DNA from: Streptomyces sp. Ag109_O5-1
GTDB taxonomy: Bacteria; Actinomycetota; Actinomycetes; Streptomycetales; Streptomycetaceae
NCBI RefSeq assembly: GCF_003814875.1
Contig: NZ_RKQF01000001.1
Location: 10,106,001-10,170,000, forward strand
DNA: 64,000 bases
Reading direction: 5' to 3'
This document shows, in pieces, positions 1-64,000 of this stretch. Numbering within the stretch: position 1 is the stretch's first letter; each line of letters begins with the position of its first letter. The position numbers and the translations under genes are program-made. The notes under the pieces were generated by a model. It worked only from the letters and a program-made list of their open reading frames with translations. It was not told the origin of the DNA and searched no databases.

Positions 1-1487
1 TCTGGGTCGGCGAGCTGTACCTCGAACTCCACCGTGCCACCCTCACCAGCCAGGCGAAGACCAAACAGGGCAACCGGCGCAGCGAACACCTCCTGAGGGA
101 GGCCGAGCTGTGGGCGGCGACGGCTGCCGTGCGCGCCGGATTCCCCTACCCCTATGAGCAGTTGGACCGGATCTGGAAGACGGTCCTGCTCCACCAGTTC
201 CATGACATCCTGCCGGGCTCGTCGATCGCCTGGGTGCACCGGGAGGCGCGGGCCACGTACCAGCGGATCGCCGCCGAACTCGACGGGATCATCGACGCGG
301 CCCAGCGCGCACTGGCGGGCGAGGGCGACCGGCCGCTGCTGTTCAACGCGGCGCCGCACAGCCGGAACGGCGTGCCCGCCGGGGGTGCGGGGGAGGAGCG
401 GTCACCGGAAGGGGCGACGGTGTCGGAGCGGCCCGAGGGCGGGTACGTCCTCGACAACGGCCTCCTGCGCATCGGGATCGACGCCCGGGGCCTTGTCGTG
501 TCCGTTTTCGACCCGGCCGCCGACCGCGAGACCATCGCCCCCGGCACGGCCGGCAACCTGCTCCAGCTGCACCCGGACTTCCCCAACATGTGGGACGCCT
601 GGGACGTCGACGCCTTCTACCGCAACGCGGTCACCGACCTCACGGACACCGACGGACTGGCCCCCGGCGAGGACGGCCGGTCCGTCCGGATCGTACGGTC
701 CTTCGGCTCCTCCCGGGTCACCCAGGTGCTGTCCCTGCCGCCGGGGGAACGCCGGCTGCTGATCGACACGGAGGTCGACTGGCACGAGACGGAGAAGTTC
801 CTCAAGCTGGCCTTCCCCCTGGACCTGCACGCCGAACGGTACGCGTCCGAGACCCAGTTCGGTCACTTCCACCGCCCGACCCACACCAACACCTCCTGGG
901 AGGCGGCGAAGTTCGAGGCCTGCAACCACCGCTTCGTCCAACTGGGGGAACCGGGCTGGGGCGTGGCGGTGGTCAACGACTCCACGTACGGCCACGACGT
1001 GACCCGCAGTGTCCGGACCGACGGCGACCGGGGGACGACGACCACCGTGCGGGTCTCGCTGCTGAGGGCCCCGCGTTTCCCGGACCCCGAGACCGACCAG
1101 GGCATCCACCGCTTCCGGCACGCGCTGGTAGCGGGTGCCGGCATCGGCGACGCGGTACGCGAGGGCTGGCGGATCAACCTGCCCGAGCGGCGGGTCACCG
1201 GCGCCCACGAGGTCGCCCCACTGGTGACGGTCGACGACGACGCGGTCGTGGTCACGGCGGTGAAGCTGGCCGACGACGGCAGCGGGGACCTCGTGGTCCG
1301 GTTCCACGAGGCCCACGGCGGCCGGGCACGAGCCACCCTCACGGCGGGCTTCGCGGTCGCGGACGTCACGGTGACCGACCTCCTGGAGCGGCCGACGGAC
1401 ACCCCGGCGCCGGACCGGGCGGGCGACGCGGTGTCGCTGCGCCTGCGGCCGTTCGAGCTGGTGACCCTTCGGTTCCGGCGGGCCTGA
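1..1487 (+). CDS. alpha-mannosidase, glycoside hydrolase family 38 (C-terminal part, cut by window edge)
   Basis: The reading frame is open from base 3, so 494 codons of a protein normally about 1000 residues long are visible. The first residues, WVGELYLELHR, followed by a conserved KQGNRR segment, are typical of the GH38 middle domain. HQFHDILPGSS follows, then a long beta-rich C-terminal region as in GH38 enzymes. The family hydrolyses alpha-mannosidic linkages and is usually cytoplasmic in bacteria. The catalytic N-terminal domain lies outside the window. Its position just upstream of a sugar-uptake operon suggests glycan use (inference). No start codon can be assigned. Confidence 0.88.
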   Translation, partial: WVGELYLELHRATLTSQAKTKQGNRRSEHLLREAELWAATAAVRAGFPYPYEQLDRIWKTVLLHQFHDILPGSSIAWVHREARATYQRIAAELDGIIDAAQRALAGEGDRPLLFNAAPHSRNGVPAGGAGEERSPEGATVSERPEGGYVLDNGLLRIGIDARGLVVSVFDPAADRETIAPGTAGNLLQLHPDFPNMWDAWDVDAFYRNAVTDLTDTDGLAPGEDGRSVRIVRSFGSSRVTQVLSLPPGERRLLIDTEVDWHETEKFLKLAFPLDLHAERYASETQFGHFHRPTHTNTSWEAAKFEACNHRFVQLGEPGWGVAVVNDSTYGHDVTRSVRTDGDRGTTTTVRVSLLRAPRFPDPETDQGIHRFRHALVAGAGIGDAVREGWRINLPERRVTGAHEVAPLVTVDDDAVVVTAVKLADDGSGDLVVRFHEAHGGRARATLTAGFAVADVTVTDLLERPTDTPAPDRAGDAVSLRLRPFELVTLRFRRA

Positions 1488-1493
1488 GACGGC

Positions 1494-1536
1494 GGAGCGC
1501 ACGTCCGGCCGACCGGGTCCGCCGGGCGTGCGCTCC
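1494..1536 (+). terminator. inverted repeat after the mannosidase, likely terminator
   Basis: GGAGCGCACG (1494-1503) pairs perfectly with CGTGCGCTCC (1527-1536) six bases after the mannosidase stop. The loop is itself GC-rich and partly self-complementary. There is no T-run, as is common for Streptomyces terminators. Confidence 0.6.
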
Positions 1537-1574
1537 GAACCCGCTTCCACCCGCGCCGTCCGGCCCGCGATGAT

Positions 1575-2048
1575 GTGGCGATGACACGGAGAACCGTCGC
1601 CGACGAGTCCTGGGCCGCCGAGCCGGATCCCCTGCTGGCCCTCGCCCGACGGGAGTTGGGGTTCTACGCGAGGACCTGTGCCCGGGCCCGGCGGCTGCAC
1701 TACGGCACCGAGGTCGGTGCGCTCGGCACCACGTCGGTGACGGTGGTGGCCGCCGGACTGCACGCACCGGCCTGGCTGACCGCGCTGATCGCGGGCGGTG
1801 CCGTCTTCTTCACGGGGCTGCGGCAGCTGTTCGCCCCGGGGGCGCGCTGGGTGCTGGCCGCCCAGGCCCGGGAGACGCTGCGCCGCGCCGTCAACCGGTA
1901 TCTGCTCGTGCCCGAGCCGGACCGTGACGGGGCGGCCCGCCAGGCCCTCCGGTCGGTGATCGAGGAGGTCGGCGACAACGAGCTGCGCGAGTGGTCCGAG
2001 AGCCAGGGGCACAGGCCGGACCCGCCCGTACCCGCGGCCGGGGGCTGA
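1575..2048 (+). CDS. small membrane protein, DUF4231/SLATT-like
   Basis: 157 residues from GTG 1575; ATG 1581 is an equally possible start and neither has a clear ribosome-binding site. After a charged N-terminus with a conserved-looking RLHYGTE segment there are two hydrophobic stretches (about residues 50-70 and 73-90) separated by a short turn, then an Arg-rich helix. This two-TM hairpin plus amphipathic helix resembles DUF4231 and SLATT proteins, which are predicted small membrane proteins of uncertain function. It appears monocistronic, bounded by inverted repeats on both sides. The family assignment is by pattern only. Confidence 0.7.
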   Translation: MAMTRRTVADESWAAEPDPLLALARRELGFYARTCARARRLHYGTEVGALGTTSVTVVAAGLHAPAWLTALIAGGAVFFTGLRQLFAPGARWVLAAQARETLRRAVNRYLLVPEPDRDGAARQALRSVIEEVGDNELREWSESQGHRPDPPVPAAGG

Positions 2049-2074
2049 ACCGGCGCGCCGGTTCAGCCCCCGGC
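2037..2074. terminator. perfect 38-bp palindrome, bidirectional terminator
   Basis: Bases 2037-2055 are the exact reverse complement of 2056-2074 (19-bp arms, no loop). It overlaps the stop codon of the + strand gene and sits 3 bp from the stop of the - strand GntR gene, so it most likely terminates both convergent transcripts. Confidence 0.8.
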
Positions 2075-2076
2075 GC

Positions 2077-2784
2077 TCACGTCTGTCCGCCCAGCTGGGT
2101 CCGCAGCCACTGTTCCACCTCACCCACATGCGCGGCCGCCGCGGCCCTCGCCGCCTCCGGGTCCCGGGCGACGAGGGCCCGGTGGATGGCGGCGTGCTCG
2201 CGGCGCGTCCGTGCGAACGCCCCCTCCTCCTCGTACCCCCGCCACACCCGGGCCCGGAACGTCCGCGAGGACAGCCCCTCCAGGATCGCGGCCATCGTGT
2301 CGTTGCCCGCTGCGCCCGCGATCACCCGGTGGAACGCGAGATCGTGCGCGAGGATCTCCTCGGGATCGTCCGTCGCGTTCATGGCCGTCAGGTGCTTCTC
2401 CACCTCCGCCAGCTGGTCGGCCGTGATCCGCGCCGCGGCCAGCGCCGTCGCCGTCGACTCCAGGACCCGCCGTACCTCCAGCAGCTCCACCAGCCGCGGC
2501 CCGCGTGACAGATCGGCGACCACACCGAACGTCTCCAGCAGGTCACCCGCCTCCAGTTGGGTGACGTAGATACCGGAGCCGTGGCGGGCCTCCAGCACGC
2601 CCAGGACCGTCAGCGCGCGGATCGCCTCGCGCATGGAGCTGCGGGAGATGCCCAGCTGGACGGCGAGATCCCGTTCCGTCGGCAGCCGCTGGCCCGGCTC
2701 CAGCCGGCCCTCCGCGATCATCGCCTTGATCTGCTCGATGGCGCGCTGCGTCACCGTGCCCTTCTGCGGGGCCGTCTCGTCCAC
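2077..2784 (-). CDS. GntR-family transcriptional regulator, FadR subfamily (FCD domain)
   Basis: 235 residues from GTG 2784, chosen because GGAGG lies 6 nt upstream; an in-frame upstream extension to 2850 would run over the operator. The N-terminal winged helix has the GntR signature (EGRLEPGQRLPTERDLA, then LGISRSSMREAIRAL), and ARHGSGIYV ends the wing. The C-terminal half is a helical FCD effector domain with the D/H-rich metal or ligand residues HDLAFHR and HAAIHRAL. It is transcribed divergently from the sugar transporter and fucose-type catabolic operon, and a FadR-like operator lies 44 bp upstream. It is therefore most likely the repressor of that operon and possibly of itself, relieved by a pathway intermediate (inference). 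Confidence 0.92.
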   Translation of the reverse strand: MDETAPQKGTVTQRAIEQIKAMIAEGRLEPGQRLPTERDLAVQLGISRSSMREAIRALTVLGVLEARHGSGIYVTQLEAGDLLETFGVVADLSRGPRLVELLEVRRVLESTATALAAARITADQLAEVEKHLTAMNATDDPEEILAHDLAFHRVIAGAAGNDTMAAILEGLSSRTFRARVWRGYEEEGAFARTRREHAAIHRALVARDPEAARAAAAAHVGEVEQWLRTQLGGQT

Positions 2785-2827
2785 ACCGTTCCTCCTGTCG
2801 CCCGTGAGCCGCAGTCTAATCAGCAAG

Positions 2828-2840
2828 GTGGTCGGACCAC
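2828..2840. promoter_or_regulatory. probable GntR/FadR-type operator
   Basis: GTGGTC-G-GACCAC is a perfect 13-bp palindrome. Its core TGGTCGGACCA fits the FadR-subfamily consensus TGGTCNGACCA (TNGTNNNACNA). It lies between the divergent GntR gene and the transporter operon. Confidence 0.7.
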
Positions 2841-2889
2841 TACGGCTCATTCGACGGTTCTTCGACGGAAAATTGCGGTCCGCAGGGTG

Positions 2890-2918
2890 TTGAAGGCGTC
2901 GAGTGGTCTGATAAGTAT
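2890..2918 (+). promoter_or_regulatory. possible promoter of the sugar/fucose operon with a second, degenerate operator
   Basis: TTGAAG (2890-2895) and a -10-like TAAGTAT (2912-2918) are separated by 16 nt and point into the binding-protein gene. TGGTCTGATAA (2904-2914), matching 8 of the 10 specified bases of the FadR consensus TGGTCNGACCA, sits between or over these boxes. That placement would suit repression. Box assignment is by eye. Confidence 0.4.
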
Positions 2919-2958
2919 GCCGTCATCTGCTCGAACACGCTCGATGAGGAGCTGCCAG

Positions 2959-4029
2959 ATGCCCGGCAGAACACTGAGGAAGCGGAACAGGTCCCGGATC
3001 ATCGGCGCGACGGCCCTGGCCGTCGGTGCCTCGCTCATGCTGGCCGCGTGCGGCAGCACCAAGGACACCGGCAGCGGCAGCGCGGGGGGCGGCGGCACCG
3101 GCAAGGTCGGGGTGGTCCTGCCCCTGCTGACCTCGCCGTTCTGGCAGTCGTACAACGACTACGTGCCCAAGATGGCGAAGTCCGAGGGTGTCGACGCGCT
3201 GAAGACGGTCAACTCCAACAGCGACCCCTCGCAGCAGATCACCGACATCAACAACGAGCTCAACCAGGGCGTGAAGGGCCTCGTCGTCGCGCCCCTGGAC
3301 AGCGCCGCCATCGAGGCGGGCCTCGACCAGGCCGAACGCAAGGGCGTGCCGGTGGTCGCCGTCGACGTGGCCCCCGACAAGGGCAAGGTAGCCATGGTCG
3401 TACGCGCCGACAACGTCGCCTACGGCGAGAAGGCCTGCGATTACCTCGGCCAGCACGTCACCAGCGGCAAGGTCGTGCAGATCATGGGCGACCTCGCCTC
3501 GGTCAACGGCCGCGACCGCTCGGAGGCGTTCCGCTCCTGCGTGAAGAAGAAGTACCCGAAGCTCAAGGTCCTGGAGATCCCCGCCAAGTGGGAGTCCGAC
3601 ACCGCCGCCTCCCAGCTGGGCACCCTGCTCAACGCCAACCCCGACATCAAGGGCATCTACATGCAGGCCGGCGGTGTCTACCTCGCCCCGACCCTGCAGA
3701 CCCTGAAGTCCAAGGGCATGCTCAAGACCGCCGGGCAGAGCGGGCACATAGTGATCGTCTCCAACGACGGCATCCCGCAGGAGTTCGACGCCATCCGCAA
3801 GGGCGAGATCGACGCGACCGTCTCCCAGCCCGCCGACGCCTACGCCAAGTACGGCATGTACTACATCAAGGCGGCGATGGAGGGGAAGACGTTCAAGCCG
3901 GGTCCGACCGACCACGACTCCACGATCGTCAAGCTGTCCAGCGGGATCCTGGAGGACCAGCTGCCCGCGCCCCTGGTCACCAAGGACAACGTGGACGACC
4001 CGAAGCTGTGGGGCAACACGGTCAAATGA
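2959..4029 (+). CDS. sugar ABC transporter substrate-binding lipoprotein
   Basis: 356 residues from ATG 2959, with GAGGAG 8 nt upstream; the open frame extends further 5' but without a signal peptide at its start. The N-terminus is Arg/Lys-rich, followed by a hydrophobic stretch ending in the lipobox LAAC, so the mature protein is a membrane-tethered lipoprotein. The rest is a type-1 periplasmic binding fold of the ribose/xylose (Peripla_BP_4) type: VGVVLPLLTSPFW, then LVVAPLDSAAI, VPVVAVD and IVSNDGIPQEF. It is the first gene of an eight-gene operon. Neighbouring fucose-type enzymes suggest L-fucose or a related sugar as ligand (inference). Confidence 0.92.
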   Translation: MPGRTLRKRNRSRIIGATALAVGASLMLAACGSTKDTGSGSAGGGGTGKVGVVLPLLTSPFWQSYNDYVPKMAKSEGVDALKTVNSNSDPSQQITDINNELNQGVKGLVVAPLDSAAIEAGLDQAERKGVPVVAVDVAPDKGKVAMVVRADNVAYGEKACDYLGQHVTSGKVVQIMGDLASVNGRDRSEAFRSCVKKKYPKLKVLEIPAKWESDTAASQLGTLLNANPDIKGIYMQAGGVYLAPTLQTLKSKGMLKTAGQSGHIVIVSNDGIPQEFDAIRKGEIDATVSQPADAYAKYGMYYIKAAMEGKTFKPGPTDHDSTIVKLSSGILEDQLPAPLVTKDNVDDPKLWGNTVK

Positions 4030-5540
4030 TCACGCCACTTGTTGAGGCCCGGGACGTCGTCAAGCGGTACGGCCCCACCGTCGCCCTCGCCGACGGCCGG
4101 CTCACCGTCCTGCCCGGCGAGTCCCACGCCCTCGTCGGCCGTAACGGCGCCGGCAAGTCCACCCTGGTCAACGTCCTCACCGGCCTCCAGGCCCCGGACG
4201 AGGGCACGGTCCGCTTCGACGGCGAACCCGCGCCCCCGCTCGCCGACCGGGACGCCTGGCGGCGCAAGGTCGCCTGCGTCTATCAAAAACCCACGGTCGT
4301 ACCGGAGTTGACGGTCGCCGAGAACCTGTTCATCAACCGGCAGCCGCTGCAACGGGGGTTCATCAGCTGGCGGCGACTCCACAAGGAGGCCGCCGCGCTG
4401 CTCGACACCTGGGACGTGCACGTCGACCCCGAGGCGCGCACCGCCGACCTCAAGGTCGAGGACCGCCAGATGGTCGAGATCGCCCGCGCGTTGAGCTTCG
4501 GCGCCCGGTTCATCGTCCTCGACGAGCCGACCGCCCAGCTCGACAACCGGGAGATCGAGCGGCTGTTCAGCCGGATCCGGGCCCTCCAGGGCTCGGGTGT
4601 GACCTTCCTGTTCATCTCGCACCACCTCCAGGAGGTCTACGAGGTCTGCCAGACCGTCACCGTGCTCCGCGACGCCCGCTGGATCACCACCGCCCCCGTC
4701 GCCGACCTGCCCAGGCCCGCCCTGGTGGAGGCGATGGCGGGGGAGGCCGTCACCGGGAGCGCCCAGCAGGCGCGGGACGCGGTTCCCGGGGACGCGCCCG
4801 TCGTCCTCGACGTACAGGGGCTGAGTTCCGAGTCGTACGACCACATCGACCTCACCGTCCGCGGCGGCGAGGTGGTCGGGCTCGCCGGCACCAGCGGCAG
4901 CGGCAAGATCGAACTCGCCGAGACCGTCGCGGGGTTGCGCACCCCGACCGGCGGTACGGCCCGAGTACAGGAGAAACCGCTCCCGTTCGGCGATGTACGG
5001 GCCGTGCTGAAAGCCGGCGTCGGCTTCGTGCCCCGTGACCGGCACGACCAGGGGCTGGTCTCCGGCATGAGCATCGGCGACAACGCCACCATGACCGTGC
5101 TCGACCGGCTCGGCCGCCGCGGGTTCGTCGGCACCGACCGCAAGCGCCGCTTCGCCACCGGGCTGATCGAACGCCTCGACATCCACGCCGAGGGCCCCGA
5201 GCAGCCCGTCTCCGACCTGTCCGGCGGCAACGCGCAGAAGGTCGTCATGGCCCGCGCCCTGGCCTCCGACCCCCGGCTCCTGGTCCTGGTCAACCCCACC
5301 GCGGGCGTCGACGTGAAGTCCAAGGAGTCCCTGCTGGCCCGTGTGGACAGCGCCCGCGAGGACGGCACCGCCGTACTGGTCGTCTCCGACGAACTCGACG
5401 ACCTGCGCCGCTGCGACCGCGTCCTCGTCCTCTTCCACGGCCGGATCGTCGCCGAACACCCGGCCGGCTGGCACGACCACGAGCTGATCGCCTCCATAGA
5501 AGGAGTGGACTCCATGCCCGAAGGAGTGGACCATGGCTGA
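4026..5540 (+). CDS. sugar ABC transporter ATP-binding protein (two fused nucleotide-binding domains)
   Basis: 504 residues; ATG 4026 overlaps the previous stop (ATGA), suggesting translational coupling. The first NBD has Walker A GRNGAGKST, Walker B FIVLDEPTA and the H-loop ISHHLQEV. The second NBD has a degenerate Walker A, GTSGSGKIE, with a canonical signature LSGGNAQK. This is the RbsA/MglA/XylG architecture, where the C-terminal site is often catalytically weak. It energises the permease encoded next, in the cytoplasm at the membrane. A duplicated GGAGTGGA stretch near the 3' end supplies the ribosome-binding site for the following gene. Confidence 0.95.
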   Translation: MITPLVEARDVVKRYGPTVALADGRLTVLPGESHALVGRNGAGKSTLVNVLTGLQAPDEGTVRFDGEPAPPLADRDAWRRKVACVYQKPTVVPELTVAENLFINRQPLQRGFISWRRLHKEAAALLDTWDVHVDPEARTADLKVEDRQMVEIARALSFGARFIVLDEPTAQLDNREIERLFSRIRALQGSGVTFLFISHHLQEVYEVCQTVTVLRDARWITTAPVADLPRPALVEAMAGEAVTGSAQQARDAVPGDAPVVLDVQGLSSESYDHIDLTVRGGEVVGLAGTSGSGKIELAETVAGLRTPTGGTARVQEKPLPFGDVRAVLKAGVGFVPRDRHDQGLVSGMSIGDNATMTVLDRLGRRGFVGTDRKRRFATGLIERLDIHAEGPEQPVSDLSGGNAQKVVMARALASDPRLLVLVNPTAGVDVKSKESLLARVDSAREDGTAVLVVSDELDDLRRCDRVLVLFHGRIVAEHPAGWHDHELIASIEGVDSMPEGVDHG

Positions 5541-6558
5541 GACCAAGGCCCCGCCGATCACCCCGGTGCGCTCCCCGGACACGCGCGCGGCCCGTACCGT
5601 CATTCTCCGCCGGGCCCGTGAACTCGCCCTCGTCCCGGCCCTGTTGCTGCTGATGGTGCTCGGTGCGGTGGTCAACGACTCCTTCCTCACCGAGCGCAAC
5701 CTGATCTCCATCCTCGGCGCCTCCGCCGCCCTCGCGATGGTGGTGCTCGCCGAGTCGCTGGTGCTGATCACCGGCAAGTTCGACCTCTCCCTGGAGTCGG
5801 TCGTCGGTATCGCGCCCGCCGTCGGCGCCCTCCTCGTGCTGCCGTCGGCCGAATCCGGCTGGGGCACCGGGTTCCCCGCCGCCCTCGCGATGGTGGCGAT
5901 CCTCGTCGTCGGCGGGGCGGTCGGTGCCTTCAACGGCATCCTGGTCGTCAAGTTCAAGCTCAACGCGTTCATCGTGACGCTGGCGATGCTGATCGTGCTG
6001 CGCGGTGTGCTGGTCGGCGCGACCAAGGGCAAGACCCTGTTCGGGATGCCCGACAGCTTCTTCACCCTGGCCACCACCACCTTCCTCAACGTCCCCCTCT
6101 CGGTGTGGCTCGCGGCGGTCTCCTTCGCGGTCGCCGGACTGGTGCTGAAGTACCACCGCGTCGGGCGCGCCCTGTACGCCATCGGCGGCAACGCCGACGC
6201 GGCCCGCGCCGCCGGCATCCGCGTGGACCGCGTGATGCTCGGGGTGTTCGTCGTGGCAGGCGTTCTCGCCTCGGTCGGCGGGATCATGCAGACCGGTTAC
6301 GTGGGTGCGATCAGCGCCAACCAGGGCAACAACATGATCTTCACGGTGTTCGCGGCGGCGGTGATCGGCGGCATCAGCCTGGACGGCGGCAAGGGCACCA
6401 TGTTCGGCGCCCTGACCGGCGTACTCCTTCTGGGTGTCGTACAGAACCTGCTCACCCTGGCGCAGGTGCCGTCGTTCTGGATCCAGGCCATCTACGGCGG
6501 CATCATCCTCGTCGCCCTCATGATCGCCCGTGTCACCACGGGAAGGGCGCAGGACTGA
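5533..6558 (+). CDS. sugar ABC transporter permease (RbsC-like)
   Basis: 341 residues, overlapping the ATPase gene by 8 nt, with GAAGGAGTGG just upstream of ATG 5533. There are about 8-10 hydrophobic segments and the conserved cytoplasmic loop [16 protein letters not shown], typical of BPD_transp_2 permeases of the ribose/xylose class (compare GGNEEAARLSGI in relatives). A second conserved segment, [16 protein letters not shown], is also present. It forms the membrane channel with the double ATPase and the binding lipoprotein; one permease gene implies a homodimer. Confidence 0.94.
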
Positions 6559-6629
6559 CCGACGGCGGCACGCCGGCCGCCGACGCGAGCCACCCGCGTC
6601 CCGCACTCCCCCCGACGGAAAGGCAATCC

Positions 6630-7979
6630 GTGTCCCCGAGCCCCGGCCCCTCGTACCGCGTCTCCGCGCTCGAGACCTACGACATCCGCTTCCCCACCTC
6701 GCGCGAGCTCGACGGCTCCGACGCGATGAACCCGGACCCCGACTACTCGGCCGCCTATGTCGTGCTGCGCACCGACGCGGGCGACGGACACGAGGGGCAC
6801 GGGTTCACGTTCACCATCGGGCGGGGCAACGACGTCCAGGTCGCCGCGATCGACGCGCTGCGGACCCACGTGCTCGGCCGACCGGTGGACGAGATCTGCG
6901 ACGACCCCGGATCCCTCTACCGGGACCTGATCGGCGACAGCCAGCTGCGCTGGCTCGGCCCCGAGAAGGGCGTGATGCACATGGCGATCGGCGCGGTGAT
7001 CAACGCCGTCTGGGATCTCGCCGCCCGCCGCGCCGGAAAGCCGCTGTGGCAGCTGCTCGCCGACGCCGAGCCCGAGTGGATCGTCCGTCAGATCGACTTC
7101 CGCTACCTCACCGACGCCCTCACCCCCGAGGAGGCCCTCGCCCTCCTGCGCCGGGGCCGCGAAGGCGCGGACGAGCGCCGGGCCCGCCTCCTGGAGCGCG
7201 GCTTCCCCGCCTACACCACCTCCGCCGGCTGGCTCGGCTACGACGACGAGAAGCTCACCCGGCTCGCCGCAGAGGCGGTCGCCGGCGGCTTCGGGCAGAT
7301 CAAGCTGAAGGTCGGCGCCGACCTGGACGACGACATCCGGCGCTGCCGGGTCGCCCGCTCGGTCGTCGGCCCGGACATCCGGATGGCCATCGACGCCAAC
7401 CAGCGCTGGGACGTCGACGAGGCGATCCGCTGGACCAGGGCCCTCGCCGAGTTCGACCCGTACTGGATCGAGGAGCCCACCAGCCCCGACGACATCCTCG
7501 GGCACGCGGCGATCCGCCGCGCGGTCGCCCCGGTCAAGGTCGCCACCGGCGAACACGTCCAGAACCGGATCGTCTTCAAGCAGCTGCTCCAGGCCGGCGC
7601 CCTCGACATCGTCCAGATCGACGCGGCCCGGGTCGGCGGCGTCAACGAGAACCTCGCCATCCTGCTGCTCGCCGCCAAGTTCGGCGTCCCGGTCTGCCCG
7701 CACGCCGGCGGGGTCGGCCTGTGCGAACTCGTTCAGCACCTCTCGATGTTCGACTACCTCGCGGTCGCCGGCACCACCGACGACCGGGTCATCGAGTACG
7801 TCGACCATCTGCACGACCACTTCCTCGACCCGGTGGTGATCAGGGAAGGTCACTACACGGCACCCACCGCACCGGGCTTCTCGGCCGCCATGCGACCGGA
7901 GGCCGTCGCGGAGTACACCTATCCGGGCGGCACCTTCTGGGCCGCCGACGCGGAAACGCAGAAGGGACAGGCGGCATGA
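6630..7979 (+). CDS. fucD: L-fuconate dehydratase (enolase superfamily)
   Basis: 449 residues from GTG 6630, with GGAAAGG 6 nt upstream; 71 nt separate it from the permease. Enolase-superfamily residues of the mandelate-racemase group are visible: catalytic KLK in GQIKLKVG, metal ligands in [20 protein letters not shown] and ATGEHVQNR, and the general-base His in CPHAGGVGL. The long N-terminal capping region ([32 protein letters not shown]) is characteristic of L-fuconate dehydratases, which convert L-fuconate to 2-keto-3-deoxy-L-fuconate. Length matches the family (about 440). The neighbouring lactonase, mutarotase and dehydrogenases support this. Galactonate- or rhamnonate-type activity is less likely. 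Confidence 0.88.
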
Positions 7980-8731
7980 CCGACTTCGAGGGTCTCAAGG
8001 CCCTGGTCACCGGCGGGGCCTCCGGGATCGGCCGGGCCACGGCCGAACTCCTCGCCGAGCGCGGCGCCCAGGTGGCCGTCCTCGACCTCGACCCGTCCTC
8101 CGTCGAGAAACCCCTCCTCGGCTTCCGGGCCGACGTCACCGACGACGCCTCCGTGCGTACGGCCGTGGAGAGCGCGGTCGAGGCGCTCGGCGGCCTCGAC
8201 GTCCTCGTCAACAACGCGGGCATCGGCGCCCAGGGTACGGTCGAGGACAACGACGACGACGAATGGCACCGCGTCTACGACGTCAACGTCCTCGGCATGG
8301 TCCGCGCCACCCGCGCCGCCCTCCCGCACCTGCGCCGCTCGGAGCACGCGGCCATCGTCAACACCTGCTCCATCGCCGCCACCGCCGGACTGCCCCAACG
8401 CGCCCTGTACAGCGCCACCAAGGGCGCGGTGTACTCCCTCACCCTGGCCATGGCCGCCGACCACGTCCGCGAGGGCGTCCGGGTCAACTGCGTCAACCCC
8501 GGCACGGTGGACACCCCGTGGATCGGCCGCCTCCTCGGCAAGGCCGCCGACCCGGTCGCCGAACGCGCCGCCCTGGAGGCCCGCCAGCCCACCGGCCGCC
8601 TGGTCTCCGCCCCCGAAGTCGCCCTCGCCATCGCCTACTTGGCGAGCCCGCTGTCCGGCGCCACCACCGGCACCTCCCTTGCGGTCGACGGCGGCACGCA
8701 GGGCCTGCGACTGCGTCCGGTGGGACAGTGA
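7976..8731 (+). CDS. SDR-family dehydrogenase, probably 2-keto-3-deoxy-L-fuconate dehydrogenase
   Basis: 251 residues; ATG 7976 overlaps the dehydratase stop by 4 nt. Classical short-chain dehydrogenase: TGGASGIG at residues 12-19 binds NAD(P), NNAG follows, catalytic Ser and YSATK supply the Ser-Tyr-Lys centre, and PGTVDTPW closes the cofactor site. In the known Xanthomonas-type pathway an SDR oxidises 2-keto-3-deoxy-L-fuconate to the 2,4-diketo compound. Position directly after the dehydratase favours that role. It could alternatively be the L-fucose dehydrogenase, with the aldo-keto reductase doing another step. Confidence 0.88.
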
Positions 8732-9714
8732 GCGGCCTCGGCCGCAGCGGCGTCCAGGTCAGCCCGCTGGGCCTCGGCGCCGCCGTGATCGGCAACCTGT
8801 ACACCGAACTCCCCGACCAGCAGGCGCACGACACCGTCACCGCCGCCTGGCAGCAGGGCATCCGCTACTTCGACACCGCCCCGCACTACGGCCTCGGCCT
8901 GTCCGAACGGCGGCTGGGCGAGGCGCTGCGGGAGTACGACCGGACCGCCTACACCCTGTCCACCAAAGTGGGCCGGCGTCTGGAGCCGGGGCCCGGCGAC
9001 GGCGACGACCTCGCCAACGGCTTCGCCGTGCCCGACACCCTCCGTCGCGTCTGGGACTTCACCGACGAGGGCATCCGCCGCACCCTGGAGGCGAGCCTGG
9101 CGCGGCTCGGTCTCGACCGGGTCGACGTCGTCTACCTCCACGACCCCGACGACCACGCCGAACAGGCCTTCCGCGAGGGCTACCCGGCCCTGGAGAAGCT
9201 CCGCGCGGAGGGTGTCGTGGGCGCGATCGGCGCCGGCATGAACCAGACCGCGATGCTCACCCGTTTCGTCCGCGACACCGACATCGACGTGGTGCTGTGC
9301 GCGGGGCGTTACACCCTCCTCGACCAGAGCGCACTCGCCGACCTGCTCCCGGCCGCGGAGGAGCGCGGTACCTCGGTGGTGATCGGCGGCGCCTTCAACT
9401 CCGGTCTGCTGGCCGACCCGAAGCCGGACGCCACCTACAACTACGCCCAGGCGCCTGACGAGTTGCTCGCCCGGGCCCTGCGGCTCAAGGAGCTCGCCGA
9501 ACAGCACGGCACCACCCTCCGGGCCGCCGCCCTCGCCTTCTGCGCCGCCCACCCGGCCGTGGCGAGCGTCCTGGTCGGTGCCCGCTCGGCGGCCGAGATC
9601 GAGGACGGCGCACGGCAGTTCGGCACGCATGTACCCGCCGCCTTCTGGCAGGAGCTGCGTGCCACCGGACTCCTGCCCGCCGACGCCCCCGTCCCCACGG
9701 AGGAGCCGTCATGA
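8728..9714 (+). CDS. aldo/keto reductase, probable L-fucose dehydrogenase
   Basis: 328 residues; GTG 8728 overlaps the SDR stop (GTGA). The aldo-keto reductase tetrad can be placed: Asp49 and Tyr54 in YFDTAPHYG, Lys80 in STKVGR, and His in VYLHDPDD. NADP-site segments GGAFNSGLL and VLVGARSAAEI are near the C-terminus. The family includes D-threo-aldose/L-fucose dehydrogenases that oxidise L-fucose to L-fucono-lactone, the first step before the lactonase encoded downstream. Substrate assignment rests on context. Confidence 0.88.
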   Translation: MSGLGRSGVQVSPLGLGAAVIGNLYTELPDQQAHDTVTAAWQQGIRYFDTAPHYGLGLSERRLGEALREYDRTAYTLSTKVGRRLEPGPGDGDDLANGFAVPDTLRRVWDFTDEGIRRTLEASLARLGLDRVDVVYLHDPDDHAEQAFREGYPALEKLRAEGVVGAIGAGMNQTAMLTRFVRDTDIDVVLCAGRYTLLDQSALADLLPAAEERGTSVVIGGAFNSGLLADPKPDATYNYAQAPDELLARALRLKELAEQHGTTLRAAALAFCAAHPAVASVLVGARSAAEIEDGARQFGTHVPAAFWQELRATGLLPADAPVPTEEPS

Positions 9715-10025
9715 GAGTCGCCCTGCACACCAAGGTCCGCGCGGAACGCATCGCCGAGTACGAGGCCGCCCACCGCGAGGTGCCCGCCGAACTCACCGCC
9801 GCCATCCGGGCCGCCGGCGCCACCTCCTGGACCATCTGGCGCAGCGGCACCGACCTCTTCCATCTCCTGGACTGCGCGGACTACGGCCACCTCCTCGCCG
9901 AACTGGAGAAGCTCCCGGTCAACCTGGCCTGGCAGGCCCGGATGGCCGAGCTTCTCGACGTCGTCCACGACTACTCCGAAGCAGGCGCGCAGGCCGGCCT
10001 GCCCGTCGTATGGGAGCTGCCATGA
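9711..10025 (+). CDS. L-rhamnose/L-fucose mutarotase family protein
   Basis: 104 residues, the usual length of the RhaM family (PF05336); ATG 9711 overlaps the previous stop by 4 nt. The YEAAH element (His21) matches the conserved catalytic His of RhaM, and TSWTIWR, DLFHLLDCADY and NLAWQARMAELLD follow the family pattern of a dimeric ferredoxin-like fold. It interconverts alpha and beta sugar anomers, supplying the form used by the dehydrogenase. In a fucose operon it most likely acts on L-fucose; rhamnose specificity cannot be excluded from sequence. Confidence 0.88.
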   Translation: MRVALHTKVRAERIAEYEAAHREVPAELTAAIRAAGATSWTIWRSGTDLFHLLDCADYGHLLAELEKLPVNLAWQARMAELLDVVHDYSEAGAQAGLPVVWELP

Positions 10026-10852
10026 CCGTCGACGCCCACCACCACGTCTGGGACCTCTCCGTACGGGACCAGGACTGGATCGCCGGACCCGAACTCCAGC
10101 CGCTCAGAAGGAACTTCACCGTCGAGGACCTCGACCCCGAGGCGCGGGCGGCCGGCGTCACCCGCACGGTCCTCGTCCAGACGGTCACCGCGCCCGAGGA
10201 GACCCCCGAGTTCCTGGCCCTCGCCGACGCCCACGACCTGGTCGCGGCGGTCGTCGGCTGGACCGACCTGACCCGCCCGGACATCGCCGACGAACTCGCC
10301 CGCCTCCGCGAACTCCCGGGCGGTTCCTACCTGAAGGGCATCCGCCACCAGGTCCAGGGCGAGCCGGACCCGGAATGGCTGCTGCGCCCGGACGTACACC
10401 GGGGCCTGGCGGCGATCGCCGACGCGGGGCTCGTCTACGACCTGGTCGTCCAGCCCCACCAGCTCCCGGCCGCCGTCAAGGCGGCGGAGTCCCACCCCCG
10501 CCTCACCTTCGTCCTGGACCACCTGGGCAAGCCCCCCATCGCCTCCCGCGCCCTCGACCCCTGGGCCACCGCCGTGCGTACCCTCGCCGCCCTCCCCAAC
10601 ACCGTGTGCAAGCTCTCCGGCATGGTCACGGAGGCCGAACCCGCCTCCTGGACGGTGGACGACCTCCGCCCTTACGCCGACATGGTCCTGGACGCCTTCG
10701 GCCCGCAGCGCCTGATGTTCGGCTCGGACTGGCCGGTGTGCACGCTGGCCGGGACCTACGCCGAAGTCTTCGACGCCGCCGCCCGGTTGGTGACCCCGGC
10801 CGACCGGACTCACGTCTTCGAGACCACCGCCACCCGGGTCTACGGCCTCTGA
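10022..10852 (+). CDS. amidohydrolase, probable L-fuconolactonase
   Basis: 276 residues; ATG 10022 overlaps the mutarotase stop (ATGA). The N-terminal DAHHHVWD gives the metal-binding His pair of amidohydrolase_2 proteins. FVLDHLGKPPI and the C-terminal LMFGSDWPVC (metal Asp) are typical of the COG3618 lactonase group. Members hydrolyse L-fucono- or related sugar lactones to the acid, linking the dehydrogenase to the dehydratase. It is the last gene of the operon; no final hydrolase or aldolase follows. Confidence 0.88.
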   Translation: MTVDAHHHVWDLSVRDQDWIAGPELQPLRRNFTVEDLDPEARAAGVTRTVLVQTVTAPEETPEFLALADAHDLVAAVVGWTDLTRPDIADELARLRELPGGSYLKGIRHQVQGEPDPEWLLRPDVHRGLAAIADAGLVYDLVVQPHQLPAAVKAAESHPRLTFVLDHLGKPPIASRALDPWATAVRTLAALPNTVCKLSGMVTEAEPASWTVDDLRPYADMVLDAFGPQRLMFGSDWPVCTLAGTYAEVFDAAARLVTPADRTHVFETTATRVYGL

Positions 10853-11131
10853 GGCACCCGCCGCCGGCAGGCGCCGCGCGTCACGCCGTACTCCCGTGTG
10901 AAGCCGCGCCGAAGGCGAAGAACCCCGAGCGGCACCCGACGCGGTGCGCCACGGTCGTGAGCGGAGCGTCCGAGGCGCAGAGCAGCCGTGTGGCCCTGTT
11001 CAGCCGCCACCAGGTCGGACAGGCCAGCGGCGGGCGGCCGACCGCAGCGCCGGATACCGGCCGAGGCCGGCCGGCAGATGCACGATCTCCGGGAGCTCGC
11101 TCAGCAACGGATGCAGTTGGTCCGGTCCACC
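10840..11131 (-). pseudogene. decayed AraC-family regulator (cupin/HTH fragments)
   Basis: No intact gene occupies this stretch, but - strand translation in three frames gives recognisable pieces in the right order. QLHPLLSELPEIVHLPAG (from about 11119) resembles the end of the AraC cupin domain. TWWRLNRATRLL and DAPLTTVAHRVGCRSG match the AraC helix-turn-helix. FTREYGVT followed by CRRR matches the end of such proteins. About 100 residues between linker and HTH and the whole N-terminus are missing, and at least two frameshifts are needed. Its 3' end overlaps the end of the lactonase gene by a few bases. Similarity was judged by eye. Confidence 0.62.
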
Positions 11132-11220
11132 CCGGTGTCCTCGTCCCGTCCCAGGCCTTCCCCGCCGAAGACTTCCTCAGCAGCCTGGCCCCCTACGGAG
11201 TCCGCTGGAGCGTCGAAGAC

Positions 11221-11261
11221 CCCGGCTGAGTCCGTACGGCGCGAAGCCCCGGCTGAGTCCG
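11221..11261. repeat. short direct repeat
   Basis: CCCGGCTGAGTCCG occurs at 11221-11234 and again at 11248-11261, a 27-bp period, between the AraC remnant and the next gene. Confidence 0.7.
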
Positions 11262-11270
11262 CCCGGCGGG

Positions 11271-12695
11271 TCAGTCGCGCTCGACGGCCGAGGTCGCCAG
11301 CCGCGTCGGCGGCATGAACTCGCGCACATACGTCCGCTGCCAGCACGCGCCCGTCTCCCGCAGCTCCCGCCAACCGGTGTAGCGGTAGCGGAAGAGGCGG
11401 GCGCGGACGAAGCGCGGGGGCCGGTCGGGCGGGAACGGGGAGCGGCGCAGGAGGCGGAGTGTGTCGCGGTCGTTCTCCAGGAGGCGCTCCACCAGGCCGC
11501 CGAACCAGTCGCCGGCGTACGCGGGGGACAGGGCGGCGAACCACATCAGCCAGTCCAGGCGGAGGTGGTAGGGCGCGAACTGGCGCGGCCAGCGCCGGGG
11601 GTCGCCCGGCTTGCCCTTGAACTCGTACTCCCGCCAGTCCGAGTCCTCGCGCGGCGAGTCGTCCAGGGTGCCCTCGACCACCACCTCGTACCGGACCCGG
11701 CTGACGCTGCCGAACGCACCGTAGGTGTTGACCAGGTGGAGCGGGTCGAAGGAGCGGTTCATGACCTGGCGGCGGGAGACCATGTTCAGCACCGGGTGGT
11801 AGCTGAGGTAGACGAGCAGCGCGGCCACGGCGAGGACGACGATCTCGTACCAGAGCGGGGCCGACGGGGCGGTGGTGTGGCCGGTGGGGAGCTGGAGGGC
11901 GGACAGGGCCAGGACGATGGTGATCCAGTTCAGCCAGGAGAAGTTGCCGGAGACCACCAGCCACAGCTGGGTGAGGATCATCAGGGACGCGGCCGCCGTC
12001 GCGATGGGCTGCGGGGTGAAGAGGAGCACGGGGACCACCAGTTGGGTGAAGTGGTTCGCGGCCACCTCCGCCTTGTGCACCGGCCCGGGGAGATGGTGGA
12101 AGAACCAGCTCAGCGGCCCCGGCATCGGCTGGGTCTCGTGGTGGTAGTGGAGGCAGGTCAGTTTGCGCCAGCAGGCGTCCCCGCGCATCTTGATCAGGCC
12201 CGCCCCGAACTCGACCCGGAACAGGATCCAGCGCAGCAGGAAGAGGACGACGACCGGCGGGGCCACCTCGTCGTTGCCGAGGAGGACGGCCAGGAAGCCG
12301 ACCTCCAGGAGCAGGGACTCCCAGCCGAACGCGTACCAGGTCTGGCCGACGTTCACGATGGACAGGTACAGCGCCCAGGGGATCAGCCAGAGCAGCATCC
12401 CGGCCCAGAGCGGCAGTTCGGAGTCCGCGCCCGCCAGCAGCGCCGCCGACACCGCACAGCCCGCCCAGGCGCAGGCCGCGAAGAAGCGGTCCGAGTAGTG
12501 CAGGTGGAACAGGCTCGGCGCCCGCCTGAAGGGGACCCGGGCGACGAACCCCGGGATCGGCAGCATCCCGCGCTCGCCCAGCAGGGCCCGGAACTGCAGC
12601 GCGGCCACCAGGAACGCGAAGAGATACACACCGGCCAGAGCCCGCTGGAAGACCAGCCGGCTCAACCAGTACCCGGGTGCGGTGAACCAGTCCAC
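11271..12695 (-). CDS. lipase maturation factor family membrane protein
   Basis: 474 residues from GTG 12695, preferred because AGGAG lies 9 nt upstream and the family starts at this WFTAPGYWLSRLVFQR motif; an in-frame ATG at 12755 would add 20 residues. Several hydrophobic helices fill the first two thirds (FLVAALQF, WLIPWALYLSIVNVGQ, VVVLFLLRWILF). Conserved LMF1 elements include GWESLLLEVGFLA, FGAGLIKMRGD, CLHYHHETQPMP and PYHLRLDWLMWFAAL near the C-terminus. Eukaryotic LMF1 helps fold lipases in the ER; bacterial homologues are uncharacterised. It stands alone, divergent from the phosphatase gene. Confidence 0.85.
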   Translation of the reverse strand: MDWFTAPGYWLSRLVFQRALAGVYLFAFLVAALQFRALLGERGMLPIPGFVARVPFRRAPSLFHLHYSDRFFAACAWAGCAVSAALLAGADSELPLWAGMLLWLIPWALYLSIVNVGQTWYAFGWESLLLEVGFLAVLLGNDEVAPPVVVLFLLRWILFRVEFGAGLIKMRGDACWRKLTCLHYHHETQPMPGPLSWFFHHLPGPVHKAEVAANHFTQLVVPVLLFTPQPIATAAASLMILTQLWLVVSGNFSWLNWITIVLALSALQLPTGHTTAPSAPLWYEIVVLAVAALLVYLSYHPVLNMVSRRQVMNRSFDPLHLVNTYGAFGSVSRVRYEVVVEGTLDDSPREDSDWREYEFKGKPGDPRRWPRQFAPYHLRLDWLMWFAALSPAYAGDWFGGLVERLLENDRDTLRLLRRSPFPPDRPPRFVRARLFRYRYTGWRELRETGACWQRTYVREFMPPTRLATSAVERD

Positions 12696-12853
12696 GGCCG
12701 TGCGCTCCTGCCTCTCTCCATTGTGCGGCCCCCCGGTGCGAGAGGGACCTGTCACCCTGTGTACCGCGTCCCTCTGCTTGCGTAACCCGGGCGGGTGAAG
12801 TGGACAATATGGGAGGAATTGCCCGGAAAGGGTTCCCCTGGCAAGGTGGCCCC

Positions 12854-14953
12854 ATGGCTGATCGGGGAGCGAGTGCTCCGTCCCTCCCGGACGACTGGCC
12901 CGCCCATCCGGAACACCCGATCCTGGCGCTCAACCGCATGGGCACCTTCGACTGGGACCTGGACACCGGTCTGTTCCACATGGACGCCCAGGCGTACGAG
13001 GTGTTCGACCTGACCCCCGAGGAGTTCGACGGGCGCCCCGAGGGCCTCGCGCTCCGGGTTCCCCCGCTGGAGTCCAGCAGGCTGGACGCGGTGGTGTCCC
13101 AGGCCATCAAGGACGGCAGCGAGAACTACGGGACGTACTTCCGCATCCGCCGCCGCGACGGCGGCCCGCGCTGGACGCACACCCAGGGCTACATCCGGCG
13201 CGACGCGACGGGCCGCCCGCGCCGGGTCGTGGGGATCGTCCGGGACGCCACCAAGGAACTGGAGGACAGCGAGGCACGGAGCCTGCGGGACGCCCAGGGG
13301 CAGGCGCTGCGCCGGCAGACCGACGTCGTCCAGGTGATCACCGCCGCGCTCGCGCACGCCCGCAGCGTCCAGGACGTCATCGAGGCCCTCAAGGACGCCC
13401 ACGGCATCCCCAACCTGGGCGCGACCAGCCTGGTGATGGGGTTGGTGGAGGCGGGCCGGATCCGGCTGGTCGCCGAGGGACCGGCGGGCAGCTTCGTACC
13501 GGGCACCCGGATAACCCGGATCGAGGAGCCCTACCCGATGGGTGAGGTGGTGCAGACCCTCAGCCCGCGCTTCATCGAGTCACCGGACGAATTCGCCGAG
13601 CGCTACCCGATACTGTGGCCGCACATCACCGGCCTGCACATCACCTCGGCCGCCTATCTGCCCCTGATCGCCCAGGCCCGCCCGATCGGCGCCATGGGCC
13701 TGCTCTACAACGACCGGCTCGGCTTCTCCTCCGAGGAGCGCGCCGTCCTGGTCGCCATCGGCAGCAGCATCGCGCAGAGCCTGCAGCGGGCCATGCTCTA
13801 CGAGCAGGAGAAGGACCTCGCCCAGGGCCTCCAGCAGGCGATGCTGCCGCGCACCATCCCCAGCGTGCGCGGCGCCGACATCGCCGTCCGCTACCGCTCC
13901 GCGAGCGCCGGCGGCTCGCTGGGCCGGGACATCGGCGGCGACTGGTACGACCTGATCCCGCTGCCCGGCGGCCGGGTCGGCGCGGTCATCGGCGACGTCC
14001 AGGGCCACGACACGCACGCGGCGGCCGTCATGGGCCAGCTGCGCATCGTGCTGCGCGCCTACGCCGCCGAGGGGCACACCCCGGCCACCGTGATGGCCCG
14101 CGCCTCCGTCTTCCTGGACGAACTCGACACCGACCGCTTCGCCACCTGCCTGTACGCCGAGGCCGACCTGGCCACGGGCGTCGTCCAGGTGGTCCGCGCC
14201 GGGCACATCGACCCGCTGGTCCGGGCCACCGACGGGAGCTGCCGTCGTATCCCCGTCGAGGGCGGGCTGCCGCTGGGGCTGTCCGCCGAGTTCGACAGCC
14301 TCGACTACCCGGTGTCCACCCTGGAGCTGGACCCGGGCGAGACGATGCTGCTGTGCACCGACGGGCTCGTCGAGCAGCCCGGCACCGACCTCGGCGTGGG
14401 GATACGGGCCCTGACCGAGCAGGTCGAGCAGGGCCCGGAGGACGTGCGGGGCCTCGCCGACCGGCTGATCGCGGTCGCCGAGGAGCGCGGCGGCGACGAC
14501 GACGTGGCCCTGCTCCTGCTGCGCCGCCGCGGCCCGGACACCGCCCAGGCCGTCGGCCGTCTCCAGCAGCATGTGGCCTCCGGCGACCCCGAGGCGCTCG
14601 CCCTGGCCCGGCACATGATCCGGGCCGCCGTCCGGGCCTGGGGCGCCGGGGACCGGGCCGACGAGATCGAGCTGGTCGCCGACGAACTGATCACCAACGC
14701 GCTGATGCACACGGAGGGCTCCGCGATCGTCACCCTCAGGGTCCTCACCGGCAGCGACCGCCGGCTCCGCGTCGAGGTGGAGGACTCCTCCAGCGCCCTG
14801 CCGCGCCGCCGCGACGCCGGGGAGGACGGGGTCTCCGGCCGGGGTCTGCTGCTCGTCGACCAGATCGCCGATGCCTGGGGTGTGGAGGCACGCGGCGGCG
14901 GCAAGGCGGTCTGGTGCGAGTTCCGGATGCCGCAGAAGTCCGACGGGGACTGA
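12854..14953 (+). CDS. PAS-GAF-PP2C(SpoIIE)-HATPase multidomain regulator
   Basis: 699 residues from ATG 12854. Domains in order: PAS (about 20-140; NRMGTFDWDLDTG to TRDATGRPRRVVGI-type C-cap), GAF (about 160-310), PP2C-type phosphatase (about 330-545) and an RsbW-like HATPase (about 570-695). Phosphatase metal Asp residues appear in GGDWYD, GDVQGHD, LLCTDGLVE and GDDDVAL. The HATPase has N-box residues in DELITNALMH and G-box GRGLLLVD. Such proteins regulate anti-sigma/anti-anti-sigma partner switching: the phosphatase dephosphorylates an anti-anti-sigma factor and the kinase-like domain may act as an anti-sigma. No sigma factor of the SigB type is adjacent, so the partner is unknown. Confidence 0.93.
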   Translation: MADRGASAPSLPDDWPAHPEHPILALNRMGTFDWDLDTGLFHMDAQAYEVFDLTPEEFDGRPEGLALRVPPLESSRLDAVVSQAIKDGSENYGTYFRIRRRDGGPRWTHTQGYIRRDATGRPRRVVGIVRDATKELEDSEARSLRDAQGQALRRQTDVVQVITAALAHARSVQDVIEALKDAHGIPNLGATSLVMGLVEAGRIRLVAEGPAGSFVPGTRITRIEEPYPMGEVVQTLSPRFIESPDEFAERYPILWPHITGLHITSAAYLPLIAQARPIGAMGLLYNDRLGFSSEERAVLVAIGSSIAQSLQRAMLYEQEKDLAQGLQQAMLPRTIPSVRGADIAVRYRSASAGGSLGRDIGGDWYDLIPLPGGRVGAVIGDVQGHDTHAAAVMGQLRIVLRAYAAEGHTPATVMARASVFLDELDTDRFATCLYAEADLATGVVQVVRAGHIDPLVRATDGSCRRIPVEGGLPLGLSAEFDSLDYPVSTLELDPGETMLLCTDGLVEQPGTDLGVGIRALTEQVEQGPEDVRGLADRLIAVAEERGGDDDVALLLLRRRGPDTAQAVGRLQQHVASGDPEALALARHMIRAAVRAWGAGDRADEIELVADELITNALMHTEGSAIVTLRVLTGSDRRLRVEVEDSSSALPRRRDAGEDGVSGRGLLLVDQIADAWGVEARGGGKAVWCEFRMPQKSDGD

Positions 14954-14984
14954 CCCCGGGGGCCCCGGATGGCACTCTGGACCC

Positions 14985-15848
14985 ATGCCCGAACTGCCCG
15001 AGGTCGAAGCGCTCAAGGACTTCCTGACCGAGAACCTGGTCGGCCACGAGGTCGTACGCGTGCTGCCGGTCGCCATCAGCGTGCTGAAGACGTACGACCC
15101 TCCCGTCGGCGCGTTCGAGGGCAGTGAGGTCGTCGCCGTGCACCGGCACGGCAAGTTCCTGGACATCGAGGGCGGCGGCGGTCTGCGGTTCGTCACCCAT
15201 CTGGCCCGCGCGGGCTGGCTCCAGTGGAAGGACCGGCTGCCGGACGGGCCGCCCCGTCCGGGGAAGGGCCCGCTGGCGCTGCGGGTGGCCCTGGAGAACG
15301 GCGCGGGCTTCGACCTCACCGAGGCCGGCACCCAGAAGAAGCTCGCCGTGTACGTCGTACGGGATCCGCAGGACGTGCCGGGCATCGCACGTCTCGGCCC
15401 CGACCCGCTCGCCGCCGACTTCGACGAGGCCCGCCTCGCCGCCCTGCTGCGGGACGAGCGGCGGCAGCTCAAGGGCGCCCTGCGCGATCAGAGCCTGATC
15501 GCCGGGGTCGGCAACGCCTACAGCGACGAGATCCTGCACGCCGCGAAGATGTCCCCGTTCAAGCTGGCCGCGGCCCTCACACCCGAGGAGGTGCACGGGC
15601 TGTACGAGGCGCTGCGCACCACCCTCACCGAGGCGGTGGAGCGCTCCCACGGCCTGGCGGCGGGCCGGCTCAAGGCGGAGAAGAAGAGCGGGCTGCGCGT
15701 CCACGGCCGTACCGGCGAACCCTGCCCGGTCTGCGGGGACATCATCCGTGAGGTCTCCTTCAGCGACTCCTCGCTGCAGTACTGCCCGACCTGCCAGACC
15801 GGTGGCAAACCGCTCGCGGACCGCCGGATGTCCCGGCTGCTGAAGTGA
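14985..15848 (+). CDS. Fpg/Nei family DNA glycosylase
   Basis: 287 residues from ATG 14985, 31 nt after the regulator. The N-terminal MPELPEVE supplies the catalytic Pro2/Glu3. HRHGKFLDIE holds the beta-clamp lysine region. The helix-two-turn-helix segment is LIAGVGNAYSDEILHAAKMSPF. A zinc finger CPVC ... CPTC closes the protein (about residues 246-266). Enzymes of this fold remove oxidised bases and cut the AP site by beta/delta elimination. Length and zinc finger fit, but the sequence is divergent from housekeeping MutM, so substrate preference cannot be told. Confidence 0.93.
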   Translation: MPELPEVEALKDFLTENLVGHEVVRVLPVAISVLKTYDPPVGAFEGSEVVAVHRHGKFLDIEGGGGLRFVTHLARAGWLQWKDRLPDGPPRPGKGPLALRVALENGAGFDLTEAGTQKKLAVYVVRDPQDVPGIARLGPDPLAADFDEARLAALLRDERRQLKGALRDQSLIAGVGNAYSDEILHAAKMSPFKLAAALTPEEVHGLYEALRTTLTEAVERSHGLAAGRLKAEKKSGLRVHGRTGEPCPVCGDIIREVSFSDSSLQYCPTCQTGGKPLADRRMSRLLK

Positions 15849-15855
15849 CCGGCGG

Positions 15856-16512
15856 TCATTTGGGGTCGATGGTCACGAGGCGCTGCCCGTCCGCGCTGCG
15901 TACCTCGTAGTGGTCGATCTCGTCGGGGTGCATCGAGGAGCCGCCCGACATGGTGCTCACCCGGTCGTCGTGGTCCCGCTCGGCCCAGGTGGTGACGATC
16001 TGCTCGGAGCCGTCGTTGCCGACGGCGATCAGCCGGCAGGAGCCCGGCCCGTTCGCGTCCTTCACCTTCAGCTCGATCTCGGCGCCCGAGTCCGTGTCCG
16101 CCTCCTTCACCTGCGCCCAGACCCCCGACTGCGCGTCGGTGGTCGCGGCGACCTGAACGGTCGGGACGGACTCGTGGCCGACGTACGTCATGATGCCGGG
16201 GCCCGCGATCGCAAACACCACGGAGGCGGCGAGGCCGTACAGCAGCTTGCGGCGTTTGGCGCGGTGCCGGCTCGCCACCTCGGCGAGCAGTCGGTCCAGC
16301 AGCCGGGGACCCGGCTGGGCCATGGGGTGCACGAAGCGCGGCGTGGCCCGGCGGTACAGCATCAACTGCCGTGCCGCGGGGCCGAATTCGGTCACGTGCG
16401 CCGCGCAACGAGGGCACTCCATGAGGTGGTCCTCGAAGCGGAAGGCCTCCGCCTCGTCCAGCACGCCGAGCGCGTACGCGCCGACGTCGCGATGCCTTTC
16501 CTGGGACCTCAT
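15856..16512 (-). CDS. zinc-binding anti-sigma factor, single-TM
   Basis: 218 residues from ATG 16512, with GAGGA upstream; further in-frame sequence to 16599 lacks a start with a ribosome site. The N-terminal cytoplasmic domain carries the ZAS motif HLMECPRC (HxxxCxxC, about residues 36-43). One membrane helix (LLYGLAASVVFAIAGPGIM, about 98-116) follows, and a C-terminal extracytoplasmic domain of about 100 residues shaped like an anti-sigma-K C-domain. It should hold the ECF sigma factor encoded upstream at the membrane until a signal releases it. An unknown gene separates the two. Confidence 0.88.
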   Translation of the reverse strand: MRSQERHRDVGAYALGVLDEAEAFRFEDHLMECPRCAAHVTEFGPAARQLMLYRRATPRFVHPMAQPGPRLLDRLLAEVASRHRAKRRKLLYGLAASVVFAIAGPGIMTYVGHESVPTVQVAATTDAQSGVWAQVKEADTDSGAEIELKVKDANGPGSCRLIAVGNDGSEQIVTTWAERDHDDRVSTMSGGSSMHPDEIDHYEVRSADGQRLVTIDPK

Positions 16513-16660
16513 GCCGAATCCTCGTGCCGAAGGGTGGGGGTGGGGTAACTGATTGCTCCTTGCTCCCACCCGTACGCAGTCGGCAGAGGATTCACTCAAG
16601 GCACGTACAGAATCGTAACCAAAGGATTCGGAGCGGCCCGGCCTCCGGATTGGTCCTGAA

Positions 16661-17176
16661 TCAAAAAAGATGGATGGCGAGGTGCCCGAGGGGCAGACCG
16701 AGCCGCCAGGCGGGGGTCCACACCTTCGGTCCGTCGTCCTCGCCGAACACCGAACCGCCGCCCGGCACCGCGTCCAGGTCGGGCGCCAGGAGCTCGGTCT
16801 CCTCCAGCCAGCGCCAGGCGGCCGCGGCCAGATCCAGGTCCGGTGACGGGCCGCCCGCCTCGGCCGCCTCGGCGTTCACTACGGCCATACGTTCGCCGAC
16901 CCAGTCCTGCCACGGCTGGTCGTACGCCGTGAGCGAAAGCCAGGTCTCCAACTGGGACACGACCCGGATGCCCGACAGTTCGCCGTCCGTGTCGGAGAGG
17001 AAGATGGTCAGCGCCAGCGCGTCACGGCCGGCCCGGAACTCGAAGGACGTCGGTGGCATGAGATCGCCGGTGCGCAGCAGCTCGTCGGCGATGTACTCGG
17101 CGTACAACCAGGCCATCGGGACCGCCAGTTCCCCGCTCCCGGCCCCGCCCGTGCTCTCTTGACCTCTGTGCAGCAT
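16661..17176 (-). CDS. conserved-looking hypothetical protein between sigma and anti-sigma genes
   Basis: 171 residues from ATG 17176, with AGGA 5 nt upstream. No signal peptide, membrane helix or recognised motif; acidic, with many Trp residues (WLYAEYIADELL, LETWLSLTAYDQPWQDW, AAAAWRWLEE). Third-position G/C is high, so it looks coding. An alternative start is ATG 17116. It lies between an ECF sigma gene and its probable anti-sigma on the same strand, so a link to that circuit is possible but unsupported. Confidence 0.7.
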   Translation of the reverse strand: MLHRGQESTGGAGSGELAVPMAWLYAEYIADELLRTGDLMPPTSFEFRAGRDALALTIFLSDTDGELSGIRVVSQLETWLSLTAYDQPWQDWVGERMAVVNAEAAEAGGPSPDLDLAAAAWRWLEETELLAPDLDAVPGGGSVFGEDDGPKVWTPAWRLGLPLGHLAIHLF

Positions 17177-17281
17177 CCCGTCCTGCCTTCCTCCGGTGCG
17201 CGCGTGGCCCCGACCCCGGGTCCGTCCCTCTCCCGGTGCGGAACACGGATGAAGACAGCTGATTGCCCAGACATGGTCCTC

Positions 17282-17308
17282 AGCAAGGCGCTTTACAAAG
17301 GCTTTGCT
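17282..17308 (-). terminator. hairpin after the sigma-factor gene
   Basis: AGCAAGGCGCTTT and AAAGGCTTTGCT form an imperfect stem (one bulge, one G-T pair) with a 2-3 nt loop, 13 nt past the sigma stop. No T-run follows on the - strand, so attenuation between sigma and downstream genes is as likely as full termination. Confidence 0.5.
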
Positions 17309-17320
17309 CTGCCTACGGTT

Positions 17321-17905
17321 TCATCCCAGGTCGGGTGCGTAACCGGGAAGGACCCGGCGCAGGGCGCGCAGCGCGTAGTAAGCGCGCGACTTCACGGTAC
17401 CGGGTGGAATCCCGAGGGCCTCGGCGGCTTCCGCAACACTCGCCCCCTGGAAATACACCAGCACCAGGACTTCACGGTGCTCCGGGGTGAGAGTCTTCAC
17501 AGCCTCCCGTACGTCCAGGGCCGCGGCGGCGCGTTCGGCGTGGTCGCCGATCGCCCTGGTGTTCTCCAGGACGGCGTCGTGCACCTCGGCGGGCCGCGCC
17601 TGCCGGGCCCGGCGCGCGTCGATGGCGAGCCGTCGGCCGACGGTCAGCAGCCAGGGCAGCACGGAGTCGAAGTCGTCGGCGCGCAGCGCCTCGGGGTGCT
17701 GCCAGGCGCGTACGAGGGTCTCCTGGACGAGGTCCTCGGCCCGCTGCCGGTCCCCGTCGCTGAGCCGCAGCAGCAGCGCGAAGAGCGGTCGGCCGTGCTC
17801 GCGCTGGAGTGCGGCGAGCTCGTGCTCGGCGGTCGTCGACCCGTGGGGAGGCCCGTGGGGGAGTCCGGGGGGAAGCCCGTGGGGAAGGGTGGTTCCGGCC
17901 GTCAT
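17321..17905 (-). CDS. ECF-family RNA polymerase sigma factor
   Basis: 194 residues from ATG 17905. Region 2 is visible as RAEDLVQETLVRAWQHPEAL followed by LPWLLTVGRRLAID, and region 4 as LTPEHREVLVLVYFQG with AEALGIPPGTVKSRAYYALR. The open frame continues to an ATG at 18082, but the extra 59 residues look like leader (Ser/Gly/Pro-rich, mixed third-base use). Neither start has a good ribosome site; a leaderless start at 18082 behind a TATTTA box is a real alternative. It should direct stress or envelope promoters and be restrained by the zinc anti-sigma factor encoded two genes downstream. Confidence 0.9.
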   Translation of the reverse strand: MTAGTTLPHGLPPGLPHGPPHGSTTAEHELAALQREHGRPLFALLLRLSDGDRQRAEDLVQETLVRAWQHPEALRADDFDSVLPWLLTVGRRLAIDARRARQARPAEVHDAVLENTRAIGDHAERAAAALDVREAVKTLTPEHREVLVLVYFQGASVAEAAEALGIPPGTVKSRAYYALRALRRVLPGYAPDLG

Positions 17906-18126
17906 GGCCGTATGGCATCGCAGGGCCGGACCGGGGGACAGGGGGCGTACAGGGATCTGCGGCGGACGGTCGATCGCGTCGGCGAACGGTGCGACGAACG
18001 GTCCGTCACACCCCGAACCCGACCCGGATGGGTCAATCGGGGCGCCTGAGTTGTTTGCGGTCCCGCTCACCTTCGTACCCATTGTTCTGTAAATAGGACA
18101 AGGCTTGCGACTCTGGGGTGCTCCTG

Positions 18127-19272
18127 ATGATCAATCGCAGACGCCAGGCGGCCCTGGCCCTGACCGCCCTCCTCGCCACCGCGGCCGCCTGCACGAACCA
18201 CCAACGGCAGGAGGGTGCGGCCCCGCCCGTCCCCCCGGCGCCCGCCGCGGCCGCCGCCGGCGGCTTCACCCTGGTCGCCTCCGGCGACCTCCTGCCGCAG
18301 AGATCCGCCGTCGACCACGCGAACCTCGACGCGGGCGGCGGCGGCTACGACTTCCGCCCGATGCTCGCCGGCGTCGCACCCGTCGTCTCCCGCGCCGATC
18401 TGGCGCTCTGCCACCTGGCGACCGTCTTCGGCGCCGACGGCTCCGGCCTCACCACACCGCCGCAGCTCGTCACGGGACTCGCGGGCGTCGGCTACGACGG
18501 CTGCTCCACCGCCTCCGACCGGGCCCTCGACGGCGGCGCCGCCGGCATCGCGAACACCCTCGCCGCCATGGACCAGGTGGGCCTGCGGCACACCGGCACC
18601 GCCCGCACCCAGGCCGAGGCCGGCTCCCTCACGCTGCTCAACGCGGGCCGCGCCCGGGTCGCCGACCTCTCCTACACCTACGACGTCAACGGCAACCTTC
18701 TGCCGCCCGGACAGCCCTGGGCGGTCAACCTCCTCGACGAGAACCGCATCCTCGCCGACGCCCGCGCCGCCCGGCAGGCCGGTGCCGACGTGGTCGTCGT
18801 CTCGGTGCACTGGGGCACCGACGGGCAGAACGCCCCCGACCAGCAGCAGCTCGACCTCGCCAAGCGGCTCACCGCCGCGCGGACCGGCGGCCGCCCCGAC
18901 ATTGACCTGGTCCTCGGCACTCACGCCCACATCCCGCAGGCGTACGAGAAGGTCAACGGCACCTGGGTGGTCTACGGCCTCGGCGACCAGATCGCCGGCG
19001 AGATGAAGGACAGCAAGGGCCGGCAGGACCCGCGCGGCAACGAGTCCACCCTCGCCCGCTTCACCTTCACCCCGCCCGCCCGTCCCGGGGGCCGCTGGGA
19101 GGTGGCCAAGGCCGAGTTCATCCCGCAGCTGTACGACCTCGACGCCGGCCGGGTCGTCGACCTCAACGCGGCCATCGAGCAGGGCGCCGACTACACCGCC
19201 GTACGCGACACCATCCGCGACGTCGTGCTCAGCCGGGGAGCCGCCAAGGACGGGCTGCTCATGGGGGAGTAG
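18127..19272 (+). CDS. CapA-family (PGA synthesis protein type) lipoprotein
   Basis: 381 residues from ATG 18127; GTG 18118 is possible. A short signal ends in the lipobox-like ATAAC, then a low-complexity Pro/Ala linker. The calcineurin-like CapA core shows metal motifs SGDLLPQ, VVVSVHWGTDGQN and LVLGTHAHIPQAYE, with VYGLGDQIAGE near the end. Relatives of CapA/PgsA are membrane-anchored putative metallophosphoesterases associated with polyglutamate capsules, but no other capsule genes are near. A housekeeping envelope phosphoesterase is more likely here (inference). Confidence 0.88.
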   Translation: MINRRRQAALALTALLATAAACTNHQRQEGAAPPVPPAPAAAAAGGFTLVASGDLLPQRSAVDHANLDAGGGGYDFRPMLAGVAPVVSRADLALCHLATVFGADGSGLTTPPQLVTGLAGVGYDGCSTASDRALDGGAAGIANTLAAMDQVGLRHTGTARTQAEAGSLTLLNAGRARVADLSYTYDVNGNLLPPGQPWAVNLLDENRILADARAARQAGADVVVVSVHWGTDGQNAPDQQQLDLAKRLTAARTGGRPDIDLVLGTHAHIPQAYEKVNGTWVVYGLGDQIAGEMKDSKGRQDPRGNESTLARFTFTPPARPGGRWEVAKAEFIPQLYDLDAGRVVDLNAAIEQGADYTAVRDTIRDVVLSRGAAKDGLLMGE

Positions 19273-19278
19273 CCGGGG

Positions 19279-19767
19279 TCACTCCACGTCGACGTGGTCG
19301 AACGTCTCCAGCAACTGCTTCAGCACCCGGACGCACGCGGTGATCTCGGCGTCGGTCAGATCGCCGCCGATCTGCCGGTTCAGGGCGTGCTCGCGGGCGA
19401 GGACCGCCGTGATGACCGTCCGGCCCTCGTCCGTGAGCCGGATCAGGGAGGAGCGCTGGTGCGCGGGGTTGGGGATGACCTCCGCCCAGCCGCGCGCCAC
19501 CGCGTCGTTCACCATGCGCTGCACGAACTGCCGGCTCAGCGCCATGATCCGGCCCATCTGAGGCACCGTCATGGGCTCGTACCGGCGCAGCAGATCCAGC
19601 ACCGAGCGCACGCCGACGGAGGCCCCCTCGATCTGCTCGCCCTGCTCGATCTTGCGGAAGGCGCGCCGGTAGAGCGGGCCGATCAGATCGAACACCTCGG
19701 TGATGCGGTCGCCCAGCTCGTCGGGGGCGAGGGGCTTGTCGATGTCGTTCACCCGGCCATCATGCAC
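19279..19767 (-). CDS. MarR-family transcriptional regulator
   Basis: 162 residues from GTG 19767; GTG 19752 is an alternative. The winged helix comprises EPMTVPQMGRIMALSRQFVQRMVNDAVARG then the wing NPAHQRSSLIRLTDEGR, flanked by dimerisation helices. Two TGACA-type palindromes lie between it and the divergent hydrolase gene, one of them touching the hydrolase start codon. It most likely represses that gene and itself in response to a small hydrophobic or phenolic ligand (family knowledge plus inference). Confidence 0.9.
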   Translation of the reverse strand: MHDGRVNDIDKPLAPDELGDRITEVFDLIGPLYRRAFRKIEQGEQIEGASVGVRSVLDLLRRYEPMTVPQMGRIMALSRQFVQRMVNDAVARGWAEVIPNPAHQRSSLIRLTDEGRTVITAVLAREHALNRQIGGDLTDAEITACVRVLKQLLETFDHVDVE

Positions 19768-19779
19768 CCCGGATCATCA

Positions 19780-19796
19780 TGACAACCTAGTTGTCA
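19780..19796. promoter_or_regulatory. MarR operator site 1
   Basis: TGACAACCTAGTTGTCA: 7-bp arms perfectly inverted around CTA. It is 13 bp upstream of the MarR start and 31 bp from the centre of a sister site. Confidence 0.7.
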
Positions 19797-19810
19797 AAAC
19801 CCCAAGAAGA

Positions 19811-19827
19811 TGACACCTTGGTTGTCA
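19811..19827. promoter_or_regulatory. MarR operator site 2
   Basis: TGACACCTTGGTTGTCA, the same palindrome with one arm mismatch, centre 31 bp (about three helical turns) from site 1. Its last base is the A of the hydrolase ATG, so bound protein would block initiation there. Confidence 0.65.
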
Positions 19828-20642
19828 TGAATGGTGATGCGGACGTCCGCTTCCTCCCGTCCTCCGACGGCGACCTCGCCTACCTCGACACCGGCTCCGG
19901 CGACCCGGTGGTCCTGCTCCATTCCGGGTATGTCGACCATCGCTTCTGGCACGAGCAGCTCCCCGCGCTCGCCGCCGAGTTCCGGGTGATCGCCCCGGAC
20001 ACGCGCGGCCACGGCCGGTCCGCCAACGCGAGCAGGCCCTTCCGCTGGGCCGACGACCTCTCCGAGCTCCTGCGCGGTGTCGACGCCGGGCCCGCCGTGC
20101 TCGTCGGCCTGTCCATGGGCGGGGTGATCGCCACCGACACCGTGCTGGAGCACCCGGAACTGGTGCGCGCGGTTGTCACCTGCGCTGCCGTCACCGGCGA
20201 CTTCCGGTACACGGACGCCTGGCACGAGGAAATCCGGGCCGAGTACGCCCGCACCCTGGCCGCCGGCGACCTGGAGGGCTGGCTCGACGCCTTCGTGAGG
20301 GTCGTACCGGGGTGGCAGCGCACGATGGACGACATCGACCCCGAGATCCCGCGCCGGCTGCGGGAGATGGCTCTCCGCACGATGTCCAAGCACACGCCCG
20401 GCGAGCGGGACTGGCTTGTCCCGGTGACCGACTCCTGGCCCCGGGTACCGAAGATCGACGTGCCAGTTCTCGCGATCAACGGCGGCCTGGAACCCGCCGA
20501 CCTGCTCGCCGCCGCCGAACGCCTCGCCCGCGAGGTCCCGGACGGCCGCGCCGAGGTCGTCGAAGGAGTCGGCCACTATCCGAACCTGGAGAAGCCGGAG
20601 GTCTTCAACACCCTCCTGCTCGACTTCCTCCGCGCGCTCTAA
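19827..20642 (+). CDS. alpha/beta hydrolase
   Basis: 271 residues from ATG 19827. The nucleophile elbow is GLSMGG, the oxyanion region is LLHSGYVDHRFW, DTRGHGRS follows strand 4 as in haloperoxidase-like hydrolases, and the catalytic His is in GVGHYPNLEKP. Cytoplasmic, no signal. The substrate is unknown. Transcribed divergently from a MarR regulator with an operator over its start codon, so it is probably induced by the compound that MarR senses. Confidence 0.88.
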   Translation: MNGDADVRFLPSSDGDLAYLDTGSGDPVVLLHSGYVDHRFWHEQLPALAAEFRVIAPDTRGHGRSANASRPFRWADDLSELLRGVDAGPAVLVGLSMGGVIATDTVLEHPELVRAVVTCAAVTGDFRYTDAWHEEIRAEYARTLAAGDLEGWLDAFVRVVPGWQRTMDDIDPEIPRRLREMALRTMSKHTPGERDWLVPVTDSWPRVPKIDVPVLAINGGLEPADLLAAAERLAREVPDGRAEVVEGVGHYPNLEKPEVFNTLLLDFLRAL

Positions 20643-22051
20643 CGCCCGGCCAGCCGCGACCGCTTGTACGAGTAGCCGAAGTAGACCACGCACCCGATCA
20701 GGAACCAGACGGCGAACCGCACCCAGGTCTGCCACTTCAGGAACGTGATCAGCCAGATGGAGAAGACGACACCCAGCGCCGGCAGGAACGGCATCCACGG
20801 CGTGCGGAAGCCGCGCGGCAGCTCCGGCTGCCGGTAGCGCAGCACGATCACCGCGCTGCACACCACCACGAACGCCAGCAAGATGCCGATGTTGGTGAGT
20901 TCGGCCGCCTCGCCGATCGGCACGAAGCCGGCGAGGAGCGCCGATGCCACCCCGACGATCCAGGTCACCCGGGTCGGCACATGCCGCGTCGGGTGCGTCT
21001 TCGCGAACCAGGAGGGCAGCAGCCCGTCCCGGGACATGGCGAACCAGACCCTCGTCACACCCAGCATGAACGTGAACATGACCGTCAGGATGCCGATGAT
21101 CGCACCCACCGCGATCACATCCGCGAGGCCGCTCAGCCCCACCGACTTGAACGCCGTCGAGAAGCCGCTCTCCGGGTCGATGTCCTTGTAGTTCTGCATA
21201 CCGGTCAGGACCAGACAGGCCGCCACGTACAGCACCATCGAGATCGCCAGCGAGTAGATGATCGCCTTGGGCATGTGCCGCTGCGCGTCCTTCGACTCCT
21301 CGGCCGCCGTCGACATCGCGTCGTACCCGAAGACCGCGAAGAACACGGTCGCGGCGCCCGTGAACGCCCCGCTGATGCCGTACGGGAAGAACGGGTGGTA
21401 GTTGGCCGAGTCGATGTGGAACACGCCGACGCCGATCACCAGCAGCACGACCAGCACCTTCAGCGCGACCACGAACGTCTCGAAGCGGGCCGCGCTGCGG
21501 ATGCCCATGGTGAGCAGATAGGCGATCAGCAGACAGAGCAGGGCGGCGAACAGATCGACCCGGTGGCCGTGCCCGGTGCCGGGGGCGCCGAGCATCCAGT
21601 GCGGCAGGTTCGCGCCCATCTCCTCGACCAGGAAGCTGAAGTACCCGGAGATGCCGATCGCGACCACCGCCACGATCGCCGTGTACTCCAGGAGCAGGTC
21701 CCAGCCGATGAACCAGCCCGCGAACTCACCGAGCACCGCGTAGCCGTAGGTGTACGCCGAACCGGCCTTCGGGATCATGCCGGCGAACTCGGCGTACGAC
21801 AGCGCCGCGCAGGCGCTCGCCAGGCCGGCGATGAGGAACGACACCAGGACGGCGGGACCGGCCGTCTCGTTGGCCACCGTGCCGGCGAGGGTGAAGATGC
21901 CGGCGCCGATGATGCCGCCCACACCGATCGCGGTCAGCTGCACCAGCCCCAGCGATCTGTCGAGCCGAGGGCCCTCGGTGACCTCCGTCTCCTCGATGTG
22001 TTCGATGGGTTTGCGACGGAGAATTCCTTCACCCATGCGGAGCTTGGCCAT
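20639..22051 (-). CDS. APC-superfamily cationic amino-acid permease
   Basis: 470 residues from ATG 22051, with GAGGTGAGG upstream; its end overlaps the convergent hydrolase end by 4 bp. About 12-14 membrane helices. The first contains the APC substrate motif GVGGIIGAGIFTLAG and the second begins AGPAVLVSFLIAG, as in CAT/YfnA transporters. SKDAQRHMPKAII is the usual conserved loop. It takes up amino acids by proton-coupled symport or exchange (family knowledge); the substrate is not evident. Confidence 0.92.
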   Translation of the reverse strand: MAKLRMGEGILRRKPIEHIEETEVTEGPRLDRSLGLVQLTAIGVGGIIGAGIFTLAGTVANETAGPAVLVSFLIAGLASACAALSYAEFAGMIPKAGSAYTYGYAVLGEFAGWFIGWDLLLEYTAIVAVVAIGISGYFSFLVEEMGANLPHWMLGAPGTGHGHRVDLFAALLCLLIAYLLTMGIRSAARFETFVVALKVLVVLLVIGVGVFHIDSANYHPFFPYGISGAFTGAATVFFAVFGYDAMSTAAEESKDAQRHMPKAIIYSLAISMVLYVAACLVLTGMQNYKDIDPESGFSTAFKSVGLSGLADVIAVGAIIGILTVMFTFMLGVTRVWFAMSRDGLLPSWFAKTHPTRHVPTRVTWIVGVASALLAGFVPIGEAAELTNIGILLAFVVVCSAVIVLRYRQPELPRGFRTPWMPFLPALGVVFSIWLITFLKWQTWVRFAVWFLIGCVVYFGYSYKRSRLAGR

Positions 22052-22650
22052 GTGCCTCACCTCTTCGCCGATCGCGAACGGCTGACGGCCGATCATGATG
22101 GCCCAGGCACATAACAGACGGAAGACGCCACGCACGCCCCCCCGCCGAGCCGAAGCCCCGCCAAGGGCCGCCCTCGCAGCCGCGCATACCGGCCATGTCC
22201 GGCCAAGCTGCCCGGCCCGGGCGGCGCCCCGGACCGGCATACGCCGGGCCCGCCCGCCACCGACCACACGACCGCTGTCCGCCCACCACCGCGCCGGCCG
22301 TCCTGCCGAGTCGCCGACCGCCCGCTTCCGAGGCACGCGCCGTCCCTGCGGTCGTCCTGGTGCCCTGCCGACTGCATGGCCGCGATCCGCCCGCCACCGC
22401 TCCCGCCGACCTGCCGAGTCGCCGGACGTCGGCCGCCCGCTTGTGTGCCGCCCGGCGCCGTTCCGGCCGTCGTGTCCAGTCGTCTGCCGTCGGCCGTGCG
22501 CCCGCCGGCCGGTCGGTGCGGGCGGTGTTCCTGGTGGGGCGGAGTCGCGTCGTGGAAGTACAACCGGTGGTTGTGGGTGGGTGCTCTGAAGTTGTTTGAT
22601 CCGGTGGTCACCTGCGCGTTTTCATGTCCCGGGTCAACGGGAGGTTGTGC
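22052..22650. other. 599-bp intergenic region with an imperfect ~105-bp duplication
   Basis: C-rich on the + strand, between the permease and exporter genes, which are transcribed away from it. About 22262-22365 and 22370-22475 align as two diverged copies that share TCCGCCCNCCACCGC, CCTGCCGAGTCGCCG and CCGCCCGCTT in the same order. Open frames run through it on both strands only because stops are rare at this composition; none has a ribosome site or recognisable domain. I see no gene here. Confidence 0.6.
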
Positions 22651-23904
22651 ATGGGGCGGCGGTTCGGGTGGCTGTGGGCCGCGTACTCGGTGAGTGCGCT
22701 CGGTACCTATCTCGCCTTCGACGCGTTCTCGGTGATCGCGGTCATCGCGCTGCACGCCGGGTCCGCCGAGGTGGCGCTGCTCGCCGCCGCCGGGCCCGCC
22801 GTGGGCGCCGTGGCGGCGGTGCCGCTCGGACCGTGGGTGGAGTTCCGGCGCAAGCGGCCGGTGATGATCGCCATGGACCTGGCCAGGTTCGCCGCACTGC
22901 TCACCGTTCCCGTCGCCTACGCGCTCGGCGGCCTCGGACTCGGCCAGATGCTGCTCGTGTCCGTCGTCGTGGCGGCCGCCGACATCACCTTCAACGCGGC
23001 CTCCGGCGCCTTCCTGAAGTCACTCGTACCGGCCGACCGGCTGCTCACCGCCAACGCCCGGTTCGAGTCCACCAACTGGACCGCCCTCGTCCTCGGACCG
23101 CCCCTCGGCGGTGCCGCGATCGGCCTGTTCGGACCGGTCACCACGGTCGTGGCGAACGCCGTCAGCTTCCTGCTGTCCGCACTCGGTATCCGGGCCGTCG
23201 GCGGCGGCGAACTCCGCCCCGAGCGCGGGACCGCGGAACGCCTGCGCGCCGCCGACCTGCTCGACGGCTGGCGGCACATCCTCTCCAGCCCGGCCCTGCG
23301 CCCGCTGTTCTTCAACAGCCTCGCGGGCAACGCCCTGATCATGGTCGCCATCCCGCCGCTCGCCGTCCTCATGCTCGGACCGCTCGGCTTCGCCCCCTGG
23401 CAGTACGGCCTGGCCTTCGCCGTGCCGTGCCTCGGCGGCCTCCTCGGCTCCCGGATGGCTCGCCCGCTCGTCACCCGCCACGGCCGACGGCGGGTGCTGC
23501 ACACCGCCGGCACCCTGCGCGCCGTCTGGCCCGTGGGGCTGGCCTTCGTCGGGCCCGGGCTGCCCGGACTGCTGCTGGTGATGGCCGTCGAGTTCGGGGT
23601 GATCACCAGCTCCGGTGTCTACAACCCGGTGTTCGCCACACGCCGCCTGGAGTGCACCCCGAACGACCGGGTCGCCCGCACCCTGTCCGCCTGGTCGATC
23701 ACCGGCAAGGCCACCACGGCGGCCCTGACCGCCCTGTGGGGCCTGCTGGCGACCCTCACCGGCCCCCGCACCGCCATCGCCCTGGCCGGCGTCCTGCTGC
23801 TGGCGACCCCGGTGCTGCTCCTGAGGGAACCCCGGGAGGTCACGGCACCACCGTCACCGGCCACCGTCCCGCCTTCACCAGACGGATCGCCACCGAGCCG
23901 ATGA
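22651..23904 (+). CDS. MFS transporter
   Basis: 417 residues from ATG 22651, with GGGAGG 6 nt upstream (ATG 22624 lacks one). About 12 hydrophobic segments. The loop between helices 2 and 3 is PWVEFRRKRPVMIAMD, the MFS motif A analogue. LVPADRLLTANARFESTNW is typical of the enterobactin-exporter-like (MFS_3) branch seen in Streptomyces. The C-terminal tail is Pro/Ser-rich and cytoplasmic. A drug or metabolite exporter is likely; substrate unknown. Its last 65 bp overlap the convergent stress-protein gene. Confidence 0.9.
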   Translation: MGRRFGWLWAAYSVSALGTYLAFDAFSVIAVIALHAGSAEVALLAAAGPAVGAVAAVPLGPWVEFRRKRPVMIAMDLARFAALLTVPVAYALGGLGLGQMLLVSVVVAAADITFNAASGAFLKSLVPADRLLTANARFESTNWTALVLGPPLGGAAIGLFGPVTTVVANAVSFLLSALGIRAVGGGELRPERGTAERLRAADLLDGWRHILSSPALRPLFFNSLAGNALIMVAIPPLAVLMLGPLGFAPWQYGLAFAVPCLGGLLGSRMARPLVTRHGRRRVLHTAGTLRAVWPVGLAFVGPGLPGLLLVMAVEFGVITSSGVYNPVFATRRLECTPNDRVARTLSAWSITGKATTAALTALWGLLATLTGPRTAIALAGVLLLATPVLLLREPREVTAPPSPATVPPSPDGSPPSR

Positions 23905-24295
23905 TCCGGTGGCCGGCCTGCTCGGAGGCGCCCACCACGACCGCGTCCGCCTTCAGCTCGTCCGCCGCCTTCACCAGGCCGTTGTAGGCGTCGCCGCGGA
24001 AGGTGTGGAACTCCCAGCGCACCTCGAATATCCCCTTGAGCCGCTCGGTCGCCTCCCTGACCTCCTTGATCAGGTCCTCTGCGATCTCGTCGGTCGTCTC
24101 CGCCACCGGAGCCCCGAGCGCCGCCCCGGCCGCCAGCACCGGCTGCACGTACACCACGGCCAGCAGCGCGTGCTGCCGCCGGGCCAGACCGCCGGCATAG
24201 GAGGCCGCACGCCACGAGGAGTCCGAGCCGTCCACTCCGACCATGATGACCTTGGGCCCGTCTGTGCCCCGCTCGAACCGGTGCTGTTCCGCCAC
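23840..24295 (-). CDS. universal stress protein (UspA family)
   Basis: 151 residues from ATG 24295. Single Usp domain: KVIMVGVDGSDSSWRA at the start, VVVGASEQAGHRIIGSVA (the G-2x-G-9x-G ATP-binding pattern, with GS) and PVTVVP at the end. Such proteins bind ATP and are induced in stress or dormancy. The gene ends inside the convergent exporter gene, a 65-bp antisense overlap. Confidence 0.92.
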   Translation of the reverse strand: MAEQHRFERGTDGPKVIMVGVDGSDSSWRAASYAGGLARRQHALLAVVYVQPVLAAGAALGAPVAETTDEIAEDLIKEVREATERLKGIFEVRWEFHTFRGDAYNGLVKAADELKADAVVVGASEQAGHRIIGSVAIRLVKAGRWPVTVVP

Positions 24296-24384
24296 GGTCC
24301 GAGGCTATCGGAACACGCAGGTCCGGTGGGTCTCCGGGGGCCGCTCGACGGGCGAGCCGGGCGGGCCCTTCCTACAGTCGGAAC

Positions 24385-27300
24385 ATGAGTGCCGCCGTGG
24401 AGCCCGCCACGGGCAGGGAGACGGCGGGCCCGATACGCCCGCCCGGCGGCGGGCGACTGACCTGGGTACCGGAGGCCTTCGGGACCTTCTTCGGCGCCCT
24501 CGCCCTGCTGTGCGCCCTGCTCTCCTTCATCGCCCCGCTGCGCGTGCTGCTCCACCCGGTCGTGTACTTCCTCGACGCGGTCGTGGTGCCCGTCAGCCCC
24601 AACCTCGCCTACGCGGTCTTCCTCTTCCTCCTCGGCGGCGCCACCGCCGCCCGCAAGAAGGTCGCCTGGTGGCTGTTGGTGATCTACTTCGGCCTGCTGG
24701 CGCTGGTCGACGTCCTGGCGGTCGCCTTCGGCTTCGACTGGTACTCGTTCAGCTCACTGCTGGTGTGCGGGCTCGCCCTGACCCTGCTGATCGTGGCGAG
24801 ACGGGAGTTCTACGCCGCCTCCCGCCGGGCCGCCGTACGCAGGGCCCTCGCCGTCCTCCTGATCGGCCTGGTGGTGGCGATCCTGGCCGGCTGGGGCCTG
24901 GTCTCGCTCTTCCCCGGCACGCTCCCGCACGGCCAGCACCTGGTCTGGGCGGCCGACCGGGTCTGCGGCGGCCTGGTCCCCGTCCACACCTACGCCGGCC
25001 GCCCGCCCCGCTCCGTCGCCTTCCTCCTCGGCCTCTTCGGCGCCCTCGCGCTGCTCAACGCCGCCGCCACCCTGTTCCGTTCACAACGCCTGGAAGCGGC
25101 CCTGCACGGCGACGAGGAGGCCCGTATCCGCGCCCTTCTCAAGGCCTACGGCGACCGGGACTCCCTCGGCTACTTCGCCACCCGGCGCGACAAGGCCGTG
25201 GTCTTCTCGCCCAGTGGCAAGGCCGCCGTCACCCACCGCGTCGAGGCCGGCGTCTGCCTGGCCAGCGGCGACCCCGTCGGCGACCCGGAGGCCTGGCCGC
25301 ACGCCATCGCCGCCTGGCAGGACGTGGCCCGCCGGCACGCCTGGGTGCCCGCGGTGATGGGCGCCTCCGAGGACGGCGCCAAGGCCTACGTCCGCGCCGG
25401 GCTCGGCGCGCTGCAACTCGGCGACGAGGCGATCCTGCACGTCGCCGACTTCGACCTGGGCGGCCGCGACATGCGGGTCACCCGGCAGGCCGTCAACCGC
25501 GTCCGCCGCACCGGCGCGACCACCAGGGTCCGCCGCCACGCCACCCTCACCGAGACCGAGATGGAGGAGATCGTCGACAAGGCCGACGCCTGGCGCGACA
25601 CCGAGACCGAACGCGGCTTCTCCATGGCCCTGGACCGGCTCGGCGACCCCGCCGACGGCGACTGCCTCCTGGTCGAGGCCATCGCCGAGGACGGCCGGCT
25701 GCTCGCCCTGCTCTCCTTCGTCCCCTGGGGCGGCGACGGCATCTCCCTCGACCTGATGCGCCGTGACCGCGCCGCGCCCAACGGGGTCATGGAGTTCATG
25801 GTCGCCGACCTGTGCGCGGCCGCCCCCAAACTGGGCGTCCACCGCATCTCGCTCAACTTCGCCGTCTTCCGCTCGGTCTTCGAGGAAGGCGCCCGCATCG
25901 GCGCGGGCCCGGTGCTGCGCCTGTGGCGCCGGCTGCTGCTGTTCTTCTCCCGCTGGTGGCAGCTGGAGGCCCTCTACCGCTCCAACGCCAAGTACCACCC
26001 CGAGTGGTACCCGCGCTTCCTCTGCTACGGCGACGCCGGCTCCCTCGCCCGGATCGGCCTCGCCTCCGGAATCGCCGAAGGCTTCGTCCCCGTACCGTCC
26101 CTGCGCAAACTCTGGGGAAAGGGGCACCCGAAGGCGGGACCGCGGCCCGCCGAGGGGCTGCCGTCCCTGCCGGTGCCCGGTCTCGAAGGAGGGGACGAGA
26201 CCGGGCCCGGACCGCCGGGCGCGGGCCTGCCGGACCAGTTCCGGGTGCGCCGGCGCAAGCTCGACCGGCTGCGCGCGGCGGGCGTCGACCCCTACCCGGT
26301 GGCGACCGTCCGGCCCACGCGTGCCCTCGCCGACGTCCGCGACGGCGAGACGGCCACCGTCGCCGGGCGGATCATGCTGGTCCGCGACTTCGGGGGCATC
26401 GTCTTCGTCGTGCTGCGCGACTGGTCCGGCGACCGTCAGCTCGCCCTCACCCGCGACGGGTCGGGACCGGCCCTCGACCGGTTCACCGCGGACACCGACA
26501 TCGGCGACCAGATCACCGCCACCGGCCGGGCCGGCGTCAGCGACCGGGGCGAGCCGACCCTCTTCGTCACCGACTGGCAGCTCACCGCGAAATGCCTGCG
26601 CCCGCTGCCCGACAAGCACCGCGGCCTCACCGACCCCGAGGCCAGGGTCCGCCGCCGCTACCTCGATCTCGCCACCGGTCCCGCCGCCCGCGCCGTCGTC
26701 CGCGCCCGCTCCGCCGCCGTACAGGCGCTGCGCCAGGGCTTGCTCGACCGCGGCTACCTGGAGGTCGAGACCCCGATGCTCCAGCAGATCCACGGCGGCG
26801 CCAACGCCCGCCCCTTCACCACCCACATCAACGCCTACGACCTCGACCTCTATCTCCGCATCGCCCCCGAGCTGTACCTGAAACGACTGTGCGTCGGCGG
26901 TCTGGAGAAGGTCTTCGAACTCGGCCGCACCTTCCGCAACGAGGGTGTCTCCCACAAGCACAACCCCGAGTTCACGATGCTGGAGGCCTACCAGGCGTAC
27001 GCCGACTACGACGTGATGCTCGACCTCGCCCGTGAGCTGATCCAGGGCGCCGCGACCGCCGCCCACGGCTCGCCGGTCGCCCGCAAGGACGGACGGGAGT
27101 ACGACATCTCGGGTGACTGGCCGGTCAAGACGGTGCACGGGGCGATCTCCGAGGTGCTGGGGGAGGAGATCGGCCCCGGCAGCGAGCTGCTCCGGCTGCA
27201 CCGGCACTGCGACCGCGTCGGTGTGCCGTACACCGCCGACGACGGGCCCGGAGACGTCGTACTGGAGATGTACGAGCGGCTGGTCGAGGAGCGCACCCAG

Positions 27301-27657
27301 CTGCCCACCTTCTACAAGGACTTCCCGACCGAGGTCTCCCCGCTCACCCGGCAGCACCGCACCGACCCGCGGCTCGCCGAACGCTGGGACCTGGTCGCCT
27401 TCGGGACCGAACTCGGCACCGCCTACTCCGAACTGACCGACCCCGTCGAACAGCGCCGCCGGCTCACCGCCCAGTCGCTGCTCGCCGCCGGCGGGGACCC
27501 CGAGGCGATGGAGCTCGACGAGGACTTCCTCGCCGCCCTCGAATACGCGATGCCGCCCACCGGCGGGCTCGGCCTCGGCGTCGACCGGCTGGTCATGTTC
27601 CTCACCGGCCTGACGATCCGCGAGACGCTGCCCTTCCCTCTGGTCCGCCGCCGCTGA
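24385..27657 (+). CDS. lysX: bifunctional lysylphosphatidylglycerol synthetase / lysine-tRNA ligase
   Basis: 1090 residues from ATG 24385. The N-terminal ~220 residues hold about six membrane helices. A DUF2156 (MprF-type) aminoacyl-transfer domain spans about 220-560, with VVFSPSGKAAVTHRVEAGVCL and ASGDPVGDPEAW. A lysyl-tRNA synthetase follows: linker and OB-fold (about 610-720), class II motif 2 FRNEGVSHKHNPEFTMLE, and motif 3 GLGLGVDRLVMFLTG. It charges tRNA-Lys and transfers lysine to phosphatidylglycerol in the membrane, reducing surface charge and antimicrobial-peptide binding, as shown for mycobacterial LysX. Full length and all motifs are present. Confidence 0.95.
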   Translation: MSAAVEPATGRETAGPIRPPGGGRLTWVPEAFGTFFGALALLCALLSFIAPLRVLLHPVVYFLDAVVVPVSPNLAYAVFLFLLGGATAARKKVAWWLLVIYFGLLALVDVLAVAFGFDWYSFSSLLVCGLALTLLIVARREFYAASRRAAVRRALAVLLIGLVVAILAGWGLVSLFPGTLPHGQHLVWAADRVCGGLVPVHTYAGRPPRSVAFLLGLFGALALLNAAATLFRSQRLEAALHGDEEARIRALLKAYGDRDSLGYFATRRDKAVVFSPSGKAAVTHRVEAGVCLASGDPVGDPEAWPHAIAAWQDVARRHAWVPAVMGASEDGAKAYVRAGLGALQLGDEAILHVADFDLGGRDMRVTRQAVNRVRRTGATTRVRRHATLTETEMEEIVDKADAWRDTETERGFSMALDRLGDPADGDCLLVEAIAEDGRLLALLSFVPWGGDGISLDLMRRDRAAPNGVMEFMVADLCAAAPKLGVHRISLNFAVFRSVFEEGARIGAGPVLRLWRRLLLFFSRWWQLEALYRSNAKYHPEWYPRFLCYGDAGSLARIGLASGIAEGFVPVPSLRKLWGKGHPKAGPRPAEGLPSLPVPGLEGGDETGPGPPGAGLPDQFRVRRRKLDRLRAAGVDPYPVATVRPTRALADVRDGETATVAGRIMLVRDFGGIVFVVLRDWSGDRQLALTRDGSGPALDRFTADTDIGDQITATGRAGVSDRGEPTLFVTDWQLTAKCLRPLPDKHRGLTDPEARVRRRYLDLATGPAARAVVRARSAAVQALRQGLLDRGYLEVETPMLQQIHGGANARPFTTHINAYDLDLYLRIAPELYLKRLCVGGLEKVFELGRTFRNEGVSHKHNPEFTMLEAYQAYADYDVMLDLARELIQGAATAAHGSPVARKDGREYDISGDWPVKTVHGAISEVLGEEIGPGSELLRLHRHCDRVGVPYTADDGPGDVVLEMYERLVEERTQLPTFYKDFPTEVSPLTRQHRTDPRLAERWDLVAFGTELGTAYSELTDPVEQRRRLTAQSLLAAGGDPEAMELDEDFLAALEYAMPPTGGLGLGVDRLVMFLTGLTIRETLPFPLVRRR

Positions 27658-27772
27658 GCGTGGCGGCCGAGGGCCGCTGAATCCTTCCGGCTCTGGGCCG
27701 TGCGGGTGTTTTCCTCCCGCCACACCGGTGGCGATGTGGTGCGCCGGAGCCCCACCGGGCGACTGATGAGTC

Positions 27773-28606
27773 ATGCAGAAGGATCAGTTGTTCACCCGGC
27801 GCCGCCTGCTGCTCGCCGGCGCGGCCGCTCTGGGGGCCGCGGGCACCGCGGGAGTCGTGCTGGCGAGCGACGCCGAGGACGTGGCCCGTACCGTCGTACC
27901 CGCCGCCGGACCGCCGCCCCGCTCGGCGCTCAAGTCCTCCGCCTTCCGGCTCCAGCCGCTCACCGGATACGGCCCGCCGCGCACCGAGCCGCGCAAGCTC
28001 AAGGTCCGCACGGAACCCATCATGGAGATCCCCAAAAGCGGCAGGCGCATGATGCTCACCTTCGACGACGGCCCCAACCCGAACTACACGCCGCACATCC
28101 TGGACACCCTCGCCAAGTACGACGTGCGGGCGATGTTCTTCCTGTGCGGGGAGTGCATCGTCGTCAACCGGGAACTGGTCGCCCGGATGGCCGACGAGGG
28201 GCATGTCGTGGGCAACCACACCTGGACGCATCCGCTGCTGACCACCATGAACCGCAGTGAGATCCGCGACGAGATGGCGAGCACCAGCGACGCCATCGAG
28301 GACACCTACGGCGAACGCCCCCAGTGGTTCCGCGCCCCCTACGGCGCCTGGAACCGCGCGGCCTTCCAGCTCGGCGCCGAGATGGGCATGGAGCCGATGG
28401 CCTGGACCGTCGACAGCACCGACTGGACGACCCCGGGCACCCGCACCATCGTCGACATCGTCGAGCACGGCGCCGCCCCCGGCGTCGTGGTCCTCTCCCA
28501 CGACGCCGGGGGCGACCGCTCGCAGAGCGTCAAGGCGCTGCGCGAGTACCTGCCCTACCTGCTGGACAACGGCTACCACCTGACCGTCCCACGCCGCCGC
28601 ACCTGA
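27773..28606 (+). CDS. secreted polysaccharide deacetylase (NodB homology domain)
   Basis: 277 residues from ATG 27773. The N-terminus TRRRLLLAG with a hydrophobic stretch to VVLAS is a probable Tat signal. The NodB domain is complete: TFDDGPNPN (catalytic base and metal Asp), NHTWTHP (metal His pair), RAPYGAWN, TVDSTDW and VVLSHDAGG. It removes N-acetyl groups from peptidoglycan or another extracellular glycan; deacetylation often raises lysozyme resistance. Immediately downstream of lysX, so both may serve envelope modification (inference). Confidence 0.93.
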   Translation: MQKDQLFTRRRLLLAGAAALGAAGTAGVVLASDAEDVARTVVPAAGPPPRSALKSSAFRLQPLTGYGPPRTEPRKLKVRTEPIMEIPKSGRRMMLTFDDGPNPNYTPHILDTLAKYDVRAMFFLCGECIVVNRELVARMADEGHVVGNHTWTHPLLTTMNRSEIRDEMASTSDAIEDTYGERPQWFRAPYGAWNRAAFQLGAEMGMEPMAWTVDSTDWTTPGTRTIVDIVEHGAAPGVVVLSHDAGGDRSQSVKALREYLPYLLDNGYHLTVPRRRT

Positions 28607-28625
28607 AGGGGCCCTGGGGGCCGCC

Positions 28626-28681
28626 CTGCGGATCATGCCGCAGCGTGGGGTCTGGCACGCCCTCCCCCAGGGGGTACCCCC
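28626..28681. terminator. inverted repeats after the deacetylase gene
   Basis: CTGCGG-ATCATG-CCGCAG (28626-28643) can form a 6-bp stem, and GGGGGTACCCCC (28670-28681) is a perfect 12-bp palindrome. They lie between two convergent genes, so termination of either transcript is plausible; no T-run is present. Confidence 0.45.
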
Positions 28682-28807
28682 GCGGCGTTGTCGTCACTCG
28701 CCGACGTCCCCCAGCCTTGGGCCGCCCGCTCACCTCGGCTGAACAGTCACGGCTGCTTTCCTGCGACTTGATCCGCCGGACAGCCCCCAGCCCGCCCGGT
28801 GGTGGCC

Positions 28808-29488
28808 TCAGTGGGCCCCGACCAGGCGGGCGAACACCACGACGTTCCCGTCGTAGCCGTTCTGTTTCGAGAAGCCGCCGCCGCAGGTGATGACCCGCAA
28901 CTCCGGTGTGCCCTTGGAACCGTAGACCCGGTCGCCCGGGAAACCGGCCTTCGCGAAGACCTCGATCCCGTAGATCTCGAAGACCGCGGTCCTGCCGTCC
29001 TTCCGGTCGACCTCGATCTGGTTTCCCTTCTTCAGGGAACCGAGGCCGTAGAACACCGCCGGCCCCTTCGAGTTGTCGACATGGCCGACGACGACCGAGG
29101 TCCCCTTCTCCCCGGGCGAGACGCCCCCGGTGAACCAGCCGGCCAGATTGGGGTCGTCCGGCGGCGGCGCCGCGATCCAGCCGCCCGTGTCCAGCCCCAC
29201 CCCCATCACGGGCGCGTCGACCCGGATCGCGGGAATCCGGATCCGGTCCGCCGCGGCGAACGGCAGTGCGGCGGGCACGGGTGCCGTGGCGAAGGTGTCC
29301 GGAACCGTGGTACGGCTGTCGGGAGCGGCGGCCGAGGCCGGCTGTGGCGGACCGACGTCGAACTCTCCCGAACCGTTCCGAATCAGCGCCAGACCGGTCA
29401 GCAGAACAAGCGCTATCACTCCCCACGGGGCACGCTTCCGCCGCCGCTCCTCCTCTTCGGCCAGCTCGGAAAGTCCGGACGCAGACAT
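28808..29488 (-). CDS. class F sortase
   Basis: 226 residues from ATG 29488, with GGGGA upstream; in-frame sequence further 5' lacks a signal. A charged N-terminus (SELAEEEERRRKRAP) precedes one membrane anchor (WGVIALVLLTGLALI), then the sortase barrel. The catalytic His is in SVVVGHVDNSKGPAVF, the catalytic Cys in ELRVITCGG, and a downstream Arg in VVFARLVG. Class F sortases are typical of actinomycetes and transfer or crosslink surface proteins. The gene is divergent from a Gly-rich secreted protein and lies in a cluster of anchored low-complexity proteins. Confidence 0.93.
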   Translation of the reverse strand: MSASGLSELAEEEERRRKRAPWGVIALVLLTGLALIRNGSGEFDVGPPQPASAAAPDSRTTVPDTFATAPVPAALPFAAADRIRIPAIRVDAPVMGVGLDTGGWIAAPPPDDPNLAGWFTGGVSPGEKGTSVVVGHVDNSKGPAVFYGLGSLKKGNQIEVDRKDGRTAVFEIYGIEVFAKAGFPGDRVYGSKGTPELRVITCGGGFSKQNGYDGNVVVFARLVGAH

Positions 29489-29823
29489 TCGCCATCCCCT
29501 CTCGACGCGGCTGCTCCCATGTCCGTATCGCGCATGGGAAAACGCTAAGTCCCGCGCGCGCGTGCGGCGACGGGGCGACGGGCGAACGGGTGGCCCGAGG
29601 GCATTCCGGTGCGCCATCCGAGTTGCCGTTCGCAGATTTTTTCTGACGGTCCGTGACCTGCGGCAATATCCGATTGTGCGCTTTTCTGACGGCGTGTCTG
29701 ATCACCAGGACGGACCATTCTCGAAATGCGGGCGTGTTCACGGCATCTGAGGGTCTAGTCGGGAGGTGCTTTCTCGCCGATCCACCGGGGACGGTTCCCG
29801 GGGCGCCTTCCGCGGAGGAAGAG
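29489..29823. other. 335-bp divergent intergenic region
   Basis: Lies between the sortase (-) and the Gly-rich protein (+). It is lower in G+C than its surroundings around 29630-29730 and must hold promoters for both genes. GGAGGAAGAG (29814-29823) is the ribosome site of the right-hand gene. I see no open frame with a start and ribosome site, and no strong inverted repeat. Confidence 0.5.
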
Positions 29824-30759
29824 ATGCGAAACTCACGTGCGCTGGCGGCCGCGTGCACAGTGGTCGCCGTTCTCGGTGCCGCCGCCCCCATGGCCGTCGC
29901 CGACGGCCTGGGCAACCCCGGCGGCCCGCCCAATACGCAGGCCCCGGTCGTCGGAGGGGCGGGCGTCGCCCCGGGGACCGGTGTCGGTGGAGTGGGTGGT
30001 GTCGGCGGTGTCGGCGGTGTCGGCGGCTTCGCCGGTGTCGGCGGCATCGGTGGTGTCGCGGTCCCCGGAGTCGTCGTACCCGGGGTCGGGGTGGGCGGGT
30101 TCGGTGGTGACGGGCGTTTCAACAACGGCTACGGCGGGCGGGGCGGTGACGACTTCGGTGGGCGGGGCGGCGAAGGGTTCGGTGGGCGGGGCGGCGAAGG
30201 GTTCGGCGGGCGGGGCGGCGAAGGGTTCGGCGGGCGGGGCGGCGAAGGGTTCGGCGGGCGGGGCGATGACGGGTTCGGCAACGGCTCCCGTGGCCGGGGC
30301 GACGGCGTGCGCAACATCGTCGTGCAGCCCCGCACGGTCGCGGGCGGCGAGGAGGTCGTCGTCACCGTCAACGGCTGCCGAAGGGGCACGATGGTGTCCT
30401 CCGCCTTCGTCGACAGGCCGAGGCTGTTCCCGTTCGGCGGGGACATGGCGCGCGGCTCCGCCAGAATCCGCCGGCACGCCCACCCGGGCCCGTACGACCT
30501 CACCGTCATCTGCGACGACGGCCCGTCCCTGACCCGGCCGTCCGCCTTCACCGTGATCGGCGGGACGGAGGGCAACATGTCCAACGAGATGGACAGCGAC
30601 GACCGCCTCCAGCTCGGCGGGGTGCAGGCCGGGCTCGGCGGCAGCGTGTCCAACGGGGCCACCCCGACCGACATGGCGATCGGCGGCGGGCTGGTGGGCG
30701 CGGCCGTGCTCGCGGGGTGCGGGTTCTGGCTGCGCCGGCGTCACGAGAAGCGGTTCTGA
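29824..30759 (+). CDS. secreted Gly-rich surface protein with C-terminal membrane anchor
   Basis: 311 residues from ATG 29824, behind GGAGGAAGAG. A signal peptide (cleavage near AVADG, residue 27) is followed by a VGG-rich stretch, six tandem 8-residue GGRGGEGF-type repeats (about 104-151), and a folded segment of about 100 residues with two Cys (VVVTVNGCRRG and DLTVICDDG) that looks like an Ig-like beta sandwich. The end is a membrane helix and basic tail (AAVLAGCGFWLRRRHEKRF). The anchor resembles a sortase substrate tail but there is no LPXTG-like motif before it. Adjacent sortase and a similarly built protein downstream suggest a common surface structure. Confidence 0.85.
   Translation: MRNSRALAAACTVVAVLGAAAPMAVADGLGNPGGPPNTQAPVVGGAGVAPGTGVGGVGGVGGVGGVGGFAGVGGIGGVAVPGVVVPGVGVGGFGGDGRFNNGYGGRGGDDFGGRGGEGFGGRGGEGFGGRGGEGFGGRGGEGFGGRGDDGFGNGSRGRGDGVRNIVVQPRTVAGGEEVVVTVNGCRRGTMVSSAFVDRPRLFPFGGDMARGSARIRRHAHPGPYDLTVICDDGPSLTRPSAFTVIGGTEGNMSNEMDSDDRLQLGGVQAGLGGSVSNGATPTDMAIGGGLVGAAVLAGCGFWLRRRHEKRF
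30133..30276 (+). repeat. six 24-bp tandem coding repeats
   Basis: Units start at 30133, 30157, 30181, 30205, 30229 and 30253. The four central units encode GGRGGEGF and are nearly identical in DNA; the first encodes GGRGGDDF and the last GGRGDDGF. All copies keep the frame. Confidence 0.92.
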
Positions 30760-30872
30760 CCATCGCGAGCCCCGCCGCGAGCCGGGGCGCACACGCCGTC
30801 GACGGGTTCTCGCTCCGTTCCCCCGCGGAACCGGGGCGGGAACCCGCGAGGGAATCGGCGGTCGGGGCGCGC

Positions 30873-31649
30873 TCAGGAGCCGTCCTCGCCGGTGTGCCTG
30901 CGTGCGATGCGGTACGCCGTACCGACTGAGCCCACGACGAGCGCCGCACCGAGGCCGATCTCCTTGAGGTCGAACCCGCCGAAGCTGCCGCCCGCACCGG
31001 CCTGGACGCCGTGACTCGGCGGGAGGGGCTGCGGGTTGAGCTCCGCGCCGCTGTCGGTGCCGCCGTCCGTGCGTCCGCCGGTGTGATCGCCGGACCCCGC
31101 GTCCGTGCGACCGTCGGTACGGCCGTCCGTGCCCGAGCCGGTACGGCCGCCCGTGCCCGCCTCGGTACGTCCGGCGGTCTGGTCGGTACGTCCGGCGGTC
31201 TGGTCGTCCGTGCGCCCGGCACCGTTTCCGTCCGTGCGCCCGCCACCGGCTCCGTCCGAACGCCCGGCACCGTTTCCGTCCGAGACGGCCAGTTCGGTCG
31301 ACGCGCTCGCCCCGTCGCAGTTGAACGTCACCCGGTACGACGCCTGCGATCGCGCGTCCCGGTTGACCGTGGCCGTTCCCGAGTCCTGTCCCGCCGGGAT
31401 ACGGACGGTGTCGAACAGGCCCGAGGAGACCGTCGCGGCGCCCCGGCAGCTGTCGTCGCGATTCAGGTGCAGGCTCACCCGGCCGCCCGCCGCGACGGTG
31501 GACGGCGTGACCCGGAATCCGAGGGACGCGCTTTCGCGGCCGGAGTCCTGGCCCCCGTCGTCTCCGTCGTTCGCGAGGATGGCCGGAGCGCAGAGGGCGA
31601 GGGCGCCGACGCCCAGGAGTGCGGCCGAAGCGACGCGTATCGCGCGCAT
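30873..31649 (-). CDS. secreted protein with Ig-like domain, Gly-Arg-Thr-Asp repeats and C-terminal anchor
   Basis: 258 residues from ATG 31649, with GGAGG 8 nt upstream. Signal peptide to about ILAND; an Ig-like domain (residues 40-125) with two Cys (DDSCRGA and VTFNCDGA); a low-complexity region rich in GRTD and DQTAGRT units (about 130-205); then a membrane helix and basic tail (GAALVVGSVGTAYRIARRH). The architecture parallels the Gly-rich protein on the other strand although the repeats differ. No LPXTG motif. A perfect 21-bp tandem duplication (31163-31204) encodes two DQTAGRT units. Confidence 0.82.
   Translation of the reverse strand: MRAIRVASAALLGVGALALCAPAILANDGDDGGQDSGRESASLGFRVTPSTVAAGGRVSLHLNRDDSCRGAATVSSGLFDTVRIPAGQDSGTATVNRDARSQASYRVTFNCDGASASTELAVSDGNGAGRSDGAGGGRTDGNGAGRTDDQTAGRTDQTAGRTEAGTGGRTGSGTDGRTDGRTDAGSGDHTGGRTDGGTDSGAELNPQPLPPSHGVQAGAGGSFGGFDLKEIGLGAALVVGSVGTAYRIARRHTGEDGS
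31163..31204 (-). repeat. perfect 21-bp tandem duplication inside the coding region
   Basis: Bases 31163-31183 are repeated exactly at 31184-31204, giving two in-frame DQTAGRT heptapeptides. Diverged copies of the same theme flank it. Confidence 0.9.
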
Positions 31650-31813
31650 GTGGTTCCTCCGGTCTCCGAGGAGCGGCTTGCGGACCTGTTCCGCCAGTGC
31701 CGGAAATGCACCTCGATGATCGGAACGCTAGGAACACCCGCACATGCGCGCGAACCCAGTAGCGCGAACGGGGGAATCGGGCGGGCCGCCCGGGTGATGC
31801 GGCTACGGCACCC

Positions 31814-31847
31814 GGGGGACATCCGCGGCGCGCCGCCGATGTCCCCC
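31814..31847 (-). terminator. long inverted repeat after the DUF4239 gene
   Basis: GGGGGACATC (31814-31823) pairs perfectly with GATGTCCCCC (31838-31847), and the GC-rich interior is largely self-complementary. It sits 20 bp past the DUF4239 stop in the direction of transcription. Confidence 0.6.
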
Positions 31848-31866
31848 GCGCCGACTCCCGGGAGCC

Positions 31867-32631
31867 CTAGCCCTTGATGTGCGGGAAGAGGGCCAGGAAG
31901 GGCTGCGACGTCGCCGTGATACCCCGGCTGTAGGGCTCGTCGAAGTCCCAGATCAGGTACAGCATGAACGCGATGGTCGCGGAGAACAGCCCCGCCAGGA
32001 TCAACTCCCGGCGGGTGCGCCTGATCTGCAGCGCGAAGACCATGCCGATGGTGATCGCGGCTCCGGTCAGCAGTCCGAACCACACCACGTTCGGCATGGT
32101 CGCCCCGGTCGAGTCGGCGCGGGCGCTGCGCGCCTGGTCGACGGCGGCCACCTGGTCCACCAGCGGCTGGTAGGCCTGCGCCTGGAAGTCGGTCTTCGGC
32201 TGGTAGTCGGTCACGTCCTGACGGATCTTCGCGAGCAGGTCGGCACCCTGCTGCGTGAGGTGCCCCTTCTGGGACATCACCTTCCACTCCTTGCCGACGA
32301 CCTGTCCGGCGTAGGCGTCGACGTCCGCCCGGATTCGGTCGCGGACGTCCGGCGGGTACACCCGCACCCGCTCATGGATCTCGTGCAGTGCCTGCGCCTC
32401 CGCCTGCACATGGTCCTGGGCGGCGCTGCGGGCCTCCCACACCCCGGCCACCGCCAGACCGAGGACGATGGCGTAGATGACGCCGATCCACATGGTCATG
32501 TACTCGATGACGTCCGGCGTCTCGGAGGGATCCTCGTCCTCCGCCGCCCTCTTGTCACGTACGAGGGTGATGACGAGCACCACGGCGACGGCCGCGAGCA
32601 TCGCGAGGACGAGAACAAGCCAATCCGGCAA
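31867..32631 (-). CDS. DUF4239 (bestrophin-like) membrane protein
   Basis: 254 residues from ATG 32631. An N-terminal helix (LVLVLAMLAAVAVVLVITLV), a second helix around residues 48-66 (IGVIYAIVLGLAVAGVW), a long soluble helical region (70-175) rich in charged residues, then two further helices (LTGAAITIGMVFAL and LILAGLFSATIAFMLYLI). This matches DUF4239 proteins, which have a bestrophin-like layout; function is not established. It follows the Pro-rich protein gene at 31 bp on the same strand, so the two are probably cotranscribed. Confidence 0.82.
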   Translation of the reverse strand: MPDWLVLVLAMLAAVAVVLVITLVRDKRAAEDEDPSETPDVIEYMTMWIGVIYAIVLGLAVAGVWEARSAAQDHVQAEAQALHEIHERVRVYPPDVRDRIRADVDAYAGQVVGKEWKVMSQKGHLTQQGADLLAKIRQDVTDYQPKTDFQAQAYQPLVDQVAAVDQARSARADSTGATMPNVVWFGLLTGAAITIGMVFALQIRRTRRELILAGLFSATIAFMLYLIWDFDEPYSRGITATSQPFLALFPHIKG

Positions 32632-32662
32632 CGGAAGCCTCCAGAAATCAGTGGGCCGGCCG

Positions 32663-33286
32663 TCAGCGCGCGCGGAACGCGGCGACGGCGATGATCGCGG
32701 GTACGGCGATGAGCAGGACGTAGGTGACCGGGGAGGTGCGGTTCGGGGCCGCCGCGCCGGTCGACTGGACGTGGTACGGCGGGTAGGTCACCGGGGTCGG
32801 TGAGGGCCGCGGCTTCGGCTTGGGCGACGGGGTGGGTGTGGGCACCGGCCTGGGCTTGGGAGCCGGCGGCGGGGTGGGCGCGGGCTTGGGGGCCGGTGCT
32901 CGCCTGGGCGGCGGTGGCGCCGGCTTCGGCGGTGGCGGGGCCGGCTTCGGCGAGGGTTTGGGTGTCGGCTTCGGCGTAGGGGTGGGTTTCGGTGGTGGCG
33001 GCGGTGGTGGCGTGGGCGTCGGGGTGGGTGTGGGGCAGGGCGGCGGCGTGGGGGGCGGGCACAGGGGAGTGGGCCAGGAGTCGCCGACGACGGCCACGGC
33101 CTGGACGTCGCCGGCCACGGCCACGGCCTGTATGCCGGCAGGGCCCGTCGAGGCGTAGGCGCAGGCGTCGGCCGAGGCCGTGCCGACCGGGCAGCCCACC
33201 AGGGCCCACACCAACGTCACCAGGGCCAACGCCCGCGGGACGGGCGTGAGTCGGGTCACTTCGGGTGCATGCACGAGCGAGATCAT
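32663..33286 (-). CDS. secreted Pro-rich protein with C-terminal membrane anchor
   Basis: 207 residues from ATG 33286; the ribosome site is weak. Signal peptide (LALVTLVWALVGCPVGTASA), a short segment with two Cys (DACAY and TPLCPPP), then about 90 residues of Pro/Thr/Lys repeats (PTPTP, PPPPKPTP, KPSPKP), and a final membrane helix (VTYVLLIAVPAIIAVAAF) with a very short basic tail. Such stretches span the cell wall. No LPXTG is seen; VQSTGAAAP precedes the helix. It belongs to the same group of anchored low-complexity proteins near the sortase. Confidence 0.75.
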   Translation of the reverse strand: MISLVHAPEVTRLTPVPRALALVTLVWALVGCPVGTASADACAYASTGPAGIQAVAVAGDVQAVAVVGDSWPTPLCPPPTPPPCPTPTPTPTPPPPPPPKPTPTPKPTPKPSPKPAPPPPKPAPPPPRRAPAPKPAPTPPPAPKPRPVPTPTPSPKPKPRPSPTPVTYPPYHVQSTGAAAPNRTSPVTYVLLIAVPAIIAVAAFRAR

Positions 33287-33354
33287 GAGGCGTCGGGCAC
33301 CGTCGCACGCCGGAGTAGGGAGGGATTGGCCCGAACGGGGGACAGTCGCCGTAA

Positions 33355-33375
33355 ACCGGTTTGAATCACACCGGT
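33355..33375. promoter_or_regulatory. inverted repeat upstream of lipoprotein gene
   Basis: ACCGGT occurs at 33355-33360 and 33370-33375, framing TTGAATCAC. The spacing (15 bp) and AT-rich centre suit an operator, but it is 168 bp from the lipoprotein start and 69 bp from the Pro-rich protein start. Confidence 0.3.
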
Positions 33376-33542
33376 CGGCGAATGGCTCGAAGCGTACGCC
33401 CGTGCGGTACGGGACCCGGGAGCACGGTGTCCCGAAAGAAATTTGTGAGCCGGTTGAACACTTCGGCCCCCGGCATCCGTACCTGGTGTCGTGCGGCGGC
33501 GCAGAGGCGCTGCAAAATCCAGGCGATTATGGGGAGTTGACG

Positions 33543-34511
33543 ATGAAGACCTCGTGGAGGAGCGCCTCGCTGGTGGCCACGGCCGCGGGGGTGATGGTGT
33601 TCGCGACGGCGTGCGGTTCGAACAACGCGACCACTCCGTCCTCGGCGGCCCAGAACGTCGGTGCCACGGCTCCGGCCGGTATCGGCAGCATCACCAACCC
33701 CTCCGCCTCGACCGGCGCGGGCAACGGCTACGGCGCCGACGGCAACCAGGCCTCCAGCTCCCCGGCCGCGGTCGCACCCGCCGGCAAGCTGACCGTTGCC
33801 AGCAACCCCGACCTGGGCAATGTGCTGACCGACGGCAGCGGCCTCACCCTCTACCGCTTCGACGCGGACACCGCCAATCCCCCCAAGTCGAACTGCAACG
33901 GCGACTGCGCCACCACCTGGCCGCCGGTGCCCGCCGACGACGCCTCGGCCGGCGCCGGCATCGACAAGGCGCTGCTCGGCGAGGTCACCCGCGCCGACGG
34001 CACCAAGCAGCTGACCGTGGGCGGCTGGCCGGTCTACCGCTACGCCAAGGACGTCAACGCCGGTGACGTCAACGGCCAGGGCGTGGGCGGCAAGTGGTTC
34101 GCGCTCGCCCCCACCGGCAAGAAGGCCACGCTGGCCTCCCTGCCCGGCCTGTCGGTCCGCAAGGACGCCAAGCTCGGCGACATCATCGTCGACAAGAACG
34201 GCATGACGGTCTACCGCTTCATCAAGGACAAGGCGTGGCCCAAGGTCGTCTCGAACTGCACCGGTGCCTGCCTGGTGAAGTGGCCGGCCGTCGCGGAGGT
34301 CGCCTCCAGTGACACCAAGGGCATCGTGAAAAAGGGCCTGATGGGCTTCACCCGGCCCGACAACGGCCAGAAGCAGCAGACGGTCAACTGCTGGCCGATC
34401 TACACCTTCTCCGGTGACGCGAAGGCCGGAGACACCAACGGACAGGGTGTGGGCGGCACTTGGTACGCCGTCTCGCCCGAAGGAAAGCTGGTCGGCGCGC
34501 CGAGCAATTAG
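33543..34511 (+). CDS. lipoprotein with two COG4315-type secreted repeats (PF03640-like)
   Basis: 322 residues from ATG 33543, with GGGGAG upstream. Signal and lipobox FATAC, then a Ser/Ala-rich linker. Two homologous modules follow (about 85-185 and 205-318). Each has LTLYRFDAD or MTVYRFIKD, a CNGDC or CTGAC pair followed by WPP or WPA, a conserved GWPVYRY or CWPIYTF strand, and NGQGVGGKWFA or NGQGVGGTWYA. This repeat is known in actinobacterial secreted lipoproteins but its function is not established. The second module carries an extra Cys (VNCWPIY). Confidence 0.88.
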   Translation: MKTSWRSASLVATAAGVMVFATACGSNNATTPSSAAQNVGATAPAGIGSITNPSASTGAGNGYGADGNQASSSPAAVAPAGKLTVASNPDLGNVLTDGSGLTLYRFDADTANPPKSNCNGDCATTWPPVPADDASAGAGIDKALLGEVTRADGTKQLTVGGWPVYRYAKDVNAGDVNGQGVGGKWFALAPTGKKATLASLPGLSVRKDAKLGDIIVDKNGMTVYRFIKDKAWPKVVSNCTGACLVKWPAVAEVASSDTKGIVKKGLMGFTRPDNGQKQQTVNCWPIYTFSGDAKAGDTNGQGVGGTWYAVSPEGKLVGAPSN

Positions 34512-34622
34512 GGATCGCCTCCCCAGGGTTGATCGCCCCGCCCAAGTCCACATTCGCGTATCGCGGAAGGGAGGGCAGAGGCCAGCGAGAGTCCCGGACG
34601 ACGAACAAGACGGCGCACGACC

Positions 34623-34662
34623 GCCCGCCCCCTCCACACCGCACGGAGGGGGCGGGCTCTTT
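34623..34662 (+). terminator. strong rho-independent terminator
   Basis: A 13-bp perfect GC stem (34623-34635 with 34645-34657), loop ACACCGCAC, followed by TCTTT. It lies 110 bp after the lipoprotein stop. Confidence 0.88.
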
Positions 34663-34678
34663 GACGTACCGCAGGTGA

Positions 34679-34740
34679 AGCGCCCCGTAAGGGGCGCGGG
34701 GAACTGCGCGAGCAACCACAACGAGCCCGCACCCGACGGA
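34679..34740. repeat. Streptomyces intergenic hairpin repeat, copy 1
   Basis: CGCCCC-GTAA-GGGGCG hairpin followed by the conserved stretch GGGGAACTGCGCGA (34698 onward) and a CCCGCACCCGAC tail. The same core occurs near 37.9 kb in both orientations and in altered form near 42.4 kb. Confidence 0.8.
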
Positions 34741-34884
34741 GTACCCGAACACCCCCAAAGCGCTCAGGGAATTCCCTGCTCCTGACCGGGAACGGACGGT
34801 CAATTTCCGTTTCGGCTCGCCCCGTTCGCAGGCGATCAGTAGCCTCTGCTCGAACACCGGATCGCCTAAGCCTTGGAGAGATAC

Positions 34885-35697
34885 ATGGAGCGTCCCGCCT
34901 GGGCCCCACGGAGCATCGACATCTCGGTGCCGAGCGTTTCGCGTATCTACGACTACTACCTGGGCGGTTCGCACAACTTCGAGGTCGACCGGGAAGCGGC
35001 CCGCAAGGCGATGACCTACATGCCGGGCCTGCCGAAGATCATGCAGGCCAATCGCGCCTTCATGCGCCGCGCAGTCCGCCACGCCGTGGGCACCGGCATC
35101 GACCAGTTCCTCGACATCGGCTCCGGCATCCCCACCTTCGGCAACGTCCACGAGGTGGCACAGACCGCGCACCCCGGCGCACGCGTGGTCTACGTCGACC
35201 ACGACCCGGTGGCCGTGGCACACAGCCAGGCCGTGCTCGCGGGCAACGAGGACACGGACGTGGTCGCCGCCGACCTCCGCAAGCCCCAGGAGATCCTGTC
35301 GAGCCCTCAGGTGGAGCGCCTCATCGACTTGAATCGGCCAGTGGCCTTGCTCCTCGTTGCCATACTTCACTTCGTGGAAGACACGGACGACCCGTACGAG
35401 GCAGTGGCACAGCTGCGCGACGCACTCGCGCCGGGCAGCCTCCTTGTTCTCACGCATGCCTCGTACGAGGGAATCCCGCTGCCGGCCGAGCGGGCCGAGG
35501 GTGCGGTGGACGTATACAAGGACATTCGCAACCCGCTGATCATGCGCTCACGCGACGAGATCGCAAGGTTCTTCGAGGGGTACGACATGGTGGAACCCGG
35601 ACTGGTGCCGATGCCCCACTGGCGGCCGGAGTCGGCGCCGGAGGACGAGGATCCGTATGCCTTCTCCGGATTCGCCGGCGTGGGGATCGCGGCGTGA
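34885..35697 (+). CDS. SAM-dependent methyltransferase, DUF574/Methyltransf_19 family
   Basis: 270 residues from ATG 34885, with GGAGAG upstream (TTG 34873 also in frame). The family signature is at the N-terminus: SVSRIYDYYLGGSHNFEVDR. The SAM site reads QFLDIGSGIPTFGNVHE and VVYVDHDPVAVAHSQ; the end is the usual SGFAGVG. These proteins are abundant in Streptomyces; targets are mostly unknown. Its stop overlaps the start of the c-di-GMP enzyme gene by 4 nt, so the two are translationally coupled. Confidence 0.92.
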   Translation: MERPAWAPRSIDISVPSVSRIYDYYLGGSHNFEVDREAARKAMTYMPGLPKIMQANRAFMRRAVRHAVGTGIDQFLDIGSGIPTFGNVHEVAQTAHPGARVVYVDHDPVAVAHSQAVLAGNEDTDVVAADLRKPQEILSSPQVERLIDLNRPVALLLVAILHFVEDTDDPYEAVAQLRDALAPGSLLVLTHASYEGIPLPAERAEGAVDVYKDIRNPLIMRSRDEIARFFEGYDMVEPGLVPMPHWRPESAPEDEDPYAFSGFAGVGIAA

Positions 35698-37838
35698 GCG
35701 CGGAGCCGGACGGCCCGGAGGACAGACTGCGCCGGTTCGCGACGATCTGGAGCCGGGCGGTGTTCCCGGTGACCTCGACGTCCCTGACCCGGCGGGAGTT
35801 CGAGGAACAGCTCCTGCCGCTCGCCCGTCGGCTGAGCGAGGTGCTCCTCGCTCACGGCTTCGACGCCGAGGAGGCCCGGCAGGTGGGCGCCGCGCTGATC
35901 GACGCGCACTGCACCGACCCGGAGGCGCTCACCCGCACCCTCGACTGCGTGGACGCCTATCTCGCCCTGTACTGCGGCGCCGACGGCCCCCAGGACGAGC
36001 TGCGGATGCGCTCCTCGCGGATCCAGCACGCGATGGCCGCCGGGTTCGCCCAGGCGCTGCGTGAGCGCACGCTGGCCGAGCAGGAGGCCATCGCCCAGGC
36101 CGCGTTGCGCGCCCAGGGCGTGGTCGCGCAGGCGCTGCACGCGAGCGAGGCCCGCTTCCGCGCGGTCTTCGAGGGCGCGGCGATAGGGATCGGCATCGCC
36201 GACCTCGACGGCAACGTCCTCCAGGTGAACGGCGCGCTGCTGCGCATGTTCGGCGGCTCCGAGCAGACCCTGCGCAGCCGCAACGTCCTGGAGTGGGCGC
36301 ACCCCGAGGACGCGCCCCAGACCTGGCGGCTCTACGAGGAGCTGGTGCGCGGCGACCGCGAGCACTACCACGTGGAGAAGGCGTTCAACCGCTCCGACGG
36401 TACGGTCCTGTGGACCAACCTGACCGTCTCCCTGCTCCGGGACCCGGACGGCGAGCCGCAGTACCAGCTGGCCCTCATGGAGGACACCACCGAGCGCCGG
36501 CTGCTCAACCTCCGGCTGCGCTACGAGGCCACCCATGACGCGCTCACGGGCCTGCCCAACCGCACGCTGTTCTTCGAGCGCCTGGAGAAGGCCCTGTCGG
36601 CCGGCGAGGGCCAGCGCTTCGGCCTGTGCTACCTCGACCTGGACGGCTTCAAGACCATCAACGACAGCCTCGGCCACTCCGCGGGCGACCGACTCCTTGT
36701 GGAGGTCGCCGACCGGCTGCAGTCCTGCGCGACCGCGCCCGGCGAGATGGTCGCCCGGCTCGGCGGCGACGAGTTCGTGGCCCTGACCACCGGACGGGAC
36801 ACCCAGCGCGAGGTCGACGACCTGGCCGACCGCATCATGAACGCGCTCGTCACCCCGATCAGCATCGACGGCCGCGAACTCCTGGTCCGCGGCTCCATCG
36901 GTATCGTCGAGGGCCCGGCGGGCGAGCGCACCCCGGCCGAGGTGCTGCGCAGCGCCGACATCACGATGTACCGGGCCAAGTCGGCGGGCGGCAACCGCTC
37001 CGAGCTGGCGGACCCGGAGGCGGACGCCCGCGCGATCACCCGGCACGGCCTGACGACGGCGCTGCCCGCCGCGCTGGACCGGGGCGAGTTCTTCATCGAG
37101 TACCAGCCGCTGGTCCACCTCGGCGACGGCAGCGTCCGCGGCGCCGAGGCCCTGGTCCGCTGGCTGCATCCGCAGCACGGCGTCCTCGGCCCCGACCGGT
37201 TCATCCCGCTCGCCGAACACACGGGTCTCATCGTCCCGTTGGGCCGCTGGGTGCTGGAGGAGTCGATCCGCCAGGCCCGCGAGTGGCGAGAACGCTACGG
37301 CGACGACTCCGCCGCCGGCCCGCTGCGCATCAACGTCAACCTGTCCCCGTGCCAGCTCACCCACCCCGGCCTGGTCCAGGACACGGTGGAGATCCTGGAG
37401 CGGACCGGGGTGGCCCCCGACGCGCTGTGCCTGGAGGTCACCGAGTCGGCGCTGATCGGCGCGGACGACGACCTCCTCAAACCCCTGCGGCGCCTCGCCG
37501 AGATGGGCGTCGACATCGCCCTGGACGACTTCGGCACGGGCTACTCCAACCTCGCCAACCTCCGCCGCCTCCCGGTGAGCATCCTCAAGCTGGACCGCTC
37601 CTTCACCCAGAGCATGCAGCAGTTCCCGGCGGACCCGGTCGACCTCAAGATCGTGGAGGGCATCGTCTCCCTCGCCCACAGCCTCGACCTCGCGGTCACG
37701 GTGGAAGGCGTGGAAACGGGCGCCCAGGCCGAGCAACTCCGCATACTGGGCTGCGACACGGCCCAGGGCTGGTACTACGCCCGCCCGGGCCCACCGGAAC
37801 GCCTCCACGAGCTTGCGCTGGTGGACGCGACGGGGTGA
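35694..37838 (+). CDS. rmdA: PAS-GGDEF-EAL c-di-GMP turnover protein (RmdA-like)
   Basis: 714 residues from GTG 35694 (GTGA overlap). A helical N-terminal region (1-140), PAS (about 150-275; ARFRAVFEGAAIGIGIADLDG), GGDEF (about 280-445) with intact RLGGDEFVAL, and EAL (about 460-710) with EALVRWLHP, NVNLSP, ECTESA-like CLEVTESALI and DDFGTGYSN. Both catalytic motifs look intact, so synthesis and hydrolysis are possible. There are no membrane helices. From memory, S. coelicolor RmdA (SCO0928) has PAS-GGDEF-EAL layout, acts as a phosphodiesterase controlling development, and lies near sdh and ols genes as here; the symbol rests on that context. Confidence 0.93.
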   Translation: MSAEPDGPEDRLRRFATIWSRAVFPVTSTSLTRREFEEQLLPLARRLSEVLLAHGFDAEEARQVGAALIDAHCTDPEALTRTLDCVDAYLALYCGADGPQDELRMRSSRIQHAMAAGFAQALRERTLAEQEAIAQAALRAQGVVAQALHASEARFRAVFEGAAIGIGIADLDGNVLQVNGALLRMFGGSEQTLRSRNVLEWAHPEDAPQTWRLYEELVRGDREHYHVEKAFNRSDGTVLWTNLTVSLLRDPDGEPQYQLALMEDTTERRLLNLRLRYEATHDALTGLPNRTLFFERLEKALSAGEGQRFGLCYLDLDGFKTINDSLGHSAGDRLLVEVADRLQSCATAPGEMVARLGGDEFVALTTGRDTQREVDDLADRIMNALVTPISIDGRELLVRGSIGIVEGPAGERTPAEVLRSADITMYRAKSAGGNRSELADPEADARAITRHGLTTALPAALDRGEFFIEYQPLVHLGDGSVRGAEALVRWLHPQHGVLGPDRFIPLAEHTGLIVPLGRWVLEESIRQAREWRERYGDDSAAGPLRINVNLSPCQLTHPGLVQDTVEILERTGVAPDALCLEVTESALIGADDDLLKPLRRLAEMGVDIALDDFGTGYSNLANLRRLPVSILKLDRSFTQSMQQFPADPVDLKIVEGIVSLAHSLDLAVTVEGVETGAQAEQLRILGCDTAQGWYYARPGPPERLHELALVDATG

Positions 37839-37880
37839 CCCGCCAGTGACCTGGGTCCGTCGGTGCGGCGCGGGCTGCCG

Positions 37881-37985
37881 GTGGTTGCTCGCGCAGTTCC
37901 CCGCGCCCCTGAAGGGGCGCCAGGTGCACGCCCTGAAAGGGGCGCGGGGAACTGCGCGACCAGCCCCCACGCGCCCGCACCCGAC
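37881..37985. repeat. Streptomyces intergenic hairpin repeat, inverted pair
   Basis: Two head-to-head copies of the repeat: bases 37889-37910 are the exact reverse complement of 37938-37959 (22-bp arms), separated by 27 bp that also contain GGGGCGC. The transcript could form a very stable hairpin between rmdA and the convergent LysR gene, so it probably terminates both. Confidence 0.85.
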
Positions 37986-37994
37986 CGCGCTCCG

Positions 37995-38879
37995 TCAACG
38001 CTCCAGCAGCATCCTCTGAAGCTCCCGAGCGGCCCGGGGCGGCGCCACATCACTCCGGTGCGCCAACGCGATCGTCCGATGCAACCCCGGCCGAGCCAAC
38101 GGAGTGACCCGCAACCCCCGCCCCGACCGCGCCGCCACCATCCGCGGCACCACGGCCACCCCAAGACCCGCCCGCACAAACCCCAGCACCGCGTCCATCT
38201 CACCCCCCTCGACAGCGAAACCCGGCTCGAACCCGGCGGAGCGACACGCGGCTACGGTCAGCTCCCGCAGGTCGTACCCGTGCCGGAACATCACCAGCCG
38301 CTCCCCCTCCAGGTCGGCGATCTTCACCCCGCCCCGCCCCCGCCCGGGCACCGTCGCCTCGGGTGAGGACACCACGACCAGGTCCTCCCGCAACAGCTCC
38401 ACCGTGGTCAGCGCGGGCGACGCCGGCGGCAGCGGCAGCACGATGAGCGCAAGGTCCAGCGCCCCGCGCGCCAGCTCCCGTACGAGATCGTGGGACCCGC
38501 TCTCCTCGATCAGCAGCTGGATCCCCGGGTAGCGATCATGGAACGACCGCAGCACGTCGGGCAGCAGCCCCGTGCACAGACTCGGTGTCGCCCCCAGCCG
38601 CACCCGGCCGCTCCGCAGCTGCACCAGCTCCTGCACCTCGTGCCGGGCCGTGTCCGCGTCCGCGAGGATCCGCCGGGCCAGCGGCAGCAGCGCCTCGCCC
38701 GCGTCGGTGAGCGTGATGTTCCCCCGCGCCCGGAGGAACAGATCCGCCCCCAGCTCCCGCTCCAGCGCCTTGATCTGCTGGGACAGCGAGGGCTGGGCCA
38801 CATGCACCAGCTCGGCGGCCCGGGTGAAGTGCCGGGTCTCCGCCACGGCGACGAAGTACTGAAGCTGCTGGAACTGCAT
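37995..38879 (-). CDS. LysR-family transcriptional regulator
   Basis: 294 residues from ATG 38879; an upstream in-frame start at 38921 would cover the operator. The N-terminal HTH is FVAVAETRHFTRAAELVHVAQPSLSQQIKALE. The effector domain (about 90-290) has the usual GATPSLCTGLLPDVL start and GLGVAVVPRMVA segment. It is divergent from sdhCAB, with a T-N11-A palindrome between them. Probable control of the sdh operon and itself (inference). Confidence 0.93.
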   Translation of the reverse strand: MQFQQLQYFVAVAETRHFTRAAELVHVAQPSLSQQIKALERELGADLFLRARGNITLTDAGEALLPLARRILADADTARHEVQELVQLRSGRVRLGATPSLCTGLLPDVLRSFHDRYPGIQLLIEESGSHDLVRELARGALDLALIVLPLPPASPALTTVELLREDLVVVSSPEATVPGRGRGGVKIADLEGERLVMFRHGYDLRELTVAACRSAGFEPGFAVEGGEMDAVLGFVRAGLGVAVVPRMVAARSGRGLRVTPLARPGLHRTIALAHRSDVAPPRAARELQRMLLER

Positions 38880-38887
38880 GGTGACAC

Positions 38888-38904
38888 GATAGCTCCTGGC
38901 TATC
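38888..38904. promoter_or_regulatory. LysR-type operator (T-N11-A palindrome)
   Basis: GATAGC-TCCTG-GCTATC is perfectly inverted, 8 bp upstream of the LysR start and 58 bp before sdhC. Spacing and T-N11-A form fit LysR recognition sites. Confidence 0.65.
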
Positions 38905-38962
38905 GAATCAAGCCGAACCATGTCTTGGACCGATGGGGCCGTTCGGCCCTACCGTCCTCAGC

Positions 38963-39670
38963 ATGGCTCTGGCAACGCGGACGGACCGACGGCCGTCCAT
39001 GGCGCGCACGATGTGGGACAGCTCCGTCGGCAAGAAGACCGTGATGGCCGTCAGCGGCCTGATCATGCTGCTCTACCTGGTGGTGCACATGATCGGGAAC
39101 CTGAAGATCTACTTCGGGGCGGGCGAGTTCAATCACTACGCCCACTGGCTGCGCACCATCGGCGAACCGTTCATGCACTACGAGTGGACGCTCTGGCTCA
39201 TCCGGATCGTCCTGGTCGTCGCCGTGGTCGCCCACGCCACGTCCGCCTACCAGCTCAGCCGCCGCGACATCAAGGCACGTCCCAGCAAGTACGTGCACAA
39301 GAAGCCCCGCGCGTCCTACGCCACGCGCACCATGCGCTGGGGCGGGATCATCCTCGGCCTGTTCATCGTCTGGCACATCCTCGACCTGACCACCGGCACC
39401 GTGCACTCCGGCGGCTTCCAGGAGGGCCACCCGTACCAGAACGTCGTGGACACCTTCTCCACCTGGTACGGCGACGTGATCTACATCGTCGCGATGCTCG
39501 CGCTCGGCCTGCATGTGAGGCACGGCTTCTGGAGCGCCGCCCAGACCCTCGGCGTCGGCAGCCGCACCCGCGACCGCGCCCTCAAGGCCACGGCCAACGT
39601 CCTCGCGCTGCTGCTCACGGCCGGTTTCATCGCCGTACCCGTGGGTGTCATGACCGGAGTGGTGAGCTGA
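38963..39670 (+). CDS. sdhC: succinate dehydrogenase cytochrome b subunit
   Basis: 235 residues from ATG 38963; ATG 38999 is an alternative and neither has a strong ribosome site. Five membrane helices as in the b558-type anchors of actinobacteria and Bacillus. His residues for haem ligation lie in [34 protein letters not shown] and [10 protein letters not shown]. The [14 protein letters not shown] start is typical of the TIGR02046 family. It anchors SdhA and SdhB at the membrane and passes electrons to menaquinone. Confidence 0.92.
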
Positions 39671-39672
39671 AC

Positions 39673-41618
<1,946 letters not shown>

Positions 41619-41622
<4 letters not shown>

Positions 41623-42368
41623 AGCTCACCCTGCGCGTCTGGCGGCAGCAGAACGCCGACGCCGACGGCACGATGTCCACGTACGAGGTGGACGGCATCT
41701 CCTCCGACATGTCCTTCCTGGAGATGCTCGACACCCTCAACGAGGAGCTCATCCTCAAGGGCGAGGACCCCGTCGCCTTCGACCACGACTGCCGCGAGGG
41801 CATCTGCGGCGCGTGCTCCCTGGTGATCAACGGGGACGCGCACGGGCCCGAGCGGACCACCACCTGTCAGCTGCACATGCGGTCCTTCAAGGACGGCGAC
41901 ACGATCGACATCGAGCCGTGGCGGGCGTCCGCGTTCCCGGTGATCAAGGACCTGGTGGTGGACCGGTCGGCGTTCGACCGGATCATCCAGGCCGGCGGGT
42001 ACATCACCGCGCCGACCGGGTCCGCGCCGGAGGCCCACGCGACGGCCGTGCCGAAGGCCGACGCCGACTTCGCGTTCGAGCACGCGGAGTGCATCGGGTG
42101 CGGGGCGTGTGTCGCCGCCTGCCCGAACGGGGCGGCGATGCTGTTCACGTCCGCCAAGGTGAATCACCTGAACGTCCTGCCGCAGGGGGCGCCTGAGCGG
42201 GAGACGCGGGTGCTGGACATGGTGGGGCAGATGGATGCGGAGGGGTTCGGCGGCTGCACGCTGACGGGGGAGTGTGCGACGGCCTGCCCGAAGGGGATTC
42301 CGCTGGTGTCCATTACGAGCATGAACAAGGAGTGGCTGCGGGCTGCCCGGAAGGCGGGGAAGCGGTAG
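41619..42368 (+). CDS. sdhB: succinate dehydrogenase iron-sulfur subunit
   Basis: 249 residues; ATG 41619 overlaps the sdhA stop by 4 nt. Ligands for the 2Fe-2S centre are in [15 protein letters not shown] and the later TTTCQLH; cluster ligands for the other centres are in [15 protein letters not shown] and [15 protein letters not shown]. It relays electrons from FAD to the membrane subunit. A terminator lies about 140 bp downstream, closing the operon. Confidence 0.95.
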
Positions 42369-42388
42369 TGCCGTCGGGGAGTGCGCGT

Positions 42389-42462
42389 GCGTGGGGGCTG
42401 GTCGCGCCCGCGCGGCGGTAGCCGCATATCAAATACAGCCCCGCGCCCCTTACGGGGCGCTG
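42389..42462. repeat. Streptomyces intergenic hairpin repeat, variant copy
   Basis: GCGTGGGGGCTGGTCGCGC, then about 30 bp unlike the other copies (CCGCGCGGCGGTAGCCGC and an AT-rich ATATCAAATACAG), then CCCCGCGCCCCTTACGGGGCGC with a 7-bp stem (42443-42449 with 42454-42460). It looks like the common repeat with the CAGTT centre replaced. Confidence 0.6.
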
Positions 42463-42507
42463 TCGTTCGGGGCGCCGAAAAGTGAAAGACGTTCGCCGGA
42501 AGGTGCG

Positions 42508-42556
42508 GACGGGCGGGGTCGGTGTGGTGCTCACCGGCCCCGTCTCGCGTTTCTTT
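42508..42556 (+). terminator. probable terminator of the sdh operon
   Basis: GACGGGCGGGGTCGGTG (42508-42524) and CACCGGCCCCGTC (42532-42544) form a stem with small bulges and a 7-nt loop. A T-rich stretch TCGCGTTTCTTT follows. Confidence 0.7.
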
Positions 42557-42737
42557 ACGGCCGTTTGATCACGGTAGCGTTACTCTCAGGCGTCTGTGAG
42601 TGACCGGAAAGGGTGCGACCCCCGGCATTCAGCAGTCCCACATCCACGGGTCCCGTGCACGTCACGCCGAGTCCAGCCTGCCACGGAAGAAAGCAGGTGC
42701 AGATTTCCTCAGCTTCCGCTCGGCGCAGGAGACCTCC

Positions 42738-43511
42738 ATGACCGCCATGCCCGCCTCACCCCCCGCTCTCGCCGCCCCGACCGGGGACTCCGGCTATCTG
42801 GTGCAGCTCGCCCGCGACGAGGACGACGTCCGGGCCGCGCAGCGACTGCGCCACCAGGTCTTCGCCGGAGAGATGGGCGCCCGGCTCGACGGGCCGGAGC
42901 CGGGTCTGGACGTGGACGCCTTCGACGCGTACTGCGACCACCTCCTCATCCGCGAAGCCCTCACCGGCGAGGTCGTCGGCACCTACCGGCTGCTGCCGCC
43001 CGAGCGCGCCGCCGTCGCCGGCCGCCTGTACTCCGAGGGCGAGTTCGACCTCGGCCCGCTCGCCGGCATCCGCTCCGGCCTCGTCGAGGTCGGCCGCTCC
43101 TGTGTACACCCCGCCCACCGCGACGGTGCCGTGATCGGCCTCATATGGGCCGGCATCGCCCGCTACATGGTGGACCGCGGCCACGAGTGGCTGGCCGGCT
43201 GCTGCTCCGTCCCGCTCGCCGACGGCGGTGCCCTCGCCGCCGCCACCTGGGACAAGGTTCAGGCCAAGCACCTGGCCCCGGAGGAGTTCCGGGTACGGCC
43301 CCTGAACCCCTGGGTGCCCACCGGACCCGCCCCCGAGGGCCGTACCGAACTGCCCGCCCTGCTGCGCGGCTACCTCCGCCTCGGCGCCTGGGTGTGCGGG
43401 GAGCCCGCGCACGACCCGGACTTCGGGGTCGCCGACATGTACGTGCTGCTGTCGATGCGCCGGGTCAACGCGCGCTATCTGCGGCACTTCCTCTCGCTCG
43501 TCCCGGCCTGA
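42738..43511 (+). CDS. olsB: GNAT-fold N-acyltransferase, probable ornithine-lipid synthase OlsB
   Basis: 257 residues from ATG 42738, with AGGAG 6 nt upstream. The Acetyltransf_5 pattern is clear: RLRHQVFAGEMGARL, DHLLIREALTGEVVGTYRLL, VEVGRSCVHPAHR and FGVADMYVLL at the end. OlsB transfers a 3-hydroxy fatty acid from ACP to ornithine, giving lyso-ornithine lipid. The next gene is an acyltransferase that fits OlsA, overlapping by 1 nt, so the pair probably makes ornithine lipid, a phosphate-free membrane lipid. Confidence 0.88.
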   Translation: MTAMPASPPALAAPTGDSGYLVQLARDEDDVRAAQRLRHQVFAGEMGARLDGPEPGLDVDAFDAYCDHLLIREALTGEVVGTYRLLPPERAAVAGRLYSEGEFDLGPLAGIRSGLVEVGRSCVHPAHRDGAVIGLIWAGIARYMVDRGHEWLAGCCSVPLADGGALAAATWDKVQAKHLAPEEFRVRPLNPWVPTGPAPEGRTELPALLRGYLRLGAWVCGEPAHDPDFGVADMYVLLSMRRVNARYLRHFLSLVPA

Positions 43512-44374
43512 TGAGCGTCTGGCTGCCCAGCGCGCCCTGCACCCCGGGCGCGTGCGTGGAACGCGTGGGGTCCCTCGCGGCCGTACCCCGGGCCGTGCTG
43601 CGGTTCGCCGCCGTCGTGGTCCTGATGCTGACCGCGATCATGCTGGTCCCGCTCGGCGGCCGGATTCCCGCCGAGTGGGTGCGGCGGTTCTGCCGGCTGC
43701 TCGTGCGGGCCGCCGGGGTCCGGGTCCGGATCACCGGCAGCGCGCCCGCCACCGGCGGGGTGCTCCTCGTCGCCAACCACATCTCCTGGCTGGACATCCC
43801 GCTGCTGGCCGCCGTACGGCCCGCGCGGATGCTCGCCAAGAAGGAGATCCGCGAGTGGCCGGTGGCCGGGGCGCTGGTGGCGGGGGCCGGCGTGCTGTTC
43901 ATCGACCGGGACCGGCTGCGTGCCCTGCCGGACACGGTCGGCCGGATCGCGGGGGCGCTGCGGGAGGGCGCCGCGGTGGTCGCCTTCCCGGAGGGCAGCA
44001 CCTGGTGCGGCCGGGCCCAGGGGCGGTTCCGGCGGGCCGTGTTCCAGGCCGCGCTGGACGCCGGCGCGCCCGTGCAGCCGGTGCGGCTGCAGTACCGCCT
44101 GGAAGGCGGGACCGCCAGCACCGTGCCCGCCTATGTCGGCGAGGACACCCTGCTGGCCTCCCTGTGGCGAGTGGTGACGACCCGCGGCCTGGTCGCCGAG
44201 GTGGACGTACGGCCGCTGATAGCGGCCGGCAGCCACCCGGACCGGCGTACCCTCGCCCACGCCGCCCAGCCGGTGACCCACGAACCGGCCTGGACGCACG
44301 CGGCCCTGGTGAGCCCCGACCGGGGTGCTCAGTGGGCGGTCCCCCAATGGAACCTGAGCAAGTCGACGCCGTAG
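43511..44374 (+). CDS. olsA: 1-acyl-glycerol-3-phosphate acyltransferase family protein, probable OlsA
   Basis: 287 residues; ATG 43511 shares its A with the olsB stop (TGATG). An N-terminal membrane helix (VVVLMLTAIMLVPLGG) precedes the PlsC domain, with catalytic NHISWLDIP (HX4D), FIDRDR and AFPEGSTW. Such enzymes esterify lyso-lipids using acyl-ACP or acyl-CoA. Coupling to the OlsB-like gene supports O-acylation of lyso-ornithine lipid; a general lysophosphatidate role is possible. The C-terminal 40 residues are low in structure. Confidence 0.88.
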   Translation: MSVWLPSAPCTPGACVERVGSLAAVPRAVLRFAAVVVLMLTAIMLVPLGGRIPAEWVRRFCRLLVRAAGVRVRITGSAPATGGVLLVANHISWLDIPLLAAVRPARMLAKKEIREWPVAGALVAGAGVLFIDRDRLRALPDTVGRIAGALREGAAVVAFPEGSTWCGRAQGRFRRAVFQAALDAGAPVQPVRLQYRLEGGTASTVPAYVGEDTLLASLWRVVTTRGLVAEVDVRPLIAAGSHPDRRTLAHAAQPVTHEPAWTHAALVSPDRGAQWAVPQWNLSKSTP

Positions 44375-44435
44375 CCGCCGTCGTTGGGCATGTCGTCCGG
44401 CGGGTGCGCTCCGCCTCAGGGGGCGGGGACGGCCG

Positions 44436-46772
44436 TCAGCGGAGGGACCGGGACAGATAGGGCGCCGTCACGCTGCCCGCCGCCCGTGCGACCTCGGCCG
44501 GCGGGCCCGCCGCGACGACACGGCCGCCCCGGTCCCCGCCGCCCGGCCCCAGATCGATCACCCAGTCCGCACCGGCCACCACCGTCATGTCGTGCTCGAC
44601 CACCACAACCGTGTGCCCGGCGTCGACCAGCCCGTGCAACTGCGGCATCAGCACCTCGACATCGGCCGGATGCAGCCCCGTCGTCGGCTCGTCGAGGAGA
44701 TACAGGGTGTGGCCGCGCCGACCGCGCTGCAACTCGCCGGCGAGCTTGATGCGCTGGGCCTCGCCGCCGGACAGCTCGGTGGCGGGCTGGCCCAGTCGCA
44801 GGTAACCCAGCCCCACGTCGAGCAGGGTGCCCAGGCTGCGCGCCACGGCTGGGGTGTCCGCGAAGAACTCCGCCGCGCCCTCCACGGTGAGGTCCAGCAC
44901 CTGCGCGATGTTCCGTCCCCGGTACGACACTTCGAGCGTCTCGGGGTTGTAGCGCGCCCCGCCGCAGTCCGGGCAGGGCGCATAGGTGCTCGGCAGGAAC
45001 AGCAGCTCCACGCTGACGAAACCCTCGCCCTGGCAGGTTTCGCAGCGCCCGCCGCTCACATTGAAGGAGAACCGGCCGACGCCGTAACCGCGCTCCCGCG
45101 CCTGGTCGGTGGCCGCGAACACCTTCCGCACGACGTCGAACAGGCCGGTGTAGGTGGCCAGGTTGGAGCGTGGGGTGCGGCCGATCGGCTTCTGGTCGAC
45201 CGAGATCAGCCGGCCGACGCCGGCCTGCTCCTCGGTGATCTCGCCGATCAGCGTCGACTTGCCCGAACCGGAGACCCCGGTGACAGCGGTGAGGACACCG
45301 AGCGGGAACTCGGCGGTGACCTCGCGCAGGTTGTGCCGGGTGACCGGGCCGACCGTCAACCAGCCGTCGGCGGAGCGGAGCCGGCGCGCGGGTGCGGGTT
45401 CCCGTGCGAACAGGTGGCGGGCCGTGGCCGACTCCGCGACCCCTGCCAGCTCTGCCACCGGTCCGCTGTGCAGTACCTCCCCGCCGTGCTCTCCGGCATG
45501 CGGCCCCACGTCCACCAGCCAGTCGGCGCCGCGCACCACGTCCAGGTGGTGCTCCACCACGAACACCGAGTTCCCGGCCGCCTTCAGCCGCTCCAGCACC
45601 GTGAGTAGCGCCTCGGTGTCCGCCGGGTGCAGACCGGCCGACGGCTCGTCCAGTACGTAGACGACACCGAAGAGCCCGGAGCGCAACTGGGTGGCCAGCC
45701 GCAGGCGTTGGAGCTCGCCTGCCGAGAGCGTGGGGGTCGCCCGGTCCAGACCGAGATAGCCGAGGCCGAGTTCGACGACCGGTGCGATCCGGGAGACGAG
45801 GTCCTCGGTGAGCACCCGTGCGGTCTCCGACGGGCTCTCGCCGTCGAGCAGTTCGGCGAGCTCGGTCAGCGGCAGGGCGGCCAGTTCGGCGATCGTACGG
45901 CCGCCGAAGGTCACCGCCAGCGCCTCCGCCCGCAGCCTGCTGCCGCCGCACACCGGACAGGGCGCGCTGGTCAGATACCGCTCCGCCTTCGCCCGCAGGG
46001 TCGGGCTCTTGGAGTCCGCGTACGTCTTCATCACATACCGGTGGGCGCTCATGTACGTGCCCTGGTAAGGCCGTTGGATGCGGTCGGCGTCCCGGACCGG
46101 GTGCACGGTGACCACCGGCTGCTCGTCGGTGAACAGGATCCACTCGCGCTGCTCGGCGGGGAGTTCGCGCCAGGGGCGGTCCACGTCGTGACCGAGCGTG
46201 TCCAGGATGTCCCGCAGGTTCTTGCCCTGCCAGGCGCCCGGCCAGGCTGCGATCGCGCCGTCGCGGATCGACAGCGACGGATCGGGGACCAGTGACTCCT
46301 CGGTCGTACGGTGGACCCGGCCCAGACCGTGGCACTCCGGGCAGGCACCCGCCGCCGTGTTGGGAGAGAAGGCGTCGGAATCGAGGCGTTCGGCGCCCGG
46401 CGGATAGTCGCCCGCGCGGGAGAAGAGCATGCGCAGGGAGTTGGAGAGGTTGGTGACCGTGCCGACCGAGGAGCGGGAGGTGGGGGCCGAGCGGCGCTGC
46501 TGCAGCGAGACCGCCGGCGGCAGCCCGCTGATCTCGGCGACCTTCGGCGCCCCGACCTGGTGGATCAGCCTGCGCGCGTACGGCGCGACCGACTCGAAGT
46601 AGCGCCGCTGGGCCTCGGCGTAGATCGTGCCGAACGCCAGGGACGACTTCCCCGAGCCGGACACACCGGTGAAGACGGCCAGTACGTCCCGCGGGATGTC
46701 GACGTCGACGCCCTTGAGGTTGTGCTCACGGGCACCGCGGACGCGGACGTATGGATCGTGGGGGCTGGGCAT
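44436..46772 (-). CDS. UvrA-like ABC ATPase lacking the UvrB-binding insert (DrrC/UvrA2 type)
   Basis: 778 residues from ATG 46772, shorter than housekeeping UvrA (about 950-1000). Two ABC modules: first Walker [16 protein letters not shown] and signature [12 protein letters not shown]; second Walker [16 protein letters not shown] and signature [12 protein letters not shown]. Zinc-binding CPVCGG and CETCQGEG ... CPDCGG elements are kept, with CPECHG near residue 140. The region where UvrB binds is missing or reduced. Family members such as DrrC protect producers against DNA-binding drugs, or are accessory UvrA2. It stands alone, convergent with olsA. Confidence 0.9.
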
Positions 46773-46883
46773 CGAGCGGAAACTCCGTGACGGGCGACGC
46801 GCGGGACAGCGACTCGCCGGGTACTGGACTCGCGGGGCAGGGACAAACCCCGCGATCCTAGCCCGCCCCCGCCCGTCCGCTTC

Positions 46884-47075
46884 CTACTGCGGCGGGTTCT
46901 GCTGGTTCCGCTGCCGGTCGATGTAGTCGTCGGCCTGCTTCTGCGCCATGTCGACCTGGGACCGGTACTTGTCGCCGGTCCGTTCGTCGATCATGTCACC
47001 GCCCTTTTCGACGCCCTGTCTGGCCTGGTCCTCATGGCCCTTGAGCATCCCCTTGAGCTTGTCCAGCATGGACAT
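46884..47075 (-). CDS. small antitoxin-like protein (MT0933 family)
   Basis: 63 residues from ATG 47075, with GAGGAGGG 6 nt upstream. All hydrophilic and helical: [36 protein letters not shown], then [12 protein letters not shown]. This matches the MT0933-like antitoxin family and resembles CsbD-like stress proteins in composition. No toxin gene is adjacent, so an antitoxin role is doubtful. It is divergent from the Clp ATPase gene. Confidence 0.8.
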
Positions 47076-47263
47076 GGCAGCCCTCCTCGCTGGTTGAGGC
47101 TTCCTCCCCAGCGTCACCGGCCGCGGCCGGGTCCGCATCTCGGCGGGCGTCACGGCCGGAGCATCGGGGTCCGCTTTCCGGCGGACGTCCCCGTGCGGGC
47201 CGGGCCCGCCTGTGCGAGCTTGGAAACCGCGGATTCCCGCCGACCGCAGAAAGGCACGGCCCC

Positions 47264-49731
<2,468 letters not shown>

Positions 49732-49735
<4 letters not shown>

Positions 49736-50730
49736 GAGTTCACGATCGAGGCCAGCCGCCGGTAGGAGTCCAGCAGGGCCGCGCGGTCGTAGGTGCTGGT
49801 GGTGACCAGCACCTCGTCCGCGCCGGTCTCCTTGAGGACCGTGTCCAGTTCGTGCGCCACCTGTTCCTCCGTCCCGGCGATGTGCCCGGCGAGCCCGGAC
49901 TCGTAGAAACCGCGTTCCTTCGCGGTCATCGTCCGGGCCTCGACGTCCTCCGCCGGGGGCAACGGCGGGAACCTGCCGTGCGTGCGGGAGTACGCCATCG
50001 ACCAGGCCTCCGGGATCAGGAGCCTGCGGGCCGCCTCCGGGGTGCCGGCGACGGCGATGGTCCCCGAGATCACGACGTACGGCTCGGCGGCCCAGGGGGA
50101 GGGGCGGAAACGGTCGCGGTAGTGGTCGATGCCGCGTTGCATCCGCTCGCGGCTGCGCAGATCTCCGATGACCATCGGCAGCCCGGCGCGGGCCGCGATG
50201 TCCGCGCCCTCGCCCATCGCCAGCACGAACGGCGGCACGCGCAGCCCGTCCGACGGGCGGGCCCGCACCCCGGTCGGCGAGGTGCCCTCGAACCAGCCGA
50301 GGAGCTCACCGAGCTGTGCCGCGAAGTCCTCGGCGTCGTCCTTGTCCCGTCCGAGGGCCCTGCGGACCCCGCCGGTGAAGCCAACCGACCGGCCCAGCCC
50401 CATGTCGATCCGCCCGGGGTACAGCGACTCCAGCACCCCGAACTGTTCGGCCACGACCAGGGGTTGGTGGTTCGGCAGCATCACCCCGCCGGTGCCGACC
50501 CGGATGGTCCGGGTCGCGCCGGCCACGGCGGCGGCCAGCACGGTCGGCGCCGAACCGGCGACTCCGGGCACACCGTGGTGCTCCGACACCCAGAAGCGGT
50601 GATAACCGAGTGTCTCCACCTCCCGTGCCAGCGCCACGGTGTCCCGCAGCGCCTCGCCGGGCGCGTGCCCCTCCCGGGTACGCGAGCGGTCGAGGACGGA
50701 GAACCGGGTCCGGGCGATGGTTGCGTTCAC
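49732..50730 (-). CDS. LLM-class flavin-dependent oxidoreductase
   Basis: 332 residues from ATG 50730; its end overlaps the convergent Clp gene end by 4 bp. Bacterial-luciferase-like pattern: FSVLDRSRTREG, HRFWVSEHHGVPGVAGSAPTV, IRVGTGGVMLPNHQP and YPGRIDMGLGRSVGFTGG, typical of the single-component group with FMN or F420. The substrate is unknown. No cluster context. Confidence 0.92.
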
Positions 50731-51024
50731 AGAGGGTTCAACACTCCGGCCGCCGCAGGATTCCCGCCGTCACTCCACGTCAGCGGCGGAAACGGGCCCG
50801 GGCGCCCCTCGGCGGGCGGATGAACCGGAGCTCCGGCCGCCCTCCGCCGCGCCGGTCCGCAGCCGTTCCAGCTGCCCGGCGTGGCCGGGGTTCTTGCCGG
50901 GGCCGCCGCAGGGGACGGTCCGCGGTGAAGTCGGAGAAAGGCATGGGGAGAGCGTGTCAAGTGCGCTCCGGGCCGACGCTGTTGCCCCGGTCCGGGGCCG
51001 CCGCGTGGCGGCTAGGGTTGCCGC

Positions 51025-51516
51025 GTGACAGAGAGCAGCAAGCGTCCGGTCGCCGTGTTCGACATCGACAACACCCTCGCCGACACCGCGCACCGGCAGC
51101 GGTTCCTGGAGAGCAAGCCCAGGGACTGGGACGCGTTCTTCGCGGCCGCGCCCCAGGACCCGCCGATCGCCGAGGGGATCGCGCTGGCCGTGGCGACCGC
51201 GGAGGAGTGCGAGATCGTCTATCTCACCGGGCGGCCCGAGCGCTGCCGACGGGACACGCTGGACTGGCTCGCCGCCCACGGGCTCCCCGAGGGGCGCGTG
51301 CACATGCGGCGCAACGCCGACCGCAGGCCCGCCCGGCACACCAAGCTGGAGATCCTGCGCCGCCTCGCCGAACGGCGTGAGGTGCGCGTCCTCGTCGACG
51401 ACGACGAGCTGGTGTGCGACGACGCCGAACGGGCCGGGTTCAGGGTGGTACGGGCCCGCTGGGCCGACCGGTCGGCCGCGCTGGAGCAGGCCCAGGAGGG
51501 GGAGGGGCGGACCTGA
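51025..51516 (+). CDS. HAD-superfamily phosphatase-like protein
   Basis: 163 residues from GTG 51025. HAD motif I FDIDNTLADT (nucleophile Asp and acid/base Asp), motif II VYLTGRPERCRRDT, a lysine in KLEILRRL for motif III and the acidic VLVDDDELVCDD for motif IV. It is cap-poor, like polynucleotide-kinase-type or nucleotidase HADs. The 294 bp before it hold no convincing gene. Confidence 0.85.
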   Translation: MTESSKRPVAVFDIDNTLADTAHRQRFLESKPRDWDAFFAAAPQDPPIAEGIALAVATAEECEIVYLTGRPERCRRDTLDWLAAHGLPEGRVHMRRNADRRPARHTKLEILRRLAERREVRVLVDDDELVCDDAERAGFRVVRARWADRSAALEQAQEGEGRT

Positions 51517-51565
51517 GGCCGGCTGCGGCCGTCAGCCGTCGTCCGCACTCCCTCGCCGTCCGGCC

Positions 51566-51781
51566 TCAGTCCTCGCCCTCGATGCGGAAGCCCACCTTCA
51601 GGCCCACCTGGTAGTGCTCGATCTGCCCGTTCTCGATCTGGCCCCTGACCTGCGTCACCTCGAACCAGTCCAGGTTGCGGAGGGTCTGGCCGGCGCGTGC
51701 GACACCGTTGCGGATGGCCTGGTCGATGCCCTCGTGCGAGGTGCCGACGATCTCGGTGACCCGGTAGGTGTGGTTCGACAT
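51566..51781 (-). CDS. dodecin (flavin-binding storage protein)
   Basis: 71 residues from ATG 51781, with GGAG upstream. YRVTEIVGTSHEGIDQAI and the flavin-stacking Trp in LRNLDWFEV, then GQIENGQIEHYQVGLKVGF, are diagnostic. Dodecins form 12-subunit cages that bind FMN or coenzyme A and buffer free flavin. Monocistronic; convergent with the phosphatase gene. Confidence 0.93.
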   Translation of the reverse strand: MSNHTYRVTEIVGTSHEGIDQAIRNGVARAGQTLRNLDWFEVTQVRGQIENGQIEHYQVGLKVGFRIEGED

Positions 51782-51893
51782 ACGGGTGCTCCTCTCCGCA
51801 GTGACGGGTGTCACGCGTCACTCCACCGTGCCCCATCCGGAAGCGGAGCGCGAGGCGTCGGTTCCGAACTGCTTACAGCCCTTGACCCTCCGC

Positions 51894-51909
51894 ATTGGTC
51901 CATACCAAA
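51894..51909 (+). promoter_or_regulatory. DasR-like (dre) operator candidate
   Basis: ATTGGTCCATACCAAA matches the dre consensus A(C/T)TGGTCTAGACCA(G/A)T at 13 of 16 positions and keeps TTGGT/ACCAA symmetry. TTGACC at 51882-51887 could be a -35 box, so the site would cover the -10 region. Confidence 0.5.
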
Positions 51910-51911
51910 AT

Positions 51912-51929
51912 CCCGTACACCCGTACGGG
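51912..51929. promoter_or_regulatory. second inverted repeat in the binding-protein promoter region
   Basis: CCCGTAC-ACCC-GTACGGG, 7-bp arms perfectly inverted, 2 bp after the dre-like site. Could be an operator for another regulator or a hairpin in the leader. Confidence 0.4.
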
Positions 51930-51994
51930 CACTCCTGTGCTCGTTCCCCCACGCCGGGCCCCGTCCCCTGTCCGCCAGACAGAACAGGAACCCC

Positions 51995-53257
51995 GTGAGA
52001 CGTCGTCGCCCACTCGCCCTCGTCTGTGTGTCCGCCGCCCTGCTGAGCGCCTGTGGAGTAGTGCCGGGCGTCGGCCACGAGCGGCACACCGTCACGGTGT
52101 GGCTGATGCGCAACAGCGCGTCCAAGGATTTCCTGCGCCGGTTCACCGAGGACTTCGAAGGTACCCACAAGGACATCCGCCTCGACATCCGCATCCAGGA
52201 CTGGAACGGGATCGTCGGCAAGGTCCAGGCGGCGCTGAAGAGCGATTCCGGCGACGCGCCCGACGTGATCGAGGTCGGCAACACCCAGGTCCCGCAGTAC
52301 GTCGAGGGCGGCCGGCTCACCGACCTCACCCTGGAGTCGATGCGCGACTGGGGCAAGGACCAATGGCTGCCCGGCCTCGCCGAACCCGGCCGGGACGACT
52401 CCCGCCAGTACGGCATCCCCTGGTACGCGGCCAACCGGGTCGTCATCTACCGCAAGGACCTCTTCGCGAAGGTCGGCATCACCTCCCCGCCGAAGACCCG
52501 GAAGGAGTGGCTGGCCGACACCGAGAAGCTCAACTCCGGTGGGAGACAGGGAATCTACCTGGCCGGACAGGACTGGTACACGCTCTCCGGGTTCGTCTGG
52601 GACGAGGGCGGCGACCTCGCCGAGCAGACGGACGCCGGCTGGAAGGGCACGCTGGACAGGCCCGCCGCGCTGCGCGGGATGGACTTCTACCGGCGGCTCC
52701 AGGCCCTCGGCAAGGGGCCCGTGAACGCCGACGAGGAACACCCGCCCCAGGCCGGGGTGTTCGCGGACGGCAAGGTCGCCCAGATCATCGCGGTGCCCGG
52801 GCTCACCCAGTCCATCGTGCAGGTGAACCCCCGGCTCAAGGACGACATCGGGTACTTCCCGGTGCCGGGGCTCACGGCCGGCCACCCCGGTGCCGTCTTC
52901 ACCGGCGGCTCCGACCTCGTCGTACCGCAGAACGCCGACCGGCCCTACGACGCGACCGCCGTCGTCGGCGCGCTCACCGGTGCCAAGTGGGACACCGACC
53001 TCGCCCGCACCATGAACTACGTGCCCAACAAGGCCACGCTGGCGGGCGCGGTCGCCGGGGAGGAGGGGGTCGCCGCCATGGCGGCGGGCGCCGCGCGGGG
53101 ACGGGCGACCCCCCACACCCCGGACTGGCCGGTGGTCGAGGCCGACAACCCGATCAAGGGCTATATGACCAGGGTGCTCGGCGGTGCGGACCCCGCGACC
53201 GAGGCCCGCCGCGCCTCCCGGCGCATCACCGAGCTCCTCGCACCGAACTTCGGGTGA
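51995..53257 (+). CDS. ABC transporter sugar-binding lipoprotein (orphan)
   Basis: 420 residues from GTG 51995, with AGGAA upstream. Signal and lipobox LLSAC. SBP_bac_1 fold: TVTVWLMRNSASKDFLRRF, DAPDVIEVGNTQVPQY, YGIPWYAANRVVIYRKDL and a GGSDLVVPQNADRP segment. It resembles NgcE/DasA-like or maltodextrin binders. No permease or ATPase gene is adjacent, so it must pair with a system elsewhere; Streptomyces often shares the MsiK ATPase. A dre-like site upstream hints at amino-sugar regulation. Confidence 0.9.
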   Translation: MRRRRPLALVCVSAALLSACGVVPGVGHERHTVTVWLMRNSASKDFLRRFTEDFEGTHKDIRLDIRIQDWNGIVGKVQAALKSDSGDAPDVIEVGNTQVPQYVEGGRLTDLTLESMRDWGKDQWLPGLAEPGRDDSRQYGIPWYAANRVVIYRKDLFAKVGITSPPKTRKEWLADTEKLNSGGRQGIYLAGQDWYTLSGFVWDEGGDLAEQTDAGWKGTLDRPAALRGMDFYRRLQALGKGPVNADEEHPPQAGVFADGKVAQIIAVPGLTQSIVQVNPRLKDDIGYFPVPGLTAGHPGAVFTGGSDLVVPQNADRPYDATAVVGALTGAKWDTDLARTMNYVPNKATLAGAVAGEEGVAAMAAGAARGRATPHTPDWPVVEADNPIKGYMTRVLGGADPATEARRASRRITELLAPNFG

Positions 53258-53258
53258 C

Positions 53259-54221
53259 TCAGCGGGCCATACTCAGGGACAGCGCGAAGCGGCCCTGCGA
53301 GTCGGTCCACCAGTTGGTCAACTCCAGTCCGGTGGCCGCCAGTTCGGCGGTCACTCCGGCCCGCCGGAACTTCGCCGACACCTCGGTGCGCAGTTCCTCG
53401 CCCGCCGCGAAGTCCACGGCCAGATCGAGCGCCGGGACTTTCACGGTCTGCGCGACCCGCGAGCGCAGCCGCATCTCGATCCATTCGTTGTCCGCGTCCC
53501 ACAGGGCGACGTGGTCGAAGGAGTCCGGGTTGAAGTCGGCGTCCAGCTCACGGTCGACGACGGCCAGGACGTTCTTGTTGAACTCGGCCGTCACCCCGGC
53601 CGCGTCGTCGTACGCCCGGACCAGGACCTCCTCGTCCTTGACCAGGTCGGTGCCGAGCAGGAGCGTGTCGCCGGGCGCGAGGAGACGCCGGATCGAGGCC
53701 AGGAACCTGGCCCGCTCGGCCGGGAGCAGATTGCCGATCGTGCCGCCGAGGAAGGCCAGCAACCGCGGTCCCGGCGTTTCCGGCAGTTCCATCCGGCCGG
53801 TGAAGTCGGCGATCAGGGCGTGCACGGTCAGCCACGGGCGCTCCTCGATGAGCACCTGCCCGGCCTGCGTCAGCGCGCTCTCGCTGACGTCGACCGGGAC
53901 GTACACCTCGAGACCGGTGAGCGCGTCGATCAGCAGACGGGTCTTCTCGGAGGAGCCCGAGCCCAGCTCCACCAGGGTGCGGGCACCGCTCGCGGCGGCG
54001 ATCTCACCGGACCGGGCGAGCAGGATCTCGCGCTCGGCCCGGGTCGGGTAGTACTCGGGCAGTTCGGTGATCTCCTCGAAGAGCTCGCTGCCGCGGGCGT
54101 CGTAGAACCACTTCGGCGGCAGCGTCTTGGGGGTGGCGGTGAGGCCGTTCAGGACATCGGCGCGCAGCGCGGCGTCCGTGGCGTCCTCGGGAAGGGTGCG
54201 GGTGACACGGAGGGGGCTCAC
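53259..54221 (-). CDS. egtD: L-histidine N-alpha-methyltransferase, ergothioneine biosynthesis
   Basis: 320 residues from ATG 54221; last gene of the egt operon, overlapping egtC by 4 nt. The EgtD start KTLPPKWFYDARGSELFEEI and PTRAEREIL, the SAM motif LVELGSGSSEKTRLLI and FLGGTIGNL are all present. It trimethylates histidine to hercynine using SAM. Length matches EgtD (about 320). It is convergent, 1 bp from the upstream binding-protein gene. Confidence 0.96.
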   Translation of the reverse strand: MSPLRVTRTLPEDATDAALRADVLNGLTATPKTLPPKWFYDARGSELFEEITELPEYYPTRAEREILLARSGEIAAASGARTLVELGSGSSEKTRLLIDALTGLEVYVPVDVSESALTQAGQVLIEERPWLTVHALIADFTGRMELPETPGPRLLAFLGGTIGNLLPAERARFLASIRRLLAPGDTLLLGTDLVKDEEVLVRAYDDAAGVTAEFNKNVLAVVDRELDADFNPDSFDHVALWDADNEWIEMRLRSRVAQTVKVPALDLAVDFAAGEELRTEVSAKFRRAGVTAELAATGLELTNWWTDSQGRFALSLSMAR

Positions 54222-55009
54222 GTACAGGGCTCCTTAGGAGATACGGATGCCAGGTCCTCGGCCGGGGCGAGCTCGATGGGGGTGAGTACGACGCCCGCGC
54301 GGCTCGCGGTGAGCAGCGTGCGGTCGGGGACCTCCCGCCAGCGCGGGTCGTCGTCGTACGGCTCGGAGGCGACGACGGTGCGGCCGGGTTCCGAGAGGTG
54401 GAAGAGGCTGTCGCCCCAGGTGGTGGCGGCGATGGTCGCGCCGTCGGTGAGGAGGAGGTTGAGACGGGCGGCCGGAGCCGCCTCGGCGATCTGGAGAACC
54501 GTTTCGGCGAGGGCTGGGCCCGGTTCGGTGCCGGATCGCAGCCGGTGCAGGGCCAGCGCCCAGACGAACGCCGAGTCGGAGCGCGCCTCCATGGACAGCA
54601 GGTCGACCGGGGGCAGCAGGGGGACCAGGGGTGCCACGGACTGCGGCCAGCCGGGAATCGCCCCGTTGTGGCTGAACAGCCAGCGGCCCGCGGCGAACGG
54701 CGCCGCCGCGGCCTCCCCGTCCGCACCCGCCAGGGTGGCGTCCCGTACGGCGGCCAGCAGCGCGCCGGTGCGGACGACCCGGGCCAGGTCGGCGAAGGAC
54801 GGGTCGGCCCAGATCGGCACCGCCCGCCGGTACCGGGCCGGCCGCGGATCCTCCGGGGCGTACCAACCGACCCCGAAGCCATCGGCGTTGACCGTGCCGT
54901 ACCGCTGCCGCCGGGGTGCCCACGACTGCCGGAAGAGGGAGTGCGCGGGCTCCACGAGGAGCCGGCCGAGCGGCTCCTCGGGTCCCAGGCAGGCCAGATG
55001 ACGGCACAT
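54218..55009 (-). CDS. egtC: gamma-glutamyl-hercynylcysteine sulfoxide hydrolase
   Basis: 263 residues from ATG 55009. After Met removal the N-terminal Cys2 (MCRHLACLG) is the Ntn nucleophile of class II amidotransferases; NADGFGVGWY and the SHNGAIPGW oxyanion segment follow. EgtC removes glutamate from the sulfoxide made by EgtB. Its ATG shares a base with the egtB stop. Confidence 0.95.
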   Translation of the reverse strand: MCRHLACLGPEEPLGRLLVEPAHSLFRQSWAPRRQRYGTVNADGFGVGWYAPEDPRPARYRRAVPIWADPSFADLARVVRTGALLAAVRDATLAGADGEAAAAPFAAGRWLFSHNGAIPGWPQSVAPLVPLLPPVDLLSMEARSDSAFVWALALHRLRSGTEPGPALAETVLQIAEAAPAARLNLLLTDGATIAATTWGDSLFHLSEPGRTVVASEPYDDDPRWREVPDRTLLTASRAGVVLTPIELAPAEDLASVSPKEPCT

Positions 55010-56334
55010 CAGACGGTCTCCGCGGAACGGGCGGTGCGGAAGCCGGAGAAGATCTGCCGCCGGATCGGGTAGTCCCAGTTGCGGAACGTCCCCCGGCAGG
55101 CCACCTGGTCCACGGCAAACGAACCGCCGCGCAGCACCTTGTACTCGGGGCCGAAGAACACCTCCGAGTACTCCTTGTAGGGGAAGGCGGTGAAGCCGGG
55201 GTAGGGGAGGAAGTCGCTCGACGTCCACTCCCACACGTCGCCGATCAACTGCCGCACCCCCAGGGGTGATTCGCCCTCGGGGTAGCTGCCCGCCGGGGCC
55301 GGGCGCAGATGACGCTGGCCGAGGTTGGCGTGGGCCGGGGCGGGGTCGGCGTCGCCCCACGGGTAGCGGCGCGAGCGGTTCTCGCCGGGGTGGTGCCGGG
55401 CGGCCTTCTCCCACTCGGCCTCGGTGGGCAGCCGGCGCCCGGCCCAGCGGGCGTAGGCGTCCGCCTCGTACCAGCACACGTGCAGCACCGGCTCCTCGGG
55501 CGGCACGACCTCGGTGACCCCGAACCGGCGGCGCAGCCACTGGCCGCCCTCCCGGTGCCAGAACTGCGGCGCCGAGATGGAGTGCTTGCGGATGTGGGCC
55601 CAGCCCTCCGGCGTCCACCAGCGCTCGTTCTCGTAGCCGCCGTCCTCGATGAACGCGAGGTACCGGCCGTTGGTCACCGGGGTGGTGTCGATCCAGTAGG
55701 CGGCCACCTCCCGCCGGTGCGCCGGGCGTTCGTTGTCCAGCGCCCAGGGCTCGGTGGAGGTGCCCATGGTGAACGGGCCGCCGGGGACCAGGACTTCGGC
55801 CGGACCGGTGAACGGCGGCGCCGGGTCCGGGTCGGGGGCGGTGAGGGCCTGGGGGCCCTTGCGCAGCTGATGGGTGATCAGCATCGTCTCGTCGTGCTGC
55901 TGTTCGTGCTGCGCGATCATCCCGAAGGCGAAGCCCGCCTCCGTCAGCCGGGTGCCGCTGAACGCCGTGCTCTCCAGCAGGTCGAACGCCCGGCCGCGCA
56001 CCTCCGCCGCGTACTGCCGGGCCTCGGCGGGCGGCAGCAGCGGCAGCGAGGGCCGCTCGGAACGCGGGTGCTCGAAGGCGTCGTACAGGGTGTCGATCTC
56101 AGGGCGCATCGGCTCCCGGCCGCCGACGTTGCGCAGCAGCCAGAGCTCCTCCTGGTTGCCGATGTGCGCGAGGTCCCAGACCAGCGGCGACATCAGGGGG
56201 GAGTGCTGGGCGGTGAGATCGGGCTCCTCCACGCAGCTGGTCAGGAGCGTGGTGCGGTCGCGGGCCGTGGTCAGGGACTTGAGTGCCCGCTCACGCAGAG
56301 TCTCGATATCGATGTCGGTCTCGGTCTCGGTCAT
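55009..56334 (-). CDS. egtB: hercynine oxygenase (ergothioneine sulfoxide synthase)
   Basis: 441 residues from ATG 56334. A DinB-like N-domain has iron-binding His in VWDLAHIGNQEE and AQHEQQHDET, and a C-terminal FGE-sulfatase/lectin-like domain with GGPFTMG, ERPAHRREV, RLPTEAEWEKAAR, GDVWEWT, and RGGSFAVD. It uses O2 and non-haem iron to join gamma-glutamyl-cysteine to hercynine. Overlaps egtA by 4 nt. Confidence 0.96.
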   Translation of the reverse strand: MTETETDIDIETLRERALKSLTTARDRTTLLTSCVEEPDLTAQHSPLMSPLVWDLAHIGNQEELWLLRNVGGREPMRPEIDTLYDAFEHPRSERPSLPLLPPAEARQYAAEVRGRAFDLLESTAFSGTRLTEAGFAFGMIAQHEQQHDETMLITHQLRKGPQALTAPDPDPAPPFTGPAEVLVPGGPFTMGTSTEPWALDNERPAHRREVAAYWIDTTPVTNGRYLAFIEDGGYENERWWTPEGWAHIRKHSISAPQFWHREGGQWLRRRFGVTEVVPPEEPVLHVCWYEADAYARWAGRRLPTEAEWEKAARHHPGENRSRRYPWGDADPAPAHANLGQRHLRPAPAGSYPEGESPLGVRQLIGDVWEWTSSDFLPYPGFTAFPYKEYSEVFFGPEYKVLRGGSFAVDQVACRGTFRNWDYPIRRQIFSGFRTARSAETV

Positions 56335-57659
56335 GCGCTGATGTCCTTCCCCTGGGCGCGAGCGGCCGTGCCGCGCAGTCGGTCCAGCAGGTCGTCGGCC
56401 GGGCAGCGGCCCTGGCGGACGTACCGGTCCAGGTACTCCGTCACGGCGGCCACGACCTCGGGGGTCGCGCCGAGCCGGGGCAGGGCCTCCACCGCCGCCG
56501 CGAAACAGACGACGGCGGCCTCGTGCAGCTCCGGATCCCCGAGCCCGGAGCGGGCGGCGTCGAGCCACAGCGGATTGTGCGGGGCGGGCAGCGACATGGC
56601 TCGCTCGGCCAGCGGTTTCACCGTCCGGTACGCGGTCTCGGCGGCCTCCGGGTCGTCGAACAGCGCCACCGTCACCGCCAGCGGCACGATCCACCCGTCG
56701 TCACCGGGCTGCGCGTCGATCATCCGCAGCTCCAGATGGCCGCGCGGCCTGACCGGCGGGAACAGCGTGGTGAGGTGGTAGTCGAGATCCTCCCTGGTGG
56801 GCACGCCCGACCGGGTCCACTCCCGGAAGGTCAGCCCGTCGGGCACCTCCCAGGGACCGGTGTCCCGCCGTACGCACATCACCGGGGCGTCCAGGACATG
56901 CCGGGCCCAGGATGCCCGGGGGTCGCCGTCCAGCGGGGGCGCGCCCGCACGGCCCGAGCCGATCTCCATCCACAGCAGCTGTCGGGTGGACAGCCAGCCG
57001 GTGGGCCGGGCGCCCACCAGGGGTGAGTTGGCGAAGGCGGCCACCAGGACGGGGCCCAGCTGATGGGCCAGCCACCAGCGGCGGGTGTGCCCCAGCGGGC
57101 CGGGCTCCTCGTGGCCGGCGTCCAGGCAGACCTGCACGGAGGCCGAGGTGCACATCATGTGGCGGCCCGCGGTGCCGGTGCGGTCCAGGCACCTCTCCAT
57201 CGCCTCGTAGCGCGGTTCGCGCAGGAAGCGGCGGGGTGTGTGCCAGGGATCGTGACCGACGCCCATGAGACCGAGGTCCCGCTCTGCGAGAACCGTACGG
57301 ACGGCGTCCAGGTCGGCGGAGACGGTGCCGATGCACTCCATCAGGGAGGCGGCGGGCGGCGAGCTGAGCTCCAGCTGGCCGCCGGGTTCGACGGTGAGCG
57401 CCGACCCCAGGGGCACCGTGCGCAGTGCGGCGTAGGCCGCTTCGAGTCGTTCGGATGTCACCGGGAGCTGCGGCTGCCGCAGCTCGTGGACCAGCCATTC
57501 CACTTCGACCCCGACCGTGCGGGGCGGTCCGGTCTTGAAGCAGATGCCCTTGACCAGGGCTTCCACCTCGGCTTCGGTGACAGCGGTGCGGTCGTCCGAG
57601 AAGTCGGTCTTCACCGGCCCGTCGGTACAGTCGCCGCCGTCGGATATCGAGTCGGACAT
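56331..57659 (-). CDS. egtA: glutamate-cysteine ligase for ergothioneine synthesis
   Basis: 442 residues from ATG 57659, chosen for AGGAGGATCCCGAC directly upstream over an ATG at 57686. GCS2-type fold: GVEVEWLVHELRQPQ, TVEPGGQLELSSPP, LMGVGHDPWHTPRR, MMCTSASVQVCLD and HLELRMIDAQPGD. It makes gamma-glutamyl-cysteine, the sulfur donor for EgtB. First gene of the operon. Confidence 0.95.
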   Translation of the reverse strand: MSDSISDGGDCTDGPVKTDFSDDRTAVTEAEVEALVKGICFKTGPPRTVGVEVEWLVHELRQPQLPVTSERLEAAYAALRTVPLGSALTVEPGGQLELSSPPAASLMECIGTVSADLDAVRTVLAERDLGLMGVGHDPWHTPRRFLREPRYEAMERCLDRTGTAGRHMMCTSASVQVCLDAGHEEPGPLGHTRRWWLAHQLGPVLVAAFANSPLVGARPTGWLSTRQLLWMEIGSGRAGAPPLDGDPRASWARHVLDAPVMCVRRDTGPWEVPDGLTFREWTRSGVPTREDLDYHLTTLFPPVRPRGHLELRMIDAQPGDDGWIVPLAVTVALFDDPEAAETAYRTVKPLAERAMSLPAPHNPLWLDAARSGLGDPELHEAAVVCFAAAVEALPRLGATPEVVAAVTEYLDRYVRQGRCPADDLLDRLRGTAARAQGKDISA

Positions 57660-57937
57660 GTCGGGATCCTCCTGAGATTCCACCATGCCGCCGCCCCGGC
57701 CTTGGTCGGTCACGGGACGGCATCGTCCGTTCCACCCAAGACCTTCGCGTCCATTCGCACAAGAGTGCCCAAGGGGACGTTCTAGATCGGTAACCTCTGC
57801 TTCCTTGCGTGTTTCCGGCCGTTTTGGGTGCAGGAAACTCCGTTGCGTGGCATCACCAGCATCGCCCAGGATGCGTACATGAGCACGACGGGGGAGGCCG
57901 CGCGGGGCGCGGTCATGGCGTCCACGGGGGTGGCGCC

Positions 57938-58762
57938 ATGAGCGCGCGCCTGCGCGGAATCGCCCAGCAGACCGAACAGATCGTGGCGGCGGGGGGCTAT
58001 CGAGCGCCGGACGGCCGGGAAATCCACCTGGCCGCCGATATCGCGGCCGCACAGGACGCCACACGGATGTACGGGCCGCAGCCGGTGCCGGTCGCGCCCG
58101 ATGCGGACCTGGACACTGTCTTCGAGGTCACCGGCGAGAGCAGCCTGGAGGCCGCCCGCCGACTGGCCGGCGCGCCGGTGGCCGTCCTGAACTTCGCCTC
58201 GGCCCGCAACCCGGGCGGCGGCTATCTGAACGGCGCCCAGGCGCAGGAGGAGGCCCTCTGCCGCGCCTCCGCGCTGTACGCCTGCCAACTGCGTGCCCGC
58301 GTCTTCTACGACCACCACCGCGCCCACCGCGACCCGTTCTACTCGGACCGTGTGATCCACTCGCCGGCCGTCCCGGTCTTCCGTGACGACCGCGGCGGCC
58401 TGCTGGCCGAGCCCTACCTCGCGGGCTTTCTCACCGCCGCCGCGCCCAACGCGGGCGTGATCCGCCGTACGGCCCCGGAGCGGGTCGCGGAGCTGCCCGC
58501 GGCCCTCGCCGTACGGGCCGAGCGGGTGCTGGAGGTGGCCGCGGCCCAGGGCTACCGGCGGCTGGTCCTCGGCGCCTGGGGCTGCGGGGTGTTCCAGAAC
58601 GACCCCGCGCAGGTCGCGGGGGCCTTCCGGGGGCTGCTCGGCCCCGGCGGACGGTTCGGGCGGACCTTCGAGCACGTGGTGTTCGGGGTCTTGGACCGCA
58701 CGCCGGGATCGGTGGTCAGGGCGGCCTTCGCCGAGGTGTTTCAGACCTCGGCGGCGGGCTGA
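57938..58762 (+). CDS. TIGR02452-family poly(ADP-ribose) glycohydrolase-like protein
   Basis: 274 residues from ATG 57938; upstream in-frame sequence has no conserved motif. The bacterial PARG signature is complete: NFASARNPGGGYLNGAQAQEE (GGG followed by QEE catalytic glutamates), with SALYACQ after it, and LVLGAWGCGVFQNDP near the end. Macrodomain fold. It would remove ADP-ribose polymers or modifications. No PARP-like gene is adjacent; a PemK/MazF-like gene lies 4 bp away on the other strand. Confidence 0.9.
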   Translation: MSARLRGIAQQTEQIVAAGGYRAPDGREIHLAADIAAAQDATRMYGPQPVPVAPDADLDTVFEVTGESSLEAARRLAGAPVAVLNFASARNPGGGYLNGAQAQEEALCRASALYACQLRARVFYDHHRAHRDPFYSDRVIHSPAVPVFRDDRGGLLAEPYLAGFLTAAAPNAGVIRRTAPERVAELPAALAVRAERVLEVAAAQGYRRLVLGAWGCGVFQNDPAQVAGAFRGLLGPGGRFGRTFEHVVFGVLDRTPGSVVRAAFAEVFQTSAAG

Positions 58763-58766
58763 CGCG

Positions 58767-59216
58767 TCACTTCCAGCCGTAGCGCTCGTGCAGCCGGTTG
58801 CGTACGAGGTTGAAGCGGCCCCGGTCCAGCGCGCACGCCTCACGGCGCATGCCGTCCTCGTGCAGTCGCAGGACGCGGTCCACGTCCACCCAGGAGTCGC
58901 GCCCGGTCCTGTCCCACGGCCCGCTGCCGATCGCCACCCACTCGCGGTCGTTGTCGTGCCGCTTGCTGGACAGCTGCACGGCGAGCAGGGTGCCGGCCGC
59001 CTCGCGGGCGACGACCAGCACCGGCCGGTCCTTGCCCCGCCCGTCGTTCTCCTCGAAGGGCACCCAGGTCCACACGATCTCGCCGGGGTCCGGGTCGCCG
59101 TCGTGGGCGGGCGCATACTCGGTGCGCACCTTGCCGACCTCGCGCGGGTCGGCCTCGGTGGTCGCGGTGGGGCCGTAACGGCCGGGGACGTTCTCGTCGT
59201 CGGTAAACGCAGTCAC
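58767..59216 (-). CDS. PemK/MazF-family protein, no cognate antitoxin seen
   Basis: 149 residues from ATG 59216. The N-terminal 45 residues are acidic and poorly ordered. The MazF-like SH3 barrel then shows GEIVWTWVPFEEN, GKDRPVLVVARE, LLAVQLSSKRHD and WDRTGRDSWVDVDRVLRL, with a C-terminal helix. MazF toxins cut mRNA, but no antitoxin gene overlaps or precedes it; upstream on the same strand lies the hydrolase gene. A domesticated nuclease or non-toxic relative is likely (inference). Convergent with the PARG-like gene at 4 bp. Confidence 0.82.
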   Translation of the reverse strand: MTAFTDDENVPGRYGPTATTEADPREVGKVRTEYAPAHDGDPDPGEIVWTWVPFEENDGRGKDRPVLVVAREAAGTLLAVQLSSKRHDNDREWVAIGSGPWDRTGRDSWVDVDRVLRLHEDGMRREACALDRGRFNLVRNRLHERYGWK

Positions 59217-59235
59217 CAGGGCACCCTAAGGGGCC

Positions 59236-60036
59236 TCAGCCTGCGAGAACAGGCGGGGTCCCGGTACTGCGCAGTTCCCCCTCGATCAACTCGGCAGTGA
59301 CATCGGGGCGTTCGAGCTGCGGAAGGTGACCGGCTTCCGCGATCAGCTCGAACCGGCCCTGCGGGAAGGCCTTCGCGAAGGCGGCTCCGTAGGCGGGGGT
59401 GACGATACGGTCGCTCGCTCCCCACACCAGCAGTGCGGGCTGCCGTACGCGTCCCAGCCGTGGCAGCAGCTTCGGATCCGACATGCGCCCGCCGTCGGTG
59501 AGGAGCCGCATGGTCGCCATGTTGGCCTGGCGGCGGGCGAGTTCGGCGGCGGGCAGGGTGGCGGGGTCGACGTAGAAGCGGTCCGGGTCGTGCCAGGAGT
59601 GCTCGGCGGCGGAGCGCGGATCCAGTGCGAAGAAGTCCGTGACCGGCTCGCCCTCGATGTCCGCGCCGACCGCGTTGACGAGCACCAGGCCGGTGATCAC
59701 CCCCGCGGTGTCCCGTACGGCCATCTCGGCGGCGAGCCGGCCGCCGAGCGAGGAGCCGACGATCAGCACATCGCTCAACTCGCTGTCCTGGAGCAGGTGG
59801 AGGTAGGCCACGGCGAGGTCGTCGACACTCGTGAGCCAGTCCGGGCGCGGTGTTCCGTCCCAGCCGGGGTGGACCGGGGTGATGGTGCGGGCCGACTCGG
59901 CGAGCCGGGCGGCCAGGGCGGCGACCGTGGCGGGGCCGCCGCCTCCGTGGAGGACGAGCACCGGGCGGCCGGTGCCGGCCTCGGTGAGGGAGAGCGGGAG
60001 GTCGGGATACACGTGGGCGATGCGGTTCTGCGTCAT
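59236..60036 (-). CDS. alpha/beta hydrolase
   Basis: 266 residues from ATG 60036. LVLHGGGGP oxyanion loop, nucleophile GSSLGGR, acid in VWGASDRIV and catalytic His in EAGHLPQLERP. Cytoplasmic, with no signal. Divergent from a MarR gene across a 28-bp palindrome, a common arrangement for substrate-induced detoxification hydrolases. Confidence 0.9.
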   Translation of the reverse strand: MTQNRIAHVYPDLPLSLTEAGTGRPVLVLHGGGGPATVAALAARLAESARTITPVHPGWDGTPRPDWLTSVDDLAVAYLHLLQDSELSDVLIVGSSLGGRLAAEMAVRDTAGVITGLVLVNAVGADIEGEPVTDFFALDPRSAAEHSWHDPDRFYVDPATLPAAELARRQANMATMRLLTDGGRMSDPKLLPRLGRVRQPALLVWGASDRIVTPAYGAAFAKAFPQGRFELIAEAGHLPQLERPDVTAELIEGELRSTGTPPVLAG

Positions 60037-60050
60037 GCCGCACAATCTAA

Positions 60051-60078
60051 CTAAGGATGTTTATATAAACAAGCTTAG
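60051..60078. promoter_or_regulatory. 28-bp near-perfect palindrome, MarR operator
   Basis: The core TGTTTATATAAACA (60058-60071) is a perfect 14-bp palindrome. Outer arms CTAAG (60051-60055) and CTTAG (60074-60078) extend it, with two unpaired bases on each side. It is centred between the divergent hydrolase and MarR genes and is strikingly AT-rich for this genome. Confidence 0.8.
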
Positions 60079-60098
60079 TCATCGGTTAGGCTGACCCC

Positions 60099-60512
60099 AT
60101 GCACGATGACCTGCAAGTTCTCGGAAGAGCGGTCAAACAGACCCAGTACCGGCAGCACCGGGCGCTGGACAGCGCGCTCTCGGCCGTCGGCACCACCCTC
60201 GCGCAGTGGGACGCGCTGCGCGCGATCGACCGGACGCCGGGCGCCTCGGCACGCGAACTGGCCGCGGCCACCTTCCAGAGCGAGCAGGCCTTCGGCACGC
60301 TGGTGGGCCGGCTGACCGCACAGGGCCTGGTGGAACGGCGACCGGGCCACGGGCGGCGCATCCAGCACCACCTCACCCCCGAGGGCGAGCGGATGCTGGC
60401 GGCCGGGCAGGGAGTGGCCGACGAGGTGCTCGCCGACTGCTTCGCCGGGCTGTCGGCGAGGGAGCGGGCGACACTGCTCGGTCTGCTGGAGCGGCTCAAC
60501 GCGCGCGAGTGA
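60099..60512 (+). CDS. MarR-family transcriptional regulator
   Basis: 137 residues from ATG 60099. The winged helix spans TPGASARELAAATFQSEQAF with recognition helix GTLVGRLTAQGLVE and wing GHGRRIQHHLTPEGERM. Flanking helices make the dimer. The palindrome just upstream should be its operator, controlling itself and the divergent hydrolase. Confidence 0.92.
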   Translation: MHDDLQVLGRAVKQTQYRQHRALDSALSAVGTTLAQWDALRAIDRTPGASARELAAATFQSEQAFGTLVGRLTAQGLVERRPGHGRRIQHHLTPEGERMLAAGQGVADEVLADCFAGLSARERATLLGLLERLNARE

Positions 60513-60624
60513 AACGGCTGTTCTCTGCGGGTCTCGGCGCCGCCTCGGCGCACGGGGGCCGCGGAGCCGGACACGGCTGCTCGCCGTCCTGCTGCACCGG
60601 ACCTTCTGCGTGGGTCGCCCGCTG

Positions 60625-62049
60625 CTATGCGGCCGGGGAGTCGGCGGTCACGGTGTGCGGCGGCCAGAGTTCGTGCCAGCGCAGTTCCGACTCCAGCTCC
60701 GCGGCGACCGAGACGAGCAGTGGCTCGCTGTTCGCCGGGCCGAGCACTTGCGCGCCCACCGGCAGCCCGTCGCCGACGAACCCGGCGGGCACGTTGACCC
60801 CCGGCCACCCGAGCACGTTCCACGGCCAGGCGTAGGGGCAGGCGGCGATCATGGCCCGGTCGGTGGCGAACTGGCCGAGGCCCAGCATCGCGCCGATGGG
60901 GGGCGGGGGAGCGGCGGTGGTCGGCGCGAGGATCACGTCGTACGACGTGAAGAAGGAGCCGATCCGCCGCTGCAGACCGGCCTCCGCGCGCCGGGCGGCC
61001 CGCAGCGGGGCCCCGCCGAGCAGCCGGCCGAGGCGGGCCGCCTCCAGGGTGCGCCTGTCGAGCAGGCCGGGATGCGGTGCCTCGCGGACGCGTTCGGCGA
61101 TCCCGACCGTGGCGCGGGGCATGAAGGTGAGCCCGATCTGGCCGTAGGGCGGGTCCGCCGCCTCGACGGTATGGCCCAACGAGGCCAACTTCTCGGCCAG
61201 TTCGACGACCCGGGCGCGTACGTCCGGCTCCAGGCGGGCGGGCAGCGCGGTGAACGGCGGTTTGAGGGAGAGCGCGATACGCAGCCGGCCGGGGTCCCGG
61301 CCCACTGCCTTGGCGAGCGTCAACTCGGCCGGCCGGTGCGGATCCTCGGGGTGGTTCCCGCTCGCCGCGTCCAGCAGCAGGGCCGCGTCTGCGACCGTGC
61401 GGGCCAGGGTGCCGTTGACCGTGATGCCCTGGAAGGACTCGCCGCGCGGCCAGGTGGAGATACGGCCGCGCTGCGGTTTGATGCCGATCAGATGCGTCCA
61501 GGACGCCGGTATGCGCACGGAGCCGGCGCCGTCGGAGCCGAGCGCGGCCGGTACGAGCCCCGCCGCGACGGCGGCCGCGGACCCGCCCGAGGACCCGCCC
61601 GGGGTGTGCCCGGGGTGCCATGGGTTGCGCGTGTCGCCGAAGGCCGGCCCCTCCGTGAACGGCCACTGCCCCAGCTCGCAGGTGTTGGTCTTGCCGATGA
61701 TCACCGCCCCGGCCGCGCGCAGCCGTCGCACGGCTTCCCCGTCCTCGCGCACCGGCGGGAAGTCGCCCCGGCAGCCGAATGCGGTCGGCTCGCCGGCCAC
61801 GTCCATGTCGTCCTTCACCGCTACCGGCACCCCGAGCAGCGGGCGGCGCACTCCGGCGGCCAACTCCCGGTCTGCGGCGTCCGCTTCGGCGAGCGCGGCC
61901 GAAGTGCGCACGATCCGGAAGGCGTTGAGGGAACCCTGGGTGGCCTCGATCCGCGCCAGGCATGCCTCGACCAGCTGGCGAGATGTCAATTCCCTGTCGG
62001 CCAGGGCGCGTACGGACGCGGCGAGGCCCGCGGAACGGTCGTAGGACAT
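60625..62049 (-). CDS. amidase (amidase-signature family)
   Basis: 474 residues from ATG 62049. The Ser-Ser-Lys centre is visible: VAVKDDMDVAG (Lys), GGSSGGSAAAVA and GSDGAGSVRIPAS (serines). These enzymes hydrolyse linear amides; some are GatA-like, but no gatB/gatC genes are near. A secondary-metabolite or nitrogen-scavenging amidase is likely; substrate unknown. It ends 112 bp after the MarR gene, convergent. Confidence 0.92.
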   Translation of the reverse strand: MSYDRSAGLAASVRALADRELTSRQLVEACLARIEATQGSLNAFRIVRTSAALAEADAADRELAAGVRRPLLGVPVAVKDDMDVAGEPTAFGCRGDFPPVREDGEAVRRLRAAGAVIIGKTNTCELGQWPFTEGPAFGDTRNPWHPGHTPGGSSGGSAAAVAAGLVPAALGSDGAGSVRIPASWTHLIGIKPQRGRISTWPRGESFQGITVNGTLARTVADAALLLDAASGNHPEDPHRPAELTLAKAVGRDPGRLRIALSLKPPFTALPARLEPDVRARVVELAEKLASLGHTVEAADPPYGQIGLTFMPRATVGIAERVREAPHPGLLDRRTLEAARLGRLLGGAPLRAARRAEAGLQRRIGSFFTSYDVILAPTTAAPPPPIGAMLGLGQFATDRAMIAACPYAWPWNVLGWPGVNVPAGFVGDGLPVGAQVLGPANSEPLLVSVAAELESELRWHELWPPHTVTADSPAA

Positions 62050-62163
62050 GGAGGACCCACCTTCGGCGGCGCTGCGTCTACCGGAGGGTAACGTCGATCC
62101 GGCTCCCGTAGTACAGGTTTCGCACAGCCGGTGTTCAGCTGCGCCCGAGTCCCACCCAAAGCA

Positions 62164-62193
62164 TTGACGTGAACCTGCCGTTCCTCTTACTTT
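62164..62193 (+). promoter_or_regulatory. sigma70-type promoter candidate for the GH43 gene
   Basis: TTGACG (62164-62169) and TACTTT (62188-62193) with an 18-bp spacer, 82 bp before the GH43 start. Confidence 0.5.
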
Positions 62194-62205
62194 CTGCGCG
62201 ACTTA

Positions 62206-62220
62206 TCGAACCCAGTTCGA
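62206..62220. promoter_or_regulatory. inverted repeat TCGAA-N5-TTCGA near the GH43 promoter
   Basis: TCGAA (62206-62210) and TTCGA (62216-62220) lie 13 bp after the -10 candidate, where a repressor of LacI or AraR type could act. The assignment to a regulator is speculative. Confidence 0.4.
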
Positions 62221-62274
62221 AATACCGGACGCGCCGCTGCGTCCGCGTCCGCACGAGCCACCGGGAGAGCCGCC

Positions 62275-63663
62275 GTGACCACACGTCCCCCCACCCCGTC
62301 CCGCCGCACCCTGCTCCGCGCGCTGGCCGCCCTGCCCGCGTCGGCCCTGGTCCTGGGCGAACTGCCCGGACTGCTCGGCACGGCCGAGGCCGCCGCGCCC
62401 GCGAGCGGCTACGCCACGCGCTACACCATCGTCCCGTTCCTCAACAGCGACGACGGCACGGTCAACGTCTACCAGTCCGACGACGCGACGGACTTCCGCC
62501 TCCTCCAGTCCTCCGCCTACACCCCGCCCAGCAACCGCATCCGCGACGCCAGCGTCTTCAAGCACACGGACGGTTATTACTACATCACCTACACCACCCA
62601 CACCTGGGAGGACGAGAGCACCACCATCGGCTTCGCCCGCAGCTCCGACCGGGTCAACTGGACCTTCCTGTACGACTACGCGATCCCGATCACCAACCTG
62701 TCCCGCGCCTGGGCGCCGGAGTGGTTCGTGGACAGCGACGGCAGCGTCAACGTCATCGTGTCCTGCTCGACGACGGACGACGAGTGGATCTTCACACCGT
62801 ACGTCCTGACGGCGAGCAACTCGGCACTCACCGGCTGGAGTTCACCGGTCGCCCTGACCGGCATCGGCTCCAACCACATCGACACGTACATCGTGAAGGT
62901 CGGCTCGACCTACCACGCGTTCACGAAGAACGAGAGCGCGAAGTACATCGAGTACGGCACCGCCTCCAGCCTCAAGGGCCCCTACACCATCTCCAAGACC
63001 GGTGACTGGGCCGGCTGGGGCAGCTACCGCGAGGGCCCGTCGGTGATCCAGCTCGACAACGGCGGCTGGCGGATCTTCTTCGACGGCTACGGCGACGGCA
63101 CCTACTACTACAGCGACAGCTACGACACGTTCGCCACGTGGAGCACCCCGACCGCGCTCGCGACCCTCTCGGGCACGGCCCGCCACTTCACCGTGATCAA
63201 GGAGACGATCTCGGGCGGCACTTCGGTGACGAAGAACGCGACCCGCTCCTTCCAGTCCGTCAACTACACCACCTGCTACTGGGAGGAGGTGTCCTCCCTC
63301 CTCAACCTCCCGGTCGTGACCAGCTCCAGCGCCTCGGCGGACAAAACGGCTGCCACCTTCACGGTCGTGGCGGGCCTGGCCGACTCCAACGGCTACTCCT
63401 TCCGCGACTCGTCCGGCAACTACTTGCGCCACTACGACTTCCGCGGCCGCTTCGACGCCAACGACGGCACGACGACCTTCGCCAAGGACGCCACCTTCAT
63501 CGCCCGCCCGGGTTCGTCCAGCGGCTCGGTGCGCTTCGAGTCGTACAACTACCCGGGTTACTACCTGCGTCACTACAACTACCAACTGCGCGTCGACATC
63601 TCGGACGGCACGGACCTGTTCCGGCGGGACAGTTCGTTCCTTCCGGTGGCATCCTGGGCCTGA
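62275..63663 (+). CDS. secreted arabinofuranosidase-type GH43 protein with AbfB (CBM42) domain
   Basis: 462 residues from GTG 62275, with GGGAGAG upstream. SRRTLLRAL begins a Tat signal cleaved near AEAAA. A five-blade GH43-like domain (about 50-320) has RIRDASVFKHTDGYYYITYTT, RAWAPEWFVDSDG and YREGPSVIQLDNG. The AbfB domain (about 325-462) shows its QSVNYTTCYW start and SGNYLRHYDFRGR and PGYYLRHYNYQLRVD repeats, which bind arabinofuranose side chains. A clear catalytic Asp/Glu set could not be confirmed by eye. It probably acts on arabinoxylan. Confidence 0.88.
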   Translation: MTTRPPTPSRRTLLRALAALPASALVLGELPGLLGTAEAAAPASGYATRYTIVPFLNSDDGTVNVYQSDDATDFRLLQSSAYTPPSNRIRDASVFKHTDGYYYITYTTHTWEDESTTIGFARSSDRVNWTFLYDYAIPITNLSRAWAPEWFVDSDGSVNVIVSCSTTDDEWIFTPYVLTASNSALTGWSSPVALTGIGSNHIDTYIVKVGSTYHAFTKNESAKYIEYGTASSLKGPYTISKTGDWAGWGSYREGPSVIQLDNGGWRIFFDGYGDGTYYYSDSYDTFATWSTPTALATLSGTARHFTVIKETISGGTSVTKNATRSFQSVNYTTCYWEEVSSLLNLPVVTSSSASADKTAATFTVVAGLADSNGYSFRDSSGNYLRHYDFRGRFDANDGTTTFAKDATFIARPGSSSGSVRFESYNYPGYYLRHYNYQLRVDISDGTDLFRRDSSFLPVASWA

Positions 63664-63711
63664 CCTGCACCGATACTGACCTGGGCAAACGTTCTGAGTA
63701 TCCGTCAGTAG

Positions 63712-63746
63712 TTCCCGCTAGTTCCCTCGATTTCCCGGGATTTCCC
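63712..63746 (+). repeat. four TTCCC direct repeats at exact 10-bp period
   Basis: TTCCC at 63712, 63722, 63732 and 63742, in the run between the GH43 gene and the edge gene; the units read TTCCCGCTAG, TTCCCTCGAT, TTCCCGGGAT and TTCCCGCAGA. The copies face the same side of the helix. The array ends 39 bp before the proposed start at 63786. Confidence 0.75.
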
Positions 63747-63785
63747 GCAGAAACGTGCAACGGGCGCGGGGTGCGGGAGAGCGGG

Positions 63786-64000
63786 GTGACCAGGCGTGAG
63801 GGCCCCGGCGAGCACCAAAACGCTCGCCGGGTCCTCGACTGGATGGATCAGCGTGGTGGCTCGGCCCGGACGGGGCGAATGCGGGCGAGCCGGCTGCGCA
63901 CCCCAGCTGATCGCTCCGCCAGCACGACATGGGCCGTTACGTCGTGGGTGTTGCGGGCGGCGGCGCGCCACGGCCTCGCCGAGTGGCGGCTGAGTTCCAC
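63786..64000 (+). CDS. 5' fragment of an unidentified gene running off the window
   Basis: 71 codons are open from GTG 63786 to the edge, with GGGAGA 6 nt upstream and about 80% G/C at third positions. The product is basic: REGPGEHQNARRVLDWMDQR, GRMRASRLRTPADR, then a more hydrophobic TTWAVTSWVLRAAARHGLAEW. I do not recognise it. A - strand open frame over the same bases (63705-63971) is less likely because it has no ribosome site. Confidence 0.45.
   Translation, partial: MTRREGPGEHQNARRVLDWMDQRGGSARTGRMRASRLRTPADRSASTTWAVTSWVLRAAARHGLAEWRLSS

Follow-up and report, generated by a model that had tools for sequence, protein, structure and literature searches.

The window analysed here is a 64,000-nucleotide stretch of the genome of Streptomyces sp. 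Ag109_O5-1, in which a class F sortase (SrtF) is encoded at 28808..29494 on the minus strand. Its assignment to class F, proposed earlier in a reading made from the sequence only, was borne out by a score of 205.9 bits against NF033748, above the curated cut-off of 166; the Pfam sortase model PF04203 also matched (E 5e-23). The start was set at 29494, as alignments with the best-matching relatives begin at its first or second residue; an upstream ATG lies at 29617. Both active-site residues are present, the His within GHVDN and the Cys within ITCGG, and neither varies across an alignment of 33 class F domains; a simple pattern found both residues in 168 of 171 such domains, the His pattern being absent in three. 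The sortase triad in general includes a catalytic Arg after the Cys. In SrtF this position reads Asn in an alignment by eye with two other sortases of the strain, and among the 171 domains it is Asn in 159 and Ser in three, with nine unparsed (eight of them Asn by eye); the equivalence of Asn and Arg rests on that alignment, and NF033748 membership is set by score, not by the Arg residue. A sequence search of the PDB found no chain named class F, and the predicted structure of SrtF alone reached a mean pLDDT of 41.

Next to the sortase lie the genes of two putative SrtF substrates, namely a Gly-rich secreted protein (29824..30759, plus strand), which ends in GVQAGLGGS followed by a helix and RRRHEKR, and a GRTD-rich secreted protein (30873..31649, minus strand), which ends in GVQAGAGGS followed by a helix and ARRH. 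The helix and basic tail, as read from the sequence, span 30673..30756 (plus strand) in the former and 30876..30959 (minus strand) in the latter. Beyond them are encoded a bestrophin-like membrane protein (31867..32631, minus strand; PF14023, 199 bits), a conserved neighbour for which no part in the sorting mechanism is claimed, and a Pro-rich protein (32663..33286, minus strand), whose sequence has a C-terminal helix and no sorting motif. Signal-peptide-like N-termini were seen by eye on the Gly-rich, GRTD-rich and Pro-rich proteins. The sequence-only reading had described all three as secreted, helix-anchored and basic-tailed; the reading frames were as described, but the basic tail of the Pro-rich protein is weak, consisting only of a terminal FRAR. 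Lacking the motif, this protein was ruled out as a sortase substrate and is not counted as one. As the same reading had stated, an LPXTG- or LAXTG-like pentapeptide is absent from the last 80 residues of all three proteins. The isolated Gly-rich tail scored 16.4 bits against the LPXTG-anchor model TIGR01167 (cut-off 15.9), over model positions 11–34 of 34 only, which we take to lie past the pentapeptide; this tail falls outside LPXTG membership.

An Ig-like two-Cys module is present in both the Gly-rich protein (30310..30561, plus strand) and the GRTD-rich protein (31275..31520, minus strand), and the claim of a common module held: profile–profile comparison with hhalign found the two to be homologous (probability 99%, E 2.3e-18). 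AlphaFold2 modelled the GRTD-rich module as an all-beta structure of eight strands with a mean pLDDT of 90. Foldseek matches to the PDB were weak (best E 1.8e-3, none below 0.001), and VIA-align against the PDB gave Z values of up to 9.1; the structures it matched include PKD, Ig and FN3-type domains. These matches mark the two-Cys module as a common fold.

Just before the anchor helix, both proteins carry the stretch GVQAG-x-GGS, which the sequence-only reading had missed and which is proposed here as the sorting motif. It lies at 30619..30645 (plus strand) in the Gly-rich protein and at 30984..31010 (minus strand) in the GRTD-rich one, and the two tails start about 1.1 and 1.4 kb from SrtF. 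The coding pattern VQAGxGG matches at 16 places in the strain's own 12 Mb genome; when these are read in the motif's frame, only the two described here prove to be C-terminal tails that continue into a helix and basic residues. A PPTGGLG match on the opposite strand was rejected: it is the end of the adjoining lysyl-tRNA-synthetase-like gene and not an anchor. The genome encodes 11 sortases, five of class F and six of other classes, two of which were inspected and are class E-like by eye. All five class F enzymes have a neighbour with a motif-type tail, clear in four cases and ambiguous beside the fifth sortase (L116, APDTG type). The model for LAXTG class E substrates, NF041528, has eight matches in the genome, seven of them LAETG-type tails over the cut-off and none in this locus. 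LPXTG-type substrates elsewhere had been named as a point against a novel signal; the LAETG-type tails are weak in that role because, with 11 sortases present, the non-class-F ones, two of them class E-like, can account for them.

The motif is conserved across orthologous loci. In a set of 80 named Streptomyces loci that encode the sortase, the Gly-type tail was found in 76, the GRTD-type in 55, both in 53, at least one in 78 and none in two. At nearest-sortase loci, a relaxed pattern found at least one tail in 58 of 60, a count unaffected by two spurious tails (L068:3213 and L106:10561), both of whose loci hold real tails too, and two or more in 44, which may include the spurious ones. In 27 long loci of the orthologue clade, tblastn found homologues of the Gly-rich protein in all 27, of the GRTD-rich in 25, of the bestrophin-like in 24 and of the Pro-rich in 12, counts in which some matches may be crossed, the Gly and GRTD modules being homologous, with the GRTD match of two loci on the wrong strand; a Pro-rich-like ending was found by a loose pattern in 64 of the 80 named loci. 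The tail pattern applied to the 80 loci itself demands most of the motif letters, and conservation was recounted on rows chosen on the helix alone. In 68 such GRTD-type rows the motif held 3.57 bits per position, compared with 0.95 in the preceding linker, and in 56 Gly-type rows the mean was 3.88 bits per motif position. P1 is Ala in 65/68 and P1' Gly in 66/68 of the GRTD-type rows; in the Gly-type rows P1 is Gly in 53/56 and P1' Gly in 56/56, with GVRGG in most Gly-type orthologues. We know of no precedent for Gly at P1. The x position varies in the helix-chosen rows; motif and helix are conserved together in a count whose pattern likewise demands most of the motif letters. The search among homologues for a conserved pre-helix motif, suggested by the sequence-only reading, was thus clearly positive for the Gly-rich and GRTD-rich proteins but not for the Pro-rich one.

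Motif variants (HVRTGVGG, GMHTGGGG, PVHAGGGG, GAATGGGG and HPETGGGA) occur beside other class F sortases of the same genus and of other families. The general form of these tails is [GHP]-[VAPM]-x-[TAG]-G-x-G, in which the spacing of LPxTG is kept but not its Leu. The pattern [VAMPI]x[TAG]Gx[GA][GAST], picked after the data were seen, was present in 34 of 40 non-redundant helix tails lying no more than 1.5 kb from a class F sortase versus 0 of 23 control tails, both sets holding some wrong reading frames. The controls came from 400 kb taken at round coordinates from five genomes, from three sortase regions of the strain's own genome (44 kb) and from near-locus tails more than 3 kb from the sortase; L135–L154, selected by tail model, were not used. 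Automatic filters found a fitting tail at 75 of 112 class F loci and a same-strand tail for 126 of 186 sortases; many other class F loci have a single same-strand putative substrate. By eye, eight of the 40 class F loci that had no match to a purpose-built tail model held no motif tail and three were ambiguous. The co-location of that model with class F (47/52) is circular, as it had been trained on neighbours, and was not used as proof; NF058571 was used in its place. Which residue stands at P1 (T/A/G) is in keeping with the sortase tree (10 changes versus 40.5 in shuffles), an agreement that simple co-inheritance would also lead one to expect. The tree comprised 98 of the 186 sortases, after removal of domains shorter than 140 residues, those with no same-strand motif tail and near-copies above 88%; seven motif labels were assigned by hand and five loci were given none.

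NF058571, the GVDTG sorting domain, is a curated NCBIfam model made independently of the present work; its adjacency to class F emerged here and does not belong to the model itself. This association is close. Of the 34 matches over the cut-off in the genus, 28 had a class F sortase no more than 3 kb away, 27 of these matches lying upstream of it on the same strand (about 0.4% by chance), and the other six were distant from every such enzyme. In a class-wide draw, the 3 kb limit held for at least 38 of 47 matches over the cut-off. At E 3e-5, the model matched in 43 of the 75 genomes sampled that encode class F (32 had no match) versus 0 of 73 without it; only part of the candidates was scored in some genomes of the class-wide searches, where absences are not absolute. 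The window tails are sub-threshold relatives of this family. The Gly-rich tail scored 24.3 bits when searched in isolation and 25.1 when the whole genome was searched, below the cut-off of 29 and hence outside membership, and the GRTD tail was not among the best six of the seven matches in its own genome. In the present set, 43 of 49 tails matched at E up to 10 (best 5e-8). Judged by its name and the relatives found, GVDTG_CTERM has a C-terminal G-V-x-x-G, a helix and a basic tail, as here; the window and orthologue tails differ in having Ala or Gly, not Thr, at P1.

In the accessible part of PMC5148588, sorting signals are given for classes A–E and none for F. The LAXTG signal of class E (Streptomyces coelicolor SrtE1/SrtE2) is likewise actinobacterial and non-canonical at P3, but it keeps Leu at P4 and Thr at P1, whereas the present tails have Gly at P4 and Ala or Gly at P1. 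The class F sortase of Cutibacterium acnes, the one reported as studied, is said in the accessible text of PMC13257024 to recognise LPXTG; it is of the same class by name, and its reported signal differs from the present motif. In Actinoplanes missouriensis, SrtF1 and SrtF4 adjoin AMIS_11010 and AMIS_36440, secreted, helix-anchored and basic-tailed proteins without a known pentapeptide, which the available text of PMC13251363 proposes as possible class F substrates, with no motif recognised and the proteins not studied. Compared by description only, those loci resemble the present one in combining a class F sortase with motif-less anchored neighbours. The same partial source reports that deletion of all four Actinoplanes class F sortases gave no phenotype in sporangium assays; according to this May 2026 paper, the physiological roles of class F remain unknown, and candidate substrates were chosen by LPXTG-like motifs only. 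To call the surface system undescribed, as the sequence-only reading did, is too strong, because NF058571 exists and the accessible part of PMC13251363 notes motif-less anchored proteins beside class F enzymes. The motif strings themselves occurred in none of the papers searched, and the class F and GVDTG literature, covered by title and abstract and with few subscription papers, contained no description of this signal.

That reading had left two options, and the conserved motif before the helix supports the one in which the enzyme uses a novel recognition sequence; a wall-spanning structure formed by the proteins on their own found no support in the analyses run. From the sequence evidence, we consider it likely that the locus encodes a dedicated sortase–substrate module with a divergent GVDTG-type signal, GVxAGxGG[ST], replacing LPxTG. 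Other actinobacteria also have variants of the motif next to their class F sortases, and GV-x-AG-x-GGS is therefore probably the tag by which these little-studied enzymes recognise the proteins they attach to the wall. The Gly-rich and GRTD-rich proteins would be secreted and then held by their C-terminal helix, and the neighbouring class F sortase would recognise GVxAGxGG[ST] instead of LPxTG. Since G-V-x-A-G matches L-P-x-T-G by spacing, with x variable in both, SrtF would most likely cut between A and G. The new C-terminus would be joined to a cell-wall amine, which would leave the Ig-like domain and the low-complexity stretches displayed on the wall, possibly with a function at the surface of hyphae or spores; this function we infer, as we do recognition, the cleaved bond and the covalent wall link. 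Against this reading stand the LPXTG signal reported for the Cutibacterium acnes enzyme, the Actinoplanes deletions that left the sporangium assays unaffected, the Gly at P1, the class F loci and genomes in which no such tail was found, and the six NF058571 matches remote from class F. We give even chances to a broader proposal, namely that the actinobacterial class F group recognises the Leu-less [GHP]-[VAPM]-x-[TAG]-G-x-G, that every paralogue has one or two neighbouring substrates to itself, making some five parallel, insulated anchoring lines per Streptomyces cell, and that Asn replaces the sortase Arg.

Alternatively, the motif could be a hinge at the membrane interface, with the proteins staying helix-anchored and the sortase acting on something else. 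In such genomes a Gly-rich run ahead of a helix would be nothing unusual, and this counts for a hinge, as does the joint conservation of motif and helix. However, the recurrence of the motif, beside various class F paralogues, on proteins with differing bodies and helices, its absence from the control anchored tails and the lack of NF058571 matches at E 3e-5 in the sampled genomes without class F make this explanation unlikely. We find it very unlikely that the class F sortase is a polymerase or pairing enzyme, linking GVxGG and GVxAG substrates into a pilus-like or cross-linked fibre and not only to peptidoglycan: inspection by eye revealed no pilin motif, the neighbourhood lacks a second sortase and a single same-strand substrate is all that many other class F loci offer, although in 53 of the 80 named loci one sortase is flanked by two substrates that differ in tail subtype and the Ig-like module is found in both bodies. 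Anchoring by other, class E-like sortases, with the class F gene merely a genomic neighbour, is scarcely tenable. The six non-class-F sortases in the genome, two class E-like by eye, and the acceptance by class E of a non-Pro P3 (LAXTG), reported in the accessible part of PMC5148588, speak for it, but the genome's LAETG-type tails lie elsewhere and carry a different motif, and the distribution of GVDTG-type tails matches that of class F at the level of both single genes and whole genomes.

Among the sortase classes, class F is the one for which neither a signal nor a role has been agreed upon. Should GVxAGxGG[ST] and its variants be the signal of these enzymes, as the preferred reading has it, class F substrates would become listable in many genomes, and the failure of LPXTG searches to find any beside these enzymes would be explained. 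If the paralogues are mutually exclusive, they may also provide new orthogonal ligases for protein engineering.

The gene for the class F sortase, assigned by the class F sortase profile (SrtF; 28808-29494, minus strand), is divergent from that for a Gly-rich secreted protein (29824-30759, plus strand), which is followed by genes for a GRTD-rich secreted protein (30873-31649, minus strand), a bestrophin-like membrane protein, a Pro-rich protein (32663-33286, minus strand) and an SCO0930-family lipoprotein, with the bestrophin-like protein and the lipoprotein assigned by family profile matches. The window spans 10.106-10.170 Mb of contig 1 in a 12.0-Mb genome, and the 80 best named SrtF relatives are all from Streptomyces. 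Conservation was counted in 27 orthologue-clade loci longer than 14 kb, where some genes may fall outside the stretch compared: gene order was largely kept, and the sortase and the Gly-rich protein were present in 27/27, polysaccharide deacetylase in 26/27, the GRTD-rich protein in 25/27, the bestrophin-like protein and the lipoprotein each in 24/27, and the Pro-rich protein in 12/27. The core of the locus is thus the sortase with the Gly-rich and GRTD-rich proteins. A 1090-residue protein (24385-27657; 18/27 loci) showed by eye many membrane helices in its N-terminal half and resemblance to class II lysyl-tRNA synthetase in its C-terminal half. SCO0930 and SCO0932 are listed in a table of transcripts compared between mycelial stages (PMC3610822).

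Both the Gly-rich and the GRTD-rich proteins end in GVQAG-x-GGS, followed by a hydrophobic helix and a basic tail. The sequence-only reading, which grouped three proteins as anchored beside the sortase and lacking LPXTG or LAXTG, was correct as to the anchored tails and had missed this ending common to two of them. The Pro-rich protein, for which family profile searches gave no match, ends without the motif, in a sequence that relatives also show (SPVTYVLLI.VPA..AVAALRPR). At the DNA level, VQAGxGG had 16 matches in the genome of the window, and reading of the frames left these two alone as C-terminal tails of this architecture. Around the nearest sortases, a relaxed pattern found at least one tail at 58 of 60 loci and at least two at 44. 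With Gly required after the proposed cut (P1') and T, A or G before it (P1), 80 named Streptomyces loci yielded a Gly-type tail in 76, a GRTD-type tail in 55, both in 53 and none in 2.

A further count used rows picked by the helix alone, leaving the motif free. In GRTD-type tails (n = 68), the linker carried 0.95 bits of information per position and the motif 3.57, with 2.13 bits at the third position (x), Ala at P1 in 65/68 and Gly at P1' in 66/68. Gly-type tails (n = 56) carried Gly at P1 in 53/56 and at P1' in 56/56; their motif averaged 3.88 bits, but the stretch before it, which takes in part of an Ig-like module, already averaged 2.01. A short motif before the anchor helix, for which a comparison across homologues had been proposed, was found in both tail types.

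G-V-x-A-G has the same spacing as LPxTG: both vary at the third position and carry Gly at P1'. Among relatives, HPETG and HPPTG retain an unchanged P-x-T-G, and HVRTG represents those with V-x-T-G, such that these forms make a continuous series from LPxTG-like sequences to GVQAG and GVRGG. By this likeness, the cut would fall directly before the P1' Gly. When mapped onto a tree of 98 sortases, the P1 residue (T, A or G) required 10 changes versus 40.5 with shuffled labels, and x required 33 (unshuffled count); the clustering of P1 is consistent with this recognition without proving it, as co-inheritance predicts clustering too. Seven LAETG-type tails exceeded the cut-off in the genome of the window, all outside this locus, as expected if non-class-F sortases serve them.

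Beyond this locus, the class F model detected 132 domains in 25 genomes of the genus, one of which had none. A tail model trained on 49 tails returned 52 matches at E <1e-10. A class F sortase lay no more than 3 kb from 47 of these, a co-location that is circular. Such a match was lacking within 3 kb of 85 of the 132 sortases, and inspection of 40 of these by eye revealed a variant tail in 29 (GVPAGGGG, PVGAGGGG, GMHTGGGG, GVHTGGGA, PVHAGGGG, GPPAGGGG, GVETGGG and others), an ambiguous one in 3 and none in 8. Loci of other families in the taxonomic class carried GAATGGGG, HPPTGLGG, HPETGGGA, GVDTGLGG, GMQTGGGG and similar tails, and at several such a tail was not seen. The pattern [VAMPI]x[TAG]Gx[GA][GAST] fitted 34 of 40 non-redundant anchored tails located at most 1.5 kb from a class F sortase versus 0 of 23 controls, a comparison whose P value is descriptive only because the pattern was picked after the data were seen; per locus, a fitting tail was present in 75/112 class F loci under the same filters.

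Five genomes encode an orphan anchored family with the tail GVMGG[LV]GG...[RK]RxxxPYRL, at least 44 kb away from the nearest class F sortase (loci L151, at G000:C1:747219, L140, L143, L146 and L150); its members may be substrates in trans. Another class F paralogue type (loci L116, L189 and L191) adjoins tails with VPAGAPDTG, VPSGAPDTG or VPRGGAGTG, in which either VPxG or the LPXTG-like APDTG may be the signal. A further class F locus (L159:5995-7290) contains an LAETG-type protein, with no motif tail found nearby.

Independent evidence came from NF058571, the NCBIfam "GVDTG sorting domain", which was built without data of this analysis. In the same 25 genomes, it gave 34 matches over its curated cut-off (29 bits), of which 6 were far off and 28 within 3 kb of a class F sortase, 27 of the latter upstream on the same strand (chance expectation ~0.4%). 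Across 148 genomes of the taxonomic class, 75 had class F sortases; NF058571 (E <=3e-5) matched in 43, all among these 75, leaving 32/75 class F genomes without a match, and in 0/73 genomes without class F (Fisher 5e-17, kinship ignored). At least 38 of the 47 over-cut-off matches in this class-wide draw lay within 3 kb of a class F sortase. Neither window tail is filed as a member, since the Gly-rich tail scored 24.3 and 25.1 bits and the GRTD tail was absent among the matches listed for its genome. From their sequences, the window tails resemble GVDTG-type tails and probably work alike.

No paper describing this signal was found in the open literature, judged by title and abstract, and what exists is the curated database model; the tie to class F is shown here by genome comparison. 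According to PMC13251363, class F roles remain unknown; in that study, deletion of four class F sortases gave no sporangium phenotype, substrates were picked by LPXTG-like motifs, and two anchored proteins next to SrtF1 and SrtF4 that lack a motif were named possible substrates. PMC5148588 assigns LAXTG to the class E enzymes SrtE1 and SrtE2 of S. coelicolor, and the signals it gives cover classes A-E, with no entry for class F. PMC13257024 reports that the class F enzyme of Cutibacterium acnes recognises LPXTG.

When the last strand was aligned by eye, SrtF showed ...GNVVVFARL against ...HRLIVWAHL and ...YRMAVWGKL in two further sortases from its genome, and Asn thereby appears to occupy the place of the catalytic triad Arg in SrtF. 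At this position, 171 class F domains had Asn in 159 and Ser in 3, with 9 unparsed (8 of these Asn by eye). If true, class F has an altered oxyanion or substrate-binding residue.

The Ig-like two-Cys module previously noticed in two of the proteins was borne out (hhalign probability 99%). It was predicted as an eight-strand sandwich (pLDDT 90), and its PDB matches, PKD, Ig and FN3-type domains among them (Z <=9.1; best Foldseek E 1.8e-3), may simply reflect a common fold arrangement. The module, low-complexity stretches and anchor together have the architecture expected for a surface spacer or adhesin. SCO0934 is presumably the Gly-rich orthologue in S. coelicolor, a guess from gene order relative to the SCO0930 lipoprotein that, if right, would point to a role in the aerial hypha or spore wall.
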